NCBI RefSeq assembly: GCF_041053105.1
Contig: NZ_CP163444.1
Span: forward strand, 7,844,501-7,908,500
Direction of reading: 5' to 3'
From: Streptomyces sp. R44
GTDB lineage: Bacteria > Actinomycetota > Actinomycetes > Streptomycetales > Streptomycetaceae
DNA length: 64,000 nt
Shown here: positions 1 through 64,000 of the stretch, piece after piece
Layout of the letters: the number at the start of each line of letters is the position of its first letter
Position numbering within the stretch: position 1 is the first letter of the stretch
Program-made: the position numbers and the translations under genes
Notes under the pieces: model-generated
The model's database searches: none
What the model was told of the DNA's origin: nothing
Seen by the model: only the letters and a program-made list of their open reading frames with translations

Positions 1-123
1 CTCCGCCTTGAAGTACGCGCCCGCGGCGGCGTCGAGCTCGGCGGAGAGCGAGGCCCCGCCCTTCTCCGACACCTCGGCGTGGGTGTGCATGTCGATCGCG
101 ACGAGTTCGTCGGGGTTCAGCAC
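1..123 (-). CDS. Amidohydrolase, N-terminal fragment (cut by window edge)
   Basis: Only the first 41 codons are inside the window; the gene continues past position 1. The start is GTG at 121-123, preceded by GAAGGAGC, which overlaps the stop codon of the SDR gene upstream. The visible protein begins VLNPDELVAIDMHTHAEV. The MHTH (HxH) metal-binding motif close to the N-terminus is typical of the amidohydrolase-2 family (TIM-barrel metal-dependent hydrolases or decarboxylases). It lies 11 bp downstream of the SDR gene and is almost certainly cotranscribed with it, so the pair probably acts on one catabolic substrate. The substrate cannot be told from this fragment. Confidence 0.75.
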   Translation of the reverse strand, partial: MLNPDELVAIDMHTHAEVSEKGGASLSAELDAAAGAYFKAE

Positions 124-134
124 GGCACGCTCCT

Positions 135-1046
135 TCACAGCTGCGGCGCAGGGATGCCGAAGGTCTCGGGGGTGCGGCCGACGGTCACCGGCCAGGCGGC
201 CGCGATCGCCTCGGCGCTCCAGCCCCCGTCGGCGTACGCCACCGACACCTCCTGCGGGTGCGACCACAGCGAGAGCTTGTCGCCGCCGATGCCGACGCAC
301 TGTCCGGTCACCCCGGCGGCCGCGTCCGAGGCGAGGAAGGTCACCAGACCGGCGACGTCCTCGGGCGTGCCGAAGCCCTCGCCCTTGCGCAGGCTGTCCG
401 GGAACGCGACGCCGTCCCGCTCCAGGGCCTCGACGTGCGGGGCGAAGACGGGGATCGTCTTCGTCATCGCGGTCGCGGCGACCGGGATGACGGCGTTCGC
501 GGTGATGCCGGCCTTCGCCAGCTCCATGCCCCAGGTGCGGACCATGGCGGCGATCCCGGCCTTGGCGGCGGCGTAGTTGGTCTGTCCGAAGTTGCCGCGC
601 TGTCCGGCGGGGGAGCCGGCGACGACGATCCGGCCGCCCTCGCCCTGGGCGCGCATCCGCTCGACGGCGGCGCGGACGCAGGTGAACGTGCCGCGCAGAT
701 GCACCTCGACGACGGTGTCGAAGTCCTCGTCCGTCATCTTCCACAGCACGCGGTCCCGCAGGACGCCGGCGTTGGTGACCATGACGTCGAGCCGGCCGTA
801 CGTGTCGACGGCGCGGGCGACGAGGGCCTCGGCGGCCTCGGCGGAGCCGACGGGCACCACCTCGGCGACGGCCTGTCCGCCGTCGGCGGTGATCAGGCGC
901 ACGGCCTCGACGGCGGCGTCGGTGTCGACGTCGTTGATCACCACAGAGGCGCCGGCGGCGGCGAGCGAGCGGGCATAGGCGAGGCCGAGTCCGCGGCCGC
1001 TGCCGGTGACGACGGCGACCTTGCCGGAGAGATCCACATGGGTCAT
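135..1046 (-). CDS. SDR family NAD(P)-dependent oxidoreductase
   Basis: This is a 303-aa classical short-chain dehydrogenase/reductase. The cofactor motif TGSGRGLG is at residues 14-21, NAG follows strand beta-4, and the catalytic YxxxK is Y158/K162 (NYAAAK). It should interconvert a hydroxyl and a keto group on a small or CoA-bound substrate in the cytoplasm. The C-terminal third is longer than in FabG and resembles the 3-hydroxyacyl-CoA-dehydrogenase-like SDRs seen beside amidohydrolases. I chose the ATG at 1046 because AAAGGA lies about 9 nt upstream; an upstream in-frame ATG would add 21 residues unlike the family. It is divergent from the PaaX-type gene, which may control it, and is followed directly by the amidohydrolase. 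Confidence 0.85.
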   Translation of the reverse strand: MTHVDLSGKVAVVTGSGRGLGLAYARSLAAAGASVVINDVDTDAAVEAVRLITADGGQAVAEVVPVGSAEAAEALVARAVDTYGRLDVMVTNAGVLRDRVLWKMTDEDFDTVVEVHLRGTFTCVRAAVERMRAQGEGGRIVVAGSPAGQRGNFGQTNYAAAKAGIAAMVRTWGMELAKAGITANAVIPVAATAMTKTIPVFAPHVEALERDGVAFPDSLRKGEGFGTPEDVAGLVTFLASDAAAGVTGQCVGIGGDKLSLWSHPQEVSVAYADGGWSAEAIAAAWPVTVGRTPETFGIPAPQL

Positions 1047-1203
1047 GAACGGGGGTCCTTTCCCGTGAAGCGCGGTGCGGGGTGCGGGGATTCGCGACCG
1101 GTCACACACCGTCGAGCGAACAAGTTAGGCACTCTCGTGTCGGCCGTCAATGAATTGCCGAATGTTGGGGGCGTGTTCCCGTGAGCCGCCCTACGCTGTC
1201 CCC

Positions 1204-2061
1204 GTGACACAGCCCGCCCCGACCACAGAGACCGGACCCGCCGCCGAACCCGGCTCTCCGCCCCGCCCCCAGTCCCTGATGCTGACCTTCTTCGGCATCC
1301 ACGTCCTCGGCACCGGAACCGCCCTGTCCTCGGCGAGCGTGATCGACGCCTTCGCCCGGGTCGACGTCGGCGAGGACGCCGTCCGCTCCACGCTGACCCG
1401 CATGGTCGCCCGCGGACTGCTCGAACGGCACCGGCGCGGCCGCAGGATGTACTTCTCGCTCACGCCCCGCGCCGCCGAGGTCCTCGCCGACGGTCAGGAA
1501 CGGATCCACCGCACCGGCGCCGTCAACCGCGCCTGGGACGGCACCTGGACCCTGGTCGGCTTCTCGCTGCCCGAGTCCTGGCGCAGCGAACGCCACGACC
1601 TGCGCTCACGGCTCGTCTGGGCGGGCTTCGGCCCGCTGCAGAGCGGCCTCTGGGTGGCCCCCGGCCGGGTGGACGTCGCCCCCATCGCGGCCGAGCTCGG
1701 GCTGGGGGACCGTATCAGGGCCTTCCACGGCGAGGCCGCCGCACCGACCGAGGCCGGCCCCCTGCTCCGTACCGCCTTCGACGTCGACGCGATCGCCGAC
1801 GGCTACCGCGCCTTCCTGGCCCGCTGGGGCGCGGACACCGCCTCCGGCGAGGCGCGCGACGACCTCGGCAGGCTGCTCCTGCTCCACACCGACTGGCTCG
1901 ACCTGGTCCGCCGGGACCCGCACCTGCCCGCCGAGCACCTGCCGGCCGACTGGCCCGCCGAGTCCGCCGAGACCCTCTTCCGCGAGCTCTCCGCCCACTA
2001 CGAGCCGGGAGCCCGGCGGATCGCGGAGGAGATCCTGGACCGCTGGGAACCGGAGGTGTGA
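1204..2061 (+). CDS. PaaX family transcriptional regulator
   Basis: The protein has 285 aa. An N-terminal winged HTH (about residues 20-90, ending in the basic LERHRRGRRMYFSLT wing) is followed by the PaaX middle domain (WDGTWTLVGFSLPESWRSER) and the C-terminal PaaX region. In E. coli PaaX represses phenylacetate catabolism by sensing phenylacetyl-CoA; actinobacterial relatives control diverse acyl-CoA pathways. No paa genes are visible, so the likely target is the divergent SDR-amidohydrolase operon. The GTG at 1204 is preferred because the family homology begins soon after it. It has no clear Shine-Dalgarno, but TACGCT at 1192-1197 is suitably placed as a -10 box for a leaderless mRNA. An upstream in-frame ATG at 1150 is less likely. 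Confidence 0.85.
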   Translation: MTQPAPTTETGPAAEPGSPPRPQSLMLTFFGIHVLGTGTALSSASVIDAFARVDVGEDAVRSTLTRMVARGLLERHRRGRRMYFSLTPRAAEVLADGQERIHRTGAVNRAWDGTWTLVGFSLPESWRSERHDLRSRLVWAGFGPLQSGLWVAPGRVDVAPIAAELGLGDRIRAFHGEAAAPTEAGPLLRTAFDVDAIADGYRAFLARWGADTASGEARDDLGRLLLLHTDWLDLVRRDPHLPAEHLPADWPAESAETLFRELSAHYEPGARRIAEEILDRWEPEV

Positions 2062-2189
2062 CGAGCGGGGCGCCCCGCCCGGGGGGCTTACGTCAACACC
2101 ATTGACCTTGTTGTGCGCGGCGGAGTCTCATGGGCGGCACTTCGGAGACTCCCCGCGCCGGGCGTCTCCGCGACCCCGAAGGAACACCC

Positions 2190-3581
2190 ATGGACCACCT
2201 CAGCTCGCTCCGGGACGCCGCCCCCACCCCCTTCTGGCTCGACGACCCCCGCCGGCCGCGGCCCGCCCCGGCCCTCGTCGGCGGCACCACCTGCGACCTC
2301 CTCGTGGTCGGCGGCGGCTACACCGGCCTGTGGACCGCCCTCAACGCCAAGGAACGCGACCCCTCCGCCGACGTCGTGCTCGTCGAGGCGGACGAGGTCG
2401 GAGGCGCCGCCTCCGGCCGCAACGGCGGGTTCTGCGAGGCCAGCCTCACCCACGGCCTGGCGAACGGCCTCCAGCGCTGGCCCCAGGAGATCGGCCGCCT
2501 GGAACGCCTCGGCCGCGAGAACCTCCAGGGCATCGAGGACGCCATCCGGCGGTACGGCATCGACTGCGACTGGGAGCGCACCGGCTCCCTCGTCGTCGCC
2601 ACCGAGCCCTACCAGCTCGAAGGCCTCGCCGAGGAGGCCGAGGCCGCCGCCCGCCACGGGGGCAAGCCCCTCCTCCTCGACGGCGACGCGGTCCGCGCCG
2701 AGATCGACTCGCCCACCTTCCTCGGCGGCGTCTGGAACCGGGACGACGTCGCCATGGTCAACCCGGCCCGGCTCGCCTGGGGACTCAAGCAGGCCTGCCT
2801 CGACCTCGGCGTCCGCATCCACGAACACACCCCCGCGACCTCGCTCGAGGAACACGGCGCCGTCGTCGGCGTCGGCACCCCCTACGGCCGGATCACCGCC
2901 CGCCGCGTCGCCCTCGCCACCAACGCCTACCCGTCCCTGCTCCGCCGCCACCGCCCGTACACCGTCCCCGTCTACGACTACGCCCTGATGACCGAGCCGC
3001 TCACCGACGAGCAGCTCGCCTCCGTCGGCTGGACCCGCCGCCAGGGCTTCGCGGACTGCGCCAACCAGTTCCACTACGTCCGGCTCTCCGCCGACAACCG
3101 CATCCTGTGGGGCGGTTACGACGCGATCTACCACGGCGGCCCGGTCCGCGCCGAGCACGACCGCAGGCCCGCGACCTACGCGACTCTCGCCGACCACTTC
3201 TTCACCACGTTTCCGCAGCTGGAAGGGGTTCGCTTCAGTCACGCCTGGGGCGGAGCCATTGACACCAGCACCCGTTTCTGCGTTTTCTTTGACACGAGTC
3301 ACCACGGCAAGGTCGCCTACGCCGCCGGATACACCGGCCTCGGCGTCGGCGCCACGCGCTTCGGCGCCGACGTGCTCCTCGACCTGCTCGCGGGCGAGCG
3401 CACCGAGCGCACCGAGCTGGAACTCGTACGCCGCAAGCCGCTGCCCTTCCCGCCCGAGCCCGTCCGCTCGATCGGCATCGGCATCACCAAGTGGTCCATG
3501 GCGCGCGCCGACCGGAACGAGGGCCACCGCAACCTCTGGCTGCGCACCCTCGACCGCTTCGGCCTCGGCTTCGACAGCTGA
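2190..3581 (+). CDS. FAD-dependent oxidoreductase (DAO family, amine/amino-acid oxidase type)
   Basis: This 463-aa flavoprotein has the dinucleotide-binding motif VVGGGYTG (residues 39-46), an acidic end to beta-2 (LVEADEVGGAASGRNGG) and the C-terminal GYTGLGVGATRF segment, which contacts FAD. The architecture matches the glycine/D-amino-acid oxidase family, close to gamma-glutamylputrescine oxidases and the oxidoreductases found in amine catabolism. It should oxidise a C-N bond with release of hydrogen peroxide or onward electron transfer. The ATG at 2190 has GAAGGA 6 nt upstream; the upstream ATG at 2130 lacks a binding site. An MFS carrier gene starts 92 bp downstream on the same strand and probably imports the substrate. 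Confidence 0.8.
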   Translation: MDHLSSLRDAAPTPFWLDDPRRPRPAPALVGGTTCDLLVVGGGYTGLWTALNAKERDPSADVVLVEADEVGGAASGRNGGFCEASLTHGLANGLQRWPQEIGRLERLGRENLQGIEDAIRRYGIDCDWERTGSLVVATEPYQLEGLAEEAEAAARHGGKPLLLDGDAVRAEIDSPTFLGGVWNRDDVAMVNPARLAWGLKQACLDLGVRIHEHTPATSLEEHGAVVGVGTPYGRITARRVALATNAYPSLLRRHRPYTVPVYDYALMTEPLTDEQLASVGWTRRQGFADCANQFHYVRLSADNRILWGGYDAIYHGGPVRAEHDRRPATYATLADHFFTTFPQLEGVRFSHAWGGAIDTSTRFCVFFDTSHHGKVAYAAGYTGLGVGATRFGADVLLDLLAGERTERTELELVRRKPLPFPPEPVRSIGIGITKWSMARADRNEGHRNLWLRTLDRFGLGFDS

Positions 3582-3673
3582 CCCGCACCCCCTCGCCCCC
3601 CGCACCGTCCTTCCCGCGCACGCATGACCCGCCGCACAGCCCGCCTCCCGGGGCGGCGGCCGAGGAGAACCAC

Positions 3674-4939
3674 ATGAACGCATCCGAAGTCCGCCCGGCC
3701 CAACCGGCGGAGTCGGAGCCGCAGGCCACCGGCCCGCTCGCCGGCCGAGGCGACCTGCTGCGCCTGATGCCCCTGCTGACGGTGGCCAACGCCGCCATGT
3801 TCATGGTCTACATGGGCATCGGCGCGGTTCTCCTGCCGGTCCAGGTGGAACTCGTCGACCCGGCGGACAAGGTCGCCAACTTCGGTCTCGTCTCCGGCGT
3901 CGCCGCCATCTTCGCGACCCTCTTCAACCCGCTGGCCGGGCTCCTCTCGGACCGCTCGGGCCGGCGCAACCCCTGGATTCTGTGCGGCGGTCTCGCCGCC
4001 CTCGGCGCGCTCGCCCTCCTCGGCGCCGCCCGCACGGTCCTCCTGGTCACCATCGGCTGGTGCCTCGTCCAGGCGATGATGAACATCTACCAGGCCGCCC
4101 TGACCGCCGTCGTCCCCGACCGCGTCCCCGTCGAACGCCGCGGCCTGGCCTCCGCGATGGTCGGCATCGGCACCCCCATCGGCTCCGCCGTCGGCATCTC
4201 CACCGCCGCCCTGTTCGTCCCCGGCGACATCGCCCTCGGCTACCTCGTGTTCGGCGCGGTCATCGCCGGCGCGGCCGCCCTCTTCACCGCCGTGGTCCGC
4301 GAGCGGAAACGTCCCGCGGTCGAAGCGGTGCCGCTGCGCGGGCAACTGGCCGCCTTCGCGGACACCCTGAGGTCGGCAGACTTCCGCTGGGTCTTCATCG
4401 GCCGCTTCCTGATGATGCTCGGCTTCTTCTCCGTCTCCCTCTTCCAGATGTACATCCTCCAGGACCACATCAAGCTCCCCGCGGGGCTCGACCCGACCGA
4501 GGCCGTGGCCTTCATCGCCCCGATCGACGCCGGCGTCACCCTGCTCGCCACCGTCCTCGGCGGACTGCTCTCCGACCGCATGGGCCGCCGCAAGCCCCTG
4601 GTCGGTCTCTCCTGCGCCCTGTGCGGCATCGCGATGCTCGTGCCGGTCGTCAAGCCGGACTGGACCGGCATGCTGGTCTTCACGGTCATCATGGGCCTCG
4701 CCTTCGGCTGCTACATGGCCGTGGACACCGCCCTCGTCACCCTGGTCCTGCCCAGCGCGGGCGACGCGGCCCGCGACATGGGCGTCCTCAACATCGCCAA
4801 CGCGGGCCCGCAGATCCTCGCCCCGTTCCTGGCCTCCCTGCTCGTCGGCACGATCGGCTACGACGGTCTGTACATCACGGCCGCCCTGATCACGCTGGTC
4901 GGCGCGGCGGCGGTCATCCCGATCAAGTCGGTCCGCTGA
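3674..4939 (+). CDS. MFS transporter
   Basis: This is a 421-aa integral membrane protein with about twelve hydrophobic segments. The MFS signature loop between TM2 and TM3 reads GLLSDRSGRRNPWI and is repeated in the second half as GLLSDRMGRRKPLV, showing the internal duplication of the fold. The central cytoplasmic loop contains ERKRPAVEAVPLRG. The start ATG follows GAGGAG with 6 nt spacing. Its position behind the FAD oxidase suggests uptake or efflux of the same amine or amino-acid-like compound. The sequence gives no further indication of substrate. Confidence 0.85.
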   Translation: MNASEVRPAQPAESEPQATGPLAGRGDLLRLMPLLTVANAAMFMVYMGIGAVLLPVQVELVDPADKVANFGLVSGVAAIFATLFNPLAGLLSDRSGRRNPWILCGGLAALGALALLGAARTVLLVTIGWCLVQAMMNIYQAALTAVVPDRVPVERRGLASAMVGIGTPIGSAVGISTAALFVPGDIALGYLVFGAVIAGAAALFTAVVRERKRPAVEAVPLRGQLAAFADTLRSADFRWVFIGRFLMMLGFFSVSLFQMYILQDHIKLPAGLDPTEAVAFIAPIDAGVTLLATVLGGLLSDRMGRRKPLVGLSCALCGIAMLVPVVKPDWTGMLVFTVIMGLAFGCYMAVDTALVTLVLPSAGDAARDMGVLNIANAGPQILAPFLASLLVGTIGYDGLYITAALITLVGAAAVIPIKSVR

Positions 4940-4942
4940 CAC

Positions 4943-5708
4943 GCGACGGCGTACGGGCCGACGGCGCAGCGGCGTCCGTTCGCGGAGGTCACGACGATTC
5001 CGGAGCCGTCGATCCCGGGTGCCGGGGTGCTGAACCTGAACGTGTCCACGCCGGAGGCGGACCCGCATCTGGAGGGCGCGCCCGACAATCGGGGGGTGCG
5101 GGACTGGATAGCGGCCCTGGAGTGGGTGCGGGACAACATCGCCGCCTTCGGCGGCGACCCCGCCAAGGTCACCGTCGCCGGCCAGTCGGCGGGCGGCGGC
5201 GCCGTGCAGACCCTGCTCGCCGTCCCCTCGGCGCAGGGACTCTTCCGGGGCGCGCTCTCCGTCTCCGGTGCCGTCATGCGGCCCCAGGGCAGGGACCTCG
5301 CCGAGACGGTGTCGGTGCTCTTCACCGCCCGTACCGGCGTCCCGGCCACCGTCGCCGCCCTGCGCGGCGATGTTCAGGGCGCCGGTGACGGAGATCGCCG
5401 AGGCCCGCGCCCGGGCCGGCCGTCCGACCTGGCTGTACCGGTTCGACTGGGAGGCCACGGCGCCGGGGTACGAAGGCCTGGCCCACCACTGCGTGGACCT
5501 CCCCTTCGCCTTCGACCTCCTCGACGCCCCCGGAGTCACCGAGGCCCTCGGCGAACACCCGCCCCAGGCCCTCGCCGATGCCGTGCACGCGGCCTGGGTG
5601 CGGTTCGTACGCGACCTCGACCCGGGCCCGTCCTGGCCGCGGTACACCGCGGCCACCCGCGCGACCCGCATCTGGGCCGCCGAGCCCACCGTCGCCCACG
5701 ACGGCTGA
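4943..5708 (+). pseudogene. Carboxylesterase (type B) pseudogene
   Basis: The reading frame from 4943 to about 5370 encodes recognisable carboxylesterase blocks: YGPTA, VLNLNVSTPEA, then PDNRGVRDWIAALEWVRDN, FGGDPAKVTVAGQSAGGG (the nucleophile elbow GQSAG) and LFRGALSVSGAV. Between VSTPEA and PDNRG the roughly 50-60 residues that normally carry the oxyanion-hole HGG are missing. Near 5370 the match jumps to another frame (EARARAGRPTWLYRFDWEA, AHHCVDLPFAFDLL), with the catalytic Glu region absent. There is also no N-terminal start. So at least three lesions exist: N-terminal truncation, internal deletion, and deletion plus frameshift. The product is not expected to be active. It starts 4 nt after the MFS stop. 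Confidence 0.85.
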
Positions 5709-5816
5709 CGTTCCGCCAGGGAGGGCAGGAGGAGCACCGCGCCGGCCCCGCTCGCGGACCGATCCTTCGGGTCGGCGAGGCCGCCCTCGCGGGCACCGGC
5801 GCCGCCCCGCCGACGC

Positions 5817-7154
5817 TCAGGGGTGGGTGAACACCCCGACCATGCGGGTGTCCGGGTTGCTGCTCATCCCGACGATCGCGCCCCCGTCGGCGCGGTTCAC
5901 GCGCGCGTGCGCGCCCGCGTAGCCCTCGTCGGTGAGGAAGAACCCCAGCGCCGCGACCCAGTCGTCCACGGAGCCGGTCGCCGGGTCGTACACGGGCTCG
6001 GGGTGCGGCACGACCCGCTCCTGCGCCACATGTCCACCGCGCTCGACGGCGAGGTCCAGGGCCTTGCCCCACTCGGCGTCCGTGCACTCCCAGCCGACGA
6101 ACGTGTCCAGACCGCCGTATCCCGCCCCGGGCTTGAGGATGAGGCGCTCCCGCCGTTCCCGGCAGAGCTCGATCAGCTCGCCGGGACCGGAGGCGCGCAG
6201 CGCCCGGCTCCACGGCAGGACCCGTTCGACCAGGGCCCGCTCGGCGGCGTCGAAGGCATCGGCCCAGCGCGGGTCGGAGAGTAGGGCGAGGGCGCCCTTG
6301 TGGGAGTAGAGACCGCTCTCGAGGGACGTGAACAGCACGGTCCTGCCCGCCTCGTGGGCACGGAAGAACGGCTCCGCCACCTCCGGTCCCTCCGGATCGT
6401 CGAGCAGCTGGCTCGCCGCGAAGTTCCGGAGCACGAGATCCAGCGGCGTGCCGTCCAGGGTGAGTTTTCCGTCGGCACGCGCGCGTACGTCGCCGATCTC
6501 GCCGATCCTGAGGTCGAGGCCCTGCTCGGCCATCGCCTCCCGGGTGGCGCGCATCAGCGCTCCGTACGGGCCGACACCGCCGCGCCCCTCGATGAGGCCG
6601 ATCACCGGTTCCGCCGAGCCGGACAGCGCGGGACGGGCCCGGTCGCGCAGGACGGCGGCCATCCGGGCGGCGATGTCCACATGGCCGAGGCCGTGCTCGC
6701 GCGCGAAGCCGGCGAACTCGGGGACCCGCAGCAGCGCCTGGTTGAAGACGTCCATGTCGAGACCGCCGACCTCGCTGCCGAGGTTGAGCTCCAGGAGCTT
6801 GAACCCGGTGCCGTCGTGGTACGCGTCGGCGCGCCCCAGCCGGGCGGGGACGCCCGACCCGGCCCGGCGGAGCAGCGCCACGAGGGCCGGTTCGAACCCG
6901 AGCTCCGCCGCGTACCGCTCGACGTCCCCGTCGAAGAGCCGCTCGGGCAGCGACAGGAGGAGGCCGAAGAGGCCCTCCAGGTCCCGGGCGAACGCGGCCG
7001 TCTCCGAGGCCCGGACGAACCAGGGCCGGGGCAGCAGGTGCGGGCGCCAGGCCGCCTCGAAGGCGGGGGGCAGTTCGGCCCGGGCGACGGCCGTCGCGAG
7101 CCCGCCCTCCTCCCGCAGGCACGCGTCCACGTACGTCCGGCTCAGTTCGGTCAT
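5817..7154 (-). CDS. ATP-grasp-like protein of unknown substrate
   Basis: The protein has 445 aa and a soluble composition, with no signal peptide. The C-terminal part carries an ATP-grasp-like segment LILKPGAGYGGLDTFVGWE, with a preceding FTSLESGLYSHKG loop and a later VAQERVVPHPEPVYD stretch that could hold acidic Mg ligands. The N-terminal half (RPWFVRASETAAFARDLEGL, LELNLGSEVGGLDMD) resembles the pre-ATP-grasp region of glutathionylspermidine-synthase-like proteins. If active it would ligate a carboxylate to an amine at ATP cost. It is monocistronic, 59 bp from the end of the next gene. The family call is by motif only and the substrate is unknown. The ATG at 7154 is the start that removes a long low-complexity extension. 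Confidence 0.6.
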   Translation of the reverse strand: MTELSRTYVDACLREEGGLATAVARAELPPAFEAAWRPHLLPRPWFVRASETAAFARDLEGLFGLLLSLPERLFDGDVERYAAELGFEPALVALLRRAGSGVPARLGRADAYHDGTGFKLLELNLGSEVGGLDMDVFNQALLRVPEFAGFAREHGLGHVDIAARMAAVLRDRARPALSGSAEPVIGLIEGRGGVGPYGALMRATREAMAEQGLDLRIGEIGDVRARADGKLTLDGTPLDLVLRNFAASQLLDDPEGPEVAEPFFRAHEAGRTVLFTSLESGLYSHKGALALLSDPRWADAFDAAERALVERVLPWSRALRASGPGELIELCRERRERLILKPGAGYGGLDTFVGWECTDAEWGKALDLAVERGGHVAQERVVPHPEPVYDPATGSVDDWVAALGFFLTDEGYAGAHARVNRADGGAIVGMSSNPDTRMVGVFTHP

Positions 7155-7213
7155 CTGTCTCGCTCGCTTCCCTGGAAGAGATCGGGCGTGCTCCGAAGGG
7201 CGAGCAGGGTACC

Positions 7214-10200
7214 TCAGTACCCGATCCGTACTCCCGTGACCGCGTGACGGTCTGTCAATCCGCCGGTGGCCCCGCCGAATCCGACCAGGACGTTCCTGGG
7301 GAGCGTCACCGCCACGTCGATGACCTGGGTGCCGTCGACGAGGACGACGAGACGGCCGGCGGAGGTCACGTTGACGTCGATGACATGGCTGCCGGTACGC
7401 AGCGCGGGGACGGCCGTCGAGGTGGCCGCGTACTGGAGGCTCGTGCCCGTGCCGCCGGTGGCGACCCCCACGAAGTTCGACGACGGCTCCCCGGTGTTGC
7501 GGAACGTGTCCAGGGCGACCGCCACTCCGCTCAGTCCGCTGAAGCCGAGACCGCCGCCCCCGCCGCCGAGTGCGGTGGGCGTCGTACGGCTCGCGTCCAG
7601 GAGCATCAGCGCGAGCCCGTCGGCGCCCGTGCCGCCGGAGAGGGTGGCGGTGAAGCGGGCCCTCAGCCGGGCGGAGGGCACGGCGGTGGCCTGGATCGCC
7701 GAGCCCTTCAGGTACGCCTGGGCCGGTGTCAGGACGAGGCTCGTGCCCGACAGCGCGGCGCTGCCGTTGTACGTCCATCCGTTGGGGCCCGGCGGCGGTA
7801 CGGCGTACGAGGCGGCGGTGATCGACGCGCCCCGCACCGCGTGGATGTCGGTGATGCTGCCCGTCCCGCCGGTGAAGGCGAGGAGCGCGGTCGGGGTGAG
7901 CGAGGCGACGGTGGTCCGCAGCCGCTGGGTCCCGTCCACGGACAGCGTGATGGTCTTGCCGGTGACGGTGACGGACACCGTGTGGGTCCCCGACCGCAGG
8001 TCGGGCACGCTCGACGTCGTCGACGCGTAGGTGAGGGACGAGCCGCTGCCCCCGGTGGCGATGCCGACGAAGTTGGCCGAGGGATCGCCCGGGCTCTTGA
8101 AGGTGTCGAAGGCGACGGCCGTCCCCGGAAGGCCGACGTAGCCGAGGCCGCCGCCGACGCCACCCAGCGCGGACGGTGTGGTCCTCGCCGGGTCCAGGAG
8201 GGAGAACGTCATGCCGTCGGCGCCGGTGCCGCCGCCGATGACCGTGGTGAACGAGGCCTTCAGACCGTCGGTCAGCACCGGCACGGGCCAGACCGCCGAA
8301 CCCCGCTGGGAGGGGCTCGCCTGGGTGAGCTGCAGGTCGTTGCCGGAGATCCGCGCGGAACCGTTCAGCTTCCAGCCGCCCGCACCGGGCGTGGGCACGG
8401 TGACCGTGGTCCCGGCCGTGCCGGTGCCGGTCAGCGCCTCGTTGTGCGGGCCGCTCCCGTCGTCGGCGGTCAGCTCGTACGCGGCCGTCACGGCGCCGAG
8501 GGACGTGGGGGAGAAGGTGACGGCCTGGTGGACGACGTCCTCCGGGCCGAGGACCTGGCCCTCGCTGATCGGATTGGTGACCTGGAACGGAGCCGCCGGA
8601 GGCTTCGCCTTGGTGATGGTGAGGGGGATGTTGCCGGTGTTGCTGATGTCGAAGGTCTTCGTCACGGACTCGCCGACCCTCACCTGCCCGAAGTCCGTCG
8701 AGGTGGGCGTGATGGTGAGCTGCGCCCGGCCGGTCACGGCGGTGCCGCTCAGGGCGACCGACACGGTGCCGTTCGTCCCCGTGACGGCGAGCGTCCCCGA
8801 ATCCTGGCCGGCGGCCGACGGCGCGTACGCCACCTGCACGGTGACGGACTGCCTCGGCGGGACGACCGTGCCCGCGGCGGGCAGGTCGGAGGCGGTGAAG
8901 GGGCCGGCGGGCGGGGAGACCGAGGAGATCGTCTCGCCGGCCGTCCCCGTGTTGGTGAACGTCACGCCGAGCGTCTTACGGGTCGTCGTGGCCACCGTGC
9001 CGAAGTCGAGGGAGGCCGGGGACGCGACGAGCCCGGGCCGGGTCCCGTACCCGGTGAGGCCGAGCGCGCTCGTGCCCAGGTCGGTGGCGAAGGTCAGGGC
9101 GGAGGTGTCGGGACCGGGCGCGGTCGGCGAGAACGTCACCTGGACGGTGAGGGTCTCGCCGGCCCGCAGCGTGCGCGGCAGCCCCGCGGAGGACGCCGAG
9201 AACGCGCTGCCCGCCGGCGTGCTCACCCCGTTGACCGTCACGTCCCGCGTGGCCGTCACGGTGGCCGTCGCCGTCCCCGTCGACCCCACCGCGACCTCAC
9301 CGGCGTCCACGGGCTCACCCGTGAGGGCCGCGTTGGCGGGACGGCCGAAGGCCATCACGTGCCCGTCCCGCGTCCCCACGTAGATCCGCCCGCCGTCGGT
9401 GGCCGGCACCGAGAACTTCGAGGCGGTGCCGATCGGCGCCGACCAGCGCAGCCGCATCGCCCCGTTCACGGGCACGGCGTCGTACGCGCGCAGCTGTCCG
9501 TTGGCGCCGTTCGCCCCGTCCGACGCGACCGCCCACACGAGGGCGGAACCCGGGTTCGTCCCGGTGGACGTCACCACCGGAGAACCGGAGGTGTAGCCGA
9601 ACGTCTGCGCGCTGCTGCCCGTGTTGGTGAGCACCGGCGCACCCGAGGCGGTGAGCCCGTACGCGAACGCCCGCAGCGGCCCCCGGGAGCCGATGGTGTA
9701 CACGTAACCGCCCTGCCCGCCGTACACCGCGGGATGCCCCCAGACGCCCTCGTACGGACCGAACGTGCCGAGCACCTTGTCGGTGCCGCCGGGGCCCTGG
9801 CTCCGCCCGCCGAGATCGTCCCGGTTCAGCAGGAACAGGCGTCCGTCCTTGCCGATCTGGACGAGCAGCCGCGGATACTGGCCGGTCCCGAAGGCCGGCT
9901 CCGGGAGGGCCACCGGGCCGCCCGAGCCGAGGTCGGTGTCGTTCTGGTCGAGCAGCGGCGCGTTGGAGGGGCTGAAGAAGTCCTGTGCGGACATCGTGCC
10001 GTCGCTGTTCACCCCGAGCCGCACCACCGACTCCGCGAGCTGGCCAGGCGGCCGGTTGCCGGGACCCGGCGCGGGGGAGACCCCGTTGCCCGTCGAGAAC
10101 AGGATCCGGCCCGGACCGTCGGAGACCAGACCGCCGCCGCTCATCCACACCCCCGCCATGCCGTTCGCGGAGGAGTCCTCGGTGGCCCACAGGGTCGTCT

Positions 10201-10945
10201 TCCGCGTCGACGTGTTCACGCCCATGACGTAGCCGACGTACGGCCCCCGGTCGCAGTGCGAGGCGAACGCCGCGTACACCGAACCGCCCATCAGCAGCAG
10301 TCCGGGCCGCTGACCGGCGGTGTACGGGTTGAACGCCCGGCCCGGGTCGTTCACCGGCGCGCCCGTCACCTTCACGGGCCAGCCCGAGCGTTCGGCGCCG
10401 GTCGCCGGATCGAGCGCGTGCACGTACCAGTTGGGGTGCTGGACGTCCGGACCGTCGTTCACCTTGGCGGTGAGGTACACGGCGTTGCTCGCCGGGTCGT
10501 ACACCGGCGTCGAGGTGACCCCGATGTTCGGCACCAGGTCGCCGCAGGTGATCGCGGAGGCGGGCCAGGGGGCGCCGAAGTCCTTCGTCCAGCCGATGGC
10601 GCCGGTGGCCGCGTCGATGCCGTACACCTTGTTGTTCTCGGTGGCCGCGACGAGGGTGCGCCCCACGACCAGCGGCTGCGCGTAGACCTGGCCGTCGACG
10701 CTGGTGGAGAACTGCTGCCCGAAGTCGGAGCTCGACACCTGGTCGGGGGCGAGACCCGGCTCGTCCCGGTCCCAGCCGGTCCGCAGATTGTCCTGGGAGA
10801 TCGTCGTCTGGTCGGCGGCGGCGACGGAGGAGGGAGCGGTGGGGTCCGGGGCGGGGACGGCGGTCCCGGCGGCCGCCCCGCCCAGCAGTCCCGCCGTCAG
10901 GGACATCGTCAGAAGTCGGGCGATCACCTTGAGTCGGCCGGCCAT
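7214..10945 (-). CDS. Giant secreted beta-propeller / choice-of-anchor / tandem lectin protein
   Basis: This 1243-aa exported protein starts at an ATG preceded by GGGGGAGAG. Residues 1-30 form a Sec signal peptide. Residues about 50-530 form a PQQ-type beta-propeller with repeated blade motifs (GQVYAQPLVVGRTLVAA, NKVYGIDAATGAIGW, GRIYVGTRDGHVMAF). Three Ig-like choice-of-anchor-D modules follow (SLDFGTVATTTRKTLGVTF, STDFGQVRVGESVTKTF). The last 370 residues hold two copies of an L-type lectin-like domain (GADGMTFSLLDPARTTPSALGG, then GADGLALMLLDASRTTPTALGG). It probably binds an extracellular or cell-surface glycan. No catalytic motif or cell-wall sorting signal is visible. It is divergent from the PL6 lyase gene, which fits an outward, polysaccharide-related role. 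Confidence 0.8.
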   Translation of the reverse strand: MAGRLKVIARLLTMSLTAGLLGGAAAGTAVPAPDPTAPSSVAAADQTTISQDNLRTGWDRDEPGLAPDQVSSSDFGQQFSTSVDGQVYAQPLVVGRTLVAATENNKVYGIDAATGAIGWTKDFGAPWPASAITCGDLVPNIGVTSTPVYDPASNAVYLTAKVNDGPDVQHPNWYVHALDPATGAERSGWPVKVTGAPVNDPGRAFNPYTAGQRPGLLLMGGSVYAAFASHCDRGPYVGYVMGVNTSTRKTTLWATEDSSANGMAGVWMSGGGLVSDGPGRILFSTGNGVSPAPGPGNRPPGQLAESVVRLGVNSDGTMSAQDFFSPSNAPLLDQNDTDLGSGGPVALPEPAFGTGQYPRLLVQIGKDGRLFLLNRDDLGGRSQGPGGTDKVLGTFGPYEGVWGHPAVYGGQGGYVYTIGSRGPLRAFAYGLTASGAPVLTNTGSSAQTFGYTSGSPVVTSTGTNPGSALVWAVASDGANGANGQLRAYDAVPVNGAMRLRWSAPIGTASKFSVPATDGGRIYVGTRDGHVMAFGRPANAALTGEPVDAGEVAVGSTGTATATVTATRDVTVNGVSTPAGSAFSASSAGLPRTLRAGETLTVQVTFSPTAPGPDTSALTFATDLGTSALGLTGYGTRPGLVASPASLDFGTVATTTRKTLGVTFTNTGTAGETISSVSPPAGPFTASDLPAAGTVVPPRQSVTVQVAYAPSAAGQDSGTLAVTGTNGTVSVALSGTAVTGRAQLTITPTSTDFGQVRVGESVTKTFDISNTGNIPLTITKAKPPAAPFQVTNPISEGQVLGPEDVVHQAVTFSPTSLGAVTAAYELTADDGSGPHNEALTGTGTAGTTVTVPTPGAGGWKLNGSARISGNDLQLTQASPSQRGSAVWPVPVLTDGLKASFTTVIGGGTGADGMTFSLLDPARTTPSALGGVGGGLGYVGLPGTAVAFDTFKSPGDPSANFVGIATGGSGSSLTYASTTSSVPDLRSGTHTVSVTVTGKTITLSVDGTQRLRTTVASLTPTALLAFTGGTGSITDIHAVRGASITAASYAVPPPGPNGWTYNGSAALSGTSLVLTPAQAYLKGSAIQATAVPSARLRARFTATLSGGTGADGLALMLLDASRTTPTALGGGGGGLGFSGLSGVAVALDTFRNTGEPSSNFVGVATGGTGTSLQYAATSTAVPALRTGSHVIDVNVTSAGRLVVLVDGTQVIDVAVTLPRNVLVGFGGATGGLTDRHAVTGVRIGY

Positions 10946-11315
10946 CTCTCCCCCATCACGTGACACACGAGGACGAAGACCGGGGTGCTCCGCCGGCCTC
11001 ATCGTGTACGGGTCTGCGCGCGCGAACGCCATGATGTCGGGTTCGGCCCCTCCGGGTCCACCCGATCGGGGGCGCGCGAACAGCCGTTCGCGCCGGTCGT
11101 CCGGCCCGCCGGGCGTTAGCGGAACGTGAGCGAGACGTGAGCGGTGCACGGCAGGGTGTGCGTGTCGGCAGGCCAGGGCGGGGTGACCGCCCGTCCTGCA
11201 CGCCCGCCGACGCGTTCCGAGGAACAGACCGGAACGAGCGGGACCGTGGCGGCGCCGTGGCGGCCGCCGTCCTGACGGGGGTGCCGTCGTGGGGGCGGCA
11301 CCGGGCAGGACGATT

Positions 11316-11340
11316 CGACGCCGCCGCGGAGGCGGCGTCG
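11316..11340 (+). promoter_or_regulatory. Leader hairpin 1 upstream of PL6 lyase
   Basis: A perfect 10-bp stem (CGACGCCGCC / GGCGGCGTCG) with a 5-nt loop GCGGA. It lies 17 nt before the larger hairpin and 130 nt before the lyase start. Confidence 0.5.
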
Positions 11341-11357
11341 GAGCCGGCCCCGACCGG

Positions 11358-11400
11358 CCGGGACCCGGTGCGGGCCGTGGGGGCCCGCACCGGGTCCCGG
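11358..11400 (+). terminator. Perfect 19-bp hairpin in PL6 leader
   Basis: Arms 11358-11376 and 11382-11400 are perfectly complementary over 19 bp, with the 5-nt loop GTGGG. No U-run follows, as is usual for actinobacterial terminators. It stands 70 nt ahead of the lyase start, with no gene upstream on this strand, so it would act as an attenuator or RNA-stability element of that mRNA, or as a stop for readthrough. Confidence 0.55.
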
Positions 11401-11469
11401 CGCCCCGGCGGCCCGTGCCACCTGGTCACAGGACACAGACGACGACTCCACCTTCCTCCAGGAGGCATC

Positions 11470-12870
11470 ATGCGACGACGTACCTTCCTCAAGGGCTCCC
11501 TGCTCGGCGCGGCGGCGGCCGCCGTCCCCCTCGGCGCCTCGGCCGCCGAGCCGGCACCGGTCACCTCCCTCGGCGCGCTCCAGACCGCGATCGACCGGGC
11601 GGTCCCCGGAGACAGGATCGTCCTCGCCGACGGCACCTACACCGTCCCCTCGGGCGGGGCGATCGACGTCTCGGGGCGCAGCGGCATCACGATCGTCTCG
11701 CAGACCCGCGGCGGCGCCGTCCTGCGCGGTGAGCGCAGCTTCGTCCTCGACGGTGCGAGCGCCGTCACCATCAGCGGCTTCGCGCTCCGGCAGAGCGGCA
11801 CCCTGGAGATCCCGGCCGACAGCACGGGCATCCGGCTGACCCGCAACGACATCCGGTTCGCGGACGTGGACGGCCTCGACTGGGTCCTGGTGGAGGGCGA
11901 CGACGCCAAGATCGACCGGAACCACTTCCACGACCGGACCACGCAGGGCATCTTCGTCGTCGTCGACGGTCCCGGCACGACCGCCGTGGCGCAGCGCCTC
12001 CACATCTTCAAGAACCACTTCTCCCAGCACCTCTACACGGGCGCCAACGGCGGCGAGTCGATCCGTCTCGGCGTCAGCAGCCGGGCCCTGTCCACCGCGT
12101 CCGCGGTCGTCGAGTACAACCTGTTCGAGCGCTGCGACGGCGACCCCGAGGCCATCTCGGTGAAGTCCTCCGGCAACACGATCCGGTACAACACGATCCG
12201 CGACAGCCAGGGCGGCATCGTGCTGCGCCACGGCAACGGCTCCACCGTCGAGGGCAACTGGCTGCTCGGCGGCAAGGAGGGCATCCGCCTCTACGGCAAC
12301 GACCACCTGGTCGTGAACAACCACCTCGCCGGCCTCACCGGCCGGGCGCTCGTGATCGGCAGCGGCACCACGCGCGACCACCACGAGGGGGAGAGCACCG
12401 AGGAGCGGCGCGGCAACGACGCCTGCGACCGTGCGGTGATCGTGCACAACACCCTGCGCGCCAACAAGAGTTCGCTGTCGGGCGAGACCCGCACCTACGA
12501 GCCGCGGGACGTGACCGTCGCCGACAACCTCATCGTCGGGGACAGCGGCAGCCTCGTCGCGATGGGCGCGACGACCGGCTTCACCTGGCAGAGCAACATC
12601 CTCTGGGGCACGGCGGCCAACGGCACCATCCCCGCGGGCGGTTACACCCGCGTGGACCCCCGTCTGACGCAGTCCACGGACGGCGTGTACCGGCTCGCGG
12701 CCAACAGCCCCGCGATCGGCGCGGCGACCCTCGCGACCATCTCGGTCCCGGAGGACATCGACGGCCACGCGCGAGGCACCACGCGCGACATCGGCTCCGA
12801 CGAGTACGCGACCCTGGCCCCGGTCCGCCGCCCCCTCACCTCCACGGACGTGGGCCCCAACGCCTCCTGA
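11470..12870 (+). CDS. Polysaccharide lyase family 6 (alginate/chondroitin lyase type), Tat-exported
   Basis: The protein has 466 aa. The N-terminus MRRRTFLKG followed by an alanine-rich hydrophobic stretch is a Tat signal, cleaved near ASAAEP. The rest is a right-handed parallel beta-helix of the PL6 family: NGGESIRLG, CDGDPEAISVKSSGNTIRYN and GGIVLRHGNGSTVEGNWLLG are family signatures. The catalytic base Lys (K232 in ISVKS) and acid Arg (R253 in VLRHG) are 21 residues apart, as in chondroitinase B. It should cleave uronate-containing polysaccharides by beta-elimination outside the cell; alginate is the commonest PL6 substrate. The ATG has CAGGAGG about 6 nt upstream. Confidence 0.88.
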   Translation: MRRRTFLKGSLLGAAAAAVPLGASAAEPAPVTSLGALQTAIDRAVPGDRIVLADGTYTVPSGGAIDVSGRSGITIVSQTRGGAVLRGERSFVLDGASAVTISGFALRQSGTLEIPADSTGIRLTRNDIRFADVDGLDWVLVEGDDAKIDRNHFHDRTTQGIFVVVDGPGTTAVAQRLHIFKNHFSQHLYTGANGGESIRLGVSSRALSTASAVVEYNLFERCDGDPEAISVKSSGNTIRYNTIRDSQGGIVLRHGNGSTVEGNWLLGGKEGIRLYGNDHLVVNNHLAGLTGRALVIGSGTTRDHHEGESTEERRGNDACDRAVIVHNTLRANKSSLSGETRTYEPRDVTVADNLIVGDSGSLVAMGATTGFTWQSNILWGTAANGTIPAGGYTRVDPRLTQSTDGVYRLAANSPAIGAATLATISVPEDIDGHARGTTRDIGSDEYATLAPVRRPLTSTDVGPNAS

Positions 12871-12884
12871 CCGCACGCCGCTCG

Positions 12885-13235
12885 CTACGGCGCGACGGCC
12901 AGGGCGAGGGAGCCGGTGGCCAGGGCCAGGAAGGTCACCGGGAACGCGAGGTTGTGGAAGACGCGGGCCCGGACGTGGACGGCCACCGCGCCGACGAAGA
13001 ACAGCACGAGCCCGGCTCCGGCGGCGATGCCGACGGGCCGGGCGCCCAGCAGGCCGACCAGGAGCCCGGCGGCGCCCGCGGCCTTCAGGGCCGCGAGCGG
13101 GGGGATCCAGCCCACGGGCACGCCCACCTCCGCCGAGTTGGCGAGGACGAAGCGGGCCCGTGCGAGGTCCGCGGCGGCGATCCCGGCGTTGGCCAGGACG
13201 GTGACGAGGGTGACCGAGAGGTACGTGGGGGACAT
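12885..13235 (-). CDS. DoxX-like integral membrane protein
   Basis: This 116-aa protein has four hydrophobic segments. The pattern LANAGIAAADLARARFVLAN, then VPVGWIPPLAALKAAGAAGLLVGLLG and two C-terminal helices, matches small DoxX-like proteins, which are often redox- or stress-linked. The ATG at 13235 gives the family's usual N-terminus; the ORF could extend 25 codons further, but that extension runs into the LysR promoter. It is divergent from the LysR-type regulator, which by the usual logic of such pairs should control it. Confidence 0.75.
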   Translation of the reverse strand: MSPTYLSVTLVTVLANAGIAAADLARARFVLANSAEVGVPVGWIPPLAALKAAGAAGLLVGLLGARPVGIAAGAGLVLFFVGAVAVHVRARVFHNLAFPVTFLALATGSLALAVAP

Positions 13236-13296
13236 GGATCCCAGCCTCGTCGCGTGCCGTCTTGGCGTCCAATACCCGCATCCATAACGTGGCGGC

Positions 13297-14196
13297 ATGG
13301 ATGTGGACACCCGGCTCCTGCGGTACTTCGTCGCCGTCGCGGAGGAAGGCAGCCTGACGCGGGCCGCGGAGCGGCTCTACGTCTCGCAGCCCGCGCTCAC
13401 CAAGCAGATCAAGCACCTGGAAGCGCTGCTCGGGGCACGGCTGTTCACCCGGTCCAAGGCCGGTATGGCGCTCACCGGGCCGGGCCGGGTGCTCGCCGAG
13501 CGGGCGTCCGGACTGCTCGCCTCCTGGAGCCGTACGGTCCAGGAGGTGAAGACCGCCGTGGGCCGGGAGGAGCGCGTGCTGCGCGTCGGCTACCTGGCGA
13601 GCGCCGCCAACGAGGCCACGCGCCCCATCGTCGAGGAGTTCGCCCGCCGCAGGCCCGACTGGCGGGTGGCGATGCGGCAGGCCGCCTGGTCCGACCCCAC
13701 CGCCGGGATCGCCGCCGGCGACGTCGACGTCGCCCTCGTACGGCTTCCGTTCCCCGGCGAGGAGGGCCTTCGGGTGGACGTCCTCTTCAGCGAGCCCCGC
13801 TGGGTCGCCCTGCCCGTCGACCACCGGCTCGCCGGCCGCGCGACGATCCCCTTCACGGAGCTCCTGGACGAGCCGTTCGTCGCCGCCCCCGACGAGACCG
13901 GCGCCTGGCGCGACTTCTGGCTCGCGACCGACGCGCGCGACGGCCGTCCCGTCCGCATCGGAGCCGTGGTCGACCAGCCCGACGACTGGCTCGGCGCGAT
14001 CGACCAGGGCCACGGCATCGCCCTCGCCCCGGAGTCGGCCGCACGCTTCTACGCCCGCCCGGGCATCGTCTACCGGCCCGTCAGCGGCATCGCACCGACC
14101 CGGGTCGGTGTCGCCCGCACGGCCGCCGCCGACACCGATCCCGCCGTACGGGACTTCGTCCGCTGCTGTACGCACATCAGGGACCTGCACGTATGA
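13297..14196 (+). CDS. LysR family transcriptional regulator
   Basis: This 299-aa protein has an N-terminal LysR winged helix (RYFVAVAEEGSLTRAAERLYVSQPALTKQIKHLE in two halves around residues 9-42) and a C-terminal type 2 periplasmic-binding-like effector domain from about residue 90. The 61-bp gap to the divergent DoxX gene contains TTGGCGTCCAA, a short inverted repeat that could be part of its operator. It probably regulates the DoxX-like gene and itself. The effector is unknown. Confidence 0.88.
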   Translation: MDVDTRLLRYFVAVAEEGSLTRAAERLYVSQPALTKQIKHLEALLGARLFTRSKAGMALTGPGRVLAERASGLLASWSRTVQEVKTAVGREERVLRVGYLASAANEATRPIVEEFARRRPDWRVAMRQAAWSDPTAGIAAGDVDVALVRLPFPGEEGLRVDVLFSEPRWVALPVDHRLAGRATIPFTELLDEPFVAAPDETGAWRDFWLATDARDGRPVRIGAVVDQPDDWLGAIDQGHGIALAPESAARFYARPGIVYRPVSGIAPTRVGVARTAAADTDPAVRDFVRCCTHIRDLHV

Positions 14197-14243
14197 TCAC
14201 CCCGACCATGATCAACATCGCGATTGCCCGGGGGAATCAGCAC

Positions 14244-14954
14244 GTGAACAGGGTGAGGACAGCCGTCGCCGCGGTCGTACTGGCAACCGCGGTGGCGGGC
14301 TGCGGCTCCGGAGACCCGGCGGACGCCGAACGACCGCAGGACAAGCCGTCGACGGCTCCGGCCACCGGGGGCCCCGAGCGGCCGGCGGCGCAGAAGCTCG
14401 CCGCCGACCCCGGCACCCGCTACACCACCGTCGCCGTGCCCACCATGGAAGGCCTCGTCTGCGACGAGGGCGACGGCGGCTTCCACTTCGGCAGCGACCT
14501 CGACATGACGGTCACCGGCGACGACGGCCTGAAGGAGATCGAGGACGACGGCCAGGAGGTCGCCGACGAGGTGTCCTGCTTCGGCAGCCCCCGCAACGTC
14601 CTCCGCAAGGGCACCATGTCGGCCTCCGCGCCCACCTTCACCGCCCGTACCCACCTGTACGAGAACGTGCCGGACCCCACCGGCTCCCTCGACCGGATCT
14701 TCGACGCGTCCATGAATCTGGCCAAGGACTACGGCCGCAACCTCACCGGCGCCCCGAAGACCGTCACCAGCAGCAGCCTCGTCGTGAAGTGCCGGCAGAA
14801 CGTCACCGACACCTTCCCCATGACGACCTGCCTCTGGGCGAACTACGGGGCGGCCGGAGTCCTCGACTTCTTCCCGTTCGACGACCAGCACATCCCCGTC
14901 GACTCGGCCGCGAGGCTCACCCAGGACTTCGTCGCGGGCGCCCTGAAGAAGTAG
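14244..14954 (+). CDS. Putative lipoprotein, unknown function
   Basis: The GTG at 14244 follows GGGGAA with good spacing and yields a signal sequence VNRVRTAVAAVVLATAVAGC with a lipobox (AVAGC), so the protein should be lipid-anchored outside the membrane. The 236-aa precursor has a Pro/Thr-rich linker and then a domain with spaced cysteines (VCDEG, VSCFG, VKCRQ, TTCLW) that may form two disulfides. I do not recognise the family. Upstream in-frame ATGs (14193, 14208) overlap or abut the LysR stop and would disturb the signal peptide. Confidence 0.75.
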   Translation: MNRVRTAVAAVVLATAVAGCGSGDPADAERPQDKPSTAPATGGPERPAAQKLAADPGTRYTTVAVPTMEGLVCDEGDGGFHFGSDLDMTVTGDDGLKEIEDDGQEVADEVSCFGSPRNVLRKGTMSASAPTFTARTHLYENVPDPTGSLDRIFDASMNLAKDYGRNLTGAPKTVTSSSLVVKCRQNVTDTFPMTTCLWANYGAAGVLDFFPFDDQHIPVDSAARLTQDFVAGALKK

Positions 14955-14960
14955 GCGTCC

Positions 14961-14990
14961 GGGCGGTCTCAGACCTCCCCGAGACCGCCC
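14961..14990. terminator. Bidirectional terminator
   Basis: Stem GGGCGGTCTC (14961-14970) pairs with GAGACCGCCC (14981-14990) around a 10-nt loop. It sits between the convergent lipoprotein and GH1 genes and overlaps the last GH1 codons. Confidence 0.65.
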
Positions 14991-16372
14991 CGGGCGATCA
15001 CCTCCGCGTACCAGCGGGCGCTGTCCTTCAGGGTCCGCCGCTGCGACGCGAAGTCCACGTGGACGATCCCGAACCGCTTGCTGTAGCCGTACGCCCACTC
15101 GAAGTTGTCGAGCAGCGACCACAGGAAGTAACCCCGCACATCGGCGCCGTCCGCGAGCGCCCGGTGCACCGCCGCCAGGTGCGCGCGCAGATACGCCACC
15201 CGCTCCGGGTCCTTCACGTTCCCCGACGGGTCGGCGTAGTCGTCGTACGCCGCCCCGTTCTCGGTGATGACCAGCGGCACGCCCGGCAGTTCGTCCCGCA
15301 GCCGGACCAGGAGCTCGTACAGTCCGTCCGCGTCCACCGGCCAGTCCATGGCGGTGCGCGGCCCGGGCACCGGCTCGAACCGTACGTGCCGCTCGGCGCC
15401 CGCCCACGGCGAGGGCGACTCCGAGATGCCCGCCGCGACGACCGCCGGGGAGTAGTAGTTGATGCCCAGGGAGTCGATCGGCGCGGCCGCCGTCGCTAGG
15501 TCGCCGTCCCGGACGAACGACCAGTCCGTGACGGACGCCGTGTCCCGGACCAGGTCCTCGGGGAGCCGGCCGTGGAAGACCGGATCGAGGAAGATCCGGT
15601 TGCCGACGGCATCGATCCGGCGGGCGGCGTCCACGTCCTCCGGGGATGGCGAACATGCCCGTACGGCATGGAGGTTGAGGGTCAGGGACACCTCCGCCGA
15701 ACCCGGCAGCGCACCGCGCAGCGCCCGCGCCGCGAGTCCGTGCGCCAGGTTCAGATGGTGCGCGGCGCGCAGCGCGGCGAGATCGCTCGTCCGGCCCGGG
15801 GCGTGCACGCCCTGCCCGTAGCCGAGGAAGGCCGCGCACCAGGGCTCGTTGAGCGTGGTCCAGGTCGCGACCCGGTCACCGAGGGCCTCCGCCGTGATCC
15901 CCGCGTACTCGGCGAAGCGGTACGCGGTCTCCCGGTGCGGCCAGCCGCCCGCGTCCTCCAACTCCTGCGGCAGGTCCCAGTGGTAGAGCGTCGCCACCGG
16001 CCGGATGCCCGCCTCCAGGAGCGTGTCCGCGAGCCGCCGGTAGAAGTCCAGGCCCTTGCGGACGGCCGGGCCGCGCCCGGTGGGCTGGACCCGCGGCCAG
16101 GCGATCGAGAACCGGTAGTCGGTCACGCCGAGCCGCCGCATCAGGGCCACGTCCTCGTCGACCCGGTGGTAGTGGTCGGCGGCGATGTCACCGGTGTCGC
16201 CGTTGCGCACCTTGCCGGGCGTACGGCTGAAGGTGTCCCAGATGGACGGGGTGCGCCCGTCCTCGGCGGCGGCTCCCTCGATCTGGTACGCGGCCGTGGC
16301 CGTGCCCCAGCGGAAGCCTTCGGGGAAGCGGAGGACGGTGCTGAGGTCGGAATGGGCGTCGAGTGCGGTCAT
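14969..16372 (-). CDS. bglC: GH1 family beta-glucosidase
   Basis: The protein has 467 aa, the normal GH1 length. It starts with [19 protein letters not shown]; the acid/base Glu is E176 in TLNEP and the nucleophile is E371 in ITENG. There is no signal peptide, so it should hydrolyse imported beta-linked gluco-oligosaccharides inside the cell. It is the last gene of the order binding protein - permease - permease - GH1, identical to the cebEFG-bglC operon of other streptomycetes. Given the neighbouring GH81 endo-1,3-glucanase and shared operators, laminari-oligosaccharides are at least as likely a substrate as cellobiose. The gene symbol reflects position and family, not proven function. Confidence 0.88.
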
Positions 16373-16429
16373 GGGACGGGAACTCCCTGGAGTGAGGGGC
16401 CGGTGAGGAGGAGAGGGTGGGGGCGGAGG

Positions 16430-17296
16430 TCAGCCCTTGACCGCGCCCTGCATGATCCCGCCGACGATCTGCCGGCCGAGGAGGCCGAAGACGAGCAGCA
16501 CCGGCAGGGTCCCGAGCAGGGTGCCCGCCATGATCACGGACTGGTCGTGGACGTAGCCGCCGCCGAGCTGGCGCAGCGCGACCTGGACGGTCGGCTCGGA
16601 GGAGGAGAGCGCGACGACGGGCCAGAAGAAGTCGTTCCACGCGGCCATGAACGTCAGCAGACCGAGCACCGCCATGCCCGGCCGGGCGATCGGCACCACG
16701 ATCGACCAGAAGATCCTGGCCGTGGACGCGCCGTCGACCCGGGCCGCCTCGATCAGCTCGTCCGGCAGCGACTGCACCAGGTACTGCCGCATGAAGAACA
16801 CCCCGAACGCCGACACCAGACCCGGCAGGATCACCGACTGCAGCTGGTTCACCCAGCCGAGCTCGGCGATCAGCATGAACAGCGGGATCACCCCCAGCTG
16901 CGGCGGGATCATCATGGTCCCCACCGTGACCGCGAGGAGCGCGCCCCGCCCCCGGAAGCGGAGCTTGGCGAAGGCGAAGCCGGCGAGTGTGCAGCACAGG
17001 ACGGTGCCGAGGGTGATCGACCCCGAGACGAGCAGCGAGTTGAGGAGTGCCTTGCCGATGTCGGCCTCTTCGAGGACGGCCTCGAAGTTGCGCATCAGAT
17101 GCCGTCCCGGGAGCAGGGCCGGCGGGACCTTCGCCAGGTCGGCGTTGGAGCGGCTCGCCGCGACGATCGTCCAGTAGAAGGGGAAGGCGGAGAACAGTAC
17201 GGCGACGATCAGGATCGTGTAGGCGAACGGCCCGGCGTGCAGGGTGCGGCCGGCCCGGGAGGGCCCGGACCGTGCCGGGCGGACCAGCGCGGTCAT
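16430..17296 (-). CDS. Carbohydrate ABC transporter permease (MalG/CebG type)
   Basis: This 288-aa protein has six transmembrane segments and the EAA loop EAARVDGASTARIFWSIVVPIARPG, characteristic of MalFG-type permeases of the CUT1 family. Its ATG overlaps the stop of the upstream permease gene (ATGA at 17293-17296), so translation is coupled and subunits should be made 1:1. It forms the membrane channel with the next permease; the ATPase is not encoded here and is presumably the shared MsiK-type protein used by Streptomyces sugar importers. Confidence 0.88.
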   Translation of the reverse strand: MTALVRPARSGPSRAGRTLHAGPFAYTILIVAVLFSAFPFYWTIVAASRSNADLAKVPPALLPGRHLMRNFEAVLEEADIGKALLNSLLVSGSITLGTVLCCTLAGFAFAKLRFRGRGALLAVTVGTMMIPPQLGVIPLFMLIAELGWVNQLQSVILPGLVSAFGVFFMRQYLVQSLPDELIEAARVDGASTARIFWSIVVPIARPGMAVLGLLTFMAAWNDFFWPVVALSSSEPTVQVALRQLGGGYVHDQSVIMAGTLLGTLPVLLVFGLLGRQIVGGIMQGAVKG

Positions 17297-18255
17297 CGGC
17301 GGGCCTCCTTGCGGGAACGGCGGCGCGCGATCAGGGCGTTGAGCCCGACGAGCACCACGATGAGCAGGAACATCACCCAGGCGATGGCCGCGGCCCGCCC
17401 CAGGTGGAAGAAGCCCCAGCCCTGCTCGTACATGTAGAGGCCGAGCGTCTGGTACTGATGCGAGATGCCGCCCGAGATCGAGCCTTCGAGGAGCAGCGGC
17501 TCGCCGAACAGCTGGGTCGCGCCGATCGTGGAGACGACGACGGTGAAGAGGATGGTGGGCCGCAGCCCCGGCAGTGTGACGTGGAAGAACTGCCGCCACC
17601 GCGACGCCCCGTCCATCGCCGCCGCCTCGTACAGCTCGTCGGGGATGGACTGCATGCCCGCCAGGTAGATCAGCGCGTTGTAGCCGGTCCAGCGCCAGAT
17701 GACGACCGTGGAGACCGCGATCTGCGAGGCGACGGTGTCGTTCTGCCAGTCGACCGGGTCGATGCCGACGAGGCCGAGCGCGTAGTTGATCAGCCCGAAG
17801 TCCCGGCCGAAGAGCTGGGCGAAGACGAGGGTGGCGGCGGCCACCGAGGTGGCGTACGGCAGCAGCACCGCCGTCCGCAGGAAGGTGCGGCCGCGCATCC
17901 GGTAGTTCAGCAGATGCGCGAGGCCGAGGGCCGTCACCAGCTGCGGCACGGTGGAGAGGACGCCGATGGTGAAGGTGTTCCGCAGCGCGACCCAGAAGTA
18001 CTCGTCGCCGAGGAGTGCGGTGTAGTTGCCGAGGCCGCGCCACTCCATGTCGCCGGGAGCCTGGAGCTCGACCCGGTAGAGCGAGACGAAGGCCGTGTAG
18101 AGCAGCGGGAAGAGGCCGAAGGCGGCGAACAGGGTGAAGAACGGGGCGAGATAGGCGTACGGCGAGACCGTCCGCCAGGCCCGCCGGGCGGCCCCCGGGC
18201 GGGGCGGCGGGACGACACGCGGGGGAGCCGGCGCCTGAGGCGCGGTGAGGGTCAC
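17293..18255 (-). CDS. Carbohydrate ABC transporter permease (MalF/CebF type)
   Basis: This 320-aa protein has a proline-rich cytoplasmic N-terminus, six transmembrane helices and the EAA loop EAAAMDGASRWRQFFHVTLPGLRP. The GTG at 18255 is preferred, with AAGGG about 9 nt upstream; the in-frame extension to 18339 runs through the intercistronic hairpin and is unlikely to be translated. It heterodimerises with the downstream permease to import oligosaccharides delivered by the lipoprotein encoded upstream. Confidence 0.86.
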   Translation of the reverse strand: MTLTAPQAPAPPRVVPPPRPGAARRAWRTVSPYAYLAPFFTLFAAFGLFPLLYTAFVSLYRVELQAPGDMEWRGLGNYTALLGDEYFWVALRNTFTIGVLSTVPQLVTALGLAHLLNYRMRGRTFLRTAVLLPYATSVAAATLVFAQLFGRDFGLINYALGLVGIDPVDWQNDTVASQIAVSTVVIWRWTGYNALIYLAGMQSIPDELYEAAAMDGASRWRQFFHVTLPGLRPTILFTVVVSTIGATQLFGEPLLLEGSISGGISHQYQTLGLYMYEQGWGFFHLGRAAAIAWVMFLLIVVLVGLNALIARRRSRKEARR

Positions 18256-18306
18256 GATGCGGCCCTTCGAGGAGAGTACGGGGCAGGACGACGGGGGACG
18301 TGCCGG

Positions 18307-18329
18307 GGGGCTCCGCACGACGGAGCCCC
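18307..18329 (-). terminator. Intercistronic hairpin between binding protein and permeases
   Basis: Stem GGGGCTCCG / CGGAGCCCC (9 bp) with loop CACGA lies in the 85-bp gap after the binding-protein stop. Such partial terminators or 3'-stabilising hairpins commonly keep the binding protein in excess over its permeases. Confidence 0.6.
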
Positions 18330-18340
18330 GGCGGCGCACG

Positions 18341-19645
18341 TCAGCCGATGGTGTTCTCGACGCCCTTCTTCGCGTTCGACCAGGCCTTCTCGGGCGAGGT
18401 GCCCTTGCGCTCGACCTCGCTCAGCGCGTTGGTGATCTGCTGCGCGATGTTCTGGTCGTGCACGCCCAGCACCTGGACCGGCGCCGCCTTCGCCGCGTCG
18501 CCGAAGATCTTCCCGGTCGGGGCGCCGGAGAAGTACGCGTCCTTCGCGCCGGCGACCTTCTCGATCGCGCCGGTGGCCGAGGGGAAGTTGCCCTGCTTCT
18601 CGAAGAGCCGGGCCTGCTGCTCGGGCGCCGTGAGCCACTTGATCAGCTCGTACGCCTCCTTCTTGTGCTGCGCCGCACGGGGCACCGCCAGGTAGGAGCC
18701 GCCCCAGTTGCCCGCGCCGCCGGGGAGCGCGGCGACGTCCCACTTGCCCTTGCCGGCCTCACCGGCCTGGCCCTTGATGTAGCCGAGCATCCAGGCGGGG
18801 CAGGGGATCGTGGCGAACGAACCGGCGGCGAAGGCCTGGTTCCACTGCGGGGACCACTGGTCGAGCTTGGCGCTCAGACCGCCCTGGGCGGCCTCGACGG
18901 CGTGGTCCCAGGCGGTGCGCAGGGCGGGGTTGTCCTCCCAGATCAGCTTGCCGGAGGCGTCGTAGTACCGCTCCTTCTCCTGGCCGATCATGATCGAGTA
19001 CAGGCTGCCGACGCTGTCGATCCAGGCGCTCCTGCCCGGGGCCTTGGCCTTGTACTGCTTCCCGAGCTCCAGGTAGCCGTCCCAGGTGGACCACTTCTTC
19101 GCCAGTTCCTCGCGGTCGGTCGGCAGCCCCGCCCGCTGGAACAGGTCCGTGCGGTAGCACAGGGCCTCCGGGCCGACGTCCGTGCCGAGTCCGAGGATCT
19201 CGCCGCCCCTGCCGGTGGCGGCGGCCCACTTGGCCGGGGCGAACTGGTCCTTGAGCGCGTCCGCCCCGTACTTCTTGAGGTCCTCGAACCGCTCGGCCTG
19301 CTGCTGGGTGACGGAGGCGATCCGGCCGACCTCGATGCCCTGCACGTCGGCGAGGCCGCCCCCGCCGGCGAGCCGGGTCTGGAGCGACTTCCAGTAGTCG
19401 GCCTCGTCCTCGGTGTCCGTCTGCTTGATCGTGACGCCGGGGTGCAGCTTCTCGTACTCGGCGTACAGCCCGGCCTCCTTGTATCCGAACGAGCCGAACA
19501 GGTCCACGGTGAGGGTGACGTCGCCCCCGGCGCCGTCCGCGGACGCGCCGTCCGTCGAACTTCCGCAGGCGGCGAGCAGTGCCCCGGTGAGCACGACCGC
19601 CCCCAGGCGGGCGGCGGTTCTCCTGGCGGCTCGGGCGATGGGCAT
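18341..19645 (-). CDS. Extracellular sugar-binding lipoprotein (CebE-like)
   Basis: The 434-aa precursor has a lipoprotein signal ending LTGALLAACGSS (lipobox Cys around residue 27). The mature protein has the family-1 extracellular solute-binding fold: DLFGSFGYKEAG near the N-terminus and AYELIKWLTAPEQQARLFEKQG near the C-terminus. It captures an oligosaccharide outside the cell and hands it to the two permeases. It heads the importer-GH1 operon and has a palindromic operator 38 bp upstream of its start, so expression should be substrate-induced through the LacI-type repressor encoded nearby. Confidence 0.88.
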   Translation of the reverse strand: MPIARAARRTAARLGAVVLTGALLAACGSSTDGASADGAGGDVTLTVDLFGSFGYKEAGLYAEYEKLHPGVTIKQTDTEDEADYWKSLQTRLAGGGGLADVQGIEVGRIASVTQQQAERFEDLKKYGADALKDQFAPAKWAAATGRGGEILGLGTDVGPEALCYRTDLFQRAGLPTDREELAKKWSTWDGYLELGKQYKAKAPGRSAWIDSVGSLYSIMIGQEKERYYDASGKLIWEDNPALRTAWDHAVEAAQGGLSAKLDQWSPQWNQAFAAGSFATIPCPAWMLGYIKGQAGEAGKGKWDVAALPGGAGNWGGSYLAVPRAAQHKKEAYELIKWLTAPEQQARLFEKQGNFPSATGAIEKVAGAKDAYFSGAPTGKIFGDAAKAAPVQVLGVHDQNIAQQITNALSEVERKGTSPEKAWSNAKKGVENTIG

Positions 19646-19682
19646 GGGAAGCCTCCTTGGCTCCGGAACGAGCGAGAACGCT

Positions 19683-19696
19683 TGAGAGCGCTCTCA
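19683..19696. promoter_or_regulatory. LacI/CebR-type operator of importer operon
   Basis: TGAGAGCGCTCTCA is a perfect 14-bp palindrome. It differs from the Streptomyces CebR box (TGGGAGCGCTCCCA) by one symmetric pair. It lies just ahead of the binding-protein gene. Confidence 0.8.
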
Positions 19697-19835
19697 CAGC
19701 TGCGGGGGGAGCGTGCCCGTGCAGGGGGCTGTCCGTCAAGACTCGAAGGCGTATCGGGCAGGAAAGGCGCTCAACTCCCGTCTGTGTTCAATCCATTGAC
19801 ACAGTCGTTTCGCGGGTTTTACGTTTCCGGCGACC

Positions 19836-19849
19836 TGAGAGCGCTCTCA
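19836..19849. promoter_or_regulatory. LacI/CebR-type operator of GH81 gene
   Basis: A second exact copy of TGAGAGCGCTCTCA, 53 bp upstream of the endo-1,3-glucanase start. Together with the copy at 19683 it brackets the divergent promoter region. Confidence 0.8.
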
Positions 19850-19901
19850 CCATCCTCCCCGCACACCCCCCACCCACCCCGACGACATGAGGTGCTCCTT
19901 C

Positions 19902-22670
19902 ATGCCAGCCCCCCGCAGCAGGCCGGCCGCAGTAGTGGTCCTGGTCTCCGCCCTCGCCGCCCTGGGAATCGGCCCCGCCGCCGGTCCCGCGGCGGCCGCC
20001 GCCGTCCCGGTGGGCGCCGGAAGCTACTCCGACACCCGCCCCGCCGGCACCTCGGGACCCACCACCAACACCGGCACCCCGGTCACCCCCAAGGTCACCC
20101 CCGCCGCCCAGGGCAAGCCGGTCCCCACCAACGACTGGTGGTCCTCGCTCGCCTTCCAGCGGTACGGCGACAACCCGTACTCCACCCCCATGTACGGCCA
20201 CCCGCTCACCTACCAGGCCGTCGCCGGCGGCCTGGAGATCGGCTACCCGACCAGCCCCGCGATCGTCGGCGACGGGCGCCAGTACGAGTTCGCCCACAAG
20301 CGCGACCTCACCCTCGGCCTCACCGGCCTCAACTCTCCCGACACCAAGGCCGACGCCTGGTCCGACTGGACCGTGACCCCCTCCTGGTCCGACGGCGCCC
20401 GCACCCTGCGCACCACCATCGGCCACGGCCTGCCCTTCGTGTACGCCAAGGGCACCGGCGGCGACGCGCGGATCACCACCGCCGAGGCGCCCGCCGTCTT
20501 CGCCGACCAGGGCAACGTCCTCGGCATCACCGTCGCGGGCCACCACTACGCCCTCTTCGCGCCCACCGGCACCGACTGGAACGTCTCCGGCTCGACCGTC
20601 ACCGCGGGCCTCGGCGGCAAGGACTACTTCTCCGTCGCCGTCCTGCCCTCCACCGACGCCCTCGCGACCTACCGGAAGTACGCGTACAGCTTCGTCACCG
20701 GGTCCACGGTGAACTGGAGCTACGACGCCGGGACCGTCCGCGCCACGTACAGCCTCACCACCGAGGCGAAGGAGGGCACCGAACGGGGCACCCTCCAGGC
20801 GCTCTACCGCCACCAGTGGCTGCATACCACCGACCCGCTCACCCCCTACACGTACGTGTCGCCGCGCGGCACCATGAAGGTCCGCGAGTCCGCCTCCTTC
20901 ACGACCTCCCAGCGGGCCGCCGCCACCCTGCCCGGACTCCCGGGCGCCGGTGTGGACCCGGCCCGGCTGCGCGGCTACCTCAACGAGGTCGCGAACTCCG
21001 CCGACCCGTTCTCCGGCGCCGTCGACACGTACTGGACCGGCAAGGCCCTGGGCAAGCTCGCCCAACTCGTCCCGCTCGCACACCAGATCGGCGAGGGCGC
21101 GATCCGCGACAAGCTCCTCGGCCTCATCAAGGGTCGCCTCCAGGACTGGTTCACGGCCGGCGGCGCCAACGAGTTCTCGTACGACCAGGCCTGGAAGACC
21201 CTCATCGGCTACCCGGCCTCCTACGGCAGCGACACCGAACTCAACGACCACCACTTCCACTACGGCTACTACGTGTACGCGGCCGCGGTCGTCGCCCAGT
21301 ACGACCCGGCCTGGGCCGCCGACTCGGCCTGGGGCGCCATGGTGAAGACCCTGGTCAGGGACACCGCCAACCCCAGCCGCACCGACGGCGCCTTCCCCTT
21401 CCTGCGCGGCTTCGACGTCTACGCCGGACACAGCTGGGCCAGCGGCCACCAGGGCTTCGCCGCAGGGAACAACCAGGAGTCCTCCTCCGAGTCGACCAAC
21501 CTCAGCGCCGCCCTCGTCCTCTGGGGCTCGGCCACCGGCGACAACCAGCTCCGCGACCTCGGCAGCTACCTCCTGACCACCGAGGGGGAAGCCATCGCCC
21601 AGTACTGGTTCGACGCCGACCAACAGGTCTTCCCCGCCGCCTTCCAGCACGACACCGCCGGCATGGTGTGGGGCAGCGGCGCCGCCTACGCCACCTGGTG
21701 GACCGCGAACCCGGAGGAGATCCACGGCATCAACGTCCTGCCGGTGACCGGCGGTTCGCTCCAGCTCGCCGGACACAAGGACGCCGTCCGGGGCAACATC
21801 GCCGAGATGGAACGCGAGAACGGCGGCCCCGCCGTCGAATGGCGCGACATCCTCTGGGAGTTCCAGTCCCTGGCCGACCCCGGCGCCGCCAAGGCCAAGT
21901 GGGACGCGGGCAACGCCGGTTACACCCCGGAGGTGGGGGAGTCGAAGGCCCACACCTACCACTGGCTGACCGCGCTCGACACACTCGGCGCACCCGACGC
22001 GACGGTCACCGGCTCGATCCCCACCTCCGCCGTCTTCCTGAAGGGAACCACCCGCACCTACGTGGCCCACAACCACGCCTCGACCGCCCGCACGGTCACC
22101 TTCTCCGACGGCATGTCCCTCTCGGTGCCCGCCCGTTCCACCGCGACCGGCACCGGCACGGGCGGTACCGACCCCGGCCCCCAGCCCTCCACCGGCAACA
22201 CCTTCCAGCTCCGCACCGGCGGTACCCTCACCACGGCAACCGGAGCCACGGCCGGCAGCGACACCATCGCCTCGGCGCAGGGCGCCAACCACGACGGCAC
22301 CCCGAACCGGCCGCTCGTCTACGAGGCCAGGAACGTCAACGGCATGCTCAGGAGCGGCGGTTCGACCGCCTTCCGCCTCCAGGTGGACGCGGGCACGGTG
22401 GTCGGCCTCGGCCAGCAGGCCCGGATCAGCTACGACCTCACCGGCGACGGCACCTTCGACCGGACCGAGACCTACCAGTACTTCGCCACCGACCCGGTCA
22501 CCGGCTGGGAGGAGTACGGCCAGGGACGCGGCCTGAAGACCGCCACCGGCACGCTCGGCGACCTGCGCGGCGGCACGGTCCGCCTGGAGGTGTGGAGCGC
22601 GATCGGAAACGGCGACTCACGGCTCCAGACGGGCACGGACCGCTCCGTCCTCGTCATCCCGTACGACTGA
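19902..22670 (+). CDS. Secreted GH81 endo-1,3-beta-glucanase with C-terminal CBM56
   Basis: The 922-aa precursor has a Sec signal (residues 1-35, ending AAAAAVPVG). The GH81 domain (about 40-730) contains NDWWSSLAFQRYGDNPYSTP, the D449 motif NDHHFHYGYY and the catalytic block NNQESSSE (E526, E530). The spacing from D to the first E, 77 residues, matches characterised GH81 enzymes. After a TGTGTGGTDPGPQPSTG linker, residues about 790-922 form a CBM56, a beta-1,3-glucan-binding module. It should cut laminarin, curdlan or fungal wall glucan outside the cell. I chose ATG 19902 because GAGGTG precedes it by 7 nt; ATG 19887 has no such site. An operator upstream ties it to the importer. Confidence 0.92.
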   Translation: MPAPRSRPAAVVVLVSALAALGIGPAAGPAAAAAVPVGAGSYSDTRPAGTSGPTTNTGTPVTPKVTPAAQGKPVPTNDWWSSLAFQRYGDNPYSTPMYGHPLTYQAVAGGLEIGYPTSPAIVGDGRQYEFAHKRDLTLGLTGLNSPDTKADAWSDWTVTPSWSDGARTLRTTIGHGLPFVYAKGTGGDARITTAEAPAVFADQGNVLGITVAGHHYALFAPTGTDWNVSGSTVTAGLGGKDYFSVAVLPSTDALATYRKYAYSFVTGSTVNWSYDAGTVRATYSLTTEAKEGTERGTLQALYRHQWLHTTDPLTPYTYVSPRGTMKVRESASFTTSQRAAATLPGLPGAGVDPARLRGYLNEVANSADPFSGAVDTYWTGKALGKLAQLVPLAHQIGEGAIRDKLLGLIKGRLQDWFTAGGANEFSYDQAWKTLIGYPASYGSDTELNDHHFHYGYYVYAAAVVAQYDPAWAADSAWGAMVKTLVRDTANPSRTDGAFPFLRGFDVYAGHSWASGHQGFAAGNNQESSSESTNLSAALVLWGSATGDNQLRDLGSYLLTTEGEAIAQYWFDADQQVFPAAFQHDTAGMVWGSGAAYATWWTANPEEIHGINVLPVTGGSLQLAGHKDAVRGNIAEMERENGGPAVEWRDILWEFQSLADPGAAKAKWDAGNAGYTPEVGESKAHTYHWLTALDTLGAPDATVTGSIPTSAVFLKGTTRTYVAHNHASTARTVTFSDGMSLSVPARSTATGTGTGGTDPGPQPSTGNTFQLRTGGTLTTATGATAGSDTIASAQGANHDGTPNRPLVYEARNVNGMLRSGGSTAFRLQVDAGTVVGLGQQARISYDLTGDGTFDRTETYQYFATDPVTGWEEYGQGRGLKTATGTLGDLRGGTVRLEVWSAIGNGDSRLQTGTDRSVLVIPYD

Positions 22671-22682
22671 CCCCCGGGTGAG

Positions 22683-22721
22683 AAGGCGGCGGGCCCGGGA
22701 GTCACCCGGACCCGCCGCCTT
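22683..22721. terminator. Bidirectional terminator
   Basis: AAGGCGGCGGG (22683-22693) pairs with CCCGCCGCCTT (22711-22721). It lies between the convergent GH81 and LacI-type genes. Confidence 0.75.
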
Positions 22722-22750
22722 GCCGTATGCCTGTGCATTCCCGTACGGGA

Positions 22751-23776
22751 TCAGGCGGAGGCGCGGCGGACCAGCGAGGTCGGGGTGATCACGGAGTCCG
22801 GGACCTCGGGCCCGGTCCCGTCGAGCAGCCGCATGAGCAGCTTCACCATCAGCCGGCCCATCCCCTCGATGTCCTGGTGAACGGTGGTGAGCGGGGGAGT
22901 GGTCGTCTCGACGACCGAGGCCATGTCGTCGAAGCCGACGACCGCCACGTCCTCCGGCACCCGCACACCGCGCTCCCGCAGGGTCCGCAGGGCCCCGGAC
23001 GCCATCAGGTCGTTGGCGACGAACACGCCGTCGACGTCCGGCCGCCGGTCGAGGAGCTCCGCCATGGCGCGGGCCCCGCTCTCCTCCGTGAAGTCACCCC
23101 GGCAGAGGAGCGCGGGGTCGGCGTCGAGGAGGACGTCCCGATAGCCGTGGATCCGGTCGATCGCGGACGTCTGGTCGGCGGGTCCGGAGATGTGCGCGAC
23201 GCGCCGCCGCCCGAGACCCACCAGATGCCGCACCGCCTCCCGGGCGCCCCCGCGGTTGTCGCAGTCGACGAAGGGCACGGCCGGATCGGTCCCCGGGGCG
23301 GGCCGCCCGCCGAGGACCACCGGAATCCGGGCCCGCTCGATCACGGCCGGCAGCGCGTCGTCGCTGTGCAGGGAGAACGCCAGAGCGCCGTCGACGTGCC
23401 CGCCGCCGAGATACCGCGAGATCCGCTCGTGGTCCCCCGGCCCCTCCACCCACAGCAGTACCAACTGGGCGTCGTGGGCGGTCAGTTCCCGGCTGATGCC
23501 GCGCACCTGCTGCTCGAAGAACGGGTCCGAGAAGATCCGGAACTCGGGCTCCGCGATGATCACGGCCACGGCGCCGTTGCGCCGGGTGACCAGGGTGCGG
23601 GCCGCGTGATTCGGCACGTAACCGAGCTCGTCGACGGCCTTGAGCACCTTCTCCACCAGCGGTGCGCGTACCCCCGCACCCCCGTTGACGACCCGGGAGG
23701 CCGTGGCGCGGGACACCCCGGCGCGCGCGGCAACGCCTTCCAGCGTGGGGCGGGACCCCGTGGTCTGCTCGGGCAA
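22751..23776 (-). CDS. LacI family transcriptional repressor (CebR-like)
   Basis: This 341-aa regulator has an N-terminal LacI HTH (TLEGVAARAGVSRATASRVVNG) and hinge (LGYVPNHAARTLVTRR), followed by a periplasmic-binding-type sensor domain. The best start is TTG at 23774-23776, 8 nt after GAGGAG; extending further upstream would translate an 8-bp tandem repeat and the operator region. It should repress the importer-GH1 operon and the GH81 gene through TGAGAGCGCTCTCA boxes and release them on binding an imported oligosaccharide. A related box upstream of its own gene indicates autoregulation. Confidence 0.87.
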   Translation of the reverse strand: MPEQTTGSRPTLEGVAARAGVSRATASRVVNGGAGVRAPLVEKVLKAVDELGYVPNHAARTLVTRRNGAVAVIIAEPEFRIFSDPFFEQQVRGISRELTAHDAQLVLLWVEGPGDHERISRYLGGGHVDGALAFSLHSDDALPAVIERARIPVVLGGRPAPGTDPAVPFVDCDNRGGAREAVRHLVGLGRRRVAHISGPADQTSAIDRIHGYRDVLLDADPALLCRGDFTEESGARAMAELLDRRPDVDGVFVANDLMASGALRTLRERGVRVPEDVAVVGFDDMASVVETTTPPLTTVHQDIEGMGRLMVKLLMRLLDGTGPEVPDSVITPTSLVRRASA

Positions 23777-23789
23777 GGCGTACGCTCCT

Positions 23790-23837
23790 CGGCTGGTCGG
23801 CTGGTCGGCTGGTCGGCTGGTCGGCTGGTCGGCTGGT
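23790..23837. repeat. 8-bp tandem repeat, six units
   Basis: The unit CGGCTGGT occurs six times without error, plus a partial seventh. On the minus strand it abuts and partly forms the GAGGAG ribosome-binding site of the LacI-type gene, inside its 5' untranslated region. Confidence 0.9.
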
Positions 23838-23914
23838 CGGGACGCCGTGGTGTGCGTGTCCGATGGGTGGTGTGCGGTCCTGCGCGGACCAGGATATCCG
23901 TAGCCCGTGCCCCT

Positions 23915-23928
23915 TGAGAGCGCTCCCA
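23915..23928. promoter_or_regulatory. LacI/CebR-type operator upstream of repressor gene
   Basis: TGAGAGCGCTCCCA is a near-palindrome, one half matching the two operators at 19683 and 19836 and the other the canonical CebR half-site. It lies about 140 bp upstream of the repressor start. Confidence 0.65.
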
Positions 23929-23994
23929 AGGGACTGCTGTCGGCGCCCGACGTGGTCCGGACCGCGCACCTGTCAAGCCGTGGCGAAAACACCG

Positions 23995-24024
23995 TTGCCC
24001 GCTTCCGGGCGCCATGACTACCGT
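23995..24024 (+). promoter_or_regulatory. Sigma-70-type promoter for the tRNA-like RNA
   Basis: TTGCCC (23995-24000), an 18-nt spacer and TACCGT (24019-24024). Transcription would start near 24031, just before the cloverleaf at 24035. Confidence 0.5.
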
Positions 24025-24034
24025 CGGGGCCTCA

Positions 24035-24106
24035 CGACGTGTAGCTCAGCAGCAGAGCGCCGGGCTCGGGACCCGGAGGGCGCGGGGGCGGAACCCGCCA
24101 CGTCGG
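24035..24106 (+). tRNA. tRNA-Pro(CGG)-like RNA without elbow motifs
   Basis: The segment folds as a complete cloverleaf with no mismatch. Acceptor CGACGTG/CACGTCG (7 bp), linker TA, D-stem GCTC/GAGC with loop AGCAGCA, anticodon stem CCGGG/CCCGG with loop CTCGGGA (U33, anticodon CGG, G37), variable loop AGGGC, T-stem GCGGG/CCCGC with loop GGCGGAA, and discriminator G. C1-G72, G35, G36 and G37 all fit proline tRNA, although bacterial tRNA-Pro has A73 rather than G73. The D-loop lacks G18-G19 and the T-loop lacks T54-T55, the partners that build the tRNA elbow, and CCA is not encoded (CTT follows). It is therefore unlikely to be an ordinary translation tRNA. Its 3' end is 3 nt before the start codon of the next gene. 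Confidence 0.7.
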
Positions 24107-24109
24107 CTT

Positions 24110-26416
24110 ATGGACACACACGCTGACAAGCAGCCGCCGAACGTCTCGGGTTCCTACCCCGAAGGTCGCCTCGCCAGGGCCTTCGTCACCGCGCTCACCG
24201 ACGCCGACCCGGCCACCAGGGCCCGCGCCGACGAACGGGTCCAGGGGTGGCGCCGCGTGCTCGCCGGGATGGCCGCCGGCACCCTGCGCATCGGCTCACG
24301 CACACCCGTGGAGGGTCTGCCCACCTGGGTGACGCTCGAGGTGCTGCACGGCGGCTTCGCGACCGGCGTCCCGAGCGCGGGTGGCCCCCTCCTGCCGTAC
24401 GAGGCCGCGGCCGCGCGACGGGCGGGCGTGCCGGAGGACCGGGAGGCGCTCTTCGCTCACGCCCTGACCGAGGAAGGCCTCACGGAGCTGTGGGCGCTCC
24501 TCGACGACGGGCGCTACGACATCGCCGTCCCCGAGGAGGCGGCGCTCCTGACAGTGGCCTGGCTGGTGCGCGCGGGGGAAGGCGAAGCCGCCCTCGAACT
24601 CGTCGCCGAACTCCGCCCCTTCGCGGACCGGCTGCGGTTCACGCCGCGTCCCTCCGGGGCCCCGGCGCCGGACACCGGCGCCGTGCACCGCCGTACCGTC
24701 GCGGAGGCCGGAGCCGCGCTGTCCCGACGCCGCCCGAACGGCGCCGTGGAGACCCAGCGCGAGGCGCTCGCGGTATGGCGCCCCTTCGCGGACGAGCTGC
24801 TCCGGCACTGGCTGGAGACGGCGGGCCCCGACCACCGCGTGCTCGCCCGCGAGCCTGCCGCGGGCTGGCACGCGCGGGGCGCCGCGCTCCTCGACCGCTA
24901 CCGGAGCCTGTCCCGCGAGCACACCCTGTGCGGAAGACACCGCGACCCCAGGGGCAACATGGGGATCCTGCGCGGAGCACTGGAGGAGACGACGGCCGGA
25001 CGTCCGCTCGACGCGCGGCGGACCGGACTGCTGCGGCACGCCGTCACCTCCATGGTCCGCAAGCGGGGACTGCCCGGATCGGACGAGCACACCGCGCTGC
25101 GCCGCGCCCAGGCGGCCCAGGCCGCACTGCCCTCCCACCGGGACCTGGCGCACCTCGTGGCCGACCGGCTCGCCGGCCTCCCGCAGGGCGCCGGCGCGGC
25201 CGACGTGACCGCGCTCGTCGCTCCGGTCACGGAGGAGGAGCAGCGGCGCTCCGCGCTGCCCGCAGGCACGACCGTCCCGTCCGCGATCCGCCGGGTGGTC
25301 GAGGGAGCACGGAGTGCGCCGCTCGCCACGCTCGTGGAGCTCGGGGTGGTCCCGTCCGCCGAGGTGATGGCCGAGCTGGTTCCCCAGCTCGTCGCCGCCG
25401 AGACGGCGGCGGTGTACCGGGACGGGCCGCTGCGTGCGCTCATGGCCGCGAACTACCGGGCTTTCCGCAGGCGCCGCTCGTTGCTCCTGCTCGATCTGGC
25501 GCGGCAGGTCCGGCCCGGTGAACTCCCCTGGGTCCGCGCGGTGTCGGCACAGCGCAGCGAGGACGCGGGCGCCGAAGGATCGGCCCGAGCGACGCTGCGG
25601 CAGCTCGGTGAGGTGGCCGTGGACGGCTTCCCCGGCACCCTGCTGCCCAACCCGCTCGTCCGTGAACTCGCGGTGCTCGCCGACCGCGCCCGCCTGGACG
25701 CCCCGCTCGTCGAGGAGCTGGCCGCCGACATCTTCATGGGCACGTTCAGCCCGAAGTTCCAGGCGGCCGCGGTGGTCGCCGCGGAGCTCCTCGGCGGGGG
25801 AAGCCTGTACGAGCGGTACTACGGGATCGACTACGCCGACGTCCTCGCCCTGGACAGGGACACCCGGGGACGCACGCGGGCCCGGACGGCGGCCGGGTTC
25901 GCCGCGCTGTGCCACGAGCGGGCCGGCAGGCCCTCGTCCCACGGCGTGGCGGCCAACGGCACGGTGATCGAGCAGGCGCAGATCCTCACGACGCACAACC
26001 TCGCGACCCTCGTCCACCGCGCCGGCGTCGCTCCGGCCTGCGGCTGGGCGGACCTGGCCCGGCGCTGCTTCGTCACGGTGTGCCGCCTGACCGGCCGGGT
26101 GCAGTACGAGCCGCGTCCGCTCGGCACGATCAAGGACGCGGCGTACGCCTGGCGACAGATGCTCTTCCAGCTGTCGCTGTGCGACGACGAGGCGGTGGCC
26201 GGGGTGCTGCGCGGGCTGCGCGACGAGACGGCCCGGCACCCCGCCCATGTGGCCGCCCGCCTGGCGCCGGCCCTGGCGGGGTTGCGTCTGGTGGCGGACG
26301 GAGGTGCCTTCGCCGCCGACGGCACGGCCGAGGCGGGACGCGCCCGGCGCCTGACCGGCTGGACGACCTCGGGCCACTGGCTGAGCACCGACCCGACCGG
26401 GGCCGCCCGACGGTGA
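24110..26416 (+). CDS. Large protein of unknown function, first gene of operon
   Basis: This 768-aa soluble protein is rich in alpha-helical Ala/Leu/Arg sequence; I do not recognise its family. Notable blocks are EGLPTWVTLEVLHGGFATG near the N-terminus, CGRHRDPRGNMGILRGALEET in the middle and YERYYGIDYADVLALDRDTRGR in the C-terminal third. ATG 24110 is the only reasonable start, since the next upstream ATG (24014) overlaps the promoter. No Shine-Dalgarno lies in the window before it, because that space is occupied by the tRNA-like RNA; a leaderless or processed mRNA is therefore possible. A second, larger unknown gene follows after 58 bp, and the two presumably work together. Confidence 0.7.
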   Translation: MDTHADKQPPNVSGSYPEGRLARAFVTALTDADPATRARADERVQGWRRVLAGMAAGTLRIGSRTPVEGLPTWVTLEVLHGGFATGVPSAGGPLLPYEAAAARRAGVPEDREALFAHALTEEGLTELWALLDDGRYDIAVPEEAALLTVAWLVRAGEGEAALELVAELRPFADRLRFTPRPSGAPAPDTGAVHRRTVAEAGAALSRRRPNGAVETQREALAVWRPFADELLRHWLETAGPDHRVLAREPAAGWHARGAALLDRYRSLSREHTLCGRHRDPRGNMGILRGALEETTAGRPLDARRTGLLRHAVTSMVRKRGLPGSDEHTALRRAQAAQAALPSHRDLAHLVADRLAGLPQGAGAADVTALVAPVTEEEQRRSALPAGTTVPSAIRRVVEGARSAPLATLVELGVVPSAEVMAELVPQLVAAETAAVYRDGPLRALMAANYRAFRRRRSLLLLDLARQVRPGELPWVRAVSAQRSEDAGAEGSARATLRQLGEVAVDGFPGTLLPNPLVRELAVLADRARLDAPLVEELAADIFMGTFSPKFQAAAVVAAELLGGGSLYERYYGIDYADVLALDRDTRGRTRARTAAGFAALCHERAGRPSSHGVAANGTVIEQAQILTTHNLATLVHRAGVAPACGWADLARRCFVTVCRLTGRVQYEPRPLGTIKDAAYAWRQMLFQLSLCDDEAVAGVLRGLRDETARHPAHVAARLAPALAGLRLVADGGAFAADGTAEAGRARRLTGWTTSGHWLSTDPTGAARR

Positions 26417-26474
26417 ACCGACTCACACGCCGCCCCCGGCCCGGGCCGAACACCCGGTGCCGGAGGCGGTGTCA

Positions 26475-29400
26475 GTGGCCCGTGCGACGATCCAGGGCAT
26501 GATCGTCTCGCTGGATGCTCTCCTGCCCACCGCCGGTACGCACGTGTCGACCACCTACGCCGACTGGGTCGCCGCCCACGACCCGGGCGCGGTCGAGTCC
26601 GCGCGTGCGCTGGTGCGGGACATGGGGGCCGAGCTCGGCCGGTCCTGGACCAAGCCCGGTGCGTTCGTCGACGTGATGGCGCGGCGAGCGAGGCAGCTGC
26701 CGCCGGCGCATCTGCCGTGGTTCTGGGACACCGTCGGGCACCGGCTGATCGGTTACGGGAGCAGGCCGGGCGGGCGGGCCTACGCCGCGGCGCGGGCGGC
26801 CGAGGTCCAGCACGGGCTGCCCGTCGATCCCGCCTATCGCCTGGCCAACGGGCTGCTGTTCGCCAAGGGCGGGGCCATGCCCGCCAAGGAGTTCGGCGCA
26901 CACCAGCGTTTCCTCGCCGAGACCCTGGAGCCGGCGGCCGCGCACACCGCCCTGGAGGCGTTCCTCACCGCCTGGGCCGCCTCGCCCGCCGATCTGCCCG
27001 CGGATCTGGTGCGCCGGGTACGGGCCTCCGCCAAGAAGGCCGGGCTCGGGGACGAGGAGGCCGCCCGGCTCCTGGGTGCGATCCTGTCGGTCACCCGCGA
27101 GAAAGTCGTGCCGGACGCCCTGCTGACCGCGGCCGAGACGGTCCTGACGGCCCATCCGCCGACGGATGCGATCGCCGCGGGCCTCGTGGAGGTCTTCCCC
27201 ACCGGGGCCACCGACGGGGGCCCCTGGCTGCGGATGCTCATCGGCTGCGGCGCGGCGGGAGCCATGGAGGCCGGCCGGATCGTGCCGGAGGGCGGGTTGC
27301 ACCAGTGGCTCGGCAACTTCGTCCGCATGTACCAGTACTCCCTCCAGTCCGGCGGCGGAGTCGGACGGCAGCCCCTGCCGGGGGAACTGCTGGATCTGAT
27401 CGGCCGGTTGGGGCCCCGCCTGCGCTCCGAGGACGCCCCCGTCACGCTGCACATCACCCGCCACCACTACCAGGGCTTCGACGCGGACGTCCTCGACGCC
27501 TGCCTGGCGGCCGGGGTCGCCGTCACCGACCCGGGCGCGGACCTCGGGATGCGTTTCTGGGGCGAGAAGTCCAGGCGCGACCTCGCCGCGCTCGCCGCCG
27601 ACCCCGTGTTCGGCCCGCGCCTGGAAGGGACCGTGCACGCGAACCTGCTGCCGAACTGGCACAGGGCGCACGGGCGGCAGCCCGGCTCCGCGGTGACGCT
27701 GCTCCCGGGCAACGAGGGCATCGCCCACGAGGTGGCCGGACGGGTCGGCAAGCTCGTCGACACCGTCGGGGGCGGCGGCATGGCCGGCGCCGAGGAATCC
27801 GTGGCCGAGCTGGAGACCCTCCTCGACCGGCCGACCGTGACGGCACTCGGCGGGATCGCCGACGCCCTCGGCGCGACGAGCGCCGCGGGTGCGCTGCGCC
27901 GCTCGCTCACGGCCGGGCTCCCGGAGGAACTGGCGTGGCCGGCCCTGGAGTCCGTGTACGCGGAGTTCGCCGCCGAAGCCGAAGCCGAAGCCGAAGCCGC
28001 CACCGATGCGGATGCGGACGCCGGTGCGGTGGAACCCCTGCCCGGCGTCGCCGGAGTGACCTGCACCTGGCCCGTGCTCACCGTCTTCGGGGCCGATCGC
28101 GCCGTCGCGGTCGACCCGGACGGGGTGCGGGCCTCCTGCCGGTTCACGGTGCCCGACGAGGCGACCATGTACGCCGTCCACTACGTCGGCGGATCCTTCC
28201 TCGTGAGCTGGTCGGTCAAGCGCGATCCGTACTTCTGCGACACCGCCTGCTGGGCGGACCGGCCCGAGGAGCCGTTCACGCCCGACGAGCAGGGCGGACT
28301 CGTGCCGTACGGCGGGAAGCTGGACGGGGCCTACGGCTTCCAGTTCGAGACCGCCGACGGGGGAGGGCGCCACAGCGGCCTCCACGCCCTGCGGCCAGGC
28401 GGTACGGAAGGCATCGACAGCAACGAACTGCAGCTCGGCGACGGCTCCCGCATCTGGACCAACGGCGTGTACCGCAGGCGTGCCTGGGAGGCGGTGGACC
28501 CGGTCACCGGAGAGCCGACGGGCGGCGCCGAGGTGCCCGACTTCCCCGGTCGCCCCGCGAGCGCCGACCCGGCCACGGAACCGTCCGAGACGGGCATGGC
28601 CCTGGCCGCGGGGTCCCTGCACCTGGCGCCGCTGCCCGCCGGGCTGACCGGCTCCCCGCTCGGCAGTAGGGACGGTCTCGTCGGGACCCGGATCCTGTTC
28701 CGCACCCCGCACCGCGACCCCGCGCCCGACCACTACCTGCTCCAGAGCATCGACGGGCGCACGGCCCGGTTCGACATCGACCGGCAGGGGCAGAAGCCCT
28801 GGGCCCTGTGGGCGCCGCCCGAGGGCGCCGTGGAGGACGTGGTCCTCGCCGATGCCGAGACGCGGACGGGCGTGCGCGCGTACACGGCCGACGGCGTCCT
28901 GCTGTGGGAGCTGGACGGCCACCAATCGCCCCGGAGCCCCCGGGTGCGTCCGGCCCGGCGCGTCACCCCGTCCCGGGGTGTCGCCCTTCCCCCGGCCTTC
29001 TGGTACCTGCTCCGGACCCGGGACGCGGTCGGCTCCCGGGCGCTGCGCACCGTGAGCCGGGAGACGGCGGAGGCGCTGCTCAAGGCCGCCTCCGACGACA
29101 CGGCCGCCTCCGAGAGCGCCGACGCCCGGGAGGGAACGGCCGCTTCCGACGGCACGGCGACGGTCCGCGCGGTCGTGGCGCGGGAGCTGCCGGACGTCAC
29201 CGATCCCGTCCTCGTCGAGGCCGTCGTCGCCGTGGCGGTGCGGGCCGCCCGTGTGGAGGAGCGGCGGCGCGCCCTGCACCGGCGCGTCACCCTGCTCGCC
29301 GAGGCGCCACCCGTGCGGCTGCGCCGGTCGGCGCCGGACACCGAACTCGTTCCCGCGCTCTTCGGTCTGGTCGAGACCGGCGAGCCCGACCAGTGGCGGC

Positions 29401-31319
29401 GCACCCCCGACGTGGCCCTCCCCGCGACGCTGACCGCCCTCGCGGCCGACGGCGCCCGCCTGGACGGGACGATCGCCGAGGAGGTGCGGCGGCTCTCGCC
29501 GCCCGCCCCGCCGCACGACTGGTCACAGCTCCTCGGCAGGATCGACGCCGTCGCCTGGCGGGCGGCGGTGGCACCGACCCCGGACCCGGACCGGGCCGCT
29601 CTCCTCGCGCTCCTGGACGCCTGGGCCGAGCAGCCGTTCGCCCGCGCGGGCAGCCGCTGGTGGGCGGGGCGGACGTCCGGCCCCGGCTTCGTGGACTTCA
29701 TGCGCGCGGGCGGTACGGCGATCGCGTCCGCGGGCGTACGGGACGGCGGAGCCGAGCAGTGGTTCGTGGCGCCCGTCGCCGAGAACCCGCACGCCGACCC
29801 GGTGCCGGGCGTGGCCACCGAGGTGCGGCACGTGCGCGTGGAGCGGGACGACGCCCAGCGGCTGCGGGCCCTCGTGGCCGCCGTCGACGCCCACGGACCG
29901 GTCCCGGTCCCGGAGTCGGCGGCCGCCCGCTTCGCCGAACTGACGGGTGTACGACGGTCGGTGGCCCGGCTCGTCGTCGCCGGGCTCGTCGGCCGGGCCG
30001 ACCGGGAGGAGCACGGGGCCCTGGTGCGCAAGGCCCCGTACAAGGCGACCCCGCTGACGGCGGAGTCGTACGAACAGCTCCGCAACCGACTGGGCGGCTC
30101 GGGCCGCAGGGCCGTCCTGGCCGCCGCCCTGCCCGAGGACCCGGCCGAACTGTGGCGGCCGGGCGGGGTCGAGGCGGCCGTGGAGCGGATGGCCGCGGTG
30201 TGGCGGGAGCTCCTCGGGGCGCGGTCCGTCGTCGACGAGGACACGGCCGACGCCCTGGAGGCCCACCTCGGCCTCGGCGAGGTCTGGGCACGGCGCCTCG
30301 CCGGAGGCTACGACGCCGCCGAGGACGCCACCGTGCCGGCGGCCGGCTGGGAGCTGACGGCCACCAGGCAGGGCAGGGGAGTCGAGGTCCGGGCCGTACC
30401 GCAGGCCGGGCCCGAACTGCCCTACCGCACCCCGGTGGGCCTCGCCCTGACGGACATCGCGAGCGCCCTCGTGTGGGCGTGGACGGACCGGCCCGTCGGC
30501 GATCCGGCCCTGGCCGGCGCGCCCGCGCTGTACGAGCGGCTGCGCGCCGAGCTGGAGCGCCCGGAGCTGCTGCTCGAACTCGCCGAAACCAGCGTCCGCG
30601 ACACTCCGGAGCGGATCGCCGAGCGGTTCGGGCCGCGACGGCTGCCGGTGGCCCGCCACCCGGAGAACGAGGCCGATCCGGAGACCGCGTACGACTCGGG
30701 ACCGCTGGTGGTGTGCGCCCCCTTCGGCACCGCCTTCCTGCGCCCCGCGGCCGTCACCGACCCCGGCACGTGGAAGGAGGTGCGCGAAGTCACCGACCTC
30801 GCCGAGGACCTGGACCGGGTGGCGCCGCTGCTCGCGGGCGGCGGGCTGGAGCGGATGATGCGGCGCGCCCTGTCCGGAGCCGTACCGGCCGGGGCGTACG
30901 AGGCCGACCCACGCCGTTCCTGCCCGGAGCTCGTCAGCGAGGTGGCGGCGAAGCTCGGCGTGGGCGAGGACGCGGCGGCCCTGTACCTCCAGCTGGCGAC
31001 CCTCGCCGCGCCCACCGACCGGAACGTACGGCGGTGGAACGGCTGGTCGACCAAGCGGCACACGGAGGTCCGGGCGGAACTCCTCGCCACCGGCGCGGTC
31101 CTGGAGGCCAAGCGGGCACGGGCCGGCCGGACCCTGTTCCTGCCGGGCGACTGGAAGGAACTCAAGGCCCCGCACCTGCCGCTGGAGACCGCGAAGCTGA
31201 AGACCCACGTCGTGCGGCCGATGTGGGACAAGTGGATCTGCTCCCCGTTCGTGAGGATCCTGCCGACGGCCCCCCTCCACGAGATGTTCGAGGAGGCCTG
31301 GGAGCGGATGGGCGGCTGA
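26475..31319 (+). CDS. Very large protein of unknown function (about 1614 aa)
   Basis: Four starts are possible: GTG 26457, 26469 and 26475, and ATG 26499. GTG 26475 is chosen because GGAGG lies 8 nt upstream. No signal peptide or membrane segment is seen. A repetitive acidic linker (EAEAEAEAATDADADAG, about residues 500-520) separates an N-terminal helical half from a middle part rich in beta strands. The C-terminal part is the most gene-family-like (LYLQLATLAAPTDRNVRRWNGWS, THVVRPMWDKWICSPFVRI). Streptomyces genomes often annotate such proteins only as DNA-binding or hypothetical; I see no motif that proves either. It follows the 768-aa unknown by 58 bp in one operon. Confidence 0.7.
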   Translation: MARATIQGMIVSLDALLPTAGTHVSTTYADWVAAHDPGAVESARALVRDMGAELGRSWTKPGAFVDVMARRARQLPPAHLPWFWDTVGHRLIGYGSRPGGRAYAAARAAEVQHGLPVDPAYRLANGLLFAKGGAMPAKEFGAHQRFLAETLEPAAAHTALEAFLTAWAASPADLPADLVRRVRASAKKAGLGDEEAARLLGAILSVTREKVVPDALLTAAETVLTAHPPTDAIAAGLVEVFPTGATDGGPWLRMLIGCGAAGAMEAGRIVPEGGLHQWLGNFVRMYQYSLQSGGGVGRQPLPGELLDLIGRLGPRLRSEDAPVTLHITRHHYQGFDADVLDACLAAGVAVTDPGADLGMRFWGEKSRRDLAALAADPVFGPRLEGTVHANLLPNWHRAHGRQPGSAVTLLPGNEGIAHEVAGRVGKLVDTVGGGGMAGAEESVAELETLLDRPTVTALGGIADALGATSAAGALRRSLTAGLPEELAWPALESVYAEFAAEAEAEAEAATDADADAGAVEPLPGVAGVTCTWPVLTVFGADRAVAVDPDGVRASCRFTVPDEATMYAVHYVGGSFLVSWSVKRDPYFCDTACWADRPEEPFTPDEQGGLVPYGGKLDGAYGFQFETADGGGRHSGLHALRPGGTEGIDSNELQLGDGSRIWTNGVYRRRAWEAVDPVTGEPTGGAEVPDFPGRPASADPATEPSETGMALAAGSLHLAPLPAGLTGSPLGSRDGLVGTRILFRTPHRDPAPDHYLLQSIDGRTARFDIDRQGQKPWALWAPPEGAVEDVVLADAETRTGVRAYTADGVLLWELDGHQSPRSPRVRPARRVTPSRGVALPPAFWYLLRTRDAVGSRALRTVSRETAEALLKAASDDTAASESADAREGTAASDGTATVRAVVARELPDVTDPVLVEAVVAVAVRAARVEERRRALHRRVTLLAEAPPVRLRRSAPDTELVPALFGLVETGEPDQWRRTPDVALPATLTALAADGARLDGTIAEEVRRLSPPAPPHDWSQLLGRIDAVAWRAAVAPTPDPDRAALLALLDAWAEQPFARAGSRWWAGRTSGPGFVDFMRAGGTAIASAGVRDGGAEQWFVAPVAENPHADPVPGVATEVRHVRVERDDAQRLRALVAAVDAHGPVPVPESAAARFAELTGVRRSVARLVVAGLVGRADREEHGALVRKAPYKATPLTAESYEQLRNRLGGSGRRAVLAAALPEDPAELWRPGGVEAAVERMAAVWRELLGARSVVDEDTADALEAHLGLGEVWARRLAGGYDAAEDATVPAAGWELTATRQGRGVEVRAVPQAGPELPYRTPVGLALTDIASALVWAWTDRPVGDPALAGAPALYERLRAELERPELLLELAETSVRDTPERIAERFGPRRLPVARHPENEADPETAYDSGPLVVCAPFGTAFLRPAAVTDPGTWKEVREVTDLAEDLDRVAPLLAGGGLERMMRRALSGAVPAGAYEADPRRSCPELVSEVAAKLGVGEDAAALYLQLATLAAPTDRNVRRWNGWSTKRHTEVRAELLATGAVLEAKRARAGRTLFLPGDWKELKAPHLPLETAKLKTHVVRPMWDKWICSPFVRILPTAPLHEMFEEAWERMGG

Positions 31320-31462
31320 GGAACGCGAAGTCCTGCCGGTCACTGGACTGTTCGGGTGCGTGCCCTTCCTTGATCGGCCAGTCGCGGGCTCGGGACGCCC
31401 GGCGTTCCGGAATCCTGCACTCCCGGTGGATCCTGCTTCTCGGACGGAAGGGAATCGATGCC

Positions 31463-32113
31463 ATGAAGGGCATCACACGGAAGGCTCTGGTGCTTTCGGC
31501 CGCTGCCGCGACGGTGGCCGCGGCGAGTGTCGTTCCGGCGCCCCTCGCTCAGGCCCGCGCCGAACGGCTCGTTGCCGCGCAGATCGGCGTCCAGTTCAAT
31601 CCGGACGGAAACCCCGGGCAGTGCGGTGGAAGAACGGGCGAGCAGTGGGTGTTCGACGGGCAGGTGACCGAGGCGATCCGCTTCGACACCGACTCCCGCC
31701 CCGGCGGCTGCCGACTCGCGTTCGGCCTCTACGATCCGCAGGACGAACTCAGGGGTGTGGCCGCCACCTACACCTTCAGGGCCACCCCCGGCGGCGACCC
31801 CGCCCAATGCGGAAACCAGGGCACCCACCAGCTGCCGATCACGAAGACGTCCCGGACCTTCGGCGACGTCGTCCGGATCGACACCGACAACCGGCCGGGC
31901 GGATGCGTTCTCACGTTCGCCCTCACGGCTCCAGGCACCACAACGCTCTACATCAACTACACCTCGGACGGCGACCGTGCCCAGTGCGGGAACGCCCTGC
32001 CGCTCCCGGGCGTCTTCAGCCCCGCGGGCAACAACCGCGAAGTCCCCATCCGCATCGACACCGACGACCGCTCCGGTGGCTGTCAGCTCCGGCTCAGGCT
32101 GAACCTCTTCTAG
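31463..32113 (+). CDS. Secreted triple-repeat cysteine protein, unknown function
   Basis: The 216-aa precursor has a Sec signal (residues 1-32, ending LAQARA). The mature part is three tandem repeats of about 60 residues. Each has an N-terminal QCG and a C-terminal IDTD-R-GGC-L element: FDTDSRPGGCRLAFGL, IDTDNRPGGCVLTFAL and IDTDDRSGGCQLRLRL. Each repeat thus carries two cysteines, probably one disulfide per repeat. The alternating hydrophobic pattern suggests small beta-sandwich domains. I do not recognise the family. GGAAGGGA precedes the ATG. The gene is monocistronic and ends at a strong terminator. Confidence 0.75.
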   Translation: MKGITRKALVLSAAAATVAAASVVPAPLAQARAERLVAAQIGVQFNPDGNPGQCGGRTGEQWVFDGQVTEAIRFDTDSRPGGCRLAFGLYDPQDELRGVAATYTFRATPGGDPAQCGNQGTHQLPITKTSRTFGDVVRIDTDNRPGGCVLTFALTAPGTTTLYINYTSDGDRAQCGNALPLPGVFSPAGNNREVPIRIDTDDRSGGCQLRLRLNLF

Positions 32114-32120
32114 TGAATGA

Positions 32121-32162
32121 CGACGACGCCCCGCCCACCTCTCGGTGGGCGGGGCGTCGTCG
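32121..32162. terminator. Strong bidirectional terminator
   Basis: A perfect 19-bp stem (32121-32139 with 32144-32162) and loop TCTC, between the convergent repeat-protein and CbtA genes. Confidence 0.85.
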
Positions 32163-32178
32163 TGGAGATGTTCGCCGG

Positions 32179-32994
32179 TCAGCCGGCGGCCGGAGCCCCG
32201 AGTCGGGCCTCCGTGTCGGCGGCCGCCGTCCGGGCCGCCAGCGCCTTCTGCGCGAGGACGCCGAAGACGATGCCGAACACCGTCCACAGCACCGCCTGGA
32301 TGGCGAGCGACGCGAGTCTGAACTCCCAGAGCAGCGCGGCCGGGAAGCCCGCGGCGACGGCGTCGTCGTTGTCCGGCAGGACCGCGAAGGCGACGGCCGT
32401 GACGACGACGAACCCGGCGCCGGCCGCCAGGGTCGCGTTCCAGTTCCCCAGGCGCGGCGCGAGCCGGCGCCCGGCGATCACGGCCGCGATCCCGAGGAGG
32501 ACGCTGAGCAGGATCATCAGGAAGAACAGGGTGGTGCGCTTCCCGATGGTGTCCGGATTCCCGACGGCCGGAGGGGTCGCCGGGTACTTGAGGAACGGCA
32601 CCAGATAGACCGTGGTGAAAGCGGCGCCGGCGGTGAGCGCCGCCGTCGCGCGCGGGCTGAACCGGCCGACGCGGCCCAGCACGAACGAGAACGCGAGCGA
32701 GGCGATGCCGCCGAGCGCCACCCCGTACACGAGGACGCCGGTGGCGAGGCCGAAGGTCGACTGGACGGAGCGGCTGACGACCTCCTCTTCCTCGGCGGGC
32801 TCGGCGGCCGATGCTGCGGCCTCGCCGTGGTGGTGGGCGTGGGCCTCGTGCGCGGCCTGGGCCTCCTCCACGGCGATCGCACCGTTCACGGGCGGCTCAC
32901 CCACCGCGTAGGCCACGGCGAAGGCGAAGAGCCCGGCGATCAGGCCCGCGAGCATGCCGCGGACCAGGAGGGATCTGACAGTCGAGGCGTGCAT
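32179..32994 (-). CDS. cbtA: CbtA family cobalt/cobalamin-linked transporter subunit
   Basis: This 271-aa membrane protein has an N-terminal helix (LLVRGMLAGLIAGLFAFAVAYAVGEP), a histidine-rich loop (HEAHAHHHGE) suited to metal binding, and further hydrophobic segments, as in CbtA. CbtA works with the small subunit CbtB, encoded 14 bp upstream, and the pair is predicted from cobalamin-riboswitch linkage to import cobalt. The riboswitch upstream of cbtB in this window supports that role directly. The ATG at 32994 follows a purine-poor leader; translation is probably coupled to cbtB. Confidence 0.88.
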   Translation of the reverse strand: MHASTVRSLLVRGMLAGLIAGLFAFAVAYAVGEPPVNGAIAVEEAQAAHEAHAHHHGEAAASAAEPAEEEEVVSRSVQSTFGLATGVLVYGVALGGIASLAFSFVLGRVGRFSPRATAALTAGAAFTTVYLVPFLKYPATPPAVGNPDTIGKRTTLFFLMILLSVLLGIAAVIAGRRLAPRLGNWNATLAAGAGFVVVTAVAFAVLPDNDDAVAAGFPAALLWEFRLASLAIQAVLWTVFGIVFGVLAQKALAARTAAADTEARLGAPAAG

Positions 32995-33008
32995 GGTGCG
33001 GTCGCCCC

Positions 33009-33236
33009 TCAGTGGCACGGGAAGCCGAGCAGGTGGCGACCGTCGTGCACCCACTCGTGCACGTCGGTGCCCGCGATCAGGGAGGTGGCACCCTGCTCGG
33101 CACCCACGAAGTACAGCGCGATCAGCGCGAGGAGCCCGACGAAGAAGGCCCAGGGCAGTACGGCGCGCACGGGCAGCGGAGCCGGAACGGCGACGGAAGG
33201 GGTGGAAACAGCAGCGGAGACGACGGCCTCGGCCAT
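33009..33236 (-). CDS. cbtB: CbtB family small cobalt transporter subunit
   Basis: This 75-aa protein has one transmembrane segment (VRAVLPWAFFVGLLALIALYFVG) and a C-terminal histidine motif (DVHEWVHDGRHLLGFPCH), the hallmark of CbtB. AGGAGG lies 6 nt before the ATG. It is the first gene after a cobalamin riboswitch, so it and cbtA should be switched off when B12 is plentiful. Confidence 0.9.
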   Translation of the reverse strand: MAEAVVSAAVSTPSVAVPAPLPVRAVLPWAFFVGLLALIALYFVGAEQGATSLIAGTDVHEWVHDGRHLLGFPCH

Positions 33237-33289
33237 GATGGAACCTCCTGCGGGAACTCGCGTCCCAGACGGTGGTGCAGGACGACGGT

Positions 33290-33410
33290 CCACGGGTCTG
33301 ACTCACCGTGACGCCACCCTCGGGGACGCCTCGGCATACAGTGGCGCGACCGTGCCGGATTCTCACCGGACTTCCGTCTCGCCGTCGTCACGCTGTTCAA
33401 ATGTCGCCTG
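33290..33410 (-). promoter_or_regulatory. Cobalamin riboswitch
   Basis: Read on the minus strand, the region contains GGAAGTCCGGTGAGAATCC, then CGGTCGCGCCACTG and, after a peripheral stem, the B12-box-like end TGAGTCAGACC. These are the conserved core elements of adenosylcobalamin riboswitches, in the right order. It lies 55-170 nt upstream of cbtB. The expression platform is probably the segment 33237-33290, where a CCGTCGTCC element and the AGGAGG site could be sequestered. Boundaries are approximate. Confidence 0.88.
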
Positions 33411-33530
33411 ACGGTACCGCGCGCGAGGACCGCCGCCAAGGGCGTGAGGCGCGCATCACCTTCGTACGCCCCCGGTAGAGTCCCGCCCGCCCCCTCCTCG
33501 TTCACCTTCCGTCCGCCGCAAAGGAACCCG

Positions 33531-34097
33531 ATGACACTACGGTTGACGCTGATCTCGCCCGCGACGAACGAGGCGCTGCGCGAGGTCCGGTTCGACGACG
33601 ACGCTCCTCTCGACCCCGCGGGCGTCGCCCGCGCCGAGGCCGTCGGGTCCGCCGTCGACCCGTCCCCGCGCGCGTACTGCTCGCCGTCCCCGCGCTGCCG
33701 CGGCACGGCGGAGGCCCTGGGCCTGCCGGCGGAGAGCGTGGACGCACTCGCGGGCTGCGCCATGGGCCGGTGGCGCGGACAGACCCTGATGGCCGTCGCG
33801 GCCGCCGAGGAGGCCGCCGTGTCCGCCTGGCTGTCCGATCCGACCGCGGCCCCGCACGGCGGGGAGTCGCTGCGCGACCTGCGCGTCCGGGTCGGCGCCT
33901 GGCTCGACGGACTCCGGGACGGCTCCGGACGCGTGACCGCCGTCGTCGAACCCGACGTGGTCCGCGCCGCGATGGTCCACGCCCTCGCGGCACCGGACGC
34001 CACGGCCTGGCGCCTGGACGTCCGCCCGCTGACCGCCGTCCACCTCAGCGGCCGCGCCGGCCGCTGGAACCTGCGCGCGGGCGAGCCGCTCGGCTGA
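33531..34097 (+). CDS. Histidine-phosphatase-fold protein lacking the RHG motif
   Basis: This 188-aa protein matches the phosphoglycerate-mutase/histidine phosphatase pattern: an N-terminal LTLISPATNEALREVRFDDDAPLDPAG (where RHG would be expected after strand 1), CSPSPRCRGTAEAL and PHGGESLRDLRVRVGAWLD (the second conserved region, with His). The catalytic RHG is replaced by SPA, so a phosphohistidine mechanism is not available. CobC-like phosphatases in this fold act in cobalamin assembly, and the gene is divergent from the cobalamin-regulated cbtBA. A binding or modified catalytic role in B12 metabolism is a fair inference. AAAGGA precedes the ATG. Confidence 0.78.
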   Translation: MTLRLTLISPATNEALREVRFDDDAPLDPAGVARAEAVGSAVDPSPRAYCSPSPRCRGTAEALGLPAESVDALAGCAMGRWRGQTLMAVAAAEEAAVSAWLSDPTAAPHGGESLRDLRVRVGAWLDGLRDGSGRVTAVVEPDVVRAAMVHALAAPDATAWRLDVRPLTAVHLSGRAGRWNLRAGEPLG

Positions 34098-34105
34098 CAG
34101 CGGAA

Positions 34106-34134
34106 GGAGGGGCACCGCACAGCGGTCCCCCTCC
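34106..34134. terminator. Terminator between convergent genes
   Basis: GGAGGGG (34106-34112) pairs with CCCCTCC (34128-34134), with an ACCGC/GCGGT inner stem. Confidence 0.65.
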
Positions 34135-34150
34135 TCGGTGCACCCACCGG

Positions 34151-35242
34151 TCAGGCCGGGCGCTTCCACTCCCGCAGCAGGAGATAGCCGAGGTACGCGC
34201 CTCCGACGGCCATCGTGTACAGGCCGACCGGCAGGTTGTCGAAGAGCGGCAGCTGCTGGGCGGTGAGGTCGGCGAGGACCAGGAGCAGGGCGCCGAGCAG
34301 CGTCGACATGACCAGGTGCGGGCCGCCGCTGCGGGTGACCCGCTTGGCGATCTGCGGTGCCGTCAGGGAGATGAAGGCGATCGGTCCCGCGACGCTGACG
34401 GCACCGGCGGACAGGACGATCGACAGCGTGACCGCCGCCGTCGCGGTGCGGGCCGGGCGGGCGCCCAGGCCGGTCGAGAGGTCGTCGCCCATCTCGCCGA
34501 TGCTCAGGGGCCGCGCGAGGAGCGCCGCGAGCGGCAGGCAGACGAGCAGCACCACCCAGATCGTCGTCGCGTCGTCCCAGGAGCGGGCGGCGAGGCTGCC
34601 GTTGATGTACGCGGTCAGCGCGCTGGCCTTGTCCCGCTCGACGGCGTACACGACGTACTGGGTGAGGGCCGTCGACATCGCGGCCACGCCGATGCCGGCC
34701 ACGACCAGGCGTCCCGGGTTGCGGAAGCCGGTCCCGGTCGACAGGTAGACGACCGCCATGGCGACCACCGCGCCGAGCAGCGCGCCGACGGGCACCGGCA
34801 CGACGTCCGGGAAGAACAGCGCGGCCGCCGCGGCGCCCGCCCCGGATCCCGCGCCGAGACCGATCACGTCGGGGCTGCCCAGCGGGTTGCGGGTGACGGA
34901 CTGGAAGAGGGCCCCGGACAGGCCGAAGGCCGCTCCGGTGGCGATGGCGACGACGAGCCGCGGGCCGCGCAGCCGGTTCAGCACGAAGGCGTTCTTGCCG
35001 GTGGCCTCGCCCATGAGCGCCGACGGAAGGTCGGCCGGGTCGATGCCGAGCCGGCCCAGGGAGAGGGTCGCCACGGCCGCCCCGAGGAGCAGCAGCAGCG
35101 TCACCAGGGCGGCGATCACGGTGGGGCGTCGTACGGGGATCGCGACCCAGGGCCCGATCCGCAGCAGGCTCCGGCCCGGGGGCCGTACGGGCCGCGACAC
35201 CGTCGGGGCCGGGGTGTTGTCGATCCGCTCGGCGGTCTTCAT
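34151..35242 (-). CDS. Iron-siderophore ABC transporter permease (FecCD), second subunit
   Basis: This 363-aa protein has a long cytoplasmic N-terminus and about nine to ten transmembrane helices. FecCD signatures are RLRGPRLVVAIATGAAFGLSGALFQSVTRNPLGSPDVIG and AVSVAGPIAFISLTAPQIAKRVTRS (each read in parts). Its ATG overlaps the stop of the first permease gene (ATGA), so the two are made together and should form a heterodimer. No ATPase gene follows; the next gene is convergent. Confidence 0.88.
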   Translation of the reverse strand: MKTAERIDNTPAPTVSRPVRPPGRSLLRIGPWVAIPVRRPTVIAALVTLLLLLGAAVATLSLGRLGIDPADLPSALMGEATGKNAFVLNRLRGPRLVVAIATGAAFGLSGALFQSVTRNPLGSPDVIGLGAGSGAGAAAAALFFPDVVPVPVGALLGAVVAMAVVYLSTGTGFRNPGRLVVAGIGVAAMSTALTQYVVYAVERDKASALTAYINGSLAARSWDDATTIWVVLLVCLPLAALLARPLSIGEMGDDLSTGLGARPARTATAAVTLSIVLSAGAVSVAGPIAFISLTAPQIAKRVTRSGGPHLVMSTLLGALLLVLADLTAQQLPLFDNLPVGLYTMAVGGAYLGYLLLREWKRPA

Positions 35243-36273
35243 GCCGCTCCCCTCATGCGTCGGACGGCGAAGAGCAGGGCGGGCGCGCCGACGAAGGCGG
35301 TGACGACGCCGACCATCAGCTCCTGCGGGCGGAGCAGCACCCGGCCGACGACGTCGGCGAAGAGCAGCAGCGTGGGACCCGCGAGCGAGGTGAAGAGGAT
35401 CTGCAGCCGGAAGTCGGCGCCGACGAGCGCCCGGACGAGGTGCGGCACGGCGAGCCCGACGAAGGCGATGGGGCCGACGGCGGCCGTCGCGGCGGCGCTG
35501 AGCAGCGTCGCGGCGAGGAGCCCGGCGCCCTTGACGCGCGCGGGGCTGATACCGAGGGAGGCGGCCTTGTCGTCGCCCATCGCCATGGCGTTGAGCCCGG
35601 GCGCGAGCAGCACCGCGAGGACGAAGCCGACGGCGGCGAACGGCAGGACCGCCCAGAAGGCGTCGAAGCCGCGCCCGCCGAGCGCCCCCACGACCCAGTA
35701 GCGGTACGTGTCGAAGACCTGCGGCCGGGACAGCGCGACTGCCTGGATGAACGCGGCGAGGACGGCGGAGAGCACCGCGCCGGCGAGCACCAGGCGGACC
35801 GGCCCGCTGCCGCCGCCGGCCGTGCCGATCAGGTGGACGATCACACCGGTCGCCAGGGCGCCGGCGAGGGCCCACCAGATGTTCTCCCGCTGCCCGGAGG
35901 CGCCGAGGAACGCGGTCGCGGCGACGATCGCGGCGGACGCGCCCGCGTTGATGCCGAGAAGTCCCGGCTCGGCGAGCGGATTACGGGTGATGCCCTGCAT
36001 CAGCGTGCCCGCGACGCCGAGGCAGAGCCCGGCGAGCAGGCCGAGCGCGGTGCGCGGGTAGCGGCTCTCGACGACGGTGCGGACGTAGCCGTCGCCGTCA
36101 CCGGTGACGACCCGGAGGACGTCGGACGCGGACGTCGGCTTGCTGCCGAACATGACGCTGGCGAGGACCGCGAGGGCGAGCAGGATCAGGCACAGGGCGG
36201 CGGCTGCGAAGTGCCGGGCAGGGCCCCGCCGTACGACGGCGGGGCCCTGGCCGATCCGGGAGAGAGTGGTCAC
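35239..36273 (-). CDS. Iron-siderophore ABC transporter permease (FecCD), first subunit
   Basis: This 344-aa protein starts at GTG. It has the FecCD signatures SRYPRTALGLLAGLCLGVAG, MQGITRNPLAEPGLLGINAGA and AVGPIAFVGLAVPHLVRALVG, and ends in a basic tail. It is 15 bp downstream of the binding-protein gene and overlaps the second permease gene. It forms half of the membrane channel for a ferric siderophore. Confidence 0.88.
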   Translation of the reverse strand: MTTLSRIGQGPAVVRRGPARHFAAAALCLILLALAVLASVMFGSKPTSASDVLRVVTGDGDGYVRTVVESRYPRTALGLLAGLCLGVAGTLMQGITRNPLAEPGLLGINAGASAAIVAATAFLGASGQRENIWWALAGALATGVIVHLIGTAGGGSGPVRLVLAGAVLSAVLAAFIQAVALSRPQVFDTYRYWVVGALGGRGFDAFWAVLPFAAVGFVLAVLLAPGLNAMAMGDDKAASLGISPARVKGAGLLAATLLSAAATAAVGPIAFVGLAVPHLVRALVGADFRLQILFTSLAGPTLLLFADVVGRVLLRPQELMVGVVTAFVGAPALLFAVRRMRGAA

Positions 36274-36288
36274 GCTCGGGGCCCGCTG

Positions 36289-37341
36289 CTACTTCCCGGC
36301 CTTGGCGACGGCCTTGTCGATCATCGGGAGGTACCGCTCGATGCTGTACGGCACCGTCAGCGGGTTGATCATCGACGAGGCGGTGACGAAGGGCTGGTCG
36401 TTGCTGTGGACGAGCGCGCCCTTCTTGACGGCGGGGATGGCCGCGTACAGCGGCTGCGCCTCGATCTCCTTGCGGGACTTGTCGTCCATGTAGAAGGTGA
36501 AGGCGATGTCGCTCTTGGAGAGCTTGTTGGCGTTCTCCAGGCCGATGAGGGCGGAGTCGGTGCCCTCGGTCTCCTTGAAGGTGTTCACGACCGGGTCGAC
36601 CTTGAGGCCCAGCTTGGAGACCATCGCGACGCGCTGCTCCTCGGGCTTGAAGACGCCGAGGGTGCCGGGGCCGGTGTTGTAGATGTACGAGAACGTGACG
36701 TTCTTGTAGTTCGGGCGCGTGGCGGCGGCGTCGGCGAGCTGCTTGTCGATCTTGGAGGTGAGCTCCTTGGCCTTCTCCGGCTGGCCGAGCGCCTTGGCGA
36801 CGATCTCGATCTGCTGGTCCCAGTCGGTGCTCCACGCCTTGTCGGGGTAGGCGACGGTCGGCGCGATGTCCTTGAGGAGGTCGTACTGCTTCTGCGTGAT
36901 GCCCGACCAGGGGGCGAGGATGACGTCGGGCTCCAGCTCGGTGATGGCCTCGATGTCGAGCTCCTCGCCGCCGTCGAACTGCTTGGGCAGCGTGGCGCCG
37001 GCCTTCGTCACGGCGTCGTGGATCCACGGCAGGTAGCCGGTCTTGTCGCTGCCCCAGGGGTAGCTCTCGATGCCGACGGGGACGTTGCCGAGGGCGATGG
37101 CGGTCTCGGCGGAGCCCTGGCCGAGGGTGACGACGCGCTTCGGCTTCTCCTTGATGACGGCCTCGCCGAGGGCGCTCTTGATGGTGACGGGGAACGCGCC
37201 CGCCGGAGCCTTGGCCGCCGAGTCCTTCGTCTCGTCCTTTTTGTCGTCCGAGCCGCACCCGGTCACCATGAGGCCGAGCGAGACCGCGGCGGCACCCGCC
37301 ACGAGGACGCGGCGGCGGAAGGGGGTGAACACTGCAGGCAT
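36289..37341 (-). CDS. Iron-siderophore ABC transporter substrate-binding lipoprotein
   Basis: The 350-aa precursor has a lipobox in SLGLMVTGCGSDD. The mature protein has the class III binding fold with FecB-type motifs: PKRVVTLGQGSAETAIALG, ELEPDVILAPWSGIT and SMINPLTVPYSIERYLPMID. It captures a ferric siderophore at the cell surface and delivers it to the two FecCD permeases downstream. A DmdR1/IdeR-type iron box about 100 bp upstream predicts repression when iron is sufficient. Confidence 0.9.
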   Translation of the reverse strand: MPAVFTPFRRRVLVAGAAAVSLGLMVTGCGSDDKKDETKDSAAKAPAGAFPVTIKSALGEAVIKEKPKRVVTLGQGSAETAIALGNVPVGIESYPWGSDKTGYLPWIHDAVTKAGATLPKQFDGGEELDIEAITELEPDVILAPWSGITQKQYDLLKDIAPTVAYPDKAWSTDWDQQIEIVAKALGQPEKAKELTSKIDKQLADAAATRPNYKNVTFSYIYNTGPGTLGVFKPEEQRVAMVSKLGLKVDPVVNTFKETEGTDSALIGLENANKLSKSDIAFTFYMDDKSRKEIEAQPLYAAIPAVKKGALVHSNDQPFVTASSMINPLTVPYSIERYLPMIDKAVAKAGK

Positions 37342-37438
37342 GGCGGATCCTTGTCTCCGGGCAGAGGTGTGCTGACGCCCCGCTCGACGCCTCTCCAGGC
37401 AGGTGGATGCCGAGACAGCGGCCATCGCGAGGCGCTTG

Positions 37439-37457
37439 TTAGGTGAGCCTAACCTAT
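37439..37457. promoter_or_regulatory. Iron box (DmdR1/IdeR-type operator)
   Basis: TTAGGTGAGCCTAACCTAT is 19 bp and closely matches the actinobacterial iron box TTAGGTTAGGCTAACCTAA in either orientation. It lies 98 bp upstream of the siderophore-binding-protein start, within the likely promoter region. Confidence 0.88.
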
Positions 37458-37513
37458 CTGCCCCTGGTCCGGTATGCCAGGCCCCCGCCGAGTGCCCGTC
37501 ACGTGAACCGCCG

Positions 37514-38245
37514 TCAGCCCGTGGCCTCCCACGCCGTCGTCAGCCCGTCCAGCCACGCCGGCGGAAGCTCGGCGGCGTCCCACTCCTCGTGCAGGTCCGC
37601 CGGTGCGCTGGCGAGCCGCTCCAGGACGGCGACGCTGGTGGGGGAGTGGATGAGGGAGTACCGGCCGTGGATCGCGATCGCGCTGCCCGGCCCGTACTCG
37701 GCGTACAGCCGCTCCAGGCGCGCCCGGTGGACCGAGGTGAACTCCGTCAGCCGTCCCGCGTACCCGGCCCGCTGACGCGAGCTCATCGTCCCGAGCAGGG
37801 CCCGGAGCACCTGCTCGGTGACCTCCGGGTCGAGGTCGGAGACATCCGTGAAGGAGAGGTAGAGCGGGGTCACCGCCACCTTGGTCCGCTCCAGCTCCGT
37901 CCGCCCGACGGGAGGCCGGTCGTCCGGAGACGCGGCCGACGGATCCGCCGCGACGGCGTGCCGCAGCGCCCGCTCGGAGACGGCGCCCAGCTCGTCGGTG
38001 ACGGCCCGCACCCCGTCGAGCCACCCGGCGGCGTACGCCTCGCCCTTCCCCTCGGGCGCGCTCCGCTCGGCCCCGCCGATCTCCTCGTACGCGAGGGCCA
38101 GCGCGCCCGCCTCGACGAACCCGATCAGCTCCTCGGCGTCGCCGGACCAGACCCCCGCCCTGGCGAGCAGCTGGAGGAGCGTCCTCTTCGCGTTGAGGAC
38201 GCTGGCCTCGTCCAGCTGCTGCCGTCCTTCTCCGGCGGTGCTCAC
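37514..38245 (-). CDS. Conserved protein of unknown function
   Basis: This 243-aa cytoplasmic protein starts at GTG with AGGAGG 5 nt upstream. It is predicted mostly helical. I do not recognise the family; visible features are LDEASVLNAKRTLLQLLARAG, a central ELERTKVAVTPLYLSFTDVSDL and ERLYAEYGPGSAIAIHGRYSLIHSPTSVAVL. There is no signal peptide or metal motif. Its 3' end lies 57 bp from the iron box on the same strand as the siderophore operon, so readthrough into that operon is possible, but common control is not shown. Confidence 0.65.
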   Translation of the reverse strand: MSTAGEGRQQLDEASVLNAKRTLLQLLARAGVWSGDAEELIGFVEAGALALAYEEIGGAERSAPEGKGEAYAAGWLDGVRAVTDELGAVSERALRHAVAADPSAASPDDRPPVGRTELERTKVAVTPLYLSFTDVSDLDPEVTEQVLRALLGTMSSRQRAGYAGRLTEFTSVHRARLERLYAEYGPGSAIAIHGRYSLIHSPTSVAVLERLASAPADLHEEWDAAELPPAWLDGLTTAWEATG

Positions 38246-38397
38246 AGGGTCCTCCTCGTCGTAGGGACGGCGCGTGCGGGGGCTCCGCGGAACGCTCCGT
38301 TCGAGCCTACGCAACACCCGTCGCCGCCAGCGGGCGGCCGGGCCCTTGGAGGCGCCGATGGCCGGTCGATCGGCTGCCTCGGCGTCAGGGACGGTGC

Positions 38398-39120
38398 TCA
38401 GTCCCGGTACACGCGCAGCTGCGACACCTCGTACGACATCTCCGTCGCGTCAGGGTCGGGCGCCGGGTGGTACCGGCCCGCGCAGACCGAGAGGTTGACG
38501 ATGAGATGGGCCCGCCAGGAGCGCCCCACCCCGCGGCGGTCGTCGAAGACACGCGCTCCGTTGACCCACCACACCACGGAGCGCGCCCCGAACGAGACCC
38601 GGAGGTCCACCCACGCCCCCGGCTGGACCGCCGGGTCCCGGAAGTAGAGGTACCGGCCCCGAACCCGGTTCGACAGCTCCAGGAGGTCCGGGTTGTCGGG
38701 GTGGTACTCGAAGACGTCGATCTCCTGGCCGCCGTCGAGCCAGGTCCAGATCGCCGGCCAGGCGCCCGTCTCCACGGGCAGCCGCACCCGGGCCTCCAGG
38801 ACGTCGCCCGCCCGCACCAGGAACCCCTCCGCGCTGCCCTCCGTCGTCAGCAGCCCCGCGTCCCACAGGCCGTCGGTCCTGCGGGTGGCCCGGAAGGTGC
38901 CCGACCGGCTGTACGAGGGGTCCTCCACCAGGTGGTCGAGCTTGTTGTCCCCCTGGTTCGTCGGTCCGCCGTCGGGATAGGCCCACGAGTGGCCCGCGAC
39001 CCACTGCTCGGCGGAGGAGAAGTCGGCGTCGAGGACGAGGTTCGCGGGCGTCGTCGCCGGACCGCGCCCGCCGGAACCCTTGCCGCCGCGTCGGAGCCGG
39101 TCGAAGAAGTCGGACAGCAC
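38398..39120 (-). CDS. GH16-like concanavalin-fold protein
   Basis: This 240-aa protein has a GH16 (laminarinase/lichenase) pattern: WAYPDGGPTNQGDNKLDHLV, RVRLPVETGAWPAIWTWLDGG and the catalytic signature EIDVFE (ExDxxE), ending in AHLIVNLSVCAGRYHPAPDP. In GH16 the first Glu is the nucleophile and the last the acid/base, so the active site looks intact. It starts at GTG 39120, after GAAGGGAG. It has no recognisable signal peptide, unusual for GH16 depolymerases; it may act inside the cell, leave by another route, or bind glycans. Confidence 0.75.
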   Translation of the reverse strand: MLSDFFDRLRRGGKGSGGRGPATTPANLVLDADFSSAEQWVAGHSWAYPDGGPTNQGDNKLDHLVEDPSYSRSGTFRATRRTDGLWDAGLLTTEGSAEGFLVRAGDVLEARVRLPVETGAWPAIWTWLDGGQEIDVFEYHPDNPDLLELSNRVRGRYLYFRDPAVQPGAWVDLRVSFGARSVVWWVNGARVFDDRRGVGRSWRAHLIVNLSVCAGRYHPAPDPDATEMSYEVSQLRVYRD

Positions 39121-39317
39121 GGCACCACTCCCTTCGCTGGGGCCTCCATCGGCCCGCGGGCGATCCGCCCCACTTTGCACCGAGCGGCGCGGAGGAGTGG
39201 GCCCTTGGCGAGAACTCGTCATCCGCGCCCACCGCGCGCGGCCCCGCGGGACCGGCCCGCGGGCCACACCGGGACGGCGGCACTCGAACACCTGCCCAGG
39301 GGGTACGGATCGACGTC

Positions 39318-40117
39318 ATGAAGGCACTTCAGTACCGCACCGTGGGCTCCCCGCCCGAGGTCGTCACCGTCCCCGACCCCGAACCCGGGCCGGGACAGGT
39401 GCTCCTCAAGGTGACCGCGGCCGGGGTCTGCCACTCCGACATCGCCGTGATGAGCCGGCCGGCCGAGCAGCTGCCCTTCCCGCTGCCCCTGACCCTCGGT
39501 CACGAGGGCGTCGGCACCGTCGCCGCCCTCGGCCCCGGCGCCGAGGGGTTCGACGTCGGGGACCCCGTCGCCGTGTACGGCCCCTGGGGCTGCGGCGCCT
39601 GCCTCATGTGCGCCCAGGGCAAGGAGAACTACTGTCTGCGGGCCGCGGAGCTCGGCATCGGGCGCCCGGGCTCGGCGCGCCCGGCGCCATCGCCGAGTAC
39701 CTGCTCGTCGACAGCCCCCGCCACCTGGTGCCGCTCGGCGACCTCGACCCGGTGCGGACCGTCCCGCTCACGGACGCCGGCCTCACCCCGTACCACGCCA
39801 TCAAGCGCTCCCTCGTGGGCGTCCAGCCCACGGTGACGGCCGCCGGCGCGATGGCCGCGGTGGAGGGCGACGTCACCCTCGTCGGCCTCGGCGGCGGCAC
39901 CCTGCCCGTCGGCTTCGGCTCACTGCCGTACGAGGTCTCCGTCGCCTCCCCGTACTGGGGCACCCGCGCCGAGCTGATCGAGGTCCTCGACCTGGCCCGG
40001 ACCGGCGCCGTCGACGTCCACGTCGAGACCTACGGCCTGGACGAGGCGCCCGAGGCGTACGAGCGGCTGCACGAGGGACGGATCAACGGCCGCGCGGTCA
40101 TCCTCCCGAACGGCTGA
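39318..40117 (+). pseudogene. Zinc alcohol dehydrogenase pseudogene (frameshift plus loss of NAD domain)
   Basis: The first frame (39318 to about 39670) encodes the GroES-like half of an MDR alcohol dehydrogenase: MKALQYRTVGSPPEVVTV, GVCHSDIAVMS, GHEGVGTVAALG and the structural-zinc segment GCGACLMCAQGKENYC. At about 39669 a run of G appears one base short and the match moves to another frame, continuing GAIAEYLLVDSPRHLVPLGDLDPV. After AIKRSL the sequence jumps directly to VGVQPTV, so about 80-90 residues carrying the Rossmann NAD-binding fold are missing, in phase. The C-terminal part (EGDVTLVGLGGGTLPVGFG, GRAVILPNG) is intact. The product cannot bind NAD. Confidence 0.88.
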
Positions 40118-40153
40118 ACCACCCGACGGGCCCACCGCACACGGCTGGACACA

Positions 40154-41314
40154 TCAGGGGAGCTGGTCGTTCCACCGGTAGCGGTCCGGCAGGACGTGCA
40201 CGGTCATGGAGGTCTCCCGCGCTCCCCAGTCCATGTCCGTCTCGGCGATCACCCAGGCCATCGCCTGGTACGCACTCGGACGCGTGGTCTTCCGGGGGCA
40301 GGCGTCGAGCGGCGTGACGGCGGACCGGCCGGCGGGGACCGTCAGGCGCACGCCGGTGCCCCAGGGGGCGGGACAGGGCGTCACGACACGGCTCCGCACC
40401 CAGGACAGGCGCGCGCGTACGGTCACGGAGCGACTGCCCGGGTTGTCGATCCGCACGGCGAACCGCAAGGTGTCGCCGTCGTCGAGGATCTGGCTGCAGG
40501 CGCTCCAGGCGGCGTGCTCGACGGCCCGCACCTTGCCGCAGCGGTAGTCGCCCGTCATCGGTCCCGGGGCCGCCGTCCCGGTGACCGCGGGCGGCCCCAC
40601 CGGCGCTCCCCCTGCCGCGACGGGTCCCTCCGACGCCTTCCCGCCCGCCGCCGCGCCCGGCGCCCGGCCGCCGGCCGGTGAGGACGGCAGGTGGGCGGCG
40701 GCCCAGGTCGCGACGACCGCCGCCAGCGCGACGGCGCCCATGAGCGCCCGGCGCCCGGTGGCATTCCGCCCCCGCGTGGGCGCCTGGTCGCGCGCGTCGT
40801 GCCGGTCCGCGACAGCGGGTGCGGGCTGCCGGGGGGACGCCTGCGTCGGTTCGACCGGCTGGGGTTGCTCGGCGGACGCCTCCGTCGGTTCGACCGGCCG
40901 GGGTTGACCGGCGGACGCCTCCGTCGGGTCGGTGTTCGACCCCGCTCCGGCAGCACCCGGTGGCTCCAGGAGCGCCTTCGTCCCCCGTACCGCGGCCCTG
41001 CGCCGACGCGCCTCGGCCCGGGCCTCGTCCAGCAGCCGCGCCCACCGCCCCGCCTCCTCGGCCCCGACCCCGAAGAGCTCGGCAAGCGCCGCCAGCACCT
41101 CCGGGTCCGGTAAGGCGGTCGCCTCCGGGTCCTTGTAGCGGTTGAAGCTGGAATCGCTCAGGCCCCGCATGTTCCGGCCGGCGAAACGGGACTTGAGCCG
41201 CGCCTCGATCCGCTCCTGCGCCAGACAGCCCGACCGCGTCCACGCCGCACCGATCCGGCGGGCGAGCTCCTCGCGGGCCGTGCCGCCGCCCGTCGCGTCG
41301 AACGCCTCACCCAT
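40154..41314 (-). CDS. HTH-like, single-pass membrane protein with 13-aa repeats
   Basis: The protein has 386 aa. The N-terminal 80 residues (REELARRIGAAWTRSG, SDSSFNRYKDP, LPDPEVLAALAELFGV) look like a small helical DNA-binding or XRE-like domain. Residues 130-168 are three 13-aa repeats of the form PTEASAxQPxPVE. A transmembrane helix (about 191-210) is followed by a Pro/Gly-rich stretch and an outer beta-rich domain with four cysteines (RCGKVRAVEH, WSACSQIL, VVTPCPAP, LDACPRKT). The layout suggests a membrane-tethered regulator or sensor. ATG 41314 is favoured over 41320 because the GGAGGG spacing is better. Confidence 0.65.
   Translation of the reverse strand: MGEAFDATGGGTAREELARRIGAAWTRSGCLAQERIEARLKSRFAGRNMRGLSDSSFNRYKDPEATALPDPEVLAALAELFGVGAEEAGRWARLLDEARAEARRRRAAVRGTKALLEPPGAAGAGSNTDPTEASAGQPRPVEPTEASAEQPQPVEPTQASPRQPAPAVADRHDARDQAPTRGRNATGRRALMGAVALAAVVATWAAAHLPSSPAGGRAPGAAAGGKASEGPVAAGGAPVGPPAVTGTAAPGPMTGDYRCGKVRAVEHAAWSACSQILDDGDTLRFAVRIDNPGSRSVTVRARLSWVRSRVVTPCPAPWGTGVRLTVPAGRSAVTPLDACPRKTTRPSAYQAMAWVIAETDMDWGARETSMTVHVLPDRYRWNDQLP
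40811..40927. repeat. Three 39-bp coding repeats
   Basis: Encodes the three 13-aa PTEAS repeats of the membrane-anchored HTH-like protein, in frame. The first two copies are nearly identical and the third has diverged. Confidence 0.75.
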
Positions 41315-41513
41315 CGTCATCCCTCCGCCGTCCCACGACCGACCGAAACCGCAGGTCAGAGAAGTGAGCCGGTCGCGGGACCGGGACGAAACGACGCCGG
41401 GTGAGCCGACCCGGCGAAGGTACTGCCGCCACCGCCCCGCCCCCGGGAGTCTGATTCCGCCGGGCCGATCGACGGCCCCGGCGTTCCCACCGTCTGACAG
41501 GAGAAGAACGATC

Positions 41514-42083
41514 ATGCTCCGTTCCAGGACACGCGCCCTCGCCCTCGCCTCCACCGTCCTCGCCCTCGCTCTGGCCGCCCCCGCGGGCACCGCCGCCAAC
41601 GCCGCGCCCACCGCCCCTCAGGCCCGGGCCGCGGGCGGCCGGGTGACGCTCGTCTTCGACAAGAACCCGAAGAACCCCACGTACTCCAAGCTCACGGCCT
41701 ACCTCGGCAAGCGCGTGCTCGGACAGTGGCGTGCGGGCTCGGGCACGACCACCAACCCCTGCCAGGTCGGCAAGGGCAGGAGCGGCGGATGGCTGCCGAA
41801 CGGCACGTACGCCATCCCCTTCCGCACCAAGACCCACAACGGCAAGGCGATCAAGGGGTACGCGATCCGCCTCGCCGACAAGAAGTGCAAGGGCGACAGG
41901 GGCGCCAACCGGGACGAGCTCTTCATCCACAGCCGCATGACCGTGAACGGCGCCTCGCAGTGGCGCGGCGACCGCGACTACAAGTCCCTCGGCTGCGTGA
42001 AGCTGCGCCCGGACCACATCAAGGCCCTGTTCAAGACCCTCGACACGTACGGCGAGGCCAAGACCCTCAAGGTCGTCGCCTGA
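41514..42083 (+). CDS. L,D-transpeptidase (YkuD-type), secreted
   Basis: The 189-aa precursor has a Sec signal (cleavage near ANAAPTAP). The YkuD catalytic region is LFIHSRMTVNG ... SLGCVKL, with catalytic Cys C161 and conserved His H139; the spacing and the SxGCxxL motif fit the family. Such enzymes cross-link or edit peptidoglycan, or attach proteins to it, using an L,D bond. The protein lacks LysM or other wall-binding modules. AGGAG precedes the ATG. The stand-alone catalytic domain, without the Ig-like domains of the main actinobacterial Ldts, suggests a specialised role. Confidence 0.82.
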   Translation: MLRSRTRALALASTVLALALAAPAGTAANAAPTAPQARAAGGRVTLVFDKNPKNPTYSKLTAYLGKRVLGQWRAGSGTTTNPCQVGKGRSGGWLPNGTYAIPFRTKTHNGKAIKGYAIRLADKKCKGDRGANRDELFIHSRMTVNGASQWRGDRDYKSLGCVKLRPDHIKALFKTLDTYGEAKTLKVVA

Positions 42084-42235
42084 CCTGACCCGATGTGCCC
42101 GGGCCGATCCGGGGCAGGGCCCACACCGCCGGCATCCCGGGCCCGGTGCACACGGGCGCGGGATGGCCGGTGCCCACGCGTACTCGTCCGCCACCCACCC
42201 CGTGCCGATGTCCCTCAGGGCTCGTTGATCACGCC

Positions 42236-42922
42236 ATGAACAACGTGACCACCGGCCGACCTGCCCGCCTTCTCGCCTCCGCCGTCGCCGCCCTGCTGCT
42301 CGGTGTCGTGGGTGCGCCGAGCGCGTACGCGAGCCACGACGCGCAGGACTGTCCGGCGGCGGAGATCTTCGCGACCGACAACACCGCGATCATCACGGAC
42401 CCCGACGACCCCCGGCTGAACGCCCGGCTCACCCGGTTCGGCCACGAGGTACGGCAGATCATCCGCGCCCACGGGGCACGGCCGGGGGACTCGGAGCTGC
42501 TGAACGGCGTGTTCTGGTCCGAGGAGCTGAAGCAGGCGACGTACGAGCGGTCCCGCGAGTTCGACGTCGAGAGGGTCGGCCGCGACGGGCTCCACCACAT
42601 CGCCGGCGTCATCGCCAAGCAGTACCACCAGGAGGCGGTGCTCACCTTCCGCTGCCTGCCGCGCACGTCGCCGGAGACCGACGCGGTCGAGATCGAGGTC
42701 CCCGGCGTCCGGGTCGGCAGCCTGCGCGAGGCGCTCGTCGCGGACCCGGAGGCCCGCGACAGGCTGGGCGGCGGTTCCGTCACCCTCGACGGGCGGCTCG
42801 TCCTCGTCGCCCCGGTCGACGACCTGCCGCTGGCCCACAGGTTCGCCACCGCCCTCGGCGCCGACTGGGACCGTGCGGAAGTGCGGTACGGCGACCGGGA
42901 GTTCGTGACGGGCCACGCGTGA
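42236..42922 (+). CDS. Secreted protein of unknown function
   Basis: The 228-aa precursor has a Sec signal (LLASAVAALLLGVVGAPSAYA) and a mature domain with two cysteines (QDCPAAEIF, FRCLPRT). It contains TDNTAIITDPDDPRLNARLTRFGHEV near the N-terminus and a charged C-terminus. I do not recognise the family. No strong Shine-Dalgarno is close to the ATG; CAGGG is 17 nt away. It lies 150 bp downstream of the L,D-transpeptidase on the same strand and may be cotranscribed. Confidence 0.7.
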   Translation: MNNVTTGRPARLLASAVAALLLGVVGAPSAYASHDAQDCPAAEIFATDNTAIITDPDDPRLNARLTRFGHEVRQIIRAHGARPGDSELLNGVFWSEELKQATYERSREFDVERVGRDGLHHIAGVIAKQYHQEAVLTFRCLPRTSPETDAVEIEVPGVRVGSLREALVADPEARDRLGGGSVTLDGRLVLVAPVDDLPLAHRFATALGADWDRAEVRYGDREFVTGHA

Positions 42923-42957
42923 CGGTACGCGGTGCCAAGCCCCGGGTGGTGGCGGAG

Positions 42958-42978
42958 TCGCATGCAGCCGGCATGCGA
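42958..42978. promoter_or_regulatory. Perfect inverted repeat TCGCATGC-N5-GCATGCGA
   Basis: Eight-bp arms around AGCCG. It lies 36 bp after the secreted-protein gene and 38 bp upstream of a promoter, so it could be a weak terminator or an operator. Confidence 0.45.
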
Positions 42979-43015
42979 TTTCGGTCATTTCCGGGCTGGA
43001 ACCGGGCGCCTCGCC

Positions 43016-43045
43016 TTGTCCGAGCCCGGTTCGATCACGTAGCGT
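43016..43045 (+). promoter_or_regulatory. Sigma-70-type promoter ahead of VOC gene
   Basis: TTGTCC (43016-43021), 18-nt spacer, TAGCGT (43040-43045). Transcription would start near 43052, about 170 nt ahead of the VOC gene and at the first base of a short ORF. Confidence 0.55.
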
Positions 43046-43053
43046 CCCCCTTC

Positions 43054-43110
43054 ATGAACACCGGACCGGCGATACGCCATGCACAGACGGGCGATCCGGT
43101 GGACGACTGA
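43054..43110 (+). CDS. Possible leaderless 18-aa upstream ORF
   Basis: ATG at 43054 lies about 8 nt after the -10 box TAGCGT, so the mRNA could start at or next to it. The peptide would be MNTGPAIRHAQTGDPVDD. It has no ribosome-binding site, as expected for leaderless translation, and lies in the 5' region of the VOC gene. Whether it is translated is unknown. Confidence 0.35.
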   Translation: MNTGPAIRHAQTGDPVDD

Positions 43111-43220
43111 TCGCCGAGCGGGTGCGCGACAGGCACCCCGGCGGTTCGGCACGAGGACCCCCCAGTGCGGCAGCACTGCGAGTCCCTTCCACGTGTCGAA
43201 TCACAAGCGAGGTCATCCAC

Positions 43221-43595
43221 ATGGCAGTCACGTTCAACCACACCATCATCGCGTCCAAGAACCGCGACGAGTCCGCGCGCTTCTTCCGCGAGTTGCTGGA
43301 ACTCCCCGAGGCACCGTCCTGGGGCCCCTTCCTCAACATCCAGCTCGCCGACGGGGTCCTGCTCCAGTTCGCCGAACCCCCGGTGGACATCCAGATGCAG
43401 CACTACGCGTTCCTGCTCGACGACGAGCTCTTCGACCGGGCGTACCAGCGCCTCTGCGAGGGCGGCGTCGAGCACTGGGCCGATCCGCAGATGCAGCGCC
43501 CGGGTGAGACCAACACGGAACACGGCGGCCGTGGGGTCTATTTCAAGGACCCCTCCGGGCACGCGATCGAGCTGATCACGCGGCCGTACCTGTAG
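43221..43595 (+). CDS. VOC (glyoxalase/bleomycin-resistance fold) protein
   Basis: This 124-aa single-domain protein has the two beta-alpha-beta-beta-beta modules of the VOC fold: FNHTIIASKNRDESARFFRELL at the N-terminus and RGVYFKDPSGHAIELITRPY at the C-terminus. Candidate metal ligands are the N-terminal His and the GHAIEL Glu. Family members bind metals and act as isomerases, dioxygenases or resistance proteins; nothing here fixes the activity. GAGG precedes the ATG at moderate distance. Confidence 0.82.
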   Translation: MAVTFNHTIIASKNRDESARFFRELLELPEAPSWGPFLNIQLADGVLLQFAEPPVDIQMQHYAFLLDDELFDRAYQRLCEGGVEHWADPQMQRPGETNTEHGGRGVYFKDPSGHAIELITRPYL

Positions 43596-43602
43596 ATCGG
43601 AT

Positions 43603-43643
43603 CCGCGGGTGTGTCTCCGACGAGGTCGGAGACACACCCGCGG
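43603..43643. terminator. Strong bidirectional terminator
   Basis: A 19-bp perfect stem around loop GAG, between the convergent VOC and amidohydrolase genes. Confidence 0.85.
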
Positions 43644-43661
43644 GCCGGTCCTCCGGTCGCC

Positions 43662-44990
43662 TCAGGCGAGGAACTCCCCGTCGCGGGCCACGACCGCACC
43701 ACCGTGCACGACCACGTCCCGGCGCGGCATGTCGACGACGACCTGCGGCAGGCACTCGCCGCGCACCAGGACGAAGTCGGCCGGGGCGCCGGGCCGGAAG
43801 TCGGCGTGGGCGAGCCCCATGACGTCCGCGCCGCCGTGGGTCGCGACCCGGTAGCACTCGTTGAGCTCGTCGTCGAGGCGTACGTCCGTCACCCACCCCA
43901 GGATGTGCGCGCGGTGCAGCATGTCCGCGTCGCCGAACGGGCTCCAGGAGTCGCGCACACCGTCGGAGCCGAGCCCGACCCGTACGCCGTGCTCGCGCAG
44001 CCGGGCGATCGGCAGCACCAGGGAGTCGGACGGCGCGACCGTCGTCAGCGCGATGTCCTGCTCCCCCAAGTCGGTCGCTATGGTGCCGAGTTCACGGTCC
44101 GTCAGGCCCGGAAGACAGAAGACGTGGCTGACGGTGACCTTGCCGGCGAGGGAGAGGGCGCGGGTGCGCTCGACGATGCCGCGCATCGCCCGCATGCCCT
44201 TCTCGCCGCGGTCGTGGAGGTGGATGTCCACGCCGACGCCGTGCCGGTCCGCGATGCCGAACACGACGTCGAGCTGCTCGTCGAGCGCCTGGTCGAAGCC
44301 GATCGGGTCGATGCCGCCGATCATGTCGATCAGGCCCTCGCGCGCCGCCTTCTCCAGGAGCGCCGCCGTGCCCGGGGTGCGGATCACGCCGTGCTGCGGG
44401 AACGCCACGATCTGCACGTCCAGGGCGTGGCGCAGCCGCTCGCGGGCCTCCGCGACGCCCTCGACCCCGGCCAGGCCGTAGGCCGGGGCCACGTCGGCGT
44501 GGGCCCGCATCCCGCGGGTGCCGCGGGCGACGGCGTGGCTCATCAGGCCGTAGGCACGCTCGCCGACGGGGCGGCGCTGGGCGCGGAACAGCTCCACGTC
44601 CTGCGCGACGTAGTCGGCGATGGCGGAGGCCGGCCGCCGGCTCACCCAGGAGCCGCCCCAGGTGGTCTTGTCGGGGTGGATGTGCGCGTCGACGAGGGAC
44701 GGGAGCGCGATGCGGCCGCCGCCGTCGACGACCTTCGCGCCGTGCGGCGCGGGGCCGTCCGAGATCCGGCCGTCGACGACCACGAGATCCGTGGCCTTCG
44801 CGGCGCCGAACGGGCGCACGTCGCGGAACACCACCGTCCTGGAACGGTGCCCGGCGGTCCGGTCGGCGGTCGCCGCCTGGGCCCGGTCGGCACTGGCCGC
44901 CTGGGCGGGGGCGGCGCCGGCCGCCGTGGCCGTGGCTCCGGCCAGTGCGGCGGCACCGGCGAGCATGGTGCGGCGGGAGAGGGCGGGCAT
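43662..44990 (-). CDS. Tat-exported amidohydrolase (cytosine-deaminase-like)
   Basis: The 442-aa precursor has a Tat signal (LSRRTMLAGAAALAGATA). The amidohydrolase barrel has the metal motif DAHIHPDKT, a conserved His in DIHLHDRG, VSHVFCLPG and the active-site Asp in LGSDGVRDSWSPFGDADM. This is the cytosine-deaminase/CodA-like branch, which hydrolyses C-N bonds of cyclic substrates. Export by Tat is odd for a nucleobase deaminase and suggests an external substrate. GAGGAG precedes the ATG. It lies downstream of another Tat-exported amidohydrolase in the same orientation, with a 124-bp gap. Confidence 0.82.
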   Translation of the reverse strand: MPALSRRTMLAGAAALAGATATAAGAAPAQAASADRAQAATADRTAGHRSRTVVFRDVRPFGAAKATDLVVVDGRISDGPAPHGAKVVDGGGRIALPSLVDAHIHPDKTTWGGSWVSRRPASAIADYVAQDVELFRAQRRPVGERAYGLMSHAVARGTRGMRAHADVAPAYGLAGVEGVAEARERLRHALDVQIVAFPQHGVIRTPGTAALLEKAAREGLIDMIGGIDPIGFDQALDEQLDVVFGIADRHGVGVDIHLHDRGEKGMRAMRGIVERTRALSLAGKVTVSHVFCLPGLTDRELGTIATDLGEQDIALTTVAPSDSLVLPIARLREHGVRVGLGSDGVRDSWSPFGDADMLHRAHILGWVTDVRLDDELNECYRVATHGGADVMGLAHADFRPGAPADFVLVRGECLPQVVVDMPRRDVVVHGGAVVARDGEFLA

Positions 44991-45114
44991 GGGGGCTCCT
45001 CGGGTGGGTGGATGGGGCGTCACGGGGCGGGGCGAAGCCGCGGGTGGGGTGGTACGGGACGGGACAGCGGCGAAGCCGCGGGCGGGGCCGCGCCAGGGCG
45101 GCGCCGTGGCGCGG

Positions 45115-46398
45115 TCAGAGCGCGAGGCCCGCTCGTACCACACGGGTCGGCTGCTTCAGGAGCGTCACGTCGTTCAGCGGGTCGCCGGCCACCAGGATCG
45201 CGTCGCCCGCGAAGCCGCGGGCGAGGCGGCCCACCGTGCGCTCCACGCCGAGGAGCCGCGCCGCGCCGGTCGTCGCGGTGCGGATCGCGTCGAGCGCCGG
45301 CAGGCCGGCCGCGCGCATCAGCTCCACCTCGCGCCCGATCGGCCGCACGGTGCCGCCGGACGAGTCGGTGCCCGCGGCGAGCGGGACGCCGAGTTCGTGC
45401 GCGGCGAGGACGGCCCGCTTCAGGACCGGAAGGTAGGTGCGGCCGCGTTCGGCGAGGACGGGGTTCGTGGACTCGGCGAGGCCCGCGATGGCCGTGAGGG
45501 TCGGGGTGAAGTACGTACCCCTGCGGCGCATTTCGGCCAGCGTGCGCTCGCCGACGAACGCGCCGTGTTCCAGCGAGCGGATGCCGGCCGTGACGGCGTC
45601 GTGGCAGCCCCGCTCGCTGTAGCTGTGGCAGAGGACCCCCTTGCCGCGCCTCCGGGCGGCGGCGACGATCTCGGCGAGCTGCTCGTACGAGTACACCTGG
45701 GCCAGCGGGTCCTGTTCCGGCAGCCCGGCGCGTTCGTTGACGCGGGTCTTGATGACATCGGCGCCGCGGGAGAGGTTCACCTCGACGACGCGGCGCAGCG
45801 CCTCGGCCGACCGCACACCCTCCTTGAGGCGCGCGAGCGGCGTGAGGTCCGGGTCGGCGAGGACGGTGTCGCCGAGGTCCGGGGTGACGAACACGCCGGC
45901 GGCCGTCAGGCGGGGGGCGAGTTCCGGGCTGTGCCGGGCGAGTTCGCGGACGGCGATGTCCTGGTAGAAGGTGGTGGATCCGCTGCGCGCGCTGGTCGCG
46001 CCCTTACGCACGGCGTCGCGCGCCTCGGCGGCGGTGCTGAGGTGGATGTGCGCGTCCACGAGGCCGGGCAGCACCCAGTGGCCGTCCGCGTCGAGGGCCG
46101 TGACGCCCTGCGGCACGGTGACGGTGCCCTCGCGGCCCGCCGCGCGCACCGTTCCGCCCTCGATCACCACGACGGCGTTCTCGGTGACCTCGCCGGTGGC
46201 GGGGTCCAGGAGGGTGCCGCCCCGGATCACCAGATCGCCTCCGCCCGGAGTTCCGTCGCCCCGGGCCGCGCCCGTCGAGGACGCGGCGGCCGCCGCCGTC
46301 CCGGACGCGGCCACCGTGCCGGCGAGCGCGGCCGCACCGGCCAGGACACCACGGCGGGTCAGCGAGCGGGAGGGCGGCGGGGTGGCTTCGAGGCACAT
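45115..46398 (-). CDS. Tat-exported amidohydrolase (imidazolonepropionase/prolidase-like)
   Basis: The 427-aa precursor has a Tat signal (LTRRGVLAGAAALAGTVAAS). The metal-dependent hydrolase domain has DAHIHLST, a probable carboxylated Lys in ADVIKTRVN, His in VLCHSYSERG and LEHGAF, and the Asp in LAAGTDSSGG. This branch contains imidazolonepropionase-like enzymes and Xaa-Pro or Xaa-Arg dipeptidases. CAGGAG precedes the ATG. It heads a probable two-gene unit with the next amidohydrolase. Two GTATAC-centred palindromes lie within 150 bp upstream. Confidence 0.82.
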   Translation of the reverse strand: MCLEATPPPSRSLTRRGVLAGAAALAGTVAASGTAAAAASSTGAARGDGTPGGGDLVIRGGTLLDPATGEVTENAVVVIEGGTVRAAGREGTVTVPQGVTALDADGHWVLPGLVDAHIHLSTAAEARDAVRKGATSARSGSTTFYQDIAVRELARHSPELAPRLTAAGVFVTPDLGDTVLADPDLTPLARLKEGVRSAEALRRVVEVNLSRGADVIKTRVNERAGLPEQDPLAQVYSYEQLAEIVAAARRRGKGVLCHSYSERGCHDAVTAGIRSLEHGAFVGERTLAEMRRRGTYFTPTLTAIAGLAESTNPVLAERGRTYLPVLKRAVLAAHELGVPLAAGTDSSGGTVRPIGREVELMRAAGLPALDAIRTATTGAARLLGVERTVGRLARGFAGDAILVAGDPLNDVTLLKQPTRVVRAGLAL

Positions 46399-46433
46399 GG
46401 GAGCTCCTGGGGGAGTGGGCCGACGACTCCCCG

Positions 46434-46447
46434 TTTTGTATACCAAG
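46434..46447. promoter_or_regulatory. GTATAC palindrome 1 (possible GntR-type operator)
   Basis: TTTTGTATACCAAG; on the other strand CTTGGTATACAAAA. It lies 36 bp upstream of the amidohydrolase start. Confidence 0.5.
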
Positions 46448-46484
46448 CCGCCAAGGGTCGACAAGGGTAAAGATCAAGGAGGTC

Positions 46485-46649
46485 ATGGGAGCTGCTGAAA
46501 TTCATGACGCCCTGGTCGTCCTGGTCCTCGGTTTGGTATACGAATATCTCCAGAGCTGCTTCTCTCGCCCGTGCTCGCCCCCGGATATTCGCGTGCGCCG
46601 CCTCCGCCCCGGTGGTGGAATCGCCCCATGCGACGAGCGACATCCATGA
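46485..46649 (+). CDS. Possible 54-aa ORF overlapping the next gene
   Basis: ATG 46485 is preceded by AAGGAGG, but with only 2 nt spacing. The frame encodes a peptide starting MGAAEIHDALVVLVLGLVYEY and its TGA overlaps an in-frame ATG (46646) of the phosphotransferase-like gene. It spans the second GTATAC palindrome, which argues against real coding. Confidence 0.2.
   Translation: MGAAEIHDALVVLVLGLVYEYLQSCFSRPCSPPDIRVRRLRPGGGIAPCDERHP
46532..46544. promoter_or_regulatory. GTATAC palindrome 2 (possible GntR-type operator)
   Basis: TTTGGTATACGAA, the same motif as at 46434 in the opposite orientation. The centres are 98 bp apart in the divergent gap. Confidence 0.5.
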
Positions 46650-47635
46650 CGGTCGACCGCGGGCAGTTCGCCGACGCGGTCACCCCCTGGGAGGACGAGG
46701 CCTGGCGGGCCGACGCCCTCGGCTGGTCGGAGCGCGAGCTCGACCGGCACGGCCTGGAGGAGACCGGGCCCCGTGAGGTCCGGGTGCGGCCCTGGTCGAT
46801 CCTCGTCCGCTTCCGGACCGGGGCCGGAGAGCGCGAGGCCGTGTGGTTCAAGGCGAGCGCCCCCGACGCCGCCTTCGAGGCCGCCCTCGGCGGCGCGCTC
46901 GCCGACTGGGTGCCCGAGCACGTCGTGACACCGTTCGCGGTCGACGCCGCCCGGGGCTGGTCGCTGCTGCCCGACGGCGGGCCCCTCTTCCGGAACGTCC
47001 TCGACGCCGGCGGTGCCGGGCCGGAGTCCTGGGCCGAGGCGCTCGGCCAGTACGCGAGGATGCAGCGGGCCCTGACCTCGTACACGGACCGGATGACCGC
47101 CCTCGGCGTGCCCGGCGGCCGCACCGCCCAGCTGCCGGACATCTTCGACGGCCTCGTCGAGGGCAACGCCACCCTGACCACGGACGCCCGCCGCGCCCTC
47201 CGGGACCAGCGCCCCCGGCTCCTCGACTGGTGCGCCGAGCTCGACGCGTACGGGATCCCGGACTCGCTCGACCACTGCGACCTGCACGACGCCCAGCTCC
47301 TCGCGCCCGCCGCCGGCCGCTTCACCTTCTTCGACTGGGGCGACGCCAACGTCGCCCACCCCTTCGTGAGCCTCCTCGTCCCCGCCCGCGCCGTCCGCGA
47401 CCGCCACGGCCCCGAACACGTGCACCCGCTGCGCGACGCCTATCTGGAACCCTGGACCGACCTCGGGCCCTCCCTCCCGGAGCTGCGCCGCGCCGCGGCG
47501 CTCGCCACCCGGCTCGCCGCACTCGGCCGGGCGGTCTCCTGGTTCCGTCTCTTCCCCGGAACGCCCGACGAGGGCTGCGCCGAGGCGAGCGCCCACTGGG
47601 TGAACGAACTCTTCGCCGCATCCCCGGTGTTCTGA
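46628..47635 (+). CDS. Aminoglycoside-phosphotransferase-fold protein
   Basis: This 335-aa protein has the APH/choline-kinase fold signatures: the catalytic loop SLDHCDLHDAQLL (HxDxHxxQ, with Gln in place of the usual Asn) and the metal-binding FFDWGDANVAHPF. The N-lobe lacks an obvious VxK motif but has REAVWFKAS, whose Lys may serve. The substrate may be a small alcohol or amine; resistance is only one possibility. Starts at 46628 and 46646 are both plausible; neither has a strong ribosome-binding site. It is divergent from the Tat amidohydrolases and shares their GTATAC region. Confidence 0.75.
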   Translation: MRRATSMTVDRGQFADAVTPWEDEAWRADALGWSERELDRHGLEETGPREVRVRPWSILVRFRTGAGEREAVWFKASAPDAAFEAALGGALADWVPEHVVTPFAVDAARGWSLLPDGGPLFRNVLDAGGAGPESWAEALGQYARMQRALTSYTDRMTALGVPGGRTAQLPDIFDGLVEGNATLTTDARRALRDQRPRLLDWCAELDAYGIPDSLDHCDLHDAQLLAPAAGRFTFFDWGDANVAHPFVSLLVPARAVRDRHGPEHVHPLRDAYLEPWTDLGPSLPELRRAAALATRLAALGRAVSWFRLFPGTPDEGCAEASAHWVNELFAASPVF

Positions 47636-47768
47636 GCGGGGGCCGAGGAGGGGGACGACGCTCTACGCGGGACTCGGCCGTCGCTCCGCCGAGTTCGGCC
47701 GCACCTGTGGTACTGCCTTACGGAGACATCGTGTTGTTTGTCCCGTAATGCCGTGAAAGGTGCCGCCT

Positions 47769-49514
47769 GTGTTGCCGGAAGACCAGAGGCCGGATGACCA
47801 GAGGCCGGATGACCAGAGGCCGGATGACCAGGGGTCGGACGGCCGGCGGTCGGAGGGCCGTCGAGCGGGTGCCGGCCGCCCCGAGCACACTCACCGCGCC
47901 CGCACCGACCGCATCGTGTTCGGTGTCACCGCCGTCCTCACCGTGGCCTTCGTCGTCTGGGGAGCCACGGCCACCCAGAGCCTGGAGGACGCCTCCACGA
48001 CCCTGCTCGACGGGCTGATCCGCAACGGCGGCTGGGCGTTCATGCTCGCCGCCTCCGGCTTCGTCGTCTTCGCGCTGTGGCTCGCCGTCAGCCGTTACGG
48101 CCGGATCACCCTCGGCCAGGAGGACGAGGTCCCCGAGTTCCGTACGGTGTCCTGGATCGCCATGATGTTCAGCGCCGGCATGGGCATCGGCCTGATGTTC
48201 TACGGCGTGAGCGAACCCCTCGCCCACTACGGCACACCGCCGCCCGGCACCCATCCCGTCGACTCGGCCGAGCGGATGCAGACCGCCATGGCCACCACGC
48301 TCTTCCACTGGACGCTCCACCCGTGGGCGATCTACGCCGTCGTCGGACTCGCCATCGCGTACTCGACGTTCCGGCGCGGGCGCCGTCAGACCATCAGCGC
48401 CGTCTTCGTCCCGCTGATGGGCGAGCGGCGGGCATACGGAGGACCCGGCCGCTTCATCGACATCCTGGCCATCTTCGCCACCCTCTTCGGCTCCGCCGCC
48501 TCCCTCGGCCTCGGCGCGCTCCAGATCGGCAGCGGCGTCGAGGAGCTCGGCTGGATGGAGAAGACCGGGACCGGCCTGCTCGTCGCCATCATCGCCGTTC
48601 TCACCGTGGCCTTCGTCCTGTCCGCCGTCTCCGGGGTGGAGAAGGGCATCCAGTGGCTCTCCAACATCAACATGGTGCTCGCCGCGGTGCTCGCCGTCTT
48701 CGTCTTCGTGGCGGGACCCACCATCATCGTCCTCGACCTCCTGCCCACCTCCCTCGCCGCCTACTTCGGCGACCTGCCACAGCTGGCCGGCCGCACCGAG
48801 GCCACCAGCGGCGGCGCGATCCATGACTGGCTGGGCAGCTGGACGGTCTTCTACTGGGCGTGGTGGATCTCCTGGACGCCCTTCGTGGGCATGTTCATCG
48901 CCCGCATCAGCCGGGGCCGGACCATCCGGCAGTTCGTCGGCGGAGTCATCCTGGTCCCCAGCACCGTCAGCCTCGTCTGGTTCGCCGTCTTCGGCGGCAC
49001 GGCGATGAAGCTCCGCGAGCAGGGCGCGCTGGCGGGCGAGACCACGCCCGAGGGGCAACTCTTCGGCGTCCTGAAGGAGTTCCCGGCCGCCGGTGCCATG
49101 AGCCTGCTCGTGATGGTCCTCGTCGGCATCTTCTTCGTCTCGGGCGCGGACGCCGCCTCCATCGTCATGGGCACGCTCTCGCAGCGCGGAGCCTTCGAAC
49201 CGACCCGTCCCGTCGTCGTCTTCTGGGGTGTGCTGACCGGCGCGGTCGCCGCGATCATGCTGCTCATCGGCGACGGGCAGGGCGACGCGCTCGCCGGTCT
49301 GCAGAACCTCACGATCCTGGTGGCGGCGCCGTTCGTGCTCGTGATGATCGGGATGTGCGTGGCGCTCATGCGCGACCTGCGCAAGGACCCGCTCATCGTC
49401 CGGGGGCGGAGAGGGGAGGAGGCCGTCGAACTCGCGGTGATCGCGGGCCACGAGAAGTACGACGGGGACTTCGAGCTGACGATCGGCCCCGGCTCGTCGG
49501 ACACCGGTTCCTGA
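47769..49514 (+). CDS. BCCT family transporter (betaine/choline/carnitine)
   Basis: This 581-aa protein has twelve transmembrane segments. BCCT signatures are GMGIGLMFYGVSEPLAHY and the tryptophan-rich WTVFYWAWWISWTPFVGMF followed by IARISRGRTIRQF. It carries quaternary ammonium compounds, driven by Na+ or H+, for osmoprotection or catabolism. The N-terminal cytoplasmic tail carries a QRPDD repeat. GTG 47769 is chosen because AAAGG lies 8 nt upstream; GTG 47760 is adjacent to that site and cannot use it. Confidence 0.9.
   Translation: MLPEDQRPDDQRPDDQRPDDQGSDGRRSEGRRAGAGRPEHTHRARTDRIVFGVTAVLTVAFVVWGATATQSLEDASTTLLDGLIRNGGWAFMLAASGFVVFALWLAVSRYGRITLGQEDEVPEFRTVSWIAMMFSAGMGIGLMFYGVSEPLAHYGTPPPGTHPVDSAERMQTAMATTLFHWTLHPWAIYAVVGLAIAYSTFRRGRRQTISAVFVPLMGERRAYGGPGRFIDILAIFATLFGSAASLGLGALQIGSGVEELGWMEKTGTGLLVAIIAVLTVAFVLSAVSGVEKGIQWLSNINMVLAAVLAVFVFVAGPTIIVLDLLPTSLAAYFGDLPQLAGRTEATSGGAIHDWLGSWTVFYWAWWISWTPFVGMFIARISRGRTIRQFVGGVILVPSTVSLVWFAVFGGTAMKLREQGALAGETTPEGQLFGVLKEFPAAGAMSLLVMVLVGIFFVSGADAASIVMGTLSQRGAFEPTRPVVVFWGVLTGAVAAIMLLIGDGQGDALAGLQNLTILVAAPFVLVMIGMCVALMRDLRKDPLIVRGRRGEEAVELAVIAGHEKYDGDFELTIGPGSSDTGS
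47782..47841. repeat. 15-bp tandem repeat in BCCT gene
   Basis: The unit ACCAGAGGCCGGATG occurs three times exactly, with a fourth degenerate copy. It encodes QRPDD repeats, in frame, at residues 6-20 of the transporter. Confidence 0.9.
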
Positions 49515-49539
49515 CGACGTACCCGCCCTCCTGACGGCG

Positions 49540-50055
49540 TCACTCGTCGCTGGTGTGGCGGGAGCGGATCCACAGGGGCAGCGCGAACCAGCACACCAGG
49601 TACCAGGCGAGCACGCCGCCGACCAGCCAGGGGACGTACGCGTCGTGCGTGACCACGCGCAGGACGAGGAAGAGGGCCGACGTCAGGGTCGCCAGGAGCA
49701 GGAGCAGACCGACGAAGGTCAGGCGTGAGGCCCAGGTGACCGCCCGGGGTTTGACCCGGCGGCCCGCCACGATCCGGTGGAGGGAGACGGGGCCGATGAG
49801 CGCGCCCGTCGCCAGCGATCCGAGGACGACCGTGACGATGTAGGTCGTCTTGTCGGTCTGCGGGAGGCCCTGGAAGTGCGGGGTGAACGCGACGGTGAGG
49901 AGGAAGCCGAGGAGGATCTGCACGCCGGTCTGCGCCACCCGGATCTCCTGGATGAGCTCCTGCCAGCGCCGGTCGGCCCGCTCCTCCTCGGTCTCGTCCC
50001 GGCCGTGACGTTCCCCCTTCCGAGAACTCTCCGACGGCTTCCGGCCCTCCTCCAT
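49540..50055 (-). CDS. DUF6328-like four-TM membrane protein
   Basis: This 171-aa protein has a charged N-terminal tail (TEEERADRRWQELIQEIRVAQTGVQ) followed by four hydrophobic segments (ILLGFLLTVAF, ATGALIGPVS, LTFVGLLLLLATLTSALFLVL, VLAWYLVCWFALPLWI). The pattern matches small actinobacterial membrane proteins of DUF6328, of unknown function. GGAGA precedes the ATG. It lies downstream of the xylose/ribose-type importer on the same strand and may be cotranscribed, but it is not a typical transporter subunit. Confidence 0.75.
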   Translation of the reverse strand: MEEGRKPSESSRKGERHGRDETEEERADRRWQELIQEIRVAQTGVQILLGFLLTVAFTPHFQGLPQTDKTTYIVTVVLGSLATGALIGPVSLHRIVAGRRVKPRAVTWASRLTFVGLLLLLATLTSALFLVLRVVTHDAYVPWLVGGVLAWYLVCWFALPLWIRSRHTSDE

Positions 50056-50101
50056 GAAGGTCTCCTTCCCGGGGGCCCCGGGGGAGCCCGGTGGATCCTG
50101 A

Positions 50102-51379
50102 TCAGGCGCGGCCCGCGGCCTTCTGGCTCCGGCGGGACAGCGAGTCGACGACCACGGCTGCCAGCAGGACCGCTCCGGTGATCATGAACTGGACGGCGTT
50201 GCTGACACCCATGATGTTCATGCCCGACTGGATGGATCCAATCACCAGCGCGCCGAGCAGGGCGGACCAGACCGAACCCCGCCCGCCGAACAGGCTCGTG
50301 CCGCCGATGACGGCCGCGGCGATGACGTTCATCAGCAGGTTGCCGCCGCCGGAGGTCTGGCTCGCGGACTGGATCTGGCCGGCCAGGAAGATGCCGCCGA
50401 CCGCCGCCATGAGCCCGGAGATCGAGAAGACGCTCATCCGGACGAACGGCACGCTGATGCCGGCGCGGCGGGCGCCCTCGATGTTGCCGCCGACGGCGAA
50501 GATCCGCCGCCCGTACGTCGTGCGGCGCAGCACGAAGTCCAGGAGCACCAGCACGATCAGGAAGATGAGGAGGGCGAGCGGAAGCCCCTGGTACTGGTTG
50601 AGGATGTACGCCGCCACGAACGCGATCGCCGCGATGACCACCGTACGCAGCACGATCTCGGCGACCGGGCGGAACGGCACCCGGGCGGCCTGGCGGCGTC
50701 TCGCGTCCAGGAGCGAGGACGCGAGGAAGAGCCCGACCCCCACCGCCGCCGTCACATAGGCCGTGGCGGGGCTGTGGAAGATCGTCGAGTAGAGCTTGGA
50801 GACGATGCTCTCGCTCGGGATGTTGACCGTGCCGCTGCTGCCCAGGACCTGGAGCATCAGGCCGTTCCAGAAGAGGTTGCCCGCGAGGGTGACCACGAAC
50901 GCCGGCACGCCGACCTTCGCGAAGAAGAAGCCGTGGATGAGTCCGACGGCCGCTCCGCCCACGAGCGCGACGAGCAGCGCCAGCCATTCGTTCATGCCGT
51001 TCAGGACGTTGAGCACGGCGAAGATGGCGGCGCACAGGCCGCTGACGGACCCTACGGAGAGGTCGATCTCGCCGAGCAGCAGGACGAAGACGATACCGAT
51101 GGCGATCATGCCGGTGCCGACGATCTGCTGACTGAGGTCGGAGAGGTTCTGGGCCGAGAGGAACGTGCTGTCGAGGCTGCCGAAGACCGTCCAGATGATG
51201 ATCACGGCGACGACGACGGGCAGTGAACCCAGCTCTCCGCTGCGCAGCTTGCGGCGGAACTCCCCGAGATACCCCTTCAGTCCCTCCTCGCGGACGAGCA
51301 GCCGGGTGTCCACCGCGGGCATGGCCTCGGGTGCCGGTTCCTGCGTGGCACCGTCGCCGGGGGAGCGGTCCCGTTTCAT
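50102..51379 (-). CDS. Sugar ABC transporter permease (XylH/RbsC type)
   Basis: This 425-aa protein has about ten to twelve transmembrane segments. CUT2 permease signatures are LLGEIDLSVGSVSGL, GVPAFVVTLAGNLFWNGL and AAVIGGTSLFGGRGSVWSALLGALVIG. Its length fits XylH better than RbsC. The ATG overlaps the ATPase stop (ATGA at 51376-51379). It forms the membrane channel of a monosaccharide importer, probably xylose or a related pentose, with the ATPase and binding protein upstream. Confidence 0.88.
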   Translation of the reverse strand: MKRDRSPGDGATQEPAPEAMPAVDTRLLVREEGLKGYLGEFRRKLRSGELGSLPVVVAVIIIWTVFGSLDSTFLSAQNLSDLSQQIVGTGMIAIGIVFVLLLGEIDLSVGSVSGLCAAIFAVLNVLNGMNEWLALLVALVGGAAVGLIHGFFFAKVGVPAFVVTLAGNLFWNGLMLQVLGSSGTVNIPSESIVSKLYSTIFHSPATAYVTAAVGVGLFLASSLLDARRRQAARVPFRPVAEIVLRTVVIAAIAFVAAYILNQYQGLPLALLIFLIVLVLLDFVLRRTTYGRRIFAVGGNIEGARRAGISVPFVRMSVFSISGLMAAVGGIFLAGQIQSASQTSGGGNLLMNVIAAAVIGGTSLFGGRGSVWSALLGALVIGSIQSGMNIMGVSNAVQFMITGAVLLAAVVVDSLSRRSQKAAGRA

Positions 51380-52158
51380 CGCCCCTCCTCCTCGCGCTTG
51401 CGGGCCTGGCGGCGGGTGACGGCGCTGTCGGTGGCCCCGGTGATGGCGGAGATGATCTCCTCGGTGGTCGTGGCGCGCTTGTCGAAGAGGCCGTTGTTCC
51501 GGCCGAGGCGCATGACGGCGATGCGGTCGGCGACCGCCATCACGTCCACCATGTTGTGGCTGATCAGAATGGTGCCGAGCCCGTGCTCGCGCAGCCGCTC
51601 GACCAGGTCGAGGACCTCGGCGGTCTGCTCCACGCCGAGCGCGGCGGTGGGCTCGTCCAGGATGACGACCTTCGGGTCGCCGATCAGGGAGCGGGCGATC
51701 GCCACGGTCTGGCGCTGGCCGCCGGAGAGGGAGGCGACCGGGATCCGGACACTGGGGATCCGGATGGAGAGCGTGTCGAGCAGCTCGCGCGAGCGCTGCT
51801 CCATCCGGACCTCGTCCAGGACGCCGAAGCGCCGCAGTTCGCGGCCGAGGAAGAGATTGCCGACCACGTCCAGGTTGTCGCACAGGGCGAGGTCCTGGTA
51901 GACGGTGGCGATGCCGAGGTTCTGGGCGTCGTGGGGCCGGTTGATGGAGACCTTCCGGCCCTGCCACTCGATGACGCCTTCGTCGGGCGGGTTCACCCCG
52001 GCGATCGACTTGACGGCGGTGGACTTGCCGGCGCCGTTGTCGCCGACGAGGGCGACGACCTCGCCGGCGTGGACCTCCAGATCGAAGTCCTTCAACGCCT
52101 GCACCGCGCCGAACCGTTTGGAGATCCCCCGCAGGGTGAGCACGGGTGGCTCCGGCAA
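51376..52158 (-). CDS. Sugar ABC transporter ATP-binding protein (single domain)
   Basis: This 260-aa ATPase has Walker A GDNGAGKST, the Q-loop YQDLAL, signature LSGGQRQ, Walker B VVILDEP and the H-loop His in ISHNM. Unlike XylG or RbsA, which contain two ATPase domains (about 500 aa), it has only one and must act as a homodimer. TTG at 52158 follows GGAGG with 8 nt spacing; the frame extends to 52248, but that would overlap the binding-protein gene and add a non-homologous tail. Confidence 0.87.
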   Translation of the reverse strand: MPEPPVLTLRGISKRFGAVQALKDFDLEVHAGEVVALVGDNGAGKSTAVKSIAGVNPPDEGVIEWQGRKVSINRPHDAQNLGIATVYQDLALCDNLDVVGNLFLGRELRRFGVLDEVRMEQRSRELLDTLSIRIPSVRIPVASLSGGQRQTVAIARSLIGDPKVVILDEPTAALGVEQTAEVLDLVERLREHGLGTILISHNMVDVMAVADRIAVMRLGRNNGLFDKRATTTEEIISAITGATDSAVTRRQARKREEEGR

Positions 52159-52213
52159 GGGAACCGCCTCCTCCGCTCGCGCGAACCGATCCGCGGCTCT
52201 TGGCCGTCCGCGG

Positions 52214-53302
52214 CTATTCGAGACCGGCGTCCTTGCAGGCCGCCGCATAGGTCGGAGTGCAGATCTCCGGGACCGTGTAGAGCCCGTCCTTGACGACGGT
52301 GTCCTTGATGTTGTCCTTGTTCACCACGACCGGGTTGAGCAGCTGGGCCGCGACCTTGTGGTCGCTGCCGCTGGTGACGGTGGTCGGAACCAGGTCGGAA
52401 CCGAGCTTCTTGCCCTCGGCCAGGTTGACGGCCATCGTGGCGGCGATGTCGGCCTCCGGCTTGTAGGGCTTCTCGACCGTGAAGGTCTGAGTGCCCACCA
52501 GGATCCGCTGGATCGCGTCGAGTTGGGCGTCCTGTCCGCTCAGGGGCACGTTCATGCCGGCCGCCTTGAGGGCGGTCGCGATACCGGCGGCCAGTCCGTC
52601 GTTGGCCGAGTAGACACCGACGATCTTGTCCTTGCCGAGGGAGCTGATGGCGCCGGACATCTGCTGGTTGGCGTTGTTCGGGTCCCAGTTGGGGGTGTCG
52701 TACTCCTTGCCGATCTTCACCTTGCCGTCCAGGACGGAGTGGGCTCCGGCCTTGAACTGGGCCGCGTTCGGGTCCGTGGGAGACCCGTTGTGCATCACGA
52801 TCTCGCCGCTCTTGGCCTTGTCTCCGAGTGCGGCGAGGAGCGCCTTGCCCTGCAGCTCGCCGACCTTGTGGTTGTCGTACGAGACGTAGGCGTCGACGGG
52901 GCCCTGCGCGAGGCGGTCGTACGCGACGACCTTCACGCCCGCGTCATGCGCCTTCTGGACGGAGGACTGGATGGACTTGGCGTCCACGGCATCGAGGATG
53001 AGGACCTTGTCGCCCTTGGCGAGCGCGGTGTTGACCTGCTGCTGCTGGGTCGTGGCGCTCTCCGCGGCGTTGTAGTAGTCGATCTGCGCGTCGGGCGCCA
53101 GTTCCTTGATCTTCTGCTCGATGTAGGGCCGGTCGAACTTCTCGTACCGGGTGGTCTTGCTCTCCGGAAGCAGCAGGCCGATCTTGACGTCCCCCTGCTT
53201 CTCGCTCCCCGCGCCCAGGGCCGACGCGCTCGTCGCCACCACTCCCAGGGAGAGGGCCGCGGCTCCGGCCAGCGCGATCGCGCTCCGCAATGTACGGGTC
53301 AT
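52214..53302 (-). CDS. Xylose/ribose-type ABC transporter substrate-binding protein
   Basis: The 362-aa precursor has a Sec signal (ALAGAAALSLGVVATSASA) without a lipobox cysteine, unusual for a Gram-positive binding protein. The mature part has the type 1 periplasmic-binding fold with XylF-like motifs: KIGLLLPESKTTRYEKFDRPYI, VLILDAVDAKSIQ, VYSANDGLAAGIATALKAAG and LSGQDAQLDAIQRI. It should bind xylose or a similar monosaccharide. It heads the importer operon (binding protein, ATPase, permease). GGAG lies a few nt before the ATG. Confidence 0.88.
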   Translation of the reverse strand: MTRTLRSAIALAGAAALSLGVVATSASALGAGSEKQGDVKIGLLLPESKTTRYEKFDRPYIEQKIKELAPDAQIDYYNAAESATTQQQQVNTALAKGDKVLILDAVDAKSIQSSVQKAHDAGVKVVAYDRLAQGPVDAYVSYDNHKVGELQGKALLAALGDKAKSGEIVMHNGSPTDPNAAQFKAGAHSVLDGKVKIGKEYDTPNWDPNNANQQMSGAISSLGKDKIVGVYSANDGLAAGIATALKAAGMNVPLSGQDAQLDAIQRILVGTQTFTVEKPYKPEADIAATMAVNLAEGKKLGSDLVPTTVTSGSDHKVAAQLLNPVVVNKDNIKDTVVKDGLYTVPEICTPTYAAACKDAGLE

Positions 53303-53357
53303 GGGAGGCTCCTTTCGTACGCCCCCTCTCCCTCACCTCGTGAGCGCGGGAACGAGG

Positions 53358-53384
53358 ATGTACATATGGCCTATATATCGACAT
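53358..53384. promoter_or_regulatory. AT-rich imperfect palindrome upstream of sugar importer
   Basis: An AT-rich segment in 72% GC DNA with ATGT and ACAT ends and inner ATAT/TATAT elements. It lies 56 bp upstream of the binding-protein start; it could be the importer's operator or promoter core. Confidence 0.4.
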
Positions 53385-53599
53385 TAGCCGCAACCTGGGG
53401 ACCGGCAAGCGGGTGGTCGGTCACTCCCTGTGACGTCTGCTCGCCGTGGCGTACGGTCGGCGCGTGTCGTCGGCATCCCGCCGTGGAACAGGCGGGTGGC
53501 CTGGCATCGCCCGAAGTGGGACGATTTGTACGAAGCGACAACGGGCCCGCGCCGGAGCCCCGGCTTCCGGCGAGGCCTCCGTCGAACGAAGAAGGCGAC

Positions 53600-54052
53600 A
53601 TGCCTGCCATCACGGAAACCATCGACATCTCCCGCAAGCCCGCCGAGGTCTTCTCCTACGTGACCGATCCGACGCATCTGCCCGAGTGGCAGGAGAGCGC
53701 GGTCTCGGTCCGCAAGCTCGGCGACACCCCCCTCGCGGTCGGCTCCAAGGTCGCCGTCACACGGCGGCTCGGCAAGCGGGAGTTCACCTCGACCATGCAG
53801 GTCATCGAGCTGGAGCCGCCGAGGCACTGGCACGTGCACGGCATCGACGGCCCCGTACGCGGTGACGTCCAGGGCACCATCGAACCACTGGACGACGGCG
53901 AGCGCTCCCGCCTGACGCTCTCCCTCGACTTCGAGGGGCACGGCATCGGCAAGGCCCTCGTCCCCCTTGTCGTCCGCCCGCACGTGAAGAAGGAGATGCC
54001 GAGAGACGAAATGACCCTCAAGGGCATCCTGGAGAGCGGTGTGACCGGCTGA
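53600..54052 (+). CDS. SRPBCC family protein (polyketide-cyclase-like)
   Basis: This 150-aa protein has the START/Bet v1-like pattern: ITETIDISRKPAEVFSYVTDPTHLPEWQ at the N-terminus, a central beta-sheet and a C-terminal helix (EMPRDEMTLKGILES). Family members bind hydrophobic ligands, catalyse cyclisations or act as stress proteins. No gene cluster suggests a specific ligand. GAAGG precedes the ATG at 53600. Confidence 0.82.
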   Translation: MPAITETIDISRKPAEVFSYVTDPTHLPEWQESAVSVRKLGDTPLAVGSKVAVTRRLGKREFTSTMQVIELEPPRHWHVHGIDGPVRGDVQGTIEPLDDGERSRLTLSLDFEGHGIGKALVPLVVRPHVKKEMPRDEMTLKGILESGVTG

Positions 54053-54068
54053 CACGGGCCGGCGCATC

Positions 54069-54527
54069 TCAGTCCGTGGAGACCGGCCGCTCGAAGAAGG
54101 TCTCCAGGGACACCGTCGCCTGCGTGCCGCTCACGCCCTCGATCGCGTACAACCGGCGCAGCACGTCCTGGAGTCGGACCGTGGTCGCGGTCCGCACCTT
54201 CACCAGGACCGAGGCGCTGCCGGCGATGACGTGCGCCTCCTGGATCTCGGGGATCGCGGCGAACGCCGCCGCCGAATCCCCGATCCAGGCGGACGAGTCG
54301 ACCATGACGAACGCGAGCACGTCCTGCCCGAGCGCCGAGGGATCGACGTCCACCGTCGTACGGCGGATGACGCCGCGCTCCCGCAGCTTCCGCACCCGCT
54401 CGTGCGCCGCACCGGCCGACAGGCCGACCGCCTTGCCCAGCACCGTGTACGCCTGTGTCGCGTCCCGCTGGAGCTCGGCGAGCAGTGCCCGGTCGATGGC
54501 GTCCAGAGTCCCGTCCGTCGTTCCCAT
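54069..54527 (-). CDS. Lrp/AsnC family transcriptional regulator
   Basis: This 152-aa regulator has the AsnC-type HTH (LDAIDRALLAELQRDATQAYTVLGKAVGLS, AAHERVRKLRERGVIRRTTVDVD) and a C-terminal RAM domain that typically binds amino acids and drives oligomerisation. It starts 14 bp after the stop of the tryptophanyl-tRNA synthetase gene, so the two are probably cotranscribed. It may sense an amino acid, possibly tryptophan; this is inference from position. Confidence 0.88.
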   Translation of the reverse strand: MGTTDGTLDAIDRALLAELQRDATQAYTVLGKAVGLSAGAAHERVRKLRERGVIRRTTVDVDPSALGQDVLAFVMVDSSAWIGDSAAAFAAIPEIQEAHVIAGSASVLVKVRTATTVRLQDVLRRLYAIEGVSGTQATVSLETFFERPVSTD

Positions 54528-54541
54528 GCCGGAAACATACG

Positions 54542-55639
54542 TCAGTAGTGATTCCTCATCGCCGTGCGCACCTCGCTCAGGGTCTCGTCCGCCACGGCCC
54601 GGGCCCGCTCGTTGCCCTCGCGCAGGATCCCGCGGAGGTACGCGCGGTCGCGTGCGTACTCCGCACGGCGGGCCCGGATCGGCGCCAGGTACTCGTTGAC
54701 CGACTCCGTCACGGTCCGCTTCAGCGCGGCGGCCCCGGCGGAGCCGATGCCGGCGGCGACCTCCTCGGGCGTGCGGCCCTGACAGAGCGCGGCGAGCAGC
54801 AGGAGCGAGGCCACCTCGGGGCGGCCCGCGGGGTCGTAGGCGATGTGGCGCTCGGAGTCGGTCTTCGCGCCCTTGATCAGCCGGGCCGTCTCGTCGGCGT
54901 CGGCGGCCAGAGAGATGGCGTTCCCGCGGCTCTTGCTCATCTTGGTGCCGTCCGTTCCCAGCAGCAGCGGCGCATCGGAAAGGAGGGCGTCGGGCTCGGG
55001 GAAGACGGGGGTGCCGTTCCCGTAGCGGTCGTTGAACCGGCGGGCGACGGTCCGGGTGATCTCCAGGTGCGGCAGCTGGTCCTGGCCGACCGGGACGAGA
55101 TTGGCCTTGCAGAAGAGGATGTCGGCGGCCTGGTGGACGGGATAGGTGAACATCAGGCCGCTGACGGCGGACTGCCGGGAGTGGGCGATCTCGTCCTTGA
55201 CGGTGGGGTTGCGGTTCAGCTCGGCCACGGACACCAGGCTGAGGAAGGGCAGCAGCAGCTGGTTCAGGGCGGGCACGGCGCTGTGGGTGAAGACCGTGCT
55301 GCGCTCGGGGTCGACGCCGATGGCGAGGTGGTCGAGGACGAGCTCCTCGACGTGCTCGGTGAGATGGTCCGCCACGTCGCGGTCCGTCAGGACCTGGTAG
55401 TCCGCGATGATCACGAACAGGTCCACCCCGAGGTTCTGGAGCCGCACCCGGTTGTGCAGGGTGCCGAAGTAGTGCCCCAGGTGCAGCCGCCCGGTGGGAC
55501 GGTCACCGGTCAGGACGCGGAAGCGGCCCGGCGCTTCGCGGATCTGCTGTTCGAGCACCGCGCTGCGCGTGCGTGCGGCAGCCGTCCCGAGCGCGTCGAC
55601 GGAGGGGGCGGCGGGGGCGGTGGGAGCGAGGGTGGTCAT
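54542..55639 (-). CDS. trpS: Tryptophanyl-tRNA synthetase, attenuator-controlled copy
   Basis: This 365-aa class Ic synthetase has the HIGH-type motif HLGH (residues 53-56) and KMSKS around 232-236, and charges tRNA-Trp. Streptomyces carry two TrpRS genes: a housekeeping one and an inducible one (trpRS1 in S. coelicolor) that confers indolmycin resistance and is controlled by a leader peptide. The leader peptide and terminator directly upstream identify this as the inducible type. Transcription should rise when charged tRNA-Trp falls. An Lrp/AsnC gene follows in the same unit. Confidence 0.93.
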   Translation of the reverse strand: MTTLAPTAPAAPSVDALGTAAARTRSAVLEQQIREAPGRFRVLTGDRPTGRLHLGHYFGTLHNRVRLQNLGVDLFVIIADYQVLTDRDVADHLTEHVEELVLDHLAIGVDPERSTVFTHSAVPALNQLLLPFLSLVSVAELNRNPTVKDEIAHSRQSAVSGLMFTYPVHQAADILFCKANLVPVGQDQLPHLEITRTVARRFNDRYGNGTPVFPEPDALLSDAPLLLGTDGTKMSKSRGNAISLAADADETARLIKGAKTDSERHIAYDPAGRPEVASLLLLAALCQGRTPEEVAAGIGSAGAAALKRTVTESVNEYLAPIRARRAEYARDRAYLRGILREGNERARAVADETLSEVRTAMRNHY

Positions 55640-55702
55640 GGGTTCTCCTGGTCCGGGTCGGTGGTGCCGTCGGGACGACAGGACCCATGAGCCAGGAAAC
55701 GC

Positions 55703-55728
55703 AAAAGGGCCGTTCGTCCGAACGGCCC
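55703..55728 (-). terminator. Intrinsic terminator of trpS attenuator
   Basis: On the minus strand, GGGCCGTTC-GGAC-GAACGGCCC is followed by TTTT, a classical hairpin with U-run. That is rare in this GC-rich window. It lies between the leader peptide and trpS. Confidence 0.85.
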
Positions 55729-55753
55729 GGTCGTGCGCGAGTGGTGGCCGCTC

Positions 55754-55795
55754 CTAGGAGGAGCGCCACCAGCTGAGGCACGACGACAGATGCAT
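55754..55795 (-). CDS. trpS leader peptide with tandem Trp codons
   Basis: A 13-codon ORF MHLSSCLSWWRSS. The two TGG codons lie 4 codons from its stop. The RNA around them can form a hairpin (GGTGGC-GCTCCT with AGGAGC-GGCCACC), and the intrinsic terminator follows 26 nt after the stop. This is the arrangement for ribosome-mediated attenuation: a ribosome stalled at Trp codons would favour an antiterminated structure. Confidence 0.85.
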   Translation of the reverse strand: MHLSSCLSWWRSS

Positions 55796-55910
55796 GGGGC
55801 CAGCATAGCGCCCCAGGGCACGGAGAGCCCCGAAGAAAACCCTGTGGCGGCCCCCGGCGGCCCCTGCTACCTTTCCGGAGGCCGTGCGAGAGAACAAGGA
55901 GGTGGTACCC

Positions 55911-55964
55911 GTGAACGCAGTATCGACATGGGTGCTCCCCTCCGGGGTCACGGTCGGGCGATAG
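55911..55964 (+). CDS. 17-aa upstream ORF with very strong ribosome-binding site
   Basis: AAGGAGGTGGTACCC precedes GTG 55911, an almost perfect anti-16S match with 9-nt spacing. The peptide is MNAVSTWVLPSGVTVGR, ending TAG. It lies 45 nt ahead of the alpha/beta hydrolase start. The RNA after it can form CGGGAG/CTCCCG next to the hydrolase ribosome-binding site, or instead pair GGGAG with CTCCC inside the small ORF, so it may be a translational attenuator. One Trp codon is present. Confidence 0.6.
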   Translation: MNAVSTWVLPSGVTVGR

Positions 55965-56009
55965 GTCGTCGTCCGGGAGCGCCTCCGAGCACTCCCGAAA
56001 GGCACGACC

Positions 56010-56747
56010 GTGCACTTCACTTCCGAACGGCACCTCGACGACGGCGTCATCGAGCGTGCGTTCACCCTCGGCGAGATCCCCGGCATGCTGTGGACGCCCC
56101 CATCCGCCCCCGAACCGGCCCCGCTGATCCTGATCTGCCCCCCGCCGCTCGGGCTGGACAAGATGTACCCCCGGCTCGCGGCCCGGGCCCGGTACTACGC
56201 GACGGAGCACGGCTTCGCCGCCGCCACCATCGAGCTCCCCGGGAGCGGCGACCGGCCCCGCTGGGACGCCGCCGATCAGGCCCGCGCCGACCTGCGCCGG
56301 GCCATGGAGGCCGGCGAGCCGGTCGGTGAGGAGCTCATCGACGCCCTCGTCCTCCCGCTCGTCGAGAAGTCCGTCCCCGAATGGCGGTCCGCCCTGGACG
56401 CCCTCCTGGCGCTGCCCGGGATCGGCGGCCCGGTCGGGTACGAGGGCGGAATCATCTCCATCGGCGTCCGCCTCGCGATGGTCGAGCCGCGCATCGCGGC
56501 CGCCGGCTTCTTCGCCGGGAGCCTCGTGCCCGCCGCCATCGTCGAGGACGCCCGCCGGGTCACCATCCCGCTGCACGTCCTGCTGCAGTGGGACGACGAG
56601 GGCAACGACCGGCAGGCGGCCCTGGATCTGTTCGACGCCTTCGGCTCCGAGGAGAAGACGCTGCACGCCAACATGGGCGGGCACACCGGCGTCCCGCGGT
56701 TCGAACTCGAGACCGGGGCGCGGTTCTTCGCCCGGCACCTGAAGTAG
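56010..56747 (+). CDS. Alpha/beta hydrolase-fold protein
   Basis: This 245-aa cytoplasmic protein has PLILICPPPLGLDKMYPRLA (oxyanion region), FAAATIELPGSGDRPRW and the expected nucleophile-elbow position GGPVGYEGGIISIG. The elbow reads GYEGG, so Glu stands where Ser or Cys is normal. The likely acid is in LLQWDDEGND and the likely His in MGGHTGVP. The fold is related to dienelactone hydrolase and acetyl-xylan-esterase-like proteins. The missing nucleophile makes activity uncertain. GTG 56010 has AAAGG 8 nt upstream. Confidence 0.75.
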   Translation: MHFTSERHLDDGVIERAFTLGEIPGMLWTPPSAPEPAPLILICPPPLGLDKMYPRLAARARYYATEHGFAAATIELPGSGDRPRWDAADQARADLRRAMEAGEPVGEELIDALVLPLVEKSVPEWRSALDALLALPGIGGPVGYEGGIISIGVRLAMVEPRIAAAGFFAGSLVPAAIVEDARRVTIPLHVLLQWDDEGNDRQAALDLFDAFGSEEKTLHANMGGHTGVPRFELETGARFFARHLK

Positions 56748-56771
56748 AGCCGGGCCGTCCGCGGACAGGCT

Positions 56772-56813
56772 GCCGCCGTCGAGGAGAGGCCGTGCCCTCT
56801 CCTCGACGGCGGT
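56772..56813. terminator. Bidirectional terminator
   Basis: An 18-bp stem (one G-T pair) between the convergent hydrolase and kinase genes. Confidence 0.8.
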
Positions 56814-56818
56814 GGCCG

Positions 56819-58750
56819 TCAGCCCGTCGACGTGGACGGGGCCGCGTTCCGCCAGACCGTCAGATCGAGGGTCATGTAGGTGCTCGGCGAGTCCTCCGGG
56901 GAGAAGGCCTTGACGGTGACCAGACCGAGATGGCCGGTGCCCGTCGTGACGCAGACCTGCCGGCCGGGCGACAGCTTGTTCACGTAGATGTTCTGGGTGA
57001 ACCGGGTCTCCGCGCGGCACGCTTCGAGCGAACCCGCCTGGCCCGGATCGAGCAGGACCAGGTTGCCGCCGCTGCTCTCGGCGTCGAGGTAGCCGCCGGT
57101 GTCGTAGGAGAGCTCGTAGCCGTTGTCCTCCCCGTCCTGGGGGCGTACGTCCGTGTCCCCGAGGGTCAGGTGATAGCCGGCGGTGAGGTTGATGTTCTTG
57201 TACGTGGCGGCCTGCGGAGCCGGCGCCGTCGACGGCTTCGGGGCGGAGCTCCCGTTACCCGTGCCGCCGCTGCCCTGCGTGCCCGTCGAACCCTTGCCGT
57301 TGGGCTTCCCGCCGGCGTTAGACGACGTCTGCCCGTCCTTGTCCTTCAGGACGACGTACGCGGTCGCGCCGCCCGCGACGGCGAAGGCGAGGACGGCGGC
57401 GAGAGCGATGACGAGACCGCGCCCGCCGCCCTTCTTCTGCTGCCCGGGCGGCCGCTGGGCCGCCTGCTGGGGGTGGTAGCCGGTCGGCGCCCCCGGGCCG
57501 GACCAGCCCTGCTGCGGGTACGCGGGAGCGCCCGGACCCTGCGTCGGCGCGTATCCGGGAGCACCCGGACCCTGCGTCGGCGCGTACCCGGCAGCGCCCG
57601 GGCCCTGCGTCGGCGCGTACGCGTAGCCGGGTGCCGGGGCGGCGGCGGCCGGGGGAGCGACCGGGGCGGCGGCCGGGACCGAGGGGGCGGCCGTCACCGT
57701 GCTCGGCGGCGGACCGTAGCCGGGCGGCGGGGTCGAGGGCGCGGCCGGCACCGTGGGCGAGTACCCGGCGGGCGCGGCCGGAGCCGCGGCCGGGGCGGTC
57801 GTCGGCGGCGGAGGGGTCTGCGGGGGCGCGGGCGCCGCCGCCCGGGCCGTGATCTCGGCGGAGACCGCGCCCGGCAGCCAGTCCTCGGGCCGGCGCAGCA
57901 CCGTCGCCGCGTTCGCGGCCTGGCACAGCCGGATGATCTCGGCGAGCGTCGGCCGCGCCTCCGGGTCCTTCGCGAGGCAGCGGGTGACCAGCTCGGTGAG
58001 CCGCTCCGGAACGGGGCTCAGGTCCGGCTCCTCGTGCACGATCCGGTACAGCACCCCGTGCCCGGTCCCCTCGCCGAACGCCGGGACGCCCGTCGCCGCG
58101 TACGCCGCGACCTGACCGAGCGCGAACACGTCCGTGGCAGGCGTGACCTTGCGCCCCGCCGCCTGCTCGGGCGCCATGAACGACGGCGTCCCTATGGTGA
58201 CCCCACTGCCCGTCAGGGACGTCGCGTCGGCCGCGTGGGCGATGCCGAAGTCGATGACGCGAGGCCCGTCGGCCGCGAGCAGCACATTGGACGGCTTCAG
58301 GTCGCGGTGCACGATGCCCGCGCCGTGGATGACGTGCAGCGCCTCGGCCATACCGGCGACGAGCAGCAGCACCGTCTCCACCGGCAGCGCGCCGTGCGCC
58401 ACCACCGCGTCGGCCAGCGACGGCCCCGGCACGTACGCCGTGGCCAGCCACGGCTGCGCGCCTTCGGGGTCCGCGTCGATGACGGGAGCGGTGAACAGCC
58501 CCTGGACACGCTGCGCGGAGCGCACCTCCTGGGCGAACCGGCGGCGGAACTCGGCGTCCTCGCCGAACTCGGGACGGATCAGCTTGATGGCCACCGGACG
58601 CCCGCCGGGCGTGTACGACAGGTACACCTTGCCCATGCCGCCGGCGCCCAGCCGGGCCGCGAGCCGATAACCGGCGACCGTCGTCGGGTCGTCCGCCGCC
58701 AAAGGCTGGAACACCACGGAGCCGCCCCGGTCCGCTTGCTGACCGCCCAT
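56819..58750 (-). CDS. Membrane-anchored Ser/Thr protein kinase (Hanks type)
   Basis: The protein has 643 aa. The kinase domain (about 25-290) is complete: P-loop LGAGGMGKVY, VAIK with K56, HRDLKPSNVLL, DFGIAH and GTPSFMAPEQ. A long Pro/Ala-rich linker includes three 11-aa GYAPTQGPGAP-type repeats. A transmembrane helix follows (GLVIALAAVLAFAVAGGATAYVV, near residues 410-435), then a Gly/Ser-rich linker and an outer domain (VTTGTGHLGLVTVK, TLDLTVWRNA). It should phosphorylate cytoplasmic targets in response to an external cue. ATG 58750 is chosen, with GGGAG about 10 nt upstream. Confidence 0.9.
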   Translation of the reverse strand: MGGQQADRGGSVVFQPLAADDPTTVAGYRLAARLGAGGMGKVYLSYTPGGRPVAIKLIRPEFGEDAEFRRRFAQEVRSAQRVQGLFTAPVIDADPEGAQPWLATAYVPGPSLADAVVAHGALPVETVLLLVAGMAEALHVIHGAGIVHRDLKPSNVLLAADGPRVIDFGIAHAADATSLTGSGVTIGTPSFMAPEQAAGRKVTPATDVFALGQVAAYAATGVPAFGEGTGHGVLYRIVHEEPDLSPVPERLTELVTRCLAKDPEARPTLAEIIRLCQAANAATVLRRPEDWLPGAVSAEITARAAAPAPPQTPPPPTTAPAAAPAAPAGYSPTVPAAPSTPPPGYGPPPSTVTAAPSVPAAAPVAPPAAAAPAPGYAYAPTQGPGAAGYAPTQGPGAPGYAPTQGPGAPAYPQQGWSGPGAPTGYHPQQAAQRPPGQQKKGGGRGLVIALAAVLAFAVAGGATAYVVLKDKDGQTSSNAGGKPNGKGSTGTQGSGGTGNGSSAPKPSTAPAPQAATYKNINLTAGYHLTLGDTDVRPQDGEDNGYELSYDTGGYLDAESSGGNLVLLDPGQAGSLEACRAETRFTQNIYVNKLSPGRQVCVTTGTGHLGLVTVKAFSPEDSPSTYMTLDLTVWRNAAPSTSTG

Positions 58751-58794
58751 GAACCCATGTCTCCCCACGCAGAACACTGTTGCCGGAGGGCACC

Positions 58795-59856
58795 CTACCG
58801 GTGGGCCGAGCCCTTGGCGGCGTCCGTCGTGACCTCTGCTCCCGTGAGCCCGGCGCGCTCCGCGAGCGCACCCCCCTGGAAGCGGCTCTCCGCGCCCAAC
58901 TCCTCCAGGAGATCGGCGATGTGACGGCGGCAGGTGCGCAGCGACATCCCCATCCGACGGGCGATCACCTCGTCCTTGGCGCCCTCCGCGAGAAGACCCA
59001 CCAGCGCCCGCCGCAGACTCGGCCCGACCTCCTTGTACGCGGCCTCGCTGGTGCCCCGGAACGGCACCGCCCCCGACCAGTGCTGCTCGAACACCCGGCA
59101 GAGGTACGCCACCACGTCGGGGTCCCGGACGAGGACCGCCCCCTCGCCCGTACCCCCGTCGGCGCGCCGGGGCAGAAAGGCCACCGAGCGGTCGAAGACC
59201 ACGGCCCGGTCGGGCAGTTCGGCAGCGGTGCGGTACTCCGCGCCGGCCTCGGTGAGCCGCTCCACGTACCCCTGGGTGGAGAGGCTCGTCCGCGCCGAGT
59301 GCTGGTACAGCGTGCGCATCCGCACCCCCCGGCGGAGCATCGCCACGTCCCGCTCGACGGCGTCCCCGAGGCGGTGCGGCGCCCTGCCCCCGCCCGGCTG
59401 GATGCTGAACACCTCCTCACGACAGCGGGCCGACTCCTCGGTGAGCATCGCGGACGCGGACGCCATGTCGGGCAGCACGTCGAAGCCCTCCCGGCGGCCC
59501 TGCTCGCGCCGCGCGGCGCGGTACCGGGGCATCAGCGAGTGCAGGTCGTCGCGGAGGGACTGGGCGTGCGCGGCGGCCCGCGCGAGCTCCGCCTCCAGCG
59601 GGCCGACCACTTCCGCCGCGGCCGCGTCCGGGCTCACCGGGATCAGCACCTCGCTCCGGCCGGGCGCGGGCCGGAGCAGCCGCAGCCGCCGCAGGGTGCG
59701 GCAGGCCGCCTCGACCTCCTCCCGGCCGAGCCCGAGCGCCGGAAGCCCGTCCGGCGACCGGTCGGCAAGGCCGCCCTGCTCCAGTGCGTACGCGAAGACG
59801 GCGACGGCCCCGGCGTCCAGCCGAGGCATTCCGTCCACATCCACCCCAGTAGTCAC
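58795..59856 (-). CDS. LuxR-type HTH regulator of the lanthipeptide locus
   Basis: This 353-aa protein has an N-terminal TrmB/winged-helix-like part (VAVFAYALEQGGL, AACRTLRRLRLLR), a middle sensor-like region and a C-terminal LuxR HTH (LLAEGAKDEVIARRMGMSLRTCRRHIADLLEELG). The GTG at 59856 follows GGGGGAA. It is divergent from the small peptide and lanthipeptide synthetase genes by 201 bp, so it is the likely pathway regulator. The same class of regulator occurs beside many Streptomyces peptide loci. Confidence 0.8.
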   Translation of the reverse strand: MTTGVDVDGMPRLDAGAVAVFAYALEQGGLADRSPDGLPALGLGREEVEAACRTLRRLRLLRPAPGRSEVLIPVSPDAAAAEVVGPLEAELARAAAHAQSLRDDLHSLMPRYRAARREQGRREGFDVLPDMASASAMLTEESARCREEVFSIQPGGGRAPHRLGDAVERDVAMLRRGVRMRTLYQHSARTSLSTQGYVERLTEAGAEYRTAAELPDRAVVFDRSVAFLPRRADGGTGEGAVLVRDPDVVAYLCRVFEQHWSGAVPFRGTSEAAYKEVGPSLRRALVGLLAEGAKDEVIARRMGMSLRTCRRHIADLLEELGAESRFQGGALAERAGLTGAEVTTDAAKGSAHR

Positions 59857-60057
59857 GCATTTCCCCCGTGATGCGGCCCTGCTACTTCCGTGCCATGCAG
59901 GGTATTGCCAGGTCATGGCCCTGGACCAAGCGGGCTCGCCGGGATGGACTGGTGGTGTCCGGCCGAGGGAAACCCCATCAGGCCGACATACGGCGTGAAC
60001 CCGTCAGACACGGAGCTTCCCGCCCGCCCTCTCCTCTCCCGAACCAGGAGCCGCACC

Positions 60058-60216
60058 ATGTCCGTTGCCGTCCGCTGCCTCCTTCTCCTCGCCGTCCTGC
60101 TCGCCGGCGGAGTGACCGTCGCCACCGAGGACGGCGCACCGGAGACGACGCGGACGGTCGCCGCGGACCTCTTGGACACCAGCTGGGGCGACGACTACAC
60201 GCGGCCGGTGCAGTAG
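60058..60216 (+). CDS. Small secreted peptide (52 aa) ahead of LanL
   Basis: MSVAVRCLLLLAVLLAGGV is a hydrophobic N-terminus suitable for export. The remainder is acidic, ending DTSWGDDYTRPVQ. AGGAG lies 7 nt before the ATG. Its stop TAG is 2 nt from the LanL start, so translation is coupled. The mature region has no cysteine, so it is not a lanthipeptide precursor. It resembles small exported signalling peptides encoded beside LuxR-type regulators, but the function is unproven. Confidence 0.7.
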   Translation: MSVAVRCLLLLAVLLAGGVTVATEDGAPETTRTVAADLLDTSWGDDYTRPVQ

Positions 60217-60218
60217 GG

Positions 60219-63029
60219 ATGGCGTCACGCACCGCGAACCCTTCCCCGTCCGGCCCCGGCCCCCGGCGCTCGCGCGCCGAAAGCGCCGCGGACCGGGCCC
60301 TGTTGCCCGACATCGTGCACGCCGTGATCGCCCGGAGCGCACAGCAGCCGTGGAGCGTCGAACCCGGCGAGTTCTGGTGCCACGTCGTGCCCGGCGGCGC
60401 GGCCGTCGGACGGGCCCAGGGCTGGAAGCTCCACCTCCCCGCCACCCCGCTCTCCGCGCCGCTCGTCCTCGCCCGGTCCGCCGAGGTCCTCGTCGCCCAC
60501 CGCGCCGCCTTCAAGTTCGCCGGGAGCCCGGCCAAGGTCGCCGCGCTGGTGTCCGGACGCTTCGCGCGCGGCGGGGGCGGCAAGTTCCTGACCGTGTACC
60601 CGGCGGACGACGAGCAGTTCCGCAGGCTCGCCGAGGAACTCCACCGGGCCACCGAGGGACTTCCGGGCCCCGCCGTCCTCTCCGACCGCCGCTACCGGCC
60701 CGACAGCCAGGTCTTCTACCGGTACGGCGTGTTCAAGGGCGTCCGCGAACTGACCGCCGACGGCTCCTTCGCCGCGCGCCTCACCGACCCCGAGGGCCGG
60801 CCGGTCGCCGACGAGCGCAACGCCTGGTTCAGCCCCCCGGACTGGGCCGGCGACCCCTTCCCCGACCGTCCCGCCGCCCCGGCGCGCAGCACGGCCACCG
60901 CCAAGCCCGTCCTCCTCGGCGACCGCTTCCTCGTACGCGGCGCGATCCAGCACTCCAACAAGGGCGGCGTCTTCCGCGCCGAGGACACCCGCACCGGCGC
61001 GCAGGTCGTCGTCAAGCAGGCGCGTCCCCACGTGGGCGCCGGTCCCGAAGGCCTCGACGTCCGGGACCTGTTGCGCCGCGAGGCCGCGCTGCTCGAACGG
61101 TTCGGCCGGGTGCGCCCCGACCGGGTCCCGGGGCTCGTCGAGGTGTTCGAACAGCAGGGCAGCGTGTTCCTGGCCACCGCATCCGTCCCGGGGGCGACGC
61201 TCCGGCGCACCGTCGCCGAGCGCCTCGCCCGGGACGGCAGCGGCTGCCCCGACGACCGCACGGCCGAATCCCTGGTCCGGCAGCTCGTCGAACTCGTCGC
61301 CACGGCCCATGAACTCGACGTCACCCTGCACGACTTCAACCCCAACAACGTCATGGTCGCCCCGGACGGGCGGCTCGTCCTCATCGACCTGGAGATGGCG
61401 GCCCGGGAAGGGGAGCGGTGGGTCCTCGGCGCCACCCCCGGCTACACCGCGCCCGAGCTGCGCGCCGTCGACCAGGTGGCGCCCGCCCTGCCGCCGGACG
61501 TCGACCTGTACGCCCTCGGCGCCACCGTCCTGCACGCCCTGACCGGAGCGGATCCGGTCTTCGCGGAAGACCTCCCACGGGACACGGCCCGGCCGGACGA
61601 ACGGCGTCTGGCGGACCTCGTGCACCTCCTGGCCCGTGACGACGCGCGCGTACGGCGCTTCGTCCCGCTGATCCTGGGGCTGACGCGGGACGCGCCCGAA
61701 AACCGGTGGACCCTGGACCGGGCGCGGGAGTTCCTGGACGGAGGCCGGGCCGCGGACACCTGCCGGCTCCCGGAGGAGTACGAGCACCCCGACCCGGTCG
61801 CCACGCGCGCGCGTCTCCTGCACGACGGCATCGCCCACCTCCTGGCCACGATGCGGCGGTACGACCCCGAACGGCTCTGGGCCTCGGACTCGTTCGGCGA
61901 GACCTGCGACCCGGTGGCCCTCCAGCACGGCTCGGCCGGCGGCGTCGCCGTGCTCGCCCGGGCCCTCGGGCACTGGGGCGCGGGGCTCGGCCTCCCGGCG
62001 CCCGTGACCCGTGACGCACTCGCCGAAGGGCTCCGCACCGCCGCCCGGTGGACCGCGCGGCGCCAGGAGACGCTGCCGAGCCCCGTCCCGGGGCTGCACT
62101 TCGGCCGTGCGGGCACGGCCTGGGCCCTGCTCGACGCCGCCCGGGCCCTGGACGACACCGCCCTCGCCGAGCGGGCACGCGCACTGGCCCTCGGTCTGCC
62201 CGTCCACGGCCCCAACCCCGACGTCTGCCACGGCGTGGCCGGCTCCGGCCTGACACAGCTCCACTTCTGGCGCACCACCGGGGACCCGCGCTTCCTGGAC
62301 CGCGCCGCCGAGGCCGCGGACGGACTGCTCGCCGCGGCGCGGCGCACCCCCGAGGGGATCTTCTGGCCGGTGCCGGAGGACTTCGGATCGGCGCTCGCCG
62401 GGGCCTGGCACTACGGCTTCGCGCACGGCGTGGCCGGCGTCGGCACCTTCCTGCTGCTCGCGGCGGAGGCCACCGGCGACGAACGGTTCCTCGACGCCGC
62501 CACCGAGGCGGGGGCCGGCCTCGCGGCTGCGGCCCGCAGCGGACCGGCCGGTGCGCTGTGGCCCGTGGACCGGGCCCGCCACCTCTCCGGCTCCCCGGAG
62601 CTCGCCCGGCACTGGTGCAGCGGCTCCTCCGGCGTCGGCACCTTCCTGGTCCGGCTCTGGTCGGCGACCGGCGCGTCCGACAGACTCGTACGCGACCTGG
62701 TGGACGGCGCGGCCCGCGCGGTACGGGCGGGCAGGGCGACCGACTCGCCGGCCACCTGTCACGGGCTCGCGGGGAACGCCGAGTTCCTCCTGGACGTCGC
62801 CGTGCTGACGGGCGACGAGAGCCACCGCGCCGGCGCCGAGCTCCTGGTCGAGCACCTGGCCGCCCAGGCCGTCCTGCGCGACGGCCGCCTCCTCGTACCC
62901 GACGAGAACCGCAGGACCGTCCTCGCCGAGTACGCCACCGGCCTCGCCGGGAGCCTCTCCCTGCTGCTGCGCCTGCGGTGCGGGGGCCCGCGGGCCGGGC
63001 TGCCGGAGGACGGGCCGGCCCACCCCTGA
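60219..63029 (+). CDS. Class IV lanthipeptide synthetase LanL
   Basis: This 936-aa trifunctional enzyme starts with a lyase-type domain (about 1-220), followed by a Ser/Thr-kinase domain (about 229-500): [33 protein letters not shown] and IDLEMA. The C-terminal LanC-like cyclase (about 530-936) has WCSG (C800) and CHG (C847, H848), the three zinc ligands. Their presence marks class IV, since class III LanKC cyclases lack them. The enzyme phosphorylates Ser/Thr in the precursor peptide, eliminates phosphate and closes lanthionine rings. The start is coupled to the preceding small peptide; no independent ribosome-binding site is clear. Confidence 0.9.
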
Positions 63030-63033
63030 GTGT

Positions 63034-63054
63034 CCGGCGGCCCCAGGCCGCCGG
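63034..63054 (+). terminator. Hairpin between lanL and the precursor gene
   Basis: CCGGCGGCC-CCA-GGCCGCCGG, a perfect 9-bp stem right after the LanL stop. It could terminate or process the transcript so that precursor mRNA is made at a different level. Confidence 0.6.
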
Positions 63055-63097
63055 CGTCCCACCGAACAAACATCCGACACACGCGAAGGAGACCGTC

Positions 63098-63223
63098 ATG
63101 ACGGAGTACGACATCGATGCCCTGCAGGTTCTGCCGGAGGAGGTCCGCACCGAGGACGCCCGTGGCGAGGAGCACGCCGCCGCGCTGATCACCGCCTGCC
63201 GCTGGCTCACGAGCGGCTGCTGA
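63098..63223 (+). CDS. Class IV lanthipeptide precursor peptide LanA
   Basis: This 41-aa peptide starts [16 protein letters not shown], with a leader of the DI-x-LQ-x-LPE type recognised by class III/IV synthetases. The C-terminus [10 protein letters not shown] holds Thr32, Cys34, Thr38, Ser39 and Cys41, enough for two (methyl)lanthionine rings. No protease or transporter gene is seen in the window. GAAGGAG lies 7 nt before the ATG. It is the substrate expected for the LanL encoded 68 bp upstream. Confidence 0.85.
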
Positions 63224-63242
63224 CCCGCTCCGCTCGGGGAAT

Positions 63243-63267
63243 GGGGCCGGCCGTCCCGGCCGGCCCC
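63243..63267 (+). terminator. Terminator of lanthipeptide operon
   Basis: GGGGCCGGCC pairs with GGCCGGCCCC over 10 bp with a 5-nt loop, 20 nt after the precursor stop. Confidence 0.75.
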
Positions 63268-63369
63268 CTTCCGGTGCGGAAGGACCCCCGTGGAGGCACG
63301 ACCGTAGACTCGAAGTGCGGTCTGCCCCGTCGCCGCGCGCGGGGCGCCGCGTACGGCATGGAGGCGGCG

Positions 63370-63717
63370 ATGACCAGGCTGACGGGCAGGGCCCTGCGGG
63401 TGACGGTCTTCGTGGGGGAGACCGATCTGTGGCAGCACAAACCGCTGTACAGCCAGATCGTCGGCCGGGCACGCGAGGCCGGTCTCGCGGGGGCGAGTGT
63501 GTTCCGCGGCATCGAGGGCTTCGGAGCCTCTTCGCTGATCCACACCCAGCGGCTGCTGTCGCTGAGCGAGGACCTTCCCGTGGCCGTGGTCATCGTCGAC
63601 ACCGAGGAGAAGATCCGCGCGTTCCTGCCGCAGCTGGACGAACTGGTCGGCGAGGGCCTGGTGATCCTCGACGAGTGCGAGGTCATCCGCTACGTGGGCC
63701 GTGCGGAGTCCGCCTGA
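63370..63717 (+). CDS. DUF190 domain protein
   Basis: This 115-aa protein matches DUF190, a PII-like ferredoxin fold: [28 protein letters not shown] and [38 protein letters not shown] (read in parts). Family members commonly sit next to CrcB fluoride channels and may regulate by binding nucleotides; no CrcB is seen here. ATG 63370 follows GGAGG by 5 nt; ATG 63358 overlaps that site. Confidence 0.85.
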
Positions 63718-63720
63718 GGT

Positions 63721-63993
63721 TCACACGGGCGTGATCGCGGAGATGCCCTGGTGGAGCTCTTCCACGTTCATGACCGGCACGTAGTAGACCTTGGCGCCGA
63801 GCTCCATGAAGAACGGCCGCGAGATCTTCGGCATCTGGGCGGCGTCGGCCAGGTCGAAGAAGACGTAACAGGTCCGGCAGCCGTCCTCGACGGTGAAGTA
63901 CGCGGATTCCGCGCCGACTTCCTGGAGCGTGTCCTCCAGGATCCTCAGCAGGGCGCCCTGCTTGATGGCCTCGTTGGAGGCCGCGGTGTCCAT
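63721..63993 (-). CDS. Small protein of unknown function
   Basis: This 90-aa cytoplasmic protein reads MDTAASNEAIKQGALLRIL at the start and contains ESAYFTVEDGCRTCYVFFDLAD and ISRPFFMELGAKVYYVPVMNVEEL. The alternating pattern suggests a small ferredoxin-like alpha/beta fold. I do not recognise a function. It is convergent with the DUF190 gene, with 3 bp between the stops. The start is near the window edge, so upstream signals cannot be judged. Confidence 0.65.
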   Translation of the reverse strand: MDTAASNEAIKQGALLRILEDTLQEVGAESAYFTVEDGCRTCYVFFDLADAAQMPKISRPFFMELGAKVYYVPVMNVEELHQGISAITPV

Positions 63994-64000
63994 CCGAACC

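Follow-up and report, generated by a model that had tools for sequence, protein, structure and literature searches.

Type III toxin-antitoxin systems such as ToxIN encode a short, sometimes repeated RNA just upstream of its protein partner, both under one promoter. Among unusual tRNAs, allo-tRNAs carry a 12-bp acceptor branch split 8/4 or 9/3. Archaeal tRNA-Pyl is described with a D-loop devoid of G18-G19, a T-loop devoid of U54-Psi55-C56 and a dedicated protein (PMC7609411), and anticodon-loop changes in phage tRNAs, including those of mycobacteriophages, have been attributed to the evasion of host anticodon nucleases (PMC10264068).

Our window, the whole stretch of 64,000 nucleotides from Streptomyces sp. 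R44 that was analyzed, contains a tRNA-like RNA directly upstream of the gene for a 768-aa protein. The nearest canonical bacterial tRNA (RF00005) in the same genome is tRNA-Pro(UGG) at 6461764, which scores 62 bits with our family model R1 and has in common with the RNA the 7/4/5/5 cloverleaf, U8, A14, G15 with C48, U33 and C1-G72. The lineage of the RNA differs from canonical tRNAs by lacking G18-G19, T54, T55 and A58 and by having G73, but also in that its anticodon is swapped between relatives and that it is always fused to one protein gene. The layout may resemble that of ToxIN, a short, sometimes repeated RNA sitting immediately 5' of the partner gene behind one promoter; unlike in ToxIN, it is a cloverleaf and not a pseudoknot repeat, and the partner is a predicted helical solenoid of ∼770 aa for which we claim no toxicity. 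Type III partners are ToxN-type endoribonucleases; for the 768-aa protein, Pfam and PADLOC gave no family and structure comparison no confident fold match. Missing elbow motifs and a possibly dedicated protein recall tRNA-Pyl, but tRNA-Pyl is an amber suppressor whose partner is an aminoacyl-tRNA synthetase, whereas our RNAs keep C56 and vary in anticodon, and the protein has no synthetase-family match. Unlike those phage tRNAs, which decode and lie in phage clusters, these RNAs are chromosomal or plasmid-borne, tied to one gene and without a phage match. The acceptor branch, finally, is divided 7/5 in the aligned rows, unlike that of allo-tRNAs.

We found no description of this RNA-protein unit in the open-licence PMC literature, judged by title and start of abstract among the matches listed.

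The RNA, its promoter and the adjoining start codon

The features of the locus, all on the + strand, are as follows.

23995..24024, +, promoter with -35 TTGCCC (23995-24000), an 18-nt spacer and -10 TACCGT (24019-24024), from the sequence
24035..24106, +, tRNA-like RNA of 72 nt, cloverleaf 7/4/5/5 bp, from ARAGORN, Rfam, covariation and family model R1 (96.9 bits)
24048..24054, +, D-loop AGCAGCA, lacking G18-G19, from the sequence
24065..24071, +, anticodon loop CTCGGGA, positions 34-38 being its hypervariable part, from loop comparison
24087..24093, +, T-loop GGCGGAA, from a 93-tip tree
24107..24109, +, CTT spacer from discriminator to start codon, with no space for a Shine-Dalgarno sequence, from the sequence
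24110..26416, +, the 768-aa partner protein, predicted to be an all-helical solenoid, from homologue comparison and a structure model
24122..24124, +, codon 5, GCT (Ala), from codon comparison

An earlier note, made from the letters of this DNA, had described a cloverleaf with perfect stems, a CGG (Pro) anticodon and no elbow contacts. Rereading the RNA (CGACGTG TA GCTC AGCAGCA GAGC G CCGGG CTCGGGA CCCGG AGGGC GCGGG GGCGGAA CCCGC CACGTCG G), we find 21 of 21 standard stem pairs, the loop CTCGGGA and C1-G72 as described, no GG in the D-loop, and the T-loop GGCGGAA. The interval, drawn in that note to 24112, is corrected here, as the RNA ends with its discriminator, G73, at 24106. Searches for tRNAs return one here: ARAGORN assigns tRNA-Pro(CGG), and RF00005 matches at 49.1 bits (gathering score, 29; E = 1.8e-7), ranking 73rd among the 75 tRNA matches of its own genome. 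In the Rfam scan of the window, RF00005 was the sole family at gathering score, with no T-box or riboswitch leader family.

The minimum-free-energy prediction is the exact cloverleaf, at -33.8 kcal/mol, but this energy is no better than chance (z = -0.39, with 58 of 200 shuffles equally stable) and by itself is no evidence; the case beyond chance depends on conservation and covariation. Among 91 distinct relatives, 99.9% of the cells are paired and 7 of the 21 pairs show two-sided changes, compared to at most 2 in slid controls. For a wider set (n = 36) the values are 99.6% and 11 of 21, with at most 4 in slid controls, and the compensatory changes that the earlier note proposed to look for are thus present among homologues. 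Its view that both halves of the elbow were lost together is also borne out, the D-loop and T-loop motifs tending to change jointly among relatives. The D-loop GG is missing in 108 of the 133 RNAs of the elbow-less lineage and present in 25, and in the T-loop G54, G55, C56 and G58 are constant on the 93-tip tree whereas positions 57 and 59 often change.

The promoter had been placed about 10 nt upstream of the RNA, and its -10 element indeed stops 10 nt before 24035. This layout recurs, being kept in 88 of 109 related units and in 0 of 545 control windows; a generic promoter scanner found none, this promoter included. The start codon lies 3 nt past the discriminator, as stated before, with ATG at 24110 after CTT. 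The spacer measures 1 to 3 nt in 106 of 110 related units, and the start adjoining the RNA is ATG in all 106. A preference for AUG is described as a mark of leaderless mRNAs in Streptomyces avermitilis (PMC8780764). From their arrangement in the sequence, the abutting AUG and the conserved promoter would be fitting for the release of a leaderless mRNA in the elbow-less form.

Distant relatives have canonical elbows, mostly with paired RNAs of unlike anticodons and a separate start downstream; GG is found in the D-loop of 17 of the 18 TTC-type RNAs read. Their starts appear to lie about 20 to 100 nt downstream, with purine-rich stretches. The earlier proposal that RNase Z cleavage leaves a leaderless mRNA thus keeps its footing in the elbow-less lineage, where the invariant ATG agrees with the AUG preference, but not as a general principle. 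In Jiangella-like genomes (f19), the acceptor 3' strand contains an ATG, which was considered as the start and then set aside for a downstream GTG behind a purine-rich stretch, a choice that is itself a reading.

Of 87 related units, 82 have GCT as codon 5, whereas GCT makes up 2.5% of the Ala codons elsewhere; this is a hint that the RNA element may reach into the coding sequence. Two candidate pairings were rejected. Pairing of loop positions 34-38 with the flanks (120 nt upstream and 150 nt of coding sequence) reached a best z of 4.7, with 2.32 versus 1.96 of 5 pairs, and was judged phylogenetic noise, and pairing of GCTCAGC in the D-arm with the complementary GCTGAGC in the coding sequence had no covariation in support.

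Linkage to a single protein gene

The RNA lies directly upstream in every clear homologue of the 768-aa gene whose N-terminal end was seen. Among the named loci fetched by protein (the best 80 of 278) the RNA is present in 80 of 80, found by script in 78 and by model in L114 and L115. In a class survey of 394 genomes the protein occurs in 27, all with the RNA (20 by model R1 and 7 with a divergent RNA), and no RNA of at least 68 bits stands without the protein, save the decayed L202. Within the order of G390, a genome counted also among these 27, 5 of 121 genomes have the protein and each of the 5 has two RNAs, while a phylum survey of 376 genomes gave four protein matches, including G843, a genome outside the class with two RNAs. 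Six plasmid records carry the protein and the same six carry the RNA (6/6), and among 150 Streptomyces genomes the RNA is found in 20, all with a protein match. Because loci L189 to L207 were obtained by searching with the RNA, they do not count as independent support for linkage. The unit is patchy in distribution and at times plasmid-borne, and no phage copy was found. A match on a Rhizobium plasmid (L035) proved to be a tRNA array with the protein absent and was set aside.

Of the 112 GGC-type units, at least 14 have more than one RNA copy, and the copies per unit number one to four. In L013, a second RNA lies between the parsed RNA and the gene. The first parse of units examined 124 loci, left L114, L115 and L202 unparsed, accepted 7-nt loops only and reduced 121 loci to 110 distinct units; a wider parse, allowing 6- to 8-nt loops and including L114 and L115, gave 112 units and 133 RNAs, 127 of them with 7-nt loops, and the extra RNAs of L039 and L062 in this parse look like chance. 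Loop counts and the changes at the anticodon positions below come from the wider parse, and the remaining site rates, the pairwise protein comparison and the protein-tracking test come from the earlier one, in which the loop of 1 of 93 rows (L017) was misread.

The 768-aa protein has no Pfam, PADLOC or PDB sequence match, its best NCBIfam match reaches only E = 0.21, and no catalytic domain was recognized in it. PADLOC, which models anti-phage defence families, returned 0 families at E = 0.1 for this protein and a 1620-aa neighbor, the two proteins searched. Predicted models have high confidence (pLDDT of 91.7 for the whole chain and 93.3 for residues 60-400), and neither matched the PDB with Foldseek at E = 0.001. 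VIA gave Z scores of at most 7.5 (65 A rmsd) and of 5.6 for the models, with no confident fold match, and a viral structure search gave no match at E = 0.001. The protein is predicted to be a helical solenoid without a known family. The weak structural matches of the whole chain are mostly helical-repeat proteins, from which we claim no fold.

The suggested link of the RNA to two large proteins is supported for the 768-aa gene that follows it and not for the 1620-aa gene, which was found in only 7 of 117 loci (L001-L003 and L038-L041), representing 5 distinct genomes with this one included, since L002/L038 and L003/L040 are the same contigs; many of the loci have short flanks. The 1620-aa gene is confined to close relatives, and a two-protein operon was dropped. 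No cluster of flanking ORFs recurs in more than 10 of 75 loci, so the unit stands alone and, as far as sequence comparison defines it, consists of a single gene preceded by one or several RNAs.

Anticodon turnover and its possible meaning

In the 127 RNAs with 7-nt loops, 38 different loops and 25 different anticodons occur. A minimum of 43 anticodon changes is required on 92 tips, compared to 52 to 63 in shuffles, which means some inheritance. Positions 34, 35 and 36 change 21, 29 and 21 times, whereas 275 four-fold sites average 18.1 changes; this places 34 and 36 near the synonymous mean and 35 at, not above, the 95th percentile of these sites. Among 65 scored RNA sites, 35 never change. 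Unpaired sites elsewhere (26, 57, 59 and the D-loop) likewise reach roughly the synonymous rate, so a rapidly changing loop is not necessarily one that is read. C32 and U33 are invariant in 127 of 127 loops, A is scarce at 34 and 35 (1 and 4 of 127), and the 25 anticodons observed compare with ∼33 when columns are recombined. The loop differs in 187 of 256 pairs of proteins that are 80 to 90% identical, and the scored bodies of L052 and L117 are identical while their loops differ at 3 positions. By these comparisons, selection keeps most of the RNA body unchanged, and the anticodon is replaced repeatedly. Compared with control RNA sites, the anticodon was not clearly better tracked by the protein, and no single protein column followed it clearly. 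The earlier note mentioned neither this hypervariability nor the RNA arrays and wide spread of the unit.

We tentatively favor, as a possible explanation, that RNA and protein form a dedicated module in which the replaceable anticodon is turned toward some third party, perhaps anticodon nucleases. In the elbow-less lineage, a transcript would start a few nucleotides before the RNA, and RNase Z, cutting after G73, would split it into the RNA and a leaderless AUG mRNA; both partners would thus be made together. The protein would bind the constant RNA body and leave the anticodon loop exposed as bait or sensor. The party addressed would recognize anticodons and would most likely be an anticodon nuclease from a phage, a plasmid or a rival bacterium; once it attacks or captures the bait, the state of the protein would change. 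Several observations weigh against this explanation. The unpaired sites named above change fast as well, anticodons are to some extent inherited, and neither a PADLOC family, a catalytic domain nor a phage copy was found. In addition, the preference for anticodons present in this genome is weak (115 of 127 among 44 listed, with 85% expected; permutation p of about 0.03, and about 0.08 on distinct loops in the earlier parse), and position 37 obeys the rules of host tRNAs only partly and often departs from them, so that a mimicry of host tRNA loops is doubtful. A more specific version, which we regard as rather unlikely, is a tripwire immunity in which a guard protein holds one or more decoy tRNAs and is turned on when a phage, plasmid or rival brings an anticodon nuclease that cleaves them; if true, a few loop-base changes would retarget the alarm, and arrays would watch several tRNAs together. 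The RNA would be a tRNA-derived one with its anticodon among its fastest-evolving parts, tied to one uncharacterized protein family that occurs in two or more classes of Actinomycetota. If a third party reads the anticodon, a highly constrained element of cell biology has become a recognition module open to exchange, and a swap of five bases would directly test who that party is. The units also offer natural experiments on tRNA elbow loss, tRNA-mRNA fusion transcripts and leaderless translation.

Two other explanations seem somewhat less probable than the module. The RNA could act as an antitoxin to the protein or as its structural cofactor, with an unread anticodon loop that drifts neutrally. 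This we hold to be doubtful, even though a constant body with a variable loop, the lack of any protein column following the anticodon, the near-synonymous rates at 34 and 36 and the fast change of unpaired sites elsewhere would all be expected of it; against it stand the 29 changes at position 35, the fixed C32 and U33, the near absence of A at 34 and 35 and the shortfall of anticodons relative to recombined columns. Because position 35 only reaches the 95th percentile and other unpaired sites are fast, neutral drift weighs more, and the module less, than the loop counts might suggest. An equally doubtful alternative, in our judgment, is a purely cis-acting role of the RNA as a stably folded 5' leader whose RNase Z processing or unfolding controls translation, the anticodon being unconstrained because only the fold would matter. 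The AUG adjoining the fold in 106 of 110 units, always ATG, with the promoter just upstream and the GCT constraint right behind the start speak for such a leader, but the canonical-elbow relatives seem to start about 20 to 100 nt farther on behind a purine-rich stretch, only the last RNA of a series (in at least 14 of 112 units) could gate a start, and keeping C32 and U33 in every 7-nt loop is needless for the fold alone.

A decoding or mistranslating tRNA, one body with one amino acid reading many codons, is very unlikely, and the earlier note's view that this is not a decoding tRNA is supported by the lost elbow, the varying anticodon and the link to one gene. The intact cloverleaf, the conserved U33, the canonical elbows of the distant clade and the presence of 115 of 127 anticodons as tRNAs in this genome would agree with decoding. 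The main lineage, however, has no elbow, the anticodon is not conserved among orthologues, a protein-free copy of at least 68 bits is missing from the 394 genomes apart from decayed L202, and some anticodon loops have 6 nt (L239, L240, L246 and L255, with L017, L088, L193 and L207 added in the wider parse). The chance that we are dealing with an ordinary tRNA gene, or an assembly or sequencing artifact, next to an unrelated gene is practically nil: both ARAGORN and Rfam call a tRNA, but this is refuted by dozens of genomes that have the same RNA at that position and among which compensatory changes are seen, and the 67 tRNAs called by ARAGORN from stretches of the same genome keep TTC-type T-loops. 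As a warning for annotation, tRNA finders report an ordinary tRNA for at least some of these RNAs.

The RNA and its own genome

The RNA in the window forms a cloverleaf of 72 nt, present exactly as the earlier note gave it, and lies directly before the gene for the 768-aa protein, with which it makes up the unit considered here.

22751-23992, minus strand: LacI-family gene
23786-23842: tandem GGTCGGCTG repeats within the same gene, in its 5' part
24035-24106, plus strand: tRNA-like cloverleaf
24110-26416, plus strand: gene for the 768-aa protein
26457-31319: 1620-aa protein, no Pfam or PADLOC match

Both ARAGORN and Rfam call the RNA a tRNA, the latter with 49.1 bits against a gathering threshold of 29. 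It ranks near the bottom among the 75 Rfam tRNA matches in its own 8.89-Mb genome and is an exception among the tRNAs seen there, since the 67 found by ARAGORN in 50 stretches taken from that genome have TTC-type T-loops. Its folding energy (z of -0.39) by itself proves nothing. The same genome holds further low-scoring tRNA-like matches at 5571319 (L167) and 4551705 (L125), with 42.0 and 43.6 bits, the former reading as tRNA-Ala(AGC) with the loop ACAGCAT.

Among 91 distinct RNAs of the elbow-less lineage (GGC-type), standard pairs fill 99.9% of pair cells, and two-sided changes occur in 7 of the 21 pairs, compared to at most 2 in slid controls. When 36 RNAs of both this form and its divergent relatives with a canonical T-loop (TTC-type) are taken together, the values are 99.6% and 11 of 21, with at most 4 in slid controls. 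Judged by these compensatory stem changes, the cloverleaf structure is evidently under selection.

Linkage of the RNA to the 768-aa protein

The protein was matched in 25 of 150 Streptomyces genomes and the RNA in 20, all 20 of which also have a protein match, although the match in G104 is no more than a short, interrupted segment. The five genomes with protein and no RNA comprise three with fragments lacking the N-terminal end (G057, G064, and G080) and two with weak matches of E above 1e-4 (G008 and G071), which we take for chance; that of G071 is 35% identical over residues 23-102, inside a 1210-residue frame. Among named genomes, where the best 80 of 278 confirmed loci were kept, the RNA lies upstream in all 80, 78 found by script and two (L114 and L115) by the covariance model.

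A search of 394 genomes of the class with the RNA model, run at E 1e-10 with stricter filters under which weak matches may be lost, matched 25, and 20 of these carry the protein. Four of the others are tRNA-Val(TAC)-like genes of 64-67 bits without the protein. The last, G452, has a family RNA of 87 bits followed by a 22-aa protein remnant (locus L202) and a short ORF that we read as transposase-like; this locus is a decayed unit. The protein profile matched 27 of the same genomes, and the cloverleaf is found in all 27, a count that leaves out a second, C-terminal fragment in G473, because 20 match the RNA model and seven (G205, G255, G295, G315, G333, G376, and G390) have a divergent upstream form. 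G333 retains just 47 protein residues, and its RNA has 19 of the 21 pairs. Given this linkage, RNA and protein almost certainly constitute a dedicated module.

The earlier note had tied the RNA to two large proteins, a link that is not supported for the second, since the 1620-aa gene was found adjoining the unit only in close relatives. Over 75 loci, no cluster of flanking ORFs recurs at more than 10. The 768-aa protein has no relative in Pfam, PADLOC, or PDB sequences. Searches of 14 and 51 homologues against NCBIfam and Pfam gave weak matches (best E of 0.018 and 0.0021) that were disregarded, being scattered over one or two members each. The AlphaFold2 model is confident and nearly all-helical (pLDDT of 91.7, pTM of 0.87), and fold searches with the whole model and with residues 60-400 gave no confident match. 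Homologues, known here at the protein level, carry the names Jiangella, Kribbella, Amycolatopsis, Actinoplanes, Nonomuraea, and others. The protein is on six plasmid records and in 0 of 50,697 phage records; an RNA-pattern scan of viral contigs found nothing.

Two other sets of tRNA-like genes were seen. One, at L208:1501-1572 in another actinobacterium, is tRNA-Val(TAC)-like with the T-loop ATCAACA and shows no visible connection with the unit. The other, at L035:8996-9184 on Rhizobium leguminosarum plasmid pRlX5, consists of two tRNA-His-like genes (GTG) within a tRNA array, with T-loops GTCGGCA and GTCAGCA rather than TTCRANN and 71.5 and 63.1 bits with the family's covariance model; no homologue of the 768-aa protein was found in the 18-kb stretch searched.

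Start codons and the two forms of the RNA

In 88 of 109 GGC-type units, compared to 0 of 545 controls, the first RNA is immediately preceded by a promoter (TTG, 16-19 nt, TANNNT). A gap of 1-3 nt separates the discriminator from the start codon in 106 of 110 units, and each of these 106 starts is ATG. In Streptomyces avermitilis, 22.2% of mRNAs are leaderless, with a strong preference for AUG (PMC8780764). Taken with the abutting ATG, the preference described there makes it plausible that a cut after G73 would free a leaderless mRNA in this lineage, as had been proposed for RNase Z, and co-release of RNA and leaderless mRNA seems somewhat likely. The abutment is not general, since at the 12 TTC-type loci covered, L252 among them, we read purine-rich stretches and place the starts (9 GTG, 2 ATG, and 1 TTG) ∼20-100 nt downstream. 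Constraint at the nucleotide level seems to extend into the coding sequence, where 82 of 87 GGC-type units use GCT for an early Ala codon (in the window GCT at 24122-24124, codon 5 of the gene), compared to 2.5% in the rest of these genes.

In the order of G390, the protein occurs in 5 of 121 genomes, each with two tandem RNAs of unlike anticodons; G843, outside the class, likewise has two.

Tandem anticodon pairs in the five genomes of the order of G390
CCG and GTC
TCG and CGT
TCG and CGT
GTT and CGA
CCA and GTG

TTC-type RNAs have C1-G72, an anticodon stem of about CCCGG/CCGGG, and a variable loop of about AGGGC in common and retain TTCGANN T-loops. The D-loop GG is present in 17 of the 18 that were read (the exception is the second RNA of L255), whereas the elbow-less lineage lacks it in 108 and has it in 25 of 133 RNAs; the T-loop of L114 is intermediate (TGCGATC). 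The two halves of the elbow, previously thought to be lost together, thus tend to change jointly, not absolutely.

Anticodon turnover and its possible meaning

In 112 distinct units, 127 RNAs with a 7-nt anticodon loop show 38 loops and 25 anticodons, corresponding to 16 amino acids and stop, while C32 and U33 are present in all 127. By these counts the anticodon is hypervariable. On a FastTree tree of the proteins with 92 tips, it changes at least 43 times, compared to 52-63 with shuffled labels, and some inheritance is therefore also present. Sites 34, 35, and 36 change 21, 29, and 21 times; four-fold synonymous sites of the gene (n = 275) average 18.1 changes (5th-95th percentile, 8.7-29). 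No change at all is seen at 35 of 65 scored RNA sites. Other parts vary too, with 20, 18, and 24 changes at sites 26, 57, and 59, pairs 3-70 and 51-63 alternating between forms, and a variable D-loop. Of 256 protein pairs 80-90% identical, 187 have unlike loops, with ∼1.4-1.5 differences per five loop sites against ∼2 per 58 body sites; above 90% identity, loops differ in 5 of 15 pairs. L052 and L117, with proteins 88% identical, have identical scored RNA bodies and three loop differences.

Protein columns track single anticodon positions no clearly better than control RNA positions (normalized mutual information of up to 0.46 and 0.37), and the whole anticodon reaches 0.79 compared to 0.86 for the D-loop. 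This pattern would fit a loop whose reader lies outside the RNA-protein pair, or a loop that nothing reads. The latter, an unused loop with a drifting anticodon, may be the case, and so may a purely cis-acting leader. Our best guess, a tentative one, is that the exchangeable anticodon would act as bait or sensor towards anticodon-directed attack. Such a role would explain why the body is constant, why the loop changes fast with C32 and U33 fixed, why arrays carry unlike anticodons, why the protein shows no co-evolution, and why the distribution is patchy and at times plasmid-borne. Anticodon loops of 6 nt are present at L239, L240, L246, L255, L017, L088, L193, and L207.
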